IMG/VR virus record: IMGVR_UViG_3300042565_000743 | Location: 1-22,592 of that record | DNA: 22,592 nucleotides | Source of the DNA: a virus | Reading direction: 5' to 3' (one strand) | Shown: positions 1 through 22,592 of the stretch, piece after piece | Numbering within the stretch: the first letter of the stretch is position 1 | How the letters are laid out: every line of letters begins with the position of its first letter | The notes under the pieces: generated by a model | Databases searched by the model: none | What the model was told of the DNA's origin: nothing | What the model saw: the letters and a program-made list of their open reading frames with translations, nothing else | Translations under genes and position numbers: made by a program

Positions 1-2
1 TG

Positions 3-854
3 GCTCTCAAGACAAACACCACGCTCCTGGCGCAGCTACCCCTGCGCCTGATCGGCGGCTCGCCTGGAACTTTCCGTTCCATGTGGAGGCGTGGTGACCG
101 GATGAACCAGTCCGTAGGCCAGGGCATCCCGTCCAAGCTGGCAGGCGTCCCCTCCGGGCACTTGGCGCCATCGTCGTGGGTGCTGCCGTACAAGCCGGGG
201 GCGATGTCGTCGTTTACCAATCTGGTGGTGACGGTCACGCCGGGGCTGCTAAATCTTGCGGCTGGCGTTAATATTAACGGCTCTACGACGGTCACAATTA
301 CCGTCAATCCCGCTGACGGGCAACTGATCGTCTCGGCGGTCGGCTCCACGTCGATCACGTTCGACCTTGCGGCCAACTTGGCTGGTGCCCTGTCCGCATC
401 TGGCAGCACGTCCTTCTCGTTCACGGTCAACAACGCCACCCTCGGGGCCATCGTTGACGCTGTCGGCGCTGCGCTGGTGCAGTTCTCAAACAGCGCCACG
501 GTCAGGGCCACGGGAAATTTGAGCGGCGACATCACACCGTTCACCGAACTCAGTCCGCAGTCGCTGTCCGCAGCGGTCTGGAGCGCTTTAGCCAGTGCGT
601 ACAACGTCGCAGGTACGATGGGCGAGAAGCTCAACGACGCCGGCAGCGCGGCCAACCCGTGGACGGAAGTCATCGACGGGACGTACACTGCCAGCGACTT
701 GCTGAAGCTAATTTCTGCCTCTGCCGCGGGCGAACTGGCTGGCTCGCCTGGCGGGCCCATTTTGATCAAGAGCGTGAATGGCACTACAGTACGGATCACG
801 GCCACAGTAGACGCCAACGGCAACCGCACAGGCGTGACCTACGATGTTTCCTAA
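3..854 (+). CDS. Virion-associated protein, 5' end outside the window
   Basis: The reading frame is open to the left edge, so the gene very likely starts upstream; ATG codons at 81, 102 and 204 lack a well-placed ribosome site. The N-terminal part reads like a phage structural protein, with a Pro-rich linker (GVPSGHLAPSSW, then LPYKPGAMSS). The middle is Thr/Val/Ser-rich and beta-prone, resembling a stack of small beta domains. The C-terminal ~95 residues (AAVWSALASAYNVAGTMGEK, then a GNRTGVTYDV ending) match a tail piece I have seen on many phage neck or head-associated proteins. Position upstream of the scaffold and coat genes fits a virion role, but the exact role is unknown. The stop overlaps the next small gene by 11 bases. 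Confidence 0.7.
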   Translation, partial: ALKTNTTLLAQLPLRLIGGSPGTFRSMWRRGDRMNQSVGQGIPSKLAGVPSGHLAPSSWVLPYKPGAMSSFTNLVVTVTPGLLNLAAGVNINGSTTVTITVNPADGQLIVSAVGSTSITFDLAANLAGALSASGSTSFSFTVNNATLGAIVDAVGAALVQFSNSATVRATGNLSGDITPFTELSPQSLSAAVWSALASAYNVAGTMGEKLNDAGSAANPWTEVIDGTYTASDLLKLISASAAGELAGSPGGPILIKSVNGTTVRITATVDANGNRTGVTYDVS

Positions 855-984
855 GACGTACTTCGCTGCAGCGTTCTTCTCGGGGTATTTCTTCCCTCCG
901 GTGGAGGGCGGGCCCACGCCCCCGTTCTCTTCTTCTCAACCCTATGTAAAATTGCGTTCTTTCACCGAGCGCGGGAGATTTTGA
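844..984 (+). CDS. 46-residue aromatic phage miniprotein
   Basis: This short frame starts with ATG inside the end of the previous gene and stops at the base before the next ATG, so it fills the gap exactly. The product begins MFPKTYFAAAFFSGYFFPP and ends with a basic stretch (LRSFTERGRF). The pattern of a short MFPKxYF start followed by repeated YF/FF and a PP turn is one I recognise from small unannotated genes in many phage structural modules. There is no transmembrane run or known domain, and the function is unknown. Exact packing between two genes and the family-like start support a real gene; the 46-residue length limits certainty. Confidence 0.65.
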   Translation: MFPKTYFAAAFFSGYFFPPVEGGPTPPFSSSQPYVKLRSFTERGRF

Positions 985-1290
985 ATGGCTATCAACCTCA
1001 AAGCAATCACCACTCGGTTGGGGTATCAGCAGATCACCTCGCTGTCTTCGGCCACTGGCCTGACGGTGCCGTCAGTGGACTTGAACGGTCTGTCCTGCCG
1101 GCCAAGCATTGCCATCATCGTGTCTGAGACTCAGGCCGTGCGCTGGCGCGACGATGACGTCAACCCCACCGCGTCAGTCGGGATGCCGTTGGCTGCGGGC
1201 GTGACGCTGCAATACGACGGCGATCTCACCAAGATCAAGTTCATTGAGCAGTCGGCCAGCGCCAAGCTGAACGTCTCTTACTACGCCTGA
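985..1290 (+). CDS. Small beta-rich virion protein (101 residues)
   Basis: The gene starts at the ATG immediately after the preceding stop, with GGAG about 8 bases upstream. The 101-residue product is mostly predicted beta structure. It has a central VRWRDDDVNPTASVGMPLAA stretch and ends in KLNVSYYA. The pattern of WRDDG..PT..VGMPL followed by YDGDLTKIKFI is familiar from small phage structural genes that sit near head or neck genes, and it suggests a compact beta-sandwich. The biochemical role is not established from sequence. It lies 10 bases ahead of the coiled-coil gene and is probably co-transcribed with it. Confidence 0.7.
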   Translation: MAINLKAITTRLGYQQITSLSSATGLTVPSVDLNGLSCRPSIAIIVSETQAVRWRDDDVNPTASVGMPLAAGVTLQYDGDLTKIKFIEQSASAKLNVSYYA

Positions 1291-1300
1291 AGGAGCAGTC

Positions 1301-1798
1301 ATGGTCACTTACGGCGACGGCGGGGTTATTGATCCGGCCAAATTTCTTGACTACATTGCCAAGCAGTTTCCTACTGATCTGGCCAACCTGGTGAACGCCC
1401 GCGACGAGTTGGCCAAGCGCCAGGGCGCCATGAGCGCGGTGGAGAAGGCCAACAAGGACCGCGAAAAAGCGGCCAAGGTGTTGGAGGCGGCAACGGCTGA
1501 AGCGGCGACCATCGTGGCCGACGCGCAGAAGGTTGCTGACGCCAACGCCGCCAAAAAGGCCGAGTTGTACGCTCTCGAAACGGAGTTGGTCGCAGATCGA
1601 AAAGCGTTTGCTGCTGAGACCGTAGCCAAGACTGCGGATCTGACGACCCGTGAGCAGCAAGTCGCCAGCCGCGAGGCTGCGGCGGCCGCGCTGCAGGCCG
1701 AATACGCGAGCAAACTGCAAGCCCTTGACGCAGACCGGGCGGCGCTGAATGCTCGGGTAAAGGCGTTCCAAGACAAGGTTGCGGCACTCAGTGCCTGA
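1301..1798 (+). CDS. Alanine-rich coiled-coil protein
   Basis: The start ATG follows a good AAGGAG site at the end of the preceding gene. From about residue 40 to the C-terminus the 165-residue product is almost continuous Ala/Glu/Lys/Gln-rich helix with heptad-like spacing (AKRQGAMSAVEKANKDREKA and later ALQAEYASKLQALDADRAAL), so a long coiled coil is predicted. The first 40 residues (DPAKFLDYIAKQFPTDLANL) look like a separate helical cap. Phages use such proteins as fibre shafts, chaperones or accessory scaffolds. Placement just before the fibre genes favours a fibre-related or assembly role, but I cannot assign one. Confidence 0.65.
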   Translation: MVTYGDGGVIDPAKFLDYIAKQFPTDLANLVNARDELAKRQGAMSAVEKANKDREKAAKVLEAATAEAATIVADAQKVADANAAKKAELYALETELVADRKAFAAETVAKTADLTTREQQVASREAAAAALQAEYASKLQALDADRAALNARVKAFQDKVAALSA

Positions 1799-1806
1799 GG
1801 TGTGAT

Positions 1807-3663
1807 ATGGCCGGCGTCAAGATTGCGGATCTTCCAGCATCAACTCTCCCGCTCACGGGCACAGAGTTGGTGCCTGTGGTGCAGGGCGGCGCTACTAAGA
1901 ACGCCGCGGTGTCCAGTGTCTGGGCTGGCGCAGTCTCATCCGTCAGCTTCGGCAGCACCGGGCTGACGCCTGCAACGGCCACCACCGGCGCGGTGACCGT
2001 GGCCGGCACGCTGGCCGTGGCAAACGGTGGCACGGGCGTTACGACGAGCACGGGTACTGGCAGCACCGTGCTGTCCACCAGCCCGACACTCGCCACGCCG
2101 ATCCTCGGCACGCCCACCTCGGTTACGTTGACCAACGCAACGGGTTTGCCGCTCACCACAGGGGTGACGGGCACGCTGCCAGTCGCCAACGGCGGTAACG
2201 GTACGGCTACACCCGCGCTGACGGCGGGCACAAACGTATCGATCACGGGCTCTTGGCCTAACTACACGATTGCGGCCAGCGGTGGGGCTGGCGGCGGCGA
2301 TGTTACCGGACCAGCGTCCAGCACTGATAACGCGGTGGTTCGGTTTGATGGTACGTCCGGCAAGCTCATCCAAAACTCCGGTGTTCAGATTAACGACCTA
2401 GGCGAAGTCAGCGTAGGCGTTTGGAAAGGCACTGAAGTTGGCATTTCTTACGGCGGCACCGGAGCATCTACGGCTTCTCAGGCGCGTGGCAACTTGCTTC
2501 CGTCGTATACCAGCAACGCTAACAAAGTGTTGGCGGTCAACACAGGCGCCACTGACGTCGAATGGACTACCGCCGGTTCCGGCACGGTTACTAGCGTCGC
2601 GCTGTCTGGTGGAACAACAGGGTTGACGGCCAGCGGCAGCCCTATTACTACGTCCGGCACGTTCACTTTGGGCGGCACGTTGGCTGTAGCTAACGGCGGC
2701 ACTGGAGCGGGGACGTTCACGGCTAACAACGTGCTGTTGGGCAACGGCACTTCGGCTTTCCAAGTTGTTGCGCCGGGGACCAACGGAAACGTGCTGACTT
2801 CCAACGGCACTACTTGGACTTCTGCTGCGGCTCCGGGTGGCGGGCTGACTTACGTTTACAAGACGACTACCTACACGGCGTCTGACAAAGAAGGCGTCCT
2901 TGCCGACACTTCTGGCGGGGCGTTCACCGTCACGCTGCCGGCCACCCCATCTACGGGGGCTCAGGTTGTTGTTGCCGATGCAGGCGCTGCGTGGGGCACT
3001 AACAACCTGACGGTTGGTCGTAACGGCTCCACAATTGCCAGCCTGGCTGAAGACCTTGTGTGCAACATCACCGGGGTTAGCGTTCAGTTGGTGTATGACG
3101 GCACCACTTGGGGGGTTTACGCTCAGGTTGGCGGCAACGGCGGGAACGTAGTTACAACTACTGGCACGCAGACGCTGACCAATAAGACCATCAGCGGCTC
3201 CAGCAACACGATCACCGACGTCAGTTTGACTACCGGCGTGACGGGTACGTTGCCTGTGGCGAATGGGGGAACAGGTAATACCTTCTTCTCTGTGAGCGGC
3301 CCTGCAAGCAGCACGAAGACCTACACGTTTCCTAATGAGAACATGACCGTGGGGTATCGAAACCTCCCAGCGGTTGGCACACAGACCGGCAGCTACACGC
3401 TTGCTGTAAACGATGTTGGCAAGTACGTGCAGGTCAGCACGGGCGGCAGCATCACGATCCCGACATCGACCTTTGCTGAAGGCGATGCGATCACCATCTA
3501 CAACAACACGACCGGCAACATCACGATCACCTGCTCTGCGCCGACGGCATATATAGCGGGCACAAATACGGTCAAAACCTCAATGACGCTTGCAACTCGC
3601 GGTGTGGCAACTGTGCTGTTCTACAGCGCCACCGCCTGCGTAGTGTCGGGGAACGTGACATGA
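1807..3663 (+). CDS. Tail-fibre-like protein with GGTG repeats
   Basis: This 618-residue protein has the low-complexity Thr/Gly/Ser/Val composition of phage fibres. The hallmark ANGGTG-type motif appears at about residues 69-77, 124-132, 292-300 and 482-490, with a variant (ISYGGTG) at 213-219; such motifs mark beta-turn repeats of trimeric fibre shafts. Around 454-463 the TQTLTNKTISG motif is also typical of phage fibre proteins. The C-terminal ~110 residues form a beta-rich cap. The N-terminus (KIADLPA....LTGTELVPVVQGG) is a common start for this group. A GAGG site precedes the ATG. The role is most likely host-surface contact or fibre shaft; the receptor is unknown. The stop overlaps the next start by 4 bases. 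Confidence 0.75.
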   Translation: MAGVKIADLPASTLPLTGTELVPVVQGGATKNAAVSSVWAGAVSSVSFGSTGLTPATATTGAVTVAGTLAVANGGTGVTTSTGTGSTVLSTSPTLATPILGTPTSVTLTNATGLPLTTGVTGTLPVANGGNGTATPALTAGTNVSITGSWPNYTIAASGGAGGGDVTGPASSTDNAVVRFDGTSGKLIQNSGVQINDLGEVSVGVWKGTEVGISYGGTGASTASQARGNLLPSYTSNANKVLAVNTGATDVEWTTAGSGTVTSVALSGGTTGLTASGSPITTSGTFTLGGTLAVANGGTGAGTFTANNVLLGNGTSAFQVVAPGTNGNVLTSNGTTWTSAAAPGGGLTYVYKTTTYTASDKEGVLADTSGGAFTVTLPATPSTGAQVVVADAGAAWGTNNLTVGRNGSTIASLAEDLVCNITGVSVQLVYDGTTWGVYAQVGGNGGNVVTTTGTQTLTNKTISGSSNTITDVSLTTGVTGTLPVANGGTGNTFFSVSGPASSTKTYTFPNENMTVGYRNLPAVGTQTGSYTLAVNDVGKYVQVSTGGSITIPTSTFAEGDAITIYNNTTGNITITCSAPTAYIAGTNTVKTSMTLATRGVATVLFYSATACVVSGNVT

Positions 3664-4502
3664 CGGGCATCATGCAGATGTTTGTTGGGGCAACTGTATC
3701 TGCGCTGTTGCCGCCTTCAACCGTCGAGTATCTTGTTGTTGCTGGTGGCGGCGGCGGTGGCTACGACAACGCAGGTGGCGGAGGCGCTGGCGGTTATCTC
3801 ACAGCTTCTGGTTTTGGTGTTAGTTCTGGTTCCGCTATCACAGTAACTGTTGGTGCTGGCGGGGCAGGAGACACATCTTCTGGGGGGGCCGGCGCAAACG
3901 GATCAAACTCAGTATTTAGTTCTATTACCTCAACTGGCGGCGGCGGTGGTGGCACAAACAATAACGCAGGCGCAAACGGTGGCTCAGGCGGCGGCGGCGC
4001 TTACCAAAACCAATCCGGCGGTAACGGAACGTCTGGGCAGGGCAACAACGGCGGCTCTGGCGGATCTACCAGTATTCCCGGCGGCGGGGGCGGCGGCGCA
4101 GGTGCTGCGGGAACTAGCGGCACTTCTAACAGTAATGGTGGCGATGGTTTGCAGTCGTCTATCTCTGGAACCGCAACGTATTACGCAGGTGGGGGTGGTG
4201 GAACACGCAGAACATTAACACCGGGACAAGGTGGTTTAGGTGGCGGCGGCGCTGGCGCTGCAGGTGTCAGCGGTGGGGCTAATGCTGTTGCTGGAACCGC
4301 AAACACTGGTGGTGGTGGTGGTGGTGGGGCCGGCGCGGGCGATCCTTCCCCAAATGGCGCTGCTGGAGGTTCCGGCATCGTCATCATTCGGTACGCAGAC
4401 ACATTTGCTGCTGCAGTAGCCACCACTGGCTCCCCAACTGTTACGGTAACAGGCGGCTTCCGTATCTATCAATGGACCGGCAGCGGCACCATCACGTTCT
4501 AA
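3660..4502 (+). CDS. Glycine-rich adhesin-like protein, copy 1
   Basis: The ATG overlaps the previous stop (ATGA). The 280-residue product has a short N-terminal cap, then VEYLVVAGGGGGG, a long body of poly-Gly runs mixed with Ser, Asn and Ala, and a conserved C-terminal beta segment (GSGIVIIRYAD, then TGGFRIYQWTGSGTITF). This is the phage glycine-rich domain architecture. In some fibre-tip adhesins comparable Gly runs fold as polyglycine-II helices (known from phage S16 gp38); that this protein does so is inference. It is paralogous to the gene at 5026, with the same start-of-domain and end-of-domain motifs. The body contains an in-frame GGT microsatellite and a seven-G tract. A likely role is a surface-binding tip or decoration. 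Confidence 0.7.
   Translation: MTGIMQMFVGATVSALLPPSTVEYLVVAGGGGGGYDNAGGGGAGGYLTASGFGVSSGSAITVTVGAGGAGDTSSGGAGANGSNSVFSSITSTGGGGGGTNNNAGANGGSGGGGAYQNQSGGNGTSGQGNNGGSGGSTSIPGGGGGGAGAAGTSGTSNSNGGDGLQSSISGTATYYAGGGGGTRRTLTPGQGGLGGGGAGAAGVSGGANAVAGTANTGGGGGGGAGAGDPSPNGAAGGSGIVIIRYADTFAAAVATTGSPTVTVTGGFRIYQWTGSGTITF
4308..4325 (+). repeat. In-frame GGT trinucleotide repeat (six copies)
   Basis: Six consecutive GGT codons are read in frame as glycine inside the glycine-rich protein, followed directly by GGGG. Because the unit is three bases, gain or loss of copies would change the number of glycines without breaking the frame. Confidence 0.85.
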
Positions 4503-4511
4503 GGACATAGC

Positions 4512-5015
4512 ATGGCAACTCTTTCAAACCTGATTACGCCGAGCAATATCGTAGTTGCTACGTCCTCAAACACGTTTACCGCTACACAGACGTTTAATGG
4601 GTCTTCTAGCGCTTTGGCGCTTGTCCTAAACGACGCTGCTGAGACCTGCACCATCTCTGCCACTGCTGCAACGGGCACGATTAACTACGATGTGACCACG
4701 CAGTCGGTCCTGTACTACACAACCAACGCTTCAGCCAACTGGACGGTGAACTTCCGCGCGTCTAGCGGCACCAGCCTGAATACGGCGATGAGCACCGGCC
4801 AAAGCGTGACAGTAGCTTTCTTGGTGACTCAAGGCGCTACGGCCTACTACAACAACGTGGTGCAGGTAGATGGCAGTGCAGTCACGCCTAAGTATCAAGG
4901 TGGCACGGCATGGAGCGCAGGCAACGTGTCGGGAATCGACGCCTATGTGTACACCATCATAAAAACTGGCAGCGCGGCGTTTACCGTTCTTGCGTCCCAA
5001 ACGCAGTTCAAGTAA
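4512..5015 (+). CDS. Beta-rich fibre-associated protein (167 residues)
   Basis: The start has an AAGGA site and lies 9 bases after the previous gene. The 167-residue product opens like a fibre protein (SSNTFTATQTFNGSSS). It then contains a domain with LNDAAETCTISATAATGTIN, SVTVAFLVTQGATAYYNN, a VTPKYQGGTA stretch and a TIIKTGSAAFTVLASQTQFK ending. I recognise this domain from many marine and freshwater phage fibre genes, where it often sits at the C-terminus of longer proteins; here it is nearly stand-alone. It is sandwiched between two glycine-rich paralogues, which suggests these three products work in the same fibre or adhesin assembly. Binding partner and receptor are unknown. Confidence 0.7.
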   Translation: MATLSNLITPSNIVVATSSNTFTATQTFNGSSSALALVLNDAAETCTISATAATGTINYDVTTQSVLYYTTNASANWTVNFRASSGTSLNTAMSTGQSVTVAFLVTQGATAYYNNVVQVDGSAVTPKYQGGTAWSAGNVSGIDAYVYTIIKTGSAAFTVLASQTQFK

Positions 5016-5025
5016 GGAGCCGCTT

Positions 5026-5895
5026 ATGCCACTGATTGCTACATCAGGCGCGGCAACCGCTCGCGGGTTTGGGCTTTTTAACCGCACCAATTTAGCCCGC
5101 ACGGTTGACTATCTTGTTGTTGCGGGTGGCGGCGGCGGTGGTGCAGCGGACAATAATGACGGCGGCGGCGGCGGTGCTGGGGCTGGCGGCTATCGTCAGT
5201 CTTCGCTCAGTGTCCTAACTGGCGTTTCGTATACCGTAACTGTTGGCGGTGGTGGTTCGGGCGGTACAGCAAACAACCAAGGCGCAGACGGAAACGACTC
5301 TGTTTTTTCCACCATAACCGCAACCAAAGGTGGGGGTGGCGGCGGGGCGGGCAGTAATGGCCGCACAGGCGGTTCTGGTGGCGGTGGCGGTGGCCGAGGT
5401 AACACAGGCGCGGCAGGCACATCCGGGCAAGGAAACGCAGGTGGCAATGGGGGCCCAACACCTGGAGGCGGGGGCGGCGGCGGCGGCGCAAGTGCTGTAG
5501 GTACAAATGCTTCTGGAACAAGTGACGACGTTGGTGGTAATGGCGGCAACGGAACGGCTAATTCTTTGTCGGGATCTTCTACAACCTACGCTGGCGGCGG
5601 CGGCGGCGGAGCTCAAAGCGGCGCCTCAGACGGTGCGGGCGGCAATGGGGGCGGCGGCGATGGCGGTAGCAACAGCGTAGGTAGCAATGGTGTTGCTAAC
5701 ACAGGCGGTGGGGGCGGCGGCGCGGGACAAGGTGGCAGCGGCTACGATGGCGGAAACGGCGGCTCAGGCGTTGTCATCGTGCGGTACTCTGACTCATTCC
5801 CCGCAGCCGCTTCCACAACCGGCTCCCCCACTGTTACGGTTGCCGGCGGGTTCCGTATCTACAAATGGACCGGTTCCGGTTCCATTACGTTTTGA
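5026..5895 (+). CDS. Glycine-rich adhesin-like protein, copy 2
   Basis: I chose the ATG at 5026 because AAGGAG sits just upstream; an upstream in-frame start at 4990 would run into the previous gene and has no such site. The 289-residue product repeats the design of the gene at 3660: a short leader (ATSGAATARGFGLFNRTN), VDYLVVAGGGGGG, a body of glycine runs broken by Ser/Asn/Asp/Ala, and a closing beta segment with FRIYKWTGSGSITF. The two copies are similar at both ends but their glycine bodies differ, as expected after duplication and drift of simple sequence. The likely role is adhesion or virion surface decoration, by family resemblance only. Confidence 0.7.
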   Translation: MPLIATSGAATARGFGLFNRTNLARTVDYLVVAGGGGGGAADNNDGGGGGAGAGGYRQSSLSVLTGVSYTVTVGGGGSGGTANNQGADGNDSVFSTITATKGGGGGGAGSNGRTGGSGGGGGGRGNTGAAGTSGQGNAGGNGGPTPGGGGGGGGASAVGTNASGTSDDVGGNGGNGTANSLSGSSTTYAGGGGGGAQSGASDGAGGNGGGGDGGSNSVGSNGVANTGGGGGGAGQGGSGYDGGNGGSGVVIVRYSDSFPAAASTTGSPTVTVAGGFRIYKWTGSGSITF

Positions 5896-5903
5896 GGTTA
5901 CAC

Positions 5904-6272
5904 ATGGCGCATTTCGCACAGCTTGACACAAACAACATCGCTACCCAAGTTATCGTTGTGCATAACAACGAGCTGATGGACAACGGTGTGGAGTCTGAAG
6001 CCAAAGGCATTGCGTTCTGCCAGTCTCTGTTCGGCGCTGATACGACCTGGGTGCAGACCAGCTACAACGGCAACATGCGTAAGAACTACGCAGGCGTTGG
6101 GTTTAGTTACGACGCGCAGCGTGATGCGTTCATCCCGCCACAGCCGTATCCGTCATGGATGCTTGACGAAGCTACCTGCCGTTGGGCCGCGCCTGCGCCG
6201 TATCCGACAGACGGAAAACCATACCGCTGGGACGAGACTACTTTGACGTGGGTTGAAGTTGTCTTGGCCTAG
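5904..6272 (+). CDS. Conserved 122-residue aquatic-phage protein
   Basis: The ATG at 5904 follows GAGGTT and fits the family's usual start (MAHFAQLD); a longer in-frame start at 5865 lies inside the previous gene and is rejected. The product carries the familiar series of motifs ATQVIVVHNNEL, EAKGIAFCQSLFG, WVQTSYNGNMRKNYAG and a Pro/Trp-rich end (PPQPYPSWMLDEATCRWAAP, then a WDETTLTWVEV finish). Near-identical small proteins occur in many cyanophage, pelagiphage and other aquatic phage genomes, usually among fibre or structural genes. The function is not established to my knowledge. Aromatic residues spaced in the C-terminal half suggest a small compact domain. It closes the adhesin block. 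Confidence 0.75.
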   Translation: MAHFAQLDTNNIATQVIVVHNNELMDNGVESEAKGIAFCQSLFGADTTWVQTSYNGNMRKNYAGVGFSYDAQRDAFIPPQPYPSWMLDEATCRWAAPAPYPTDGKPYRWDETTLTWVEVVLA

Positions 6273-6292
6273 CTTTACAGAAGTGCTATAGT
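6264..6292 (+). promoter_or_regulatory. Possible sigma70-type promoter ahead of scaffold/coat genes
   Basis: TTGGCC (6264-6269) is followed, after 17 bases, by TATAGT (6287-6292) with an upstream TG at 6284-6285 (extended -10). The -35 box is only a partial match. It overlaps the end of the 122-residue gene and lies about 50 bases before the scaffold start, in one of the few intergenic gaps of the rightward block. Confidence 0.4.
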
Positions 6293-6340
6293 TTTACCAA
6301 CTGTACCGGCGCAGCGCACCGGGCACTCTAACGAGTACTT

Positions 6341-7138
6341 ATGACCACAGATACCTTAGCGGAAGTTGACTCCGTGCAAGCACCCGAGGTGACGGCCACC
6401 CCGGAACCAGAGCTTCATACGCCGGCAAACGCTGAACAACAGCCCGTTGAGGAAAAACCTGCGGAACGATTGTTTACTCAGGCAGAACTTGACGAGGTGG
6501 TGGACAAGCGTTTTAAGAAAGCGCGTCGACAGTGGGAACGAGAGCAAGCGGCCAAGTTGGCAGAAATGCAAACTAGGCAGTCTGCGCCAAAAGATGTTCC
6601 GCCAGTTGATCAGTTTGAGTCTCCGGAAGCATACGCGGAGGCGCTGGCCGTAAAGAAGGCCGAAGAACTGATTGCCTTGCGAGAGCAGCAAAAGGCTCAG
6701 GCAGCGATTGCTGACGCTTACCACGACAGGGAAGAAGAGGCCCGAAACAAGTACGACGACTTCGAACAAGTCGCCTACAACCCGAGCGTCCGAATCACTG
6801 ACGTGATGGCCGAAACGATCCGCGCTTCTGATGTTGGCCCTGATGTAGCCTACTACCTCGGAGCCAACCCCAAAGAAGCGGACCGTATCTCGCGCTTGTC
6901 GCCGTTCTTGCAGGCAAAAGAAATTGGGAAGATTGAAGGCAGACTGACCGACAATCCGCCCGTCAAACGAACTACGTCAGCGCCAGCACCGATCACACCT
7001 GTCACGGCCCGAAGCAGCAACAACCCGTCTTACGACACGACTGACCCGCGCTCCATCAAGAGCATGAGCACGTCGGAGTGGATTGAAGCTGAACGCGCCC
7101 GGCAGATGCGTAGGTTGCAAGCGCAGGCATCCCGCTAA
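6341..7138 (+). CDS. Capsid scaffolding protein
   Basis: This 265-residue protein directly precedes the coat gene, the standard place for a scaffold. The first ~45 residues are acidic, Pro/Glu-rich and probably disordered. They are followed by FTQAELDEVVDKRFKKARRQ and a long charged helical region (residues ~45-130), the pattern of phage scaffolds and of the GP20-type minor structural proteins. The C-terminus is basic and ends in a helix (STSEWIEAERARQMRRL) preceded by a disordered linker, comparable to the coat-binding basic tail of P22 scaffold. The predicted role is to guide coat assembly into procapsids and then leave. The ribosome site is weak. The next gene begins 19 bases downstream. 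Confidence 0.8.
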   Translation: MTTDTLAEVDSVQAPEVTATPEPELHTPANAEQQPVEEKPAERLFTQAELDEVVDKRFKKARRQWEREQAAKLAEMQTRQSAPKDVPPVDQFESPEAYAEALAVKKAEELIALREQQKAQAAIADAYHDREEEARNKYDDFEQVAYNPSVRITDVMAETIRASDVGPDVAYYLGANPKEADRISRLSPFLQAKEIGKIEGRLTDNPPVKRTTSAPAPITPVTARSSNNPSYDTTDPRSIKSMSTSEWIEAERARQMRRLQAQASR

Positions 7139-7157
7139 GACTTGAAAGGAATTCACC

Positions 7158-8357
7158 GTGGCCAATAGTATTCTGACCATTGACATGATCACCAGGAAGG
7201 CCCTGGAGATCTTGGAAAACAACCTGGTGCTCACGCGCAACGTGAACCGCCAGTACGACGACAGCTTCGCTGTCGAAGGGGCCAAGATCGGCTCCACGCT
7301 GCGCATCCGCCTGCCGGACCGCGCTCTGGTGACTGACGGCGCCGCTCTGCAAGCGCAGGACGACAACGAGCAGTTCACGACCCTGACCGTCTCCTCGCAG
7401 AAGCACATCGGCGTGAACTTCACGTCCGCCGAACTGACGATGCAGTTGGACGACTTTGCGGATCGTGTGCTGAAGCCTCGTATCAGCCAGCTTGCCTCCA
7501 GCATCGACGCTGACGTGGCCAACGCCTTCCGCACCATCGGCAACTCCGTTGGTACGCCCGGCACCACGCCGGCCACCTCGCTGGTTCTGCTGCAAGCCCA
7601 GCAGAAGCTCAACGAGAACGCTGCGGTGATGTCGCCCCGCTACGCCACCGTCAACCCTGCGGCCAACGCCGGGCTGGTGGAAGGTATGAAGGGCTTGTTC
7701 AACCCGACCGACACCATCAGCAAGCAGTTCAAGAACGGCATGATGGGCACGGGCGTGCTGGGCTTCGACGAGATCAACATGTCTCAGTCGATCAAGCAGT
7801 TCACGACTGGCTCGCGCACCAACGGCACGACGTCTGCTGCGGTGACGGCCGAAGGCGCGACTTCAATCGCGCTTACCGGCTTGGGCAGCACCAACACCGT
7901 TCTTGCTGGCGACGTGTTCACCGTGGCTGACTGCTTTGCGGTGAACCCGCAGACCCGTGAGTCTACTGGCTCGCTGTTCCAGTTTGTGGCGCTTGCCAAC
8001 GTGACTGCATCGGGCGGCGCGGCGACTGTTACGGTTGCTCCGATCTACTCGGCCGACCACGCGCTGGCTACCGTGAACGTTCTGCCTGCTACCAGCAAGG
8101 CAGCGACGTTCATCGGTTCTGCGTCTACGCAGTACCCGCAGAACCTGGTGTACCACAAGGACGCGATCACGTTCGCCACTGCTGACCTCTTGCTGCCGCA
8201 AGGTGTTGACATGGCCGCGCGCGCCAACCACAACGGCATCAGCCTGCGTATCGTGCGTCAGTACGACATCAACAACGACCGGATGCCCTGCCGGATTGAC
8301 GTGCTGTACGGTTACAGCACCATCCGTCCGCAGATGGCTTGCCGTCTCTGGGGCTAA
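7158..8357 (+). CDS. Major capsid (coat) protein, P22 gp5 type
   Basis: The gene starts with GTG, supported by a strong GAAAGGA site 7 bases upstream. The 399-residue product matches the P22 coat family. It has an N-terminal MANSILTIDMITRKALEILE, a beta hinge region with GSTLRIRLPDRA at ~45-56, the long spine helix region at ~88-130, and a central insert at ~220-330 containing DVFTVADCFAVNPQTREST (~252-270). That AVNPxTxxSTG motif is a marker of this family. The C-terminus (SLRIVRQYDINNDRMPCRID, then a GYSTIRPQMACRLWG finish) is also characteristic. It forms the icosahedral shell. Length is slightly below P22 coat (430). A terminator-like hairpin follows closely. Confidence 0.93.
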   Translation: MANSILTIDMITRKALEILENNLVLTRNVNRQYDDSFAVEGAKIGSTLRIRLPDRALVTDGAALQAQDDNEQFTTLTVSSQKHIGVNFTSAELTMQLDDFADRVLKPRISQLASSIDADVANAFRTIGNSVGTPGTTPATSLVLLQAQQKLNENAAVMSPRYATVNPAANAGLVEGMKGLFNPTDTISKQFKNGMMGTGVLGFDEINMSQSIKQFTTGSRTNGTTSAAVTAEGATSIALTGLGSTNTVLAGDVFTVADCFAVNPQTRESTGSLFQFVALANVTASGGAATVTVAPIYSADHALATVNVLPATSKAATFIGSASTQYPQNLVYHKDAITFATADLLLPQGVDMAARANHNGISLRIVRQYDINNDRMPCRIDVLYGYSTIRPQMACRLWG

Positions 8358-8365
8358 ACCGAAAC

Positions 8366-8397
8366 GGGGGCTGCTAAACGTATAGCGGCCCCCTTTT
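8366..8397 (+). terminator. Rho-independent terminator-like hairpin after coat gene
   Basis: GGGGGC (8366-8371) pairs with GCCCCC (8388-8393). The stem continues through a T-G wobble and GCT/AGC, giving about 10 pairs with an 8-base loop, and is followed by four T residues (8394-8397). It lies 8 bases after the coat stop. The short T-run suggests partial rather than full termination. Confidence 0.75.
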
Positions 8398-8422
8398 GAA
8401 ATTCATCTGAAAGGAATAGATC

Positions 8423-8836
8423 ATGGCTCTCCCTAATGGCGCTGGCGGCTATCAAGTTGGTCCAGGCAACCGCAACGAAACTACGATGGGGTACGCGGCT
8501 ACTCCGCAGACCGCAACCGCAACCGCAACCCTGACGGCTGCTCAACTGGTCGGCGGCATGTTGGTGGCCAACCCATCCACGAGCGCGGCGACCTACACGC
8601 TGCCTGCTGCATCGACGCTGGAAGCCGCGCTGCCCAACGCTACCGTTGGCAGCACGTTCGACCTGTCCGTTGTCAACATCGGCACGTCGTCTGGCACCGT
8701 GACGTTCTCTATGGGAACGGGCACCGGCTTCACTGACGGCGGCAACGCCGTCGCGGTTGTGGCCGTCACGACCAGCGCGATTTTCCGCTTCCGGAAGACC
8801 GCGGAAAACGCGTACACGGTCTACAAGGCTGCGTGA
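8423..8836 (+). CDS. Small beta-rich protein, possible capsid decoration
   Basis: The gene has an AAGGAA site and lies between two terminator-like hairpins directly after the coat gene. The 137-residue product starts ALPNGAGGYQVGPGNRNE. It then has a short Thr-Ala repeat (QTATATATL) and a beta-sandwich-like body (AATYTLPAASTLEAALPN, STFDLSVVNIGTSSGTVTFS) ending in RFRKTAENAYTVYKAA. Many phages place a head-decoration protein at this position, and the size fits, but the body also resembles the distal beta caps of fibre proteins. Decoration is therefore an inference from location. No membrane segment or signal is seen. Confidence 0.65.
   Translation: MALPNGAGGYQVGPGNRNETTMGYAATPQTATATATLTAAQLVGGMLVANPSTSAATYTLPAASTLEAALPNATVGSTFDLSVVNIGTSSGTVTFSMGTGTGFTDGGNAVAVVAVTTSAIFRFRKTAENAYTVYKAA
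8510..8530 (+). repeat. Short hexanucleotide repeat (ACCGCA x3)
   Basis: Three tandem ACCGCA units plus a partial fourth encode the alternating Thr-Ala run near residue 30 of the 137-residue protein. The repeat is in frame, so copy-number change would add or remove Thr-Ala pairs. Confidence 0.7.
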
Positions 8837-8843
8837 TCAATCA

Positions 8844-8865
8844 GGGGGCTTCGGCCCCCGTTTTT
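8844..8865 (+). terminator. Strong rho-independent terminator with UUCG loop
   Basis: GGGGGC (8844-8849), the loop TTCG (8850-8853) and GCCCCC (8854-8859) form a perfect six-pair stem with a C-UUCG-G tetraloop. A five-T run (8861-8865) follows after one G. It lies 7 bases after the stop of the 137-residue gene and ends just before the next ribosome site. Confidence 0.85.
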
Positions 8866-8878
8866 GAAAGGAACGATG

Positions 8879-9349
8879 ATGCCTAATACCAAGGCTGTCG
8901 GCGTCGCGTACAGCGACCCCGAGTTTGAAAGCGTTACCGTTACGGGTGCGGTTGCTGTTACGGGCGCTGTTACCGGCGCTTCGGTTAGTGGAGGTACCGT
9001 CTATGCGTCCAGCGAGTTGGGGTACACCGCAGACGCGCAAGGCACCGTGACGCAGGCGACCAGCAAGAGTACGGCAGTCACGCTGAACACATCCGCAGGG
9101 CAGATCACTACCAACAACGCCGCGTTGAACGCCACCACGACGGTGACGTTCACGTTCAACAACTCCACCATCAGCGCCAATGACACTGTGGTTCTCACGG
9201 TTGCTGCGGGGGCGACGGCTGGCGGGTACAACGCTTGGATCACTGGTCTGAACGCTGGCTCTGCGACCATCGCTTTGCGCAACATCACAGGCGGCTCTTT
9301 GTCCGAAGCGGTGGTGCTGAACTTTGCGGTAATCCACTGCTTGACGTAA
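8879..9349 (+). CDS. Beta-rich structural protein (156 residues)
   Basis: Two adjacent ATG codons (8876 and 8879) follow GAAAGGA. The second gives the better 6-base spacing, so I use 8879. The product begins PNTKAVGVAYSDPEFESVTV, has Val/Thr/Gly repeats (GAVAVTGAVTGASVSGGTVY) and then a domain with ASSELGYTADAQGTVTQATS, a TVTFTFNNSTISANDTVVLT strand pair and a SLSEAVVLNFAVIH finish. I recognise this domain from small phage genes beside coat genes and from the ends of fibre proteins. A role on the virion surface or as a fibre tip is likely. A third hairpin follows the stop. Confidence 0.65.
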   Translation: MPNTKAVGVAYSDPEFESVTVTGAVAVTGAVTGASVSGGTVYASSELGYTADAQGTVTQATSKSTAVTLNTSAGQITTNNAALNATTTVTFTFNNSTISANDTVVLTVAAGATAGGYNAWITGLNAGSATIALRNITGGSLSEAVVLNFAVIHCLT

Positions 9350-9353
9350 CGGA

Positions 9354-9371
9354 AAGGGGCTTCGGCCCCTT
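9354..9371 (+). terminator. UUCG hairpin without T-run, just before next start
   Basis: AAGGGGC (9354-9360), TTCG (9361-9364) and GCCCCTT (9365-9371) form a perfect seven-pair stem with a stable C-UUCG-G tetraloop. No T-run follows, and the next ATG begins 6 bases later (9378). It could pause transcription, protect a 3' end, or limit translation of the next gene. Confidence 0.55.
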
Positions 9372-9377
9372 GTCTCA

Positions 9378-9572
9378 ATGGCTGTCATCTATCTTCGCCA
9401 CCCCATCCACGGGGCCAAGGTTGCCACGATGGAAATGGAGGCAATCTACGACGAGCGAAACGGGTGGGAGCGGTATACTCCCGGCGTTGAAAACGAGCAA
9501 GACGCCGCGCCGCCAGTGAACGCACTGGGCCGCCGCCGCCGTAAGGAGCCAGAGCATGTCCTCAGCGGGTGA
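9378..9572 (+). CDS. Small conserved phage protein (64 residues)
   Basis: The product contains IYLRHPIHGAKVATMEMEA followed by a DERNGWERYTPG segment, a short variable acidic part and a basic LGRRRRKEP end. The RHPxHGxKVA...NGWERY pattern is one I recognise from small genes upstream of gp4-type adaptors in P22-like phages. There is no ribosome site of note because a stable hairpin ends 6 bases before the ATG, so expression may be low or coupled. It overlaps the adaptor gene by 17 bases. The function is unknown; neck assembly is suggested only by location. Confidence 0.7.
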   Translation: MAVIYLRHPIHGAKVATMEMEAIYDERNGWERYTPGVENEQDAAPPVNALGRRRRKEPEHVLSG

Positions 9573-10266
9573 TCAGATCCAGCGCGCCTTGCGTCTGCTG
9601 GGCGTATTGGCAGAAGGCGAAACCACATCCGCCGCCGTTATGCAGGACTCGCTGACGGCGATGAACCAGATGATCGACTCGTGGAACACCGAGCGGCTGT
9701 CTGTGTTCAGCACGCAAGATCAAGTGTTCAATTGGCCCGCCAGCACGATCAGCCGCACGCTGGGGCCTACGGGCGACTTTGTGGGTAACCGGCCCGTCCT
9801 GCTGGACGACTCAACGTACTTCCGCGACCCCGGCACGAACGTCAGCTTCGGCATCAAGATGATCAATCAGCAGCAGTACAACGGTATTGCTGTCAAGACG
9901 GTCACGTCAACGTATCCGCAGGTGCTGTGGATCAACATGACGTACCCCGACATTGAGATGTACATCTACCCGGTGCCCACGCGGCTGCTGGAGTGGCACT
10001 TCATCTCGGTTGAGGAGTTGACGCAGCCGGCAACGCTGGCCACCGAGCTGACGTTTCCGCCAGGCTACCTGCGAGCGTTTACCTACAACTTGGCGATGGA
10101 GATCGCGCCCGAGTTTGGCGTGGAGCCGTCACCGCAGGTTCAGCGCATCGCCATGACGTCCAAGCGCAACATCAAGCGCATCAACAACCCTGACGACATC
10201 ATGAGCCTGCCGTACTCGTTGGTGGCCACTCGCCAGCGGTTCAACGTCTACGCCGGGAATTACTGA
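9556..10266 (+). CDS. Head-to-tail adaptor, P22 gp4-type tail accessory factor
   Basis: AAGGAG precedes the ATG at 9556. The 236-residue product matches P22-type tail accessory factors (P22 gp4). It has an N-terminal helical part with IQRALRLLGVLAEGE and ALTAMNQMIDSWNTERL-like helices, a central YFRDPGTNVSFGIKMI...QQQYNGIAVK region, and a conserved Pro/Tyr-rich stretch (YPDIEMYIYPVPTRLLEWHF). The end, with FPPGYLRAFTYNLAMEIAPE and then NNPDDIMSLPY, is equally typical. In the virion this protein forms the ring below the portal that closes the packaged head and receives the tail hub. It is longer than P22 gp4 (166). The gp10-type gene starts 2 bases after its stop. Confidence 0.85.
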   Translation: MSSAGDQIQRALRLLGVLAEGETTSAAVMQDSLTAMNQMIDSWNTERLSVFSTQDQVFNWPASTISRTLGPTGDFVGNRPVLLDDSTYFRDPGTNVSFGIKMINQQQYNGIAVKTVTSTYPQVLWINMTYPDIEMYIYPVPTRLLEWHFISVEELTQPATLATELTFPPGYLRAFTYNLAMEIAPEFGVEPSPQVQRIAMTSKRNIKRINNPDDIMSLPYSLVATRQRFNVYAGNY

Positions 10267-10268
10267 TC

Positions 10269-11807
10269 GTGAAGACCCCGATCCTCGGGTCAGCATACGT
10301 CGCCCGCAGCGTCAATGCTGCGGACAACCGGATGATCAACCTGTTTCCGGAGATCGTACCGGAGGCAGGCAAGGAGCCGGCGTTCTTGCAGCGCGCGCCG
10401 GGGCTGCGGCTGCTGGCGTCTGTCGGCAGCGGGCCTGTCCGAGGTCTGTGGGCCTTTGGTGGTTACGGCTATGTGGCCAGCGGCAACACGCTGTACCGCG
10501 TCGATTCCAGTTGGCAGGTCACCACAATCGGCACGCTGACGGGCACCGGTCCGGTCAGCATGGCCGACAACGGCACGCAGTTGTTCATCGCCTGCAACGG
10601 CCCCAGCTACATCTACTCCGGCTCGGGTCAATTCGCGCAGATCACAGACCCAGACTTCCCCGGCGCGGTGACGGTCGGCTACCTTGACGGGTACTTCGTC
10701 TTCAACGAGCCTACCAGCCAGCGCGTATGGGTCACAAGCCTGCTGGATGGCACTTCGGTAGATCCGCTGGATTTTGCGAGCGCAGAGGGCTCGCCAGACG
10801 GCTTGGTGAGCCTGATCATCGACCACCGTGAAGCCTGGCTCTTCGGCACCAACTCGGTTGAGGTCTGGTACGACAGCGGCGCCGCTGATTTTCCTCTGAC
10901 GCGGATTCAGGGTGCGTTCAACGAGATCGGTTGCGCTGCGGCGTTCTCGGTGGCCAGGCTGGACAACGGGCTGTTTTGGCTCGGCGCTGACGCGCGCGGG
11001 CGCGGCATCGTCTACCGCGCAAACGGCTACACGGGCCAGCGCATCAGCACGCACGCGGTGGAGTGGCAGATTCAGCAGTACGGCAACCTGGCCGACGCGG
11101 TGGGGTACACCTACCAGCAAGACGGCCACGCCTTCTATGCGCTAAATTTCCCCACAGCCAACACCACTTGGGTTTACGACGTGTCCACCAGCGCCTGGCA
11201 TGAGCGTGCCGGTTGGAACGCTACGTTGGGGCTATTCACGCGGCACCGCGGCAACTGCCAGATGGCGTTTGCCAACGAGATCGTCGTGGGCGACTACGAA
11301 AACGGCAACATCTACGCGCTGGACTTGGACGTCTACGCCGACAACACCGCGCCGCAAAGGTGGCTGCGGTCGTGGCGGGCGCTGCCCACTGGCAAGAACG
11401 ATCTGAAACGCACAGCGCACCACACGCTGCAGCTTGACTGCGAAACCGGCGTGGGTCTGAACGGGCGCGACTTTTTTGACGCTGGGGATGCACTTCTCAC
11501 GCAAGACGGTTTGGAACTGCTTACCGAAAGCGGAGAAACCCTGCTCGCGTACCAAGACGATGCGGCATACGTCGTAGGAGCCAACCCGCAGGTTATGCTG
11601 CGCTGGTCAGACGATGGCGGCCACACTTGGTCAAACGAGCACTGGACGTCTATAGGGCGCATCGGCGAGTACGGTCGCCGAGCGTTCTGGCGCCGACTGG
11701 GCATGACGCTGAAACTGCGTGACCGGGTGTACGAGATCAGCGGCACAGATCCGGTCAAGATCGCCATCATGGGCGCTGAGTTGAACATCAGCGGCACCAA
11801 CGCATGA
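10269..11807 (+). CDS. Packaged-DNA stabilisation / tail hub protein, P22 gp10 type
   Basis: A GTG start is set 2 bases after the adaptor stop. The 512-residue product begins KTPILGSAYVARSVNAADNR, then has a MINLFPEIVPEAGKEPAFLQ element that marks the P22 gp10 family, and continues as repeated beta blades (GLWAFGGYGYVASGNTLYRV, MADNGTQLFIACNGPSYIYS, and so on), consistent with a beta-propeller-like fold. Length is near P22 gp10 (472). In P22 this protein seals the DNA in the head and joins the adaptor to the tailspikes and needle. Order after gp4 is the same as in P22. The stop overlaps the next ATG by 4 bases, indicating translational coupling. Confidence 0.88.
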   Translation: MKTPILGSAYVARSVNAADNRMINLFPEIVPEAGKEPAFLQRAPGLRLLASVGSGPVRGLWAFGGYGYVASGNTLYRVDSSWQVTTIGTLTGTGPVSMADNGTQLFIACNGPSYIYSGSGQFAQITDPDFPGAVTVGYLDGYFVFNEPTSQRVWVTSLLDGTSVDPLDFASAEGSPDGLVSLIIDHREAWLFGTNSVEVWYDSGAADFPLTRIQGAFNEIGCAAAFSVARLDNGLFWLGADARGRGIVYRANGYTGQRISTHAVEWQIQQYGNLADAVGYTYQQDGHAFYALNFPTANTTWVYDVSTSAWHERAGWNATLGLFTRHRGNCQMAFANEIVVGDYENGNIYALDLDVYADNTAPQRWLRSWRALPTGKNDLKRTAHHTLQLDCETGVGLNGRDFFDAGDALLTQDGLELLTESGETLLAYQDDAAYVVGANPQVMLRWSDDGGHTWSNEHWTSIGRIGEYGRRAFWRRLGMTLKLRDRVYEISGTDPVKIAIMGAELNISGTNA

Positions 11808-12364
11808 CCAGCCCGCCGAACATCACCAACATCACGCCGCCGCGTGTTCCGCTTGTTGACAGCGAGACGGGGCTGATTTCGCGGGAGTGGTACAGGTTCT
11901 TGCTGAACCTGTTTGTGTTGACGGGCAGCGGAACCAGTTCGGCTACGCTTAAAGATTTACAGGTTGGGCCGCCCGTAACGGATTATGCCGGTCAGATCGA
12001 CGGTGTTCAATACGCCGCGCAGACCGAGCCAACCACTACTGACTACGCTGCGGAGATCGCGCGGCTGCGCGCGGATTTAGAGATTGGGACGCAGCCGCCG
12101 GTTGTTCCGCCGCAAACGTCCAATTACACGACGCCAGCTAGCGCGATCACGCCGACTGGCTCGCCGTTCACCTACACCAACCAGACTGGGTATACAGTAG
12201 ACGTTATCGTCAGCGGCGGCGGCGTTAGTCTGTTGGAGTTTTCCCGTGATGGTGCTACATTTTTTAGCACTGGCAGTTTCTACGGGATGTTCACGCTTTC
12301 ACCAAATGATCGATTGCGGGTCACCTATGTGGCGGCTCCGACCATGACTCTCGTTCCGAGGTAA
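11804..12364 (+). CDS. Neck/tail protein in the needle slot (186 residues)
   Basis: The ATG overlaps the gp10-type stop (ATGA). The N-terminal third has a conserved-looking PPRVPLVDSETGLISREWYR motif followed by a hydrophobic helix (FLLNLFVLTGSG). A short helix with heptad character lies at ~82-95 (DYAAEIARLRADLE), then a Pro-rich linker. The last ~75 residues form a small beta domain (SPFTYTNQTGYTVDVIVSGG, then RLRVTYVAAPTMTLV). The PPRVPLVD...REWYRFL start recurs in phage genes next to tailspikes. In P22 the position after gp10 is held by the needle gp26, but this protein lacks gp26's long trimeric coiled coil. It may be a spike adaptor or a different plug. Confidence 0.65.
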   Translation: MTSPPNITNITPPRVPLVDSETGLISREWYRFLLNLFVLTGSGTSSATLKDLQVGPPVTDYAGQIDGVQYAAQTEPTTTDYAAEIARLRADLEIGTQPPVVPPQTSNYTTPASAITPTGSPFTYTNQTGYTVDVIVSGGGVSLLEFSRDGATFFSTGSFYGMFTLSPNDRLRVTYVAAPTMTLVPR

Positions 12365-12367
12365 CAA

Positions 12368-14254
12368 ATGGCCACTCTTTCTCCAGCACCGAAACTACAG
12401 TTTTTTGACGCCAACGGCAACCCTTTGGTGGGCGGCAAACTGTACTCCTACGCGGCTGGCACGACCACGCCGCTGGCCACCTACACCGACGCGGGGGGCG
12501 CGACGGCTAACACCAACCCCATCATTCTTGACAGTCGCGGCGAGGCGTCTGTGTGGCTGGGCGACGCATCGTACAAGCTCAGGCTGACGTCTGCCACCGA
12601 CGTAGACATCTGGACGGTGGACAACATCAACGCCATTTCGGTGCTGACCACGCTGGCCGCGTCCAACGGCTCCAGCCTTGTAGGGTACGTTCAGGCCGGC
12701 ACGGGCGCGGTGGCCACCACGGTCCAAGCGCGCCTGCGCCAGTCGTTGTCGGTCAAGGACTTTGGCGCTACGGGCGACGGGTCTACCGACGACACCACGG
12801 CGATCCAGAACGCGCTGAACGCCGGCACCGGGCGCAGCGTCTATTTCCCCGCTGGCACCTACCGCATCTCCACGACGCTGCTCGTCAAGACCAAGACGAC
12901 GCTGATCGGCGAGGGGATGAACAAGTCGATCATCAAGCTGACCTCCGGGTTCGGGGCAGGCACGACCGCAATCCGCAATGAGATCATTTCAGGTACGGTC
13001 AATGTCTACTACGACACCGACTTGGAGTTCTACGGGCTGACGTTTGACGGCAACAACAACTCCACTCGCACAGCCGAACTTGTCGCCGTTGCCAAGGTGC
13101 AGAACGTCACGTTCTCCAACTGCAGTTTCCAGAACCACACATACATTGCGTTGGCTATGACTGCCAACAGCAACATGGTGGTGACGGAGTGCTACTTCAC
13201 CAACAACGGGCGCCCCATCCCGTCTACGACCAGCGCGCCCGCGCTCTGGGTTGCGGAAACTGTACTGGGGATGCCGTATGACGTGCGCATAGAGAACAAC
13301 TACTTCCGCGATAACAACTGGTCTGCGGCGTACTTCATGCCGACCAGAGGATCGTTCACCAACAACAACTGCGTTGACAGCGGCGAATCTGCAATCTTCT
13401 GCAACAACACCGGCTCATATCTTCGCATTGAGAACAACAACATCACCGGCACAACCCGGTCCAACATTTCCGGGTCGGGGATTGAATGCGGCGCTTCAAA
13501 TACGGTCATTACCGGCAACACGATTGACAGTTGTGCTGCGGAAGGTATCGCACTGACTGACGCTCAGAACGTCACGATTGCCAACAACCTCATTTTCAAC
13601 AACGGGCAAGACACAGCGTACTACCCGTTTGCAAACGGCATTACTATCGTCAGCTCGGTCGCTTCGCCAGGACAACCTGACCATATCCAGATCCACGGCA
13701 ACCGGATTGGCGACCGTCAAGGGACGAAGACGCAGTACGCAGCCATTGGGTTTGGCGGCGCAGGTGCAGCGTGTACAAACGTCGCCATCTACAACAACGA
13801 CTTTGCAGAGCAGAAGACCGCCACCTACTACAACCTGACAGCGGCGCGGTTTGGTACGGGCTGCTACACGTTGAACAACTACGACCGCGTCGGCGCGCTG
13901 TTGCCGCCGTTTAAGTACGTTCAGTTTACGTTGAACGCTGGCGCTGGTGCGCAAGCGATTACAGGGGTCGGTTTTCGCCCCCGCGCTTTGCGAATTACTG
14001 CGGTGCTTACGTCAACTACGCAGGCGTTTACGTCTGTGGGTACGCATGACGGCACGTCGGGCACGGTAATTTTTAGCTCGGTAGACGGAACAGGCCGACG
14101 CGGCGGCGGCGATACGGGCGTTATCAACATCAAAGACAGCGCAGGTACGGCATTGGCGGTTGCAAACATGACGTCATATGATATTGACGGCTTCACCATC
14201 AACGTCGTCACGGGCAACTCGTCCGTGGTTTGCAACGTAGAGTGTTTCCCGTAA
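12368..14254 (+). CDS. Tailspike: head-binding domain plus beta-helix (pectate-lyase-3-like)
   Basis: This 628-residue protein has three parts. Residues ~1-110 (QFFDANGNPLVGGKLYSYAA, then PIILDSRGEASVWLGDASYK) resemble the P22 tailspike head-binding region. Residues ~128-150 (SVKDFGATGDGSTDDTTAIQ) are the signature opening of pectate-lyase-3 / phage tailspike beta-helices, and ~170-480 show repeated Asn-rich turns (VRIENNYFRDN, LRIENNNITG, VTIANNLIFNN) typical of a right-handed parallel beta-helix. Residues ~515-628 form a C-terminal beta cap, possibly for trimerisation. Such spikes bind and usually cleave O-antigen or capsule; catalytic residues cannot be assigned by eye. A GAGG site precedes the ATG. 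Confidence 0.88.
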   Translation: MATLSPAPKLQFFDANGNPLVGGKLYSYAAGTTTPLATYTDAGGATANTNPIILDSRGEASVWLGDASYKLRLTSATDVDIWTVDNINAISVLTTLAASNGSSLVGYVQAGTGAVATTVQARLRQSLSVKDFGATGDGSTDDTTAIQNALNAGTGRSVYFPAGTYRISTTLLVKTKTTLIGEGMNKSIIKLTSGFGAGTTAIRNEIISGTVNVYYDTDLEFYGLTFDGNNNSTRTAELVAVAKVQNVTFSNCSFQNHTYIALAMTANSNMVVTECYFTNNGRPIPSTTSAPALWVAETVLGMPYDVRIENNYFRDNNWSAAYFMPTRGSFTNNNCVDSGESAIFCNNTGSYLRIENNNITGTTRSNISGSGIECGASNTVITGNTIDSCAAEGIALTDAQNVTIANNLIFNNGQDTAYYPFANGITIVSSVASPGQPDHIQIHGNRIGDRQGTKTQYAAIGFGGAGAACTNVAIYNNDFAEQKTATYYNLTAARFGTGCYTLNNYDRVGALLPPFKYVQFTLNAGAGAQAITGVGFRPRALRITAVLTSTTQAFTSVGTHDGTSGTVIFSSVDGTGRRGGGDTGVINIKDSAGTALAVANMTSYDIDGFTINVVTGNSSVVCNVECFP

Positions 14255-14264
14255 GGAGCCCGAA

Positions 14265-14600
14265 ATGACTGTCACCGTCAAAGTTCTCATTCCCGCCAAG
14301 ACCGCGGAAGCGTCGCAAACCACGCAGTACACTGCCACGAACGTGACCGCGATCATCGACAAGTTCACCGCGACGAACTACAGCGCCTCGGCTGCGACGA
14401 TCAGCGTGAACTTGGTGACCGGCGCGGACACGGCGGGCAACCAGAACTTGATCGTCAAGACCAAGACGCTGGCCCCGGCTGAGACGTACACGTTCCCCGA
14501 GATCGTTGGCCAAGTGCTTGCGCCCAGCGGGTTCATCTCTACAATCGCCGGCACGGCAAGCGCCATCAACATCCGCGCAAGCGGGCGCGAGGTGACCTAA
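14265..14600 (+). CDS. Small beta-rich spike/fibre companion (111 residues)
   Basis: AAGGAG precedes the ATG, 10 bases after the tailspike stop. The 111-residue product is a single beta-rich domain (TVKVLIPAKTAEASQTTQYT, then ATISVNLVTGADTAGNQNLI, ending SAINIRASGREV). This resembles small phage proteins often found beside fibre or head genes that form compact immunoglobulin-like or jelly-roll folds. There is no signal peptide or membrane segment. Placement suggests a virion component made with the spike, for example a spike cap or a decoration protein. The ejection-protein genes start 1 base after its stop region, so it is probably part of the same transcript. Confidence 0.65.
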   Translation: MTVTVKVLIPAKTAEASQTTQYTATNVTAIIDKFTATNYSASAATISVNLVTGADTAGNQNLIVKTKTLAPAETYTFPEIVGQVLAPSGFISTIAGTASAINIRASGREVT

Positions 14601-14601
14601 T

Positions 14602-15294
14602 ATGTTCCAGTTCCTGATTCCCGCCGCTGCCGCTCTGATCGGCGGCAGCATGCAAGCGCGCGCCGCAAAGTCTGCGGCGCAGACGTCTGCGGAAGCCACT
14701 GATCGCGCCACAGAACTTCAGCGCCAACAGTACGAGCAGAACATCGCTCGGCAGCAGCCGTTTCTGCAAGGCGGGACTGAGGACTACAACCGGCTGCGCG
14801 CTTTGATGAGCGGCGGGCCTGGCGCAGCGCAGAACTTCCTGCAGATGGACCCCGGCTACCAGTTCCGTCTGAGCGAGGGCATGAAGGCGCTGGACCGCCA
14901 GGCTGCGGCGCGGGGTGGGCTGATCTCGGGCGGCGCTTTGCGGGCCGCGCAGCGGTACGGCCAAGACCTCGGCTCGCAGGAGTTCGGCGCGGCGTACAAC
15001 CGTCTGGCCGGGCTAGCTGACGTCGGCCCCCGCGCCGCAGGCGTGATGAGCGGTCTGGGCCAGACCTACGCCACCAACGTCGGCAACATGATGTTGGGTC
15101 AAGGCCAGACGGCGGCGAACGCCGCACTGGCCCGAGGCAGCGCCTACTCGGGCGGGCTGAATCAGTTGGGCTATCTGGCCGGTCGGTATTACGGCCAGCC
15201 GCAGACGCCGAATTACGCGCCGGTTGAATCACGCGACATTTATTCAAGCGGTGACTACTACGGCCCTGCTATGCCTGGCATGCCGGGCCCTTGA
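14602..15294 (+). CDS. DNA ejection (internal virion) protein candidate, gp7 position
   Basis: The 230-residue product begins with a hydrophobic segment (MFQFLIPAAAALIGGSMQAR). A long Ala/Gln/Arg helix (AAQTSAEATDRATELQRQQY) follows, then a conserved block with DPGYQFRLSEGMKALDRQAA, GGLISGGALRAAQRYGQDLG and an AYNRLAGLA segment, and a Gly/Tyr/Pro-rich tail. I know this block from phage proteins annotated as DNA transfer or internal proteins. P22 gp7 is 229 residues and likewise opens its gp7-gp20-gp16 series, so size and order agree. It would be packaged in the head and expelled into the cell envelope during infection. A GAGGTG site lies at the end of the previous gene. Confidence 0.65.
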   Translation: MFQFLIPAAAALIGGSMQARAAKSAAQTSAEATDRATELQRQQYEQNIARQQPFLQGGTEDYNRLRALMSGGPGAAQNFLQMDPGYQFRLSEGMKALDRQAAARGGLISGGALRAAQRYGQDLGSQEFGAAYNRLAGLADVGPRAAGVMSGLGQTYATNVGNMMLGQGQTAANAALARGSAYSGGLNQLGYLAGRYYGQPQTPNYAPVESRDIYSSGDYYGPAMPGMPGP

Positions 15295-15303
15295 GGAGCC
15301 AAC

Positions 15304-16695
15304 ATGGCAGTGAATTTTGGACTTCTCCAACCGGCGCAGCCGGTATCGGCGTTCTTCCAAGGCCAGCAGGACGTGCAGCGCGAGGCCGAGCAGAACATGC
15401 TGCGTCAGCAGCAGGCCGAGCAAATGCAGTTCCAGCGCGAGAACATGGCTGCACAACGGGCCGAGCGGCTGGCGATGGCTGCAGATCGGCAGGCAATGAC
15501 TCAAGAGCGCGCGGCCAAGGCTGCGCAGGCCGCCAAGCGGCAAGAATTCTTGATAAACCTTGGCACTAAGATGGCCGAGGGCGGCTATAAGCTAGACCGC
15601 CCCACGCTCGGCCAAGTGCTGCAGTTTGGCATGCAGACCGGCGAAGATTCGCTGATCAAGCTGGCCACCGAGGGCATGCGGGCGCTGGACGAGGAGGAGG
15701 TGTACGCCCGCGAAGCCACACGGTTTGGCTTGCCTGGCGCTGCTGCGCCTGCTGCGGGCGAGCCCGCCAACGCGCTGGCCGCGCCTGCGGCTGCAGGCAT
15801 CACCCGCGAGACAGTGCAGAACATGATGATCAGCCCTAGCGCCCGCATCCGCGAGCAAGGTAAAGCGCTGGCGCAAACACTGCCGAAAGAAGAAGCAACG
15901 CCTTCTGATGTGGCCGCCATGAAGGCGCTAGGCTTCCCGTTGACGGCTGCGGGCTACGCGCAATTCCGCGATGCACAGCGACAAGAGCGCCTGCTGTCAC
16001 CGGAAGAAGAAGCGCAACGCGTTCGTATCGCGCGCGAAAGCCGCCCGCTTCCGCAGCCGCGAGAGCCCAAGGAACCGCCTGCGCCGATTCCTGTGGTTGA
16101 CCCGGCCACTGGCCAAGTGAAGTATGTGCCGCGTGATCAAGCGGTCGGCATGACGCCGCCGCAGTTCATGGAAAGCCTGACGCCGAAAGAGCGCCAGTCG
16201 CGCGAGGCCAAGTTTCCGCAGGCCACATCAGCCGTCAAGACGTTTGAAACGACGTCCAACACGCTCATCAAAGACTTGGAGACGTTGGCCAAGCATCCGG
16301 GATTGAGCAGCATCACGGGTATCGCTGCTGGTCGGTTGCCGGGCATCACTTCAGCGGGCCGCGAGGCCGAGGCGTTGTTCGACAAGATCTCCGCGCGGGG
16401 CGGCTTTCAAGAGTTGCAGAACATGCGGCAGGCGTCCCCCACAGGCGGCGCGCTGGGCAACGTGTCGAACCAAGAAGGCGCGCAGTTGCGGCAAGCGTTT
16501 GCTGCGCTTGACAGGCGGCAGGATGCTGCCAGCGTCCGCAAAGCAATAGCGGACGCCATCAACCAGATTCGCGCGTCGCAGCAGACCATCAAAGACGCGT
16601 ACGACATGACGTACGAGTACAAGCAGGGCGGCGGCGGCGCGGCGCCTACACCCGCATCGCCTAACATCGACGCGCTTTTGAACAAGTACAAGTAA
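15304..16695 (+). CDS. DNA ejection (internal virion) protein candidate, gp20 position
   Basis: GAGGAG precedes the ATG. The 463-residue product (P22 gp20 is 471) starts AVNFGLLQPAQPVSAFFQGQ, a common beginning for phage internal proteins. It then carries a Gln/Ala/Glu/Arg coiled-coil region (~20-85), an Ala/Pro linker (~140-165), a central charged helical region with a KERQSREAKFPQ segment, and a C-terminal helical domain with GITSAGREAEALFDKISARG and QAFAALDRRQDAASVRKAIA. There is no clear membrane helix and no lysozyme or transglycosylase motif. By position and composition it is one of three proteins thought to form the conduit for DNA entry. Sequence proof of function is lacking. Confidence 0.62.
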   Translation: MAVNFGLLQPAQPVSAFFQGQQDVQREAEQNMLRQQQAEQMQFQRENMAAQRAERLAMAADRQAMTQERAAKAAQAAKRQEFLINLGTKMAEGGYKLDRPTLGQVLQFGMQTGEDSLIKLATEGMRALDEEEVYAREATRFGLPGAAAPAAGEPANALAAPAAAGITRETVQNMMISPSARIREQGKALAQTLPKEEATPSDVAAMKALGFPLTAAGYAQFRDAQRQERLLSPEEEAQRVRIARESRPLPQPREPKEPPAPIPVVDPATGQVKYVPRDQAVGMTPPQFMESLTPKERQSREAKFPQATSAVKTFETTSNTLIKDLETLAKHPGLSSITGIAAGRLPGITSAGREAEALFDKISARGGFQELQNMRQASPTGGALGNVSNQEGAQLRQAFAALDRRQDAASVRKAIADAINQIRASQQTIKDAYDMTYEYKQGGGGAAPTPASPNIDALLNKYK

Positions 16696-16697
16696 TC

Positions 16698-18929
16698 ATG
16701 GCGACCATCGAGCAACTCAGCGCCGCGCTAATCAAAGCAGACGCAGCCGGTAATGCTGCAGACGCGAAAGTGTTCGCTGACGAAATTCGACGGTTGCGGG
16801 CTGCAGCCGCGCCCCCCACGCCCGCAGGCCAGATCCCCGGCGCAGCGCCGGGTATGGTTGCGCCGCCTGCGCAGCCCAGCGAGGTGCCGATGGGCCGGCG
16901 CGCTATTCAGATGGTTCGCCCCACCGTCGAGGCACTTGGCAGTGCTGGCGGTGCAGTGCTGGGCACGCCGCTTGGGCCTGCAGGTATCGTCGGCGGCGCG
17001 GGGTTGGGTTACGGCTTAGCCAAGGGCGGGCTTGACATTGCCGAGCAGGCGCTTGGGTATCAGAAGGCCCCCACCAGCGCAAAAGAGGCGCTGACCCGCG
17101 GCGCGGGAGACGTACTGGTCGGCGGCGCGATGGAAGCGGGCGGGCGCGGCATCATCGCGCCGACATTGCAGAAGGCAGGAGAATACGCCAGCAAAGTCGT
17201 CAACCTCAAGTCGGACACCTACCTTAAGGCGTTGGAAGGCAAAGGGCAAGACATTCTGGACTTGTTGCGCGGGCAGCGCGCTGCTGTGCCTGGCGCAGCG
17301 CCGGGGGCCGGCGAGGTGGCCGCGCCGGCAGGCAGCGCGCGCTTCTCCCTCTTGCAGGCCAAGGCGCAGAAGGTGCCTTCGATGGTGTCGGAGTTTGCCG
17401 GCGCAGAAGCCCAGACTGCTGCCGCGCAGGCCGCGCAGCAGGGCCGTGCGCAGGCCAAGTTCGACGCCGCTGCAGCCAAAGTGCAGTCCAAGATGAATTC
17501 CGCGCTCGCGCCTTTGCGTCCGGAAGACGCGGGCGCTGCGCTAGTGGCAGGCGCAGAAGCCAAGCGCGAAGCCATGAAGAAGGGCGTTATCGAGCCCGCG
17601 TACGCCGCAGCGTTCAAGGAAGCCGGCGACGCCAAGATTGACATGAGCAAAGTCATCGGCGAAGCCGAGTCGATTCTGGGGCGTAAACTGTCGGACTTCG
17701 ACCCCAGCACTGCGCCAGAAACGGTGCGCAAGCTGTTGTCGCTGCAGCCCAAAGCGCCGCCCGCGAAGCCGCTGGGCGCAGGCGTTGTCAGCGGCAAGAT
17801 CAAGCAGGCCGCGCCTGCTGCGCCGCCGCCCGAGGTCACGCTGCAGCAGTTGGACGACATCCGCAAAGCCGTCAACGTGGACATTGCTGCGGGGCGCACT
17901 TCAATGGACCCCGGCGCCGGGATGCGTTTGCGCAGCCTTGGCAAAATCCACGAAGCTATTGATGATGCGGTCAAGTCGTCTACCACGCTGTCCGACACGG
18001 CGAAAGCCGCGTATGACGACGCGCTCAACCTGTACCGTACTGAGTACGTCCCTCGGTTCAAGACTGGCGTCAACGATCAGATGTTCCGCGCCACGGCGCT
18101 GAACGAGCCGAAGATCAAGCCCGAAGACGTCATCACCAAATACTTCCAGCCGCGTGGTGTCAGTGAGGCGCGCAACTTCGTCACGTTGTTCGGCGATGAC
18201 CCGAAGGCGATGCAGACGGCGCGGTCCGGCATCGAAGACCTGTACATGCGCGAGGTCAAAGTACCGACGCCCGAGGCGCATGCGGCGTTTTTGCAGAAGT
18301 ACGCCGACCCAATCAAGGTGCTGGACGATGCCGGCATGAACGTGCTGCAGCGCATTAAAGTGGTGGGGCAAAACGCCGCGCGGCTGGACAAGATCAATGA
18401 ACTGGCCAAGCAGACCAACGTCAAGCTGTCGCCCCCGCTGCCGCCTGGCGCCACGGCTGACGCCGTGGAGCGCCGGCTGCAGATGTTGACGAAGGGGTTG
18501 TCTCCGCAAGAACTGTCGCACGTCAACGCAGTGCAGCAAGACCTTATCCGCCGCGGCGAATATGACCGACTGGTAAAAGCCGGGTCCGATGCGGGGATCG
18601 ACATCAAGCAGATTGGCACGGAAACTGGCCGCGAGTTGGGCCTACCTTTGCCTGCGTTCTTGAGCGTACCTTTGACAGTGTTCAACAGCGTGGCCAAACG
18701 TCTTATGCTCAGGCTTGACGACAAGTTGGCTATGGAAATCGCCCGCGAAATGACCGACCCCGGATTAGCTGCCAAGGCTGTCAAGCAGGCGCTTGACTTG
18801 CAAGCCAAGCGGCAGGCCGGCGCAGCCACTGGCGCAGCAGCGCGCGAAACGCTTACGCGAGGTGCGATGATCGGTTCGGCCAACGCCCTCGCCCCCGAGT
18901 CCCAAAACCAAAACGCCTTAGCACCATGA
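16698..18929 (+). CDS. Large DNA ejection (internal virion) protein candidate, gp16 position
   Basis: The largest of the three internal-protein candidates (743 residues; P22 gp16 is 609). Residues 1-35 (ATIEQLSAALIKADAAGNAA, then a FADEIRRL helix) are a module I recognise at the start of many phage internal proteins. Residues ~80-110 are a Gly/Ala/Leu/Val stretch (GSAGGAVLGTPLGPAGIVGG) suited to insert in or perturb membranes. The remainder is Ala-rich helical, with Pro-rich linkers near 155-200 and 340-375 and a possible hydrophobic helix near 655-665 (LPAFLSVPLTVF). No catalytic motif was identified. It is likely ejected first or last to complete the DNA channel. The stop overlaps the next ATG by 4 bases. 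Confidence 0.62.
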   Translation: MATIEQLSAALIKADAAGNAADAKVFADEIRRLRAAAAPPTPAGQIPGAAPGMVAPPAQPSEVPMGRRAIQMVRPTVEALGSAGGAVLGTPLGPAGIVGGAGLGYGLAKGGLDIAEQALGYQKAPTSAKEALTRGAGDVLVGGAMEAGGRGIIAPTLQKAGEYASKVVNLKSDTYLKALEGKGQDILDLLRGQRAAVPGAAPGAGEVAAPAGSARFSLLQAKAQKVPSMVSEFAGAEAQTAAAQAAQQGRAQAKFDAAAAKVQSKMNSALAPLRPEDAGAALVAGAEAKREAMKKGVIEPAYAAAFKEAGDAKIDMSKVIGEAESILGRKLSDFDPSTAPETVRKLLSLQPKAPPAKPLGAGVVSGKIKQAAPAAPPPEVTLQQLDDIRKAVNVDIAAGRTSMDPGAGMRLRSLGKIHEAIDDAVKSSTTLSDTAKAAYDDALNLYRTEYVPRFKTGVNDQMFRATALNEPKIKPEDVITKYFQPRGVSEARNFVTLFGDDPKAMQTARSGIEDLYMREVKVPTPEAHAAFLQKYADPIKVLDDAGMNVLQRIKVVGQNAARLDKINELAKQTNVKLSPPLPPGATADAVERRLQMLTKGLSPQELSHVNAVQQDLIRRGEYDRLVKAGSDAGIDIKQIGTETGRELGLPLPAFLSVPLTVFNSVAKRLMLRLDDKLAMEIAREMTDPGLAAKAVKQALDLQAKRQAGAATGAAARETLTRGAMIGSANALAPESQNQNALAP

Positions 18930-19132
18930 GCGACATCGACCCCGTGAAATTCGGTCTGCTGATCGGCCAGGTCAAGACGCTGGAAGACCAGGTGGCAGCG
19001 ATGCAGAGTGACATCAAGGAGTTGCTGGCCTTGGCCAACAAGGGCAAGGGTGGCTTCTGGATGGGCATGACCATCGCGTCCGCGTTCGGCGGCGTCGTGT
19101 CTTGGGTCGTGAGCCACTGGCCTGGCAAATGA
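18926..19132 (+). CDS. One-helix membrane protein, possible holin or antiholin
   Basis: The 68-residue product starts with SDIDPVKFGLLIGQVKTLED, a short coiled-coil-like helix (~15-38). It then has a GKGGFW bend and one hydrophobic helix (MGMTIASAFGGVVSWVVSHW, ~46-65) ending in a basic residue. I recognise this build from phage lysis cassettes, where it sits directly before an endolysin. The ATG overlaps the ejection-protein stop and its own stop overlaps the endolysin ATG, so it is coupled on both sides. It may be a holin, an antiholin, or a helper for the two-helix holin downstream. Sequence alone does not decide. Confidence 0.7.
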   Translation: MSDIDPVKFGLLIGQVKTLEDQVAAMQSDIKELLALANKGKGGFWMGMTIASAFGGVVSWVVSHWPGK

Positions 19133-19605
19133 ACTTCGACACCGCGTTCGCGCTGCTGCTGGGGCATGAGGGTGACTTCAGCGACCACCCGGCAGACCCC
19201 GGAGGCAAGACCCGCTTCGGGGTGACCGAGGCGGTGGCCCGCGAGGTCGGCTACAAGGGCGACATGCGTGAGTTGCCGCTGGATCTGGCCAAGCGGATCT
19301 ACCTTGAGCGGTACTGGAAGCCGGTGCGCGCTGACGATCTGCCGCCAGGCATCCGCTACGCCACGTTCGACGCCGCGGTGAACTCGGGCCCGCGTCAAGC
19401 CACGCTGTGGCTACAACGGGCGCTGGGCGTGGAAGCTGACGGCATCATCGGCCCCAAGACGCTGACCGCAGCGTATGCGCAGGACATGAACGCGCTGCGG
19501 TTGCGGGTGCTGGCGCAGCGACTGCGTTTCATGACCGGCCTGACCAACTGGCCGGCCTTCTCACGCGGCTGGGCTCGCCGCATTGCTGACTTGATGGAGA
19601 CATGA
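19129..19605 (+). CDS. Endolysin, GH108-family muramidase
   Basis: The start at 19129 forms an ATGA overlap with the upstream stop; a GTG at 19102 would overlap more and lacks support. The 158-residue product has the GH108 opening FALLLGHEGDFSDHPADPGG with the expected catalytic Glu at residue 14, followed by KTRFGVTEAVA. The lysozyme domain runs to ~85. Residues ~76-155 match the peptidoglycan-binding type-3 domain common to this family (YATFDAAVNSGPRQATLWLQ, then GVEADGIIGPKTLTA). There is no signal peptide, so it needs holin-made holes to reach the peptidoglycan. It cleaves the glycan backbone during host lysis. Confidence 0.92.
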   Translation: MNFDTAFALLLGHEGDFSDHPADPGGKTRFGVTEAVAREVGYKGDMRELPLDLAKRIYLERYWKPVRADDLPPGIRYATFDAAVNSGPRQATLWLQRALGVEADGIIGPKTLTAAYAQDMNALRLRVLAQRLRFMTGLTNWPAFSRGWARRIADLMET

Positions 19606-19606
19606 C

Positions 19607-19774
19607 ATGAGTGCAACCGTGATCCAAGCGCTGGTGCGCCACATCCTCACCGCTCTTGCTGGCGGCTTCGCCGTGAAGTATGGCGTGGACGGCGGCACGA
19701 TGGACGCCATCATTTCCGGGGCGTCGGCAGCGGCCGGTCTGGGCTGGTCTGTGTGGGACAAGCGGCAGAAGTGA
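19607..19774 (+). CDS. Two-helix holin, Pam3-gp28-like
   Basis: A 55-residue frame starts at an ATG 1 base after the endolysin stop. The product (SATVIQALVRHILTALAGGF, then DGGTMDAIISGASAAAGLGW and a charged SVWDKRQK tail) has two short hydrophobic helices separated by a Gly/Asp turn. This closely resembles the Pam3-gp28 family of putative phage holins, including the VRHxLT start, the DGGT turn and the charged end. It would form lesions in the inner membrane that release the endolysin. The last 65 bases overlap the 3' end of the leftward winged-helix gene on the other strand. Confidence 0.78.
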   Translation: MSATVIQALVRHILTALAGGFAVKYGVDGGTMDAIISGASAAAGLGWSVWDKRQK

Positions 19775-20000
19775 TCTGACGCAGCAGCAGCGGGCCCGCG
19801 GTGTAGACCCACCGGAACTTGGTTTGCGTGGTCGGGTCGGCGCGCTTGGTGCGCGTGACCCAGCCCTTGGCCTCGGCATAGCGCAGCGATGCACTCACGT
19901 TGTTGGGCTTCATGTCCCACTTGATGCCGACGTCGTGGGTTGTCAGCTCTTCTTCGGGGTTGCGGGCGAAGAAGACGGCGACGTGGGTGACGATGCTCAT
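19710..20000 (-). CDS. Winged-helix DNA-binding protein
   Basis: The ATG at 20000 is preceded by a strong GGAGGGGGAGGT site and overlaps the upstream gene's stop (ATGA); a start at 20078 would lie inside that gene and is rejected. The 96-residue product begins SIVTHVAVFFARNPEEELTT and continues with a likely recognition-helix region (KPNNVSASLRYAEAKGWVTR) and a wing-like strand pair (KFRWVYTAGP). Together these fit a small winged helix-turn-helix. Similar proteins occur in phages of Burkholderiales. It may repress or tune a phage promoter. The last ~25 residues are Pro/Thr-rich and probably disordered. Its 3' end overlaps the holin gene by 65 bases, tail to tail. Confidence 0.78.
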   Translation of the reverse strand: MSIVTHVAVFFARNPEEELTTHDVGIKWDMKPNNVSASLRYAEAKGWVTRTKRADPTTQTKFRWVYTAGPLLLRQITSAACPTQTSPDRPLPTPRK

Positions 20001-20497
20001 ACCTCCCCCTCCGCTTTCTTGATGGCGGCGCGGGCGCTGTCCCACGCGCCTCCCGAGAATCGTTTGTGCGACTCGCACAACACCTTCAACGCCACCAGCA
20101 GTTCCCCGTTCAGGGCGTGCAGGCGGCGCACCGCCTCCACCACATCCTCATAGTCGGCCACTTCGCCGCCGAGGTGGGTTAGCAGGCTGATGGCGACCAA
20201 GGCGTCGAACGCTGCGGGCTCCGTCTCGCGGCGGGGTGGGTGGGTGTAGAGGGGCTCAATTTCGTTTGCCTGCTCTCTCGGGTAGTAGGTTGTGACGTTC
20301 CAAGGTTGTGCAAAACCGGGGGAATCCGTAGGATTCCGCATCCTCCATCGCCACGCCACCGGCTCCTGCTCCGGCTGCTCCAGCGCGGCGCGGAGGGCTG
20401 TGATGGCGGTGATTGCCCTGCTGTTTTTAGAGTGCCAGACGAGCAGGTCTTCCAACGCCTCCAGCGCCTGCTGGGCGGCTTCGCGTAGCGTGGTCAT
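19997..20497 (-). CDS. Accessory phage protein with EPVAW...PLYTHPP cassette
   Basis: I start at the ATG at 20497 because AAGGA lies 7 bases upstream and the start overlaps the previous gene's stop (ATGA); an ATG 21 bases upstream is less favoured. The 166-residue product opens with a helical TTLREAAQQALEALEDLL, then an ALRAALEQPEQEPVAWRW segment and PLYTHPPRRETEP. The combination of helical N-terminus, EPVAW and PLYTHPP is a mosaic cassette I know from prophages of Burkholderiales and enterobacteria (Ea22-like early proteins). The C-terminal half is helical with a VEAVRRLHALNGELLVALK segment. The function is unknown; it is probably an early accessory protein. Confidence 0.75.
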   Translation of the reverse strand: MTTLREAAQQALEALEDLLVWHSKNSRAITAITALRAALEQPEQEPVAWRWRMRNPTDSPGFAQPWNVTTYYPREQANEIEPLYTHPPRRETEPAAFDALVAISLLTHLGGEVADYEDVVEAVRRLHALNGELLVALKVLCESHKRFSGGAWDSARAAIKKAEGEV

Positions 20498-20682
20498 ATC
20501 TTGTTCCTTTCCTGCCATTCAGGATCTGCGCGCATCTGTGCGTATGCCTGCGCCATTCCTAAGCCGAAGTTGCGGCCTGCCGCGTTGACCTTGTTGATCA
20601 GATCGTCCAGCACTTGCCGAGCGCGAATGTCGTCAAGCATCACCCGCAGCACGCGGTGCTTGCGTTTGGATTGGCGGGTCAT
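20494..20682 (-). CDS. Small basic helical protein (62 residues)
   Basis: The gene lies between two ATGA overlaps, which strongly supports its limits. The 62-residue product is basic at the N-terminus (TRQSKRKHRVLRVMLDDIRA), followed by an amphipathic helical stretch (RQVLDDLINKVNAAGRNFGL) and a short polar end (ADPEWQERNKI). No known domain is recognised. Its place in a chain of coupled small genes downstream of the helicase suggests an early accessory role, possibly nucleic-acid or protein binding given the basic start. That is inference only. Confidence 0.65.
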   Translation of the reverse strand: MTRQSKRKHRVLRVMLDDIRARQVLDDLINKVNAAGRNFGLGMAQAYAQMRADPEWQERNKI

Positions 20683-20858
20683 ACCAACACCCCCACCAAG
20701 AACGCAATCGCACCGACAAGGACAACAACGCTTAGACCGAGCAGCACCAGTTTGCCCAAGGATTCAGGGGCGTCGTCATCGACGCCAATCTCAGTTGCCG
20801 CCTCGGCGGCTTCGGGGTAGCGGCCTTGTTGGTCAAGGCCTTTGGGTAGTTTCTTCAT
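20679..20858 (-). CDS. Small membrane protein, tandem paralogue A (59 residues)
   Basis: The ATG at 20858 overlaps the upstream stop (ATGA) and gives the same MKK..PKG start as its neighbour; an upstream in-frame start at 20900 is rejected. The product has an N-terminal soluble motif (LPKGLDQQGRYPEAAEAATE, then IG), a short acidic part (VDDDAPES) and one hydrophobic helix (~34-59, LVLLGLSVVVLVGAIAFLVG). The soluble motif is nearly identical to that of the next gene, but the membrane helices are unrelated. The likely topology is N-terminus in the cytoplasm and tail anchored in the inner membrane. The function is unknown. The stop overlaps the next ATG by 4 bases. Confidence 0.7.
   Translation of the reverse strand: MKKLPKGLDQQGRYPEAAEAATEIGVDDDAPESLGKLVLLGLSVVVLVGAIAFLVGVLV
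20784..20858 (-). repeat. Duplicated N-terminal module, copy A
   Basis: This 75-base segment encodes the first 25 residues of the 59-residue membrane protein and matches the start of the upstream gene at 20984-21058. Within it, 20806-20834 is identical over 29 bases to 21006-21034, exactly 200 bases away. Confidence 0.8.
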
Positions 20859-21058
20859 GCCGCACCCCCACCAAACACCAGCACCACAGCGCCAGCGCAC
20901 GCCACCAATCCGATGGCGAAGATCAGAGCGTCGATGACCTCCAACTTCCAGAACTCTAGCCCGTAAAAATTGGTCTCGTCCTGACCGATCTCGGTTGCCG
21001 CTTCAGCGGCTTCGGGGTAGCGGCCTTGTTGGTCGCAGCCTTTCGGCATCTCGCTCAT
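20855..21058 (-). CDS. Small membrane protein, tandem paralogue B (67 residues)
   Basis: GGGAGG lies just before the ATG, and the gene is joined to both neighbours by ATGA overlaps. The 67-residue product begins SEMPKGCDQQGRYPEAAEAA and TEIG, then an acidic linker (QDETNFYGLEF), and a single hydrophobic helix (~41-62, IDALIFAIGLVACAGAVVLV) with a Gly/Ala end. The first 25 residues match paralogue A almost exactly, with Cys in place of Leu, while the membrane part differs. This implies a duplicated soluble module paired with different anchors. I have seen related QGRYPEAAE-type starts in phage early regions, but no function is known to me. Confidence 0.7.
   Translation of the reverse strand: MSEMPKGCDQQGRYPEAAEAATEIGQDETNFYGLEFWKLEVIDALIFAIGLVACAGAVVLVFGGGAA
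20984..21058 (-). repeat. Duplicated N-terminal module, copy B
   Basis: This 75-base segment encodes the first 25 residues of the 67-residue membrane protein. It matches copy A at 20784-20858, with 29 identical bases in the core (21006-21034). Confidence 0.8.
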
Positions 21059-21246
21059 GCTGCCTCCCGTGCCAACGTGGCCTTCAGACGTTCGATGCGA
21101 GCCCGGTGGTACGTCACCATCGCCTCGGCGTATTCGCGGGCGCTGTGGGCCTCCAGCAGGCTGCGGTGGGCCTGGTCCAACTCGTTCTGCATGAGTTCAG
21201 CGTGGCTGATGTTGCCGCACAGGCGGCGGATTTGGTCGCGGATCAC
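21055..21246 (-). CDS. Small helical protein (63 residues), GTG start
   Basis: The start is GTG at 21246, with an excellent AAGGAGG site 7 bases upstream and a GTGA overlap with the preceding stop. The 63-residue product is almost entirely helical with heptad-like spacing (IRRLCGNISHAELMQNELDQ, then HRSLLEAHSAREYAEAMVTY) and a basic end (RARIERLKATLAREA). A short coiled coil or helical hairpin is predicted. No family is recognised. Like its two neighbours upstream it belongs to a run of small charged helical proteins between the helicase and the membrane-protein pair. Confidence 0.65.
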   Translation of the reverse strand: MIRDQIRRLCGNISHAELMQNELDQAHRSLLEAHSAREYAEAMVTYHRARIERLKATLAREAA

Positions 21247-21425
21247 TTGATTGCCTCCTTCAGAATTTCCATGCGTTCCCGCGCAGCGCGCAGGACGGTG
21301 TAGCGTTGATGCAGCCGCTCCAAGATGGTGACGCGGCGCAGCGTCTTGCGCTCCTGCTCCAGCAAAGCGCTAACCTCTTGCTCAGTCTTGCTTGACAGGT
21401 GCTCGTTGAGCCATCGCCAGTTCAT
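21243..21425 (-). CDS. Small charged helical protein (60 residues)
   Basis: The ATG at 21425 has a GGAG site about 7 bases upstream and lies inside the 3' end of the preceding gene (44-base overlap). It is the only junction in the leftward chain that is not a 4-base overlap. The 60-residue product (WRWLNEHLSSKTEQEVSALL, then KTLRRVTILERLHQRYTVLR and a REAME-like helical end) is rich in Arg, Glu and Leu and predicted as two helices. No domain is recognised. The strong ribosome site and the GTGA link to the next gene support it; the unusual overlap lowers confidence a little. Confidence 0.6.
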   Translation of the reverse strand: MNWRWLNEHLSSKTEQEVSALLEQERKTLRRVTILERLHQRYTVLRAARERMEILKEAIK

Positions 21426-21552
21426 GCTTCTTCTCCAGTGTGTTGATGGTAACCAGCACCCTATGCAGCCTGCGCTGCGCCATGTTGAACGCCTTGAGCG
21501 CGATCTTGTGCTCGGCCCGCGCTACCTTCAGCCGCTCCGCAAACTTGTTCAC
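21382..21552 (-). CDS. Small basic helical protein (56 residues), GTG start
   Basis: I place the start at GTG 21552, which has GGAGG about 7 bases upstream and a GTGA overlap with the helicase stop. A start at 21654 would run 100 bases into the helicase gene. The 56-residue product (NKFAERLKVARAEHKIALKA, then FNMAQRRLHRVLVTINTLEK) is basic and helical, with an amphipathic pattern typical of small coiled coils, and ends KKHELAMAQRAPVKQD. The function is unknown. It is the first of the small genes after the helicase and is probably translated by ribosomes finishing that gene. Confidence 0.65.
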   Translation of the reverse strand: MNKFAERLKVARAEHKIALKAFNMAQRRLHRVLVTINTLEKKHELAMAQRAPVKQD

Positions 21553-22592
21553 TTCAGTGCCTCCAAGGCCAGTTGGGAAAGGGATTGCTTGTCGTGCAGC
21601 GCCGCCCAGATCTTCTGATCCACGGTGTCTGCAGTCAGCAGGACGTAGTTCCACACGTCACGCGCCTGGCCGCTGCGGTGCAGCCGTCCGATGGTCTGCT
21701 CGTACAACTCCAGCGACCACGGCAGCGACAGCCAGATCATGTGACAGCCGCCGTGCTGTAGGTTCAGCCCGTGCCCGGCGCTCTTGGGATGGATGGCCAG
21801 CAGCCGCACCTGGCCGGCGTTCCAACCCTTGATGACGTCCCACTTCTCATCCATCGCCGCCAGCGTGGGGTAACGCCTGCGCAACTCGGCCAACTCCTCA
21901 ACGTAGTTGTAGACGACGATGGTGTTGGCGTGCTGGTTCTCCGACAGGATGTCGTCCAGCGCGTCGAACTTGTGCGACGACAACCAGCGCGGACCGAAAT
22001 CGGTGTACAGGAACCCGCTGGACATCTGCTGCAGCTTCTGCGTGACCACCGCGGCGTTCTGCGCGATGGTCGTCTCGCTGCCGAACTGCAGCACGAAGTC
22101 CTTCTTCATCTTCTTGTAGTCGTCCATCGCCATGCTGCAGGGCATCTCCACCGTGTGCAGCGGGGGCAGCTTGTCCTTGTACTCGCCAGGCTCTAGCACG
22201 TAGGTGGCCGGCTTGATGCGCTGCATCACGGCAGGCAGCGAGCCCGGCCGGGGCTCCCATTCGGTGTGCGTGCCGCGGTTGTTTTGGTAGAAATACTGCT
22301 GCATGAACGCGCCCTTGCTGCGGCCCAGCAGGCTCTGGTCGATCACCTTGCACTGCCCGAACACGTCCTCCAGCCCGTTGCTGGTGAACGAGCCGGTCAA
22401 ACCCCAGCGGATCTCGACGGACTTGATGACCTTCTCAAAAGCCTTGAAGCGTTTGCCTGACGGGCTCTTCAGCCGCGTCAGCTCGTCGAACACCACCGCA
22501 TCAAACTCCACGTCCTGCTCGGCCAGCCACTGCAGGTTGTCGTAGTTGGTGACGATGACGTCAGCGTCACTGTCAAGTGCTGCTTTACGCTG
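21549..22592 (-). CDS. SNF2-type (superfamily 2) helicase, 5' end outside the window
   Basis: The frame is open to the right edge, so a GTG at 22511 is not the true start; upstream codons continue with a DADVIVTNYDNLQWLAEQ stretch (motif Ia/Ib area). Visible motifs are motif II as VVFDELTRLKS, motif III as WGLTGSFTSNGLEDVFGQ, motif V as HPKSAGHGLNLQHGG, and motif VI as YEQTIGRLHRSGQ, which contains the QxxGRxxRxGQ signature of SNF2 proteins. Motif I (ATP-binding Lys) must lie outside the window. Phage members are thought to act in DNA replication, recombination or annealing. Motif II has DELT rather than DEAH, a variation seen in phage SNF2 proteins. The gene heads the leftward operon in this window. 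Confidence 0.88.
   Translation of the reverse strand, partial: QRKAALDSDADVIVTNYDNLQWLAEQDVEFDAVVFDELTRLKSPSGKRFKAFEKVIKSVEIRWGLTGSFTSNGLEDVFGQCKVIDQSLLGRSKGAFMQQYFYQNNRGTHTEWEPRPGSLPAVMQRIKPATYVLEPGEYKDKLPPLHTVEMPCSMAMDDYKKMKKDFVLQFGSETTIAQNAAVVTQKLQQMSSGFLYTDFGPRWLSSHKFDALDDILSENQHANTIVVYNYVEELAELRRRYPTLAAMDEKWDVIKGWNAGQVRLLAIHPKSAGHGLNLQHGGCHMIWLSLPWSLELYEQTIGRLHRSGQARDVWNYVLLTADTVDQKIWAALHDKQSLSQLALEALK

What the first reader, a model, noticed from the sequence alone, without database searches (positions are those of the whole stretch)
3660..5895. Duplicated glycine-rich adhesin genes flank a stand-alone fibre domain
Genes at 3660 and 5026 share the same opening (V(E/D)YLVVAGGGGGG) and the same ending (FRIYxWTGSG), with divergent glycine bodies, and enclose a 167-residue beta-rich protein. 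The glycine runs may fold as polyglycine-II, as in the S16 gp38 fibre tip, where loops set host specificity. Two copies would give the phage two binding tips or a source for recombination.
Basis: partly seen in the sequence, partly recalled or inferred. Interest (0 to 1): 0.6.

Follow-up and report, generated by a model that had tools for sequence, protein, structure and literature searches.

The report
Paired phage fibres with swappable tips
This stretch of an aquatic virus of bacteria encodes two fibre proteins, each followed by its own separately made glycine-rich tip that seems to clip onto it through a short matched peptide, so host-recognition tips can probably be swapped like tool heads.

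Summary
In detail: 3660-4502 and 5026-5895 encode glycine-rich proteins (Pfam Gly_rich_2) with shared ends and divergent bodies, on either side of a 167-aa protein. The framing needs correcting. They are not a special duplicate: their bodies are as different as those of copies from unrelated genomes, and arrays of up to seven copies are common. The 167-aa protein is not stand-alone. It is the C-terminal 'socket' domain of many unrelated fibres, and is followed by a gene starting PLxxTxGAASARGFG whatever that gene's body (glycine-rich, DUF7483, other). The 618-aa fibre at 1807 has a different socket, followed by genes starting M(S/T)GIM. In held-out contigs these pairings held in 38/54 and 22/68 cases with near-fixed patterns (49/52 and 63/66 relaxed) against about 0-1% of other gene pairs. 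So the block reads fibre A, tip A, fibre B, tip B, then a probable chaperone. AlphaFold2 gives an ordered core (pLDDT 92.5) matching the Pam3 cyanophage fibre and Bxb1 tail tip, rather than the S16 gp38 beta-helix type. A phage with a 99%-identical coat carries a tailspike cassette at exactly this site. Docking itself is inferred, not shown.

The parts
1807..3663 (+). Fibre A, 618 aa; the last ~110 aa are socket A; stop overlaps the Gly1 start by 4 bp (ATGA)
   Evidence: socket A relatives in 80 loci; followed by plug A in 38/54 held-out gene pairs
3660..4502 (+). Tip A (Gly1), 280 aa: plug A about aa 1-18 (MTGIMQMFVG...), TNF-like strands plus glycine-rich body aa 20-246, conserved C-terminal strands aa 247-280
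   Evidence: PF21722 7e-28; AF2 pLDDT 92.5, pTM 0.89; VIA Z 13.9 to Pam3 fibre and Bxb1 tail tip
4512..5015 (+). Fibre B, 167 aa: short N-terminal part plus socket B domain (phrog_5906)
   Evidence: C-terminal in 101 of 102 hits, on fibres with many different N-termini; AF2 pLDDT 67.9, C-terminal half 72-90
5026..5895 (+). Tip B (Gly2), 289 aa: plug B aa 1-18 (MPLIATSGAATARGFGLF), glycine-rich body, conserved C end
   Evidence: PF21722 1e-26; plug rule; L020 copy 95% identical
5904..6272 (+). 122-aa protein (phrog_7759), candidate tip chaperone or assembly protein
   Evidence: phrog hit; follows a Gly gene directly in 120/136 occurrences; 5/5 in loci not fetched by Gly queries lie in Gly cassettes
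1802..6297 (+). Exchangeable host-recognition cassette
   Evidence: L163 (coat 99% identical) aligns at 96.7% to 1129-1801 and 97.7% to 6298-10254 but not between; fibre A, Gly1, fibre B and Gly2 found in 0/31 coat relatives (122-aa gene 2/31) while the scaffold is in 31/31

Best explanation
The block is a host-recognition cassette of a P22-like aquatic podovirus, made of two fibre/tip pairs in series: fibre A (1807) + tip A (Gly1), then fibre B (167 aa) + tip B (Gly2), then a likely tip chaperone (5904). Each fibre ends in a C-terminal socket domain. The following gene starts with a short peptide (plug) specific for that socket class, and continues into an exchangeable receptor-binding body, here the Pam3-type TNF-like/glycine-rich fold whose variable loops would touch the host. 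Shown: homology, order, fold prediction, plug-socket co-occurrence, exchange of bodies and of whole cassettes. Inferred: that the plug physically docks on the socket, that both tips are in one virion, and that the loops bind receptors.
For: Exploratory set: plug B follows socket B in 57/71 gene pairs and no other of 3162; plug A follows socket A in 8/16 against 6/3217. Held-out contigs: A 38/54 against 1/848, B 22/68 against 0/834. Relaxed patterns: A 49/52, B 63/66, against 8 and 3 of 761 other pairs, with 0/66 A plugs after B sockets. Bodies after socket B: 25 Gly, 33 DUF7483-like, 13 other. The plug is kept at protein level: 62% aa identity while 63% of fourfold sites differ, as in an unaligned control (65%). 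Same pairing in isolates: Roseobacter phages CRP-3 and CRP-738, cyanophages S-CAM22, P-SSM7, Syn30, S-SCSM1, and a podovirus genome from Manatee Spring whose tip gene is annotated tail fiber adhesin gp38. In S-SCSM1 both members, one with Gly_rich_2, are annotated virion protein, and its virion proteome was measured by mass spectrometry (PMC9602691). Relatives with the Gly body fused to a fibre shaft lack a plug (L226, L184, L165). AF2 leaves the first ~10-20 residues of isolated Gly1 poorly ordered. Cassette exchange at the same site.
Against: No complex was predicted or measured. Conserved neighbours can co-occur by joint inheritance without touching. The plug patterns were designed after seeing followers; in the held-out test pattern A was loosened to allow GTG/TTG starts, and the stricter B pattern misses the window's own plug by one residue. 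Related contigs are not independent, so P values are nominal. The socket B model is of low confidence (pLDDT 67.9) and resembles nothing in the PDB above VIA Z 5.2. Socket A has no match in isolate phages.
Confidence: 0.72

Rival explanations
1. The conserved gene junction is a recombination target: similar DNA at the fibre end and tip start serves as homology arms for body swapping, and the peptide has no docking role.
For: Bodies and whole cassettes do exchange between conserved ends. C ends of copies within one genome are closer at fourfold sites.
Against: Across phages, plug and socket are conserved as protein while fourfold sites are saturated, which recombination arms alone would not produce. 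Plug class follows socket class whatever the body.
Confidence: 0.12
2. The N-terminal peptide is a trimerisation or folding element of the tip itself, or a recognition site for an assembly protein, and the tip attaches elsewhere on the fibre or tail.
For: The glycine-rich Pam3 fibre gp24 is assembled with a chaperone (PMC9608196), and a small protein follows Gly genes here.
Against: Plug class tracks the upstream socket domain and not the body type.
Confidence: 0.12
3. The glycine-rich proteins decorate the head or tail shaft rather than forming fibre tips.
For: The position between portal-side and scaffold genes is within the head module.
Against: Relatives have the same domain at the end of fibre shafts. 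The same site holds a tailspike-type cassette in L163. The fold matches a phage fibre tip and a tail tip.
Confidence: 0.04

Closest known systems
Myocyanophage Pam3 fibre gp24 (PDB 7YPX, 7YFW) with chaperone gp25
   Same: TNF-like sandwich with glycine-rich loops as the distal domain: VIA Z 13.9, 2.6 A over 168 residues; a phage-encoded chaperone assists its assembly (PMC9608196)
   Different: In Pam3 the glycine domain is fused to its own helical fibre shaft; here it is a separate gene with a short plug, and has an extra C-terminal strand segment (aa 247-280)
Salmonella phage S16 gp37/gp38 long tail fibre tip
   Same: A separately encoded glycine-rich adhesin caps a trimeric fibre and attaches through its N-terminal domain (PMC6851490)
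   Different: gp38 uses a beta-helix and a helical attachment domain with three tryptophans; no gp38 family hit here, and the plugs lack that tryptophan signature
Mycobacteriophage Bxb1 tail tip (PDB 9D93)
   Same: VIA Z 13.9, 3.1 A over 165 residues
   Different: Part of the tail tip of a mycobacteriophage, not a separate tip gene behind a socket-bearing fibre
ALK/LTK glycine-rich (TG) domains
   Same: TNF-like plus glycine-rich architecture, VIA Z about 5
   Different: Animal receptor kinases; weak match, no functional link

Membership tests
PF21722 Gly_rich_2 | profile score above the Pfam gathering cut-off (24.3 bits) | tested here: met
   98.6 and 94.8 bits
Pam3-type TNF-like/glycine-rich fibre domain | fold match over most of the domain | tested here: met
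   VIA Z 13.9, 168 residues, 2.6 A, well above the next unrelated rows at Z 5.6
Pam3-type TNF-like/glycine-rich fibre domain | trimeric assembly | not testable with these tools
   only single chains could be predicted
S16 gp38 adhesin | sequence membership in the gp38 family | tested here: not met
   no gp38 family among Pfam or PHROG hits at E up to 1
S16 gp38 adhesin | polyglycine-II helix lattice on a beta-helix | tested here: inconclusive
   S16 gp38 not among the rows listed; model coordinates not available for dihedral analysis
S16 gp37/gp38-like two-gene fibre and tip | tip encoded just downstream of the fibre and joined through its N-terminal peptide | tested here: inconclusive
   gene order and plug-socket pairing shown; physical attachment not tested
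P22-like podovirus | P22-type coat and head-completion proteins | tested here: met
   PF11651 1.6e-38; phrog_283 and phrog_578
Fibre chaperone (Tfa / Pam3 gp25) | sequence or profile match of the 122-aa protein | tested here: not met
   no Pfam hit, no PDB profile hit; the chaperone role rests on position only

The most novel reading that the evidence does not exclude
Phages of fresh and salt water (podoviruses, roseophages, T4-like cyanophages) share a small set of mutually specific socket domains on fibre ends and plug peptides on tip proteins, which lets unrelated receptor-binding bodies (glycine-rich, DUF7483, others) be mounted on unrelated fibres. At least two classes (A and B) exist, and this phage carries both.
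Probability: 0.6. Interest if true: 0.65.

Novelty: new variant of a known kind. Interest (0 to 1): 0.52.

Why it matters
It gives a role to several families of unknown function (phrog_5906, phrog_7759, DUF7483) and a reading rule for aquatic phage genomes: the gene after a socket is the host-recognition tip, whatever it looks like. It turns an open problem, finding the receptor-binding proteins of uncultured phages, into a motif search, and it makes a simple binding prediction that can be tested with two small proteins.

Tried and rejected
tblastn of Gly1 against isolate phages found nothing, probably because BLAST masks glycine runs. phmmer of single proteins against the PDB gave nothing for the Gly proteins; a 41-sequence profile gave only a weak Pam3 hit, E 0.096. 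S16 gp38 did not appear in the fold searches, which does not exclude it. Socket A has no tblastn match in isolate phages, so class A is supported by viral contigs only. Recent duplication of Gly1/Gly2 was rejected: they are no closer to each other than to copies in other genomes. The socket B fold is unresolved: best VIA Z 5.2 to a capsid spike, within what chance can give. The 122-aa protein matched no solved chaperone. No tRNA genes in the window. Literature searches for PF21722 and DUF7483 returned no paper in the held library.

Full report
What is there. The window is a fragment of an uncultured virus (22,592 bp) with a P22-type coat gene (7158-8357, PF11651, 1.6e-38) and head-completion protein (10269-11807, phrog_578). 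Between the upstream head genes and the scaffold gene (6341) lie, on one strand and tightly packed, a 618-aa fibre-like gene (1807-3663), Gly1 (3660-4502, overlapping the fibre stop by 4 bp), a 167-aa gene (4512-5015), Gly2 (5026-5895) and a 122-aa gene (5904-6272).

Are Gly1 and Gly2 a special duplication? Both are PF21722 Gly_rich_2 proteins. Removing glycines, their bodies agree at 36/126 positions and their C ends at 26/36; across 73 family members the means for pairs from different genomes are 0.29 and 0.71. Gly1 is 55% identical to Gly2 but 66% to its counterpart in L020 and 63% to copies in other contigs. Of 131 loci with such genes, 74 have two or more, and L057 and L058 have seven (fetched with Gly and neighbouring queries and partly overlapping, so not a random sample). 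Two copies is ordinary for this family.

What the 167-aa protein is. Relatives are abundant (566 confirmed stretches). The domain is C-terminal in 101 of 102 hits, on proteins of 150 to over 1000 residues with many different N-termini. The next gene begins within about 10 bp in most cases with P(L/I/V)xxTxGAASAxGFG, while its body is glycine-rich, DUF7483 (PF24299, 1.6e-103 for L324) or something else. Gly2 begins MPLIATSGAATARGFGLF. The end of the 618-aa fibre is a different domain whose followers begin M(S/T)GIM; Gly1 begins MTGIMQMFVG.

Test of the pairing. In the first set plug B followed socket B in 57/71 pairs and never elsewhere (0/3162); plug A followed socket A in 8/16 against 6/3217. 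That set had been fetched partly by socket B and the patterns were written after looking, so new contigs were fetched with the socket A end and with a distant socket B from Roseobacter phage CRP-3. With pattern B unchanged and pattern A changed only to allow GTG/TTG starts, A held in 38/54 against 1/848 and B in 22/68 against 0/834 (this count still includes two contigs seen before, L407 and L430). Relaxed patterns, with contigs already seen removed, gave 49/52 and 63/66 against 8 and 3 of 761 other gene pairs, 0/66 A plugs after B sockets and 3/52 B plugs after A sockets (relaxed post hoc). Contigs are related, so P values are nominal. Isolates show the same order: CRP-3 (MPFLASFGGGSARGF), CRP-738, S-CAM22, P-SSM7, Syn30, S-SCSM1, and a podovirus genome from Manatee Spring whose tip gene is annotated tail fiber adhesin gp38.

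Why docking rather than recombination alone. Among 47 plug B genes, aa identity is 62% while 63% of fourfold sites differ, as in unaligned control codons (65%): the plug is kept as protein. Recombination also happens: within-genome C ends are closer at fourfold sites (0.40 against 0.63 expected, 0 of 2000 label shuffles) while bodies are not, and L408 has the fibre end, plug and both Gly ends at 89-91% DNA identity with no detectable DNA similarity in the body and without the fibre B/tip B pair. Relatives that carry the Gly body fused to a shaft have no plug. These fit a design in which the body is the exchangeable part and the plug the mount.

Fold. AlphaFold2 with 41 relatives gave mean pLDDT 92.5 and pTM 0.89 for Gly1, with only the first ~20 residues poorly ordered. 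The model matches the Pam3 cyanophage fibre (VIA Z 13.9, 2.6 A over 168) and the Bxb1 tail tip (Z 13.9, 3.1 A over 165), then ALK/LTK glycine-rich domains at Z about 5. In Pam3 the distal ends of the glycine loops are hypervariable and proposed to bind receptors (PMC9608196). S16 gp38 was not listed, which is inconclusive. Glycine geometry and trimers could not be tested. The 167-aa model is weaker (pLDDT 67.9).

Role. A virus with a 99%-identical coat (L163) aligns with the window at 96.7% up to 1801 and 97.7% from 6298, and between these points carries a cassette with a pectate-lyase-type tailspike. In 31 coat relatives none has the fibre, Gly or 167-aa genes at 40% identity and 60% coverage, while all have the scaffold. 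A fixed site with exchanged fibres and tailspikes is what a host-recognition locus looks like. In cyanophage S-SCSM1 the socket B fibre and its plug-bearing, Gly_rich_2-containing follower are both annotated virion protein, and the authors detected 45 virion proteins by mass spectrometry (PMC9602691); the supplementary list was not read.

The 122-aa gene follows a Gly gene in 120 of 136 occurrences; in loci fetched by coat or connector, all five lie in Gly cassettes, two with a 2OG-Fe(II) oxygenase between. By analogy with Pam3 gp25 a chaperone role is likely (about 0.5) but rests on position only.

Verdict. The raw observation is confirmed; the duplication is ordinary; the organisation is two fibre/tip pairs with matched junction classes. 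Docking is the best-supported mechanism but unproven.

Noticed in passing
window 11804-14254: A second variable recognition locus: the beta-helix (pectate-lyase-like) tailspike gene 12368-14254 and its neighbour are found in only 3-4 of 35 coat relatives and are replaced in L163.
   Followed up: partly
L220 479-1087, L226 1570-2223: A 2OG-Fe(II) oxygenase gene (PF13759 in L226) sits between the Gly tip gene and the 122-aa gene; it might hydroxylate fibre or tip residues.
   Followed up: no
L005, L057, L058, L071, L262, L290: Tandem arrays of Gly genes with further N-terminal peptide classes (MIxxGIxxGxGV; MAQFPSDTxADGIWSLKxQ; MSxRYxGGxIS), often after a ~120-aa protein ending YEEIS: possibly more plug-socket classes.
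   Followed up: partly
L407: A contig from another sample is 100% identical to window 1541-8660, probably the same virus.
   Followed up: no
L020: The same fibre A/Gly1/fibre B/Gly2/122-aa cassette lies in a different phage backbone, between a terminase-like gene and a 799-aa portal-like gene.
   Followed up: partly
window 10254-10270 against L163 and L164: About 0.6 kb of extra sequence lies at this gene boundary in close relatives; a related record has an endonuclease gene near there.
   Followed up: no
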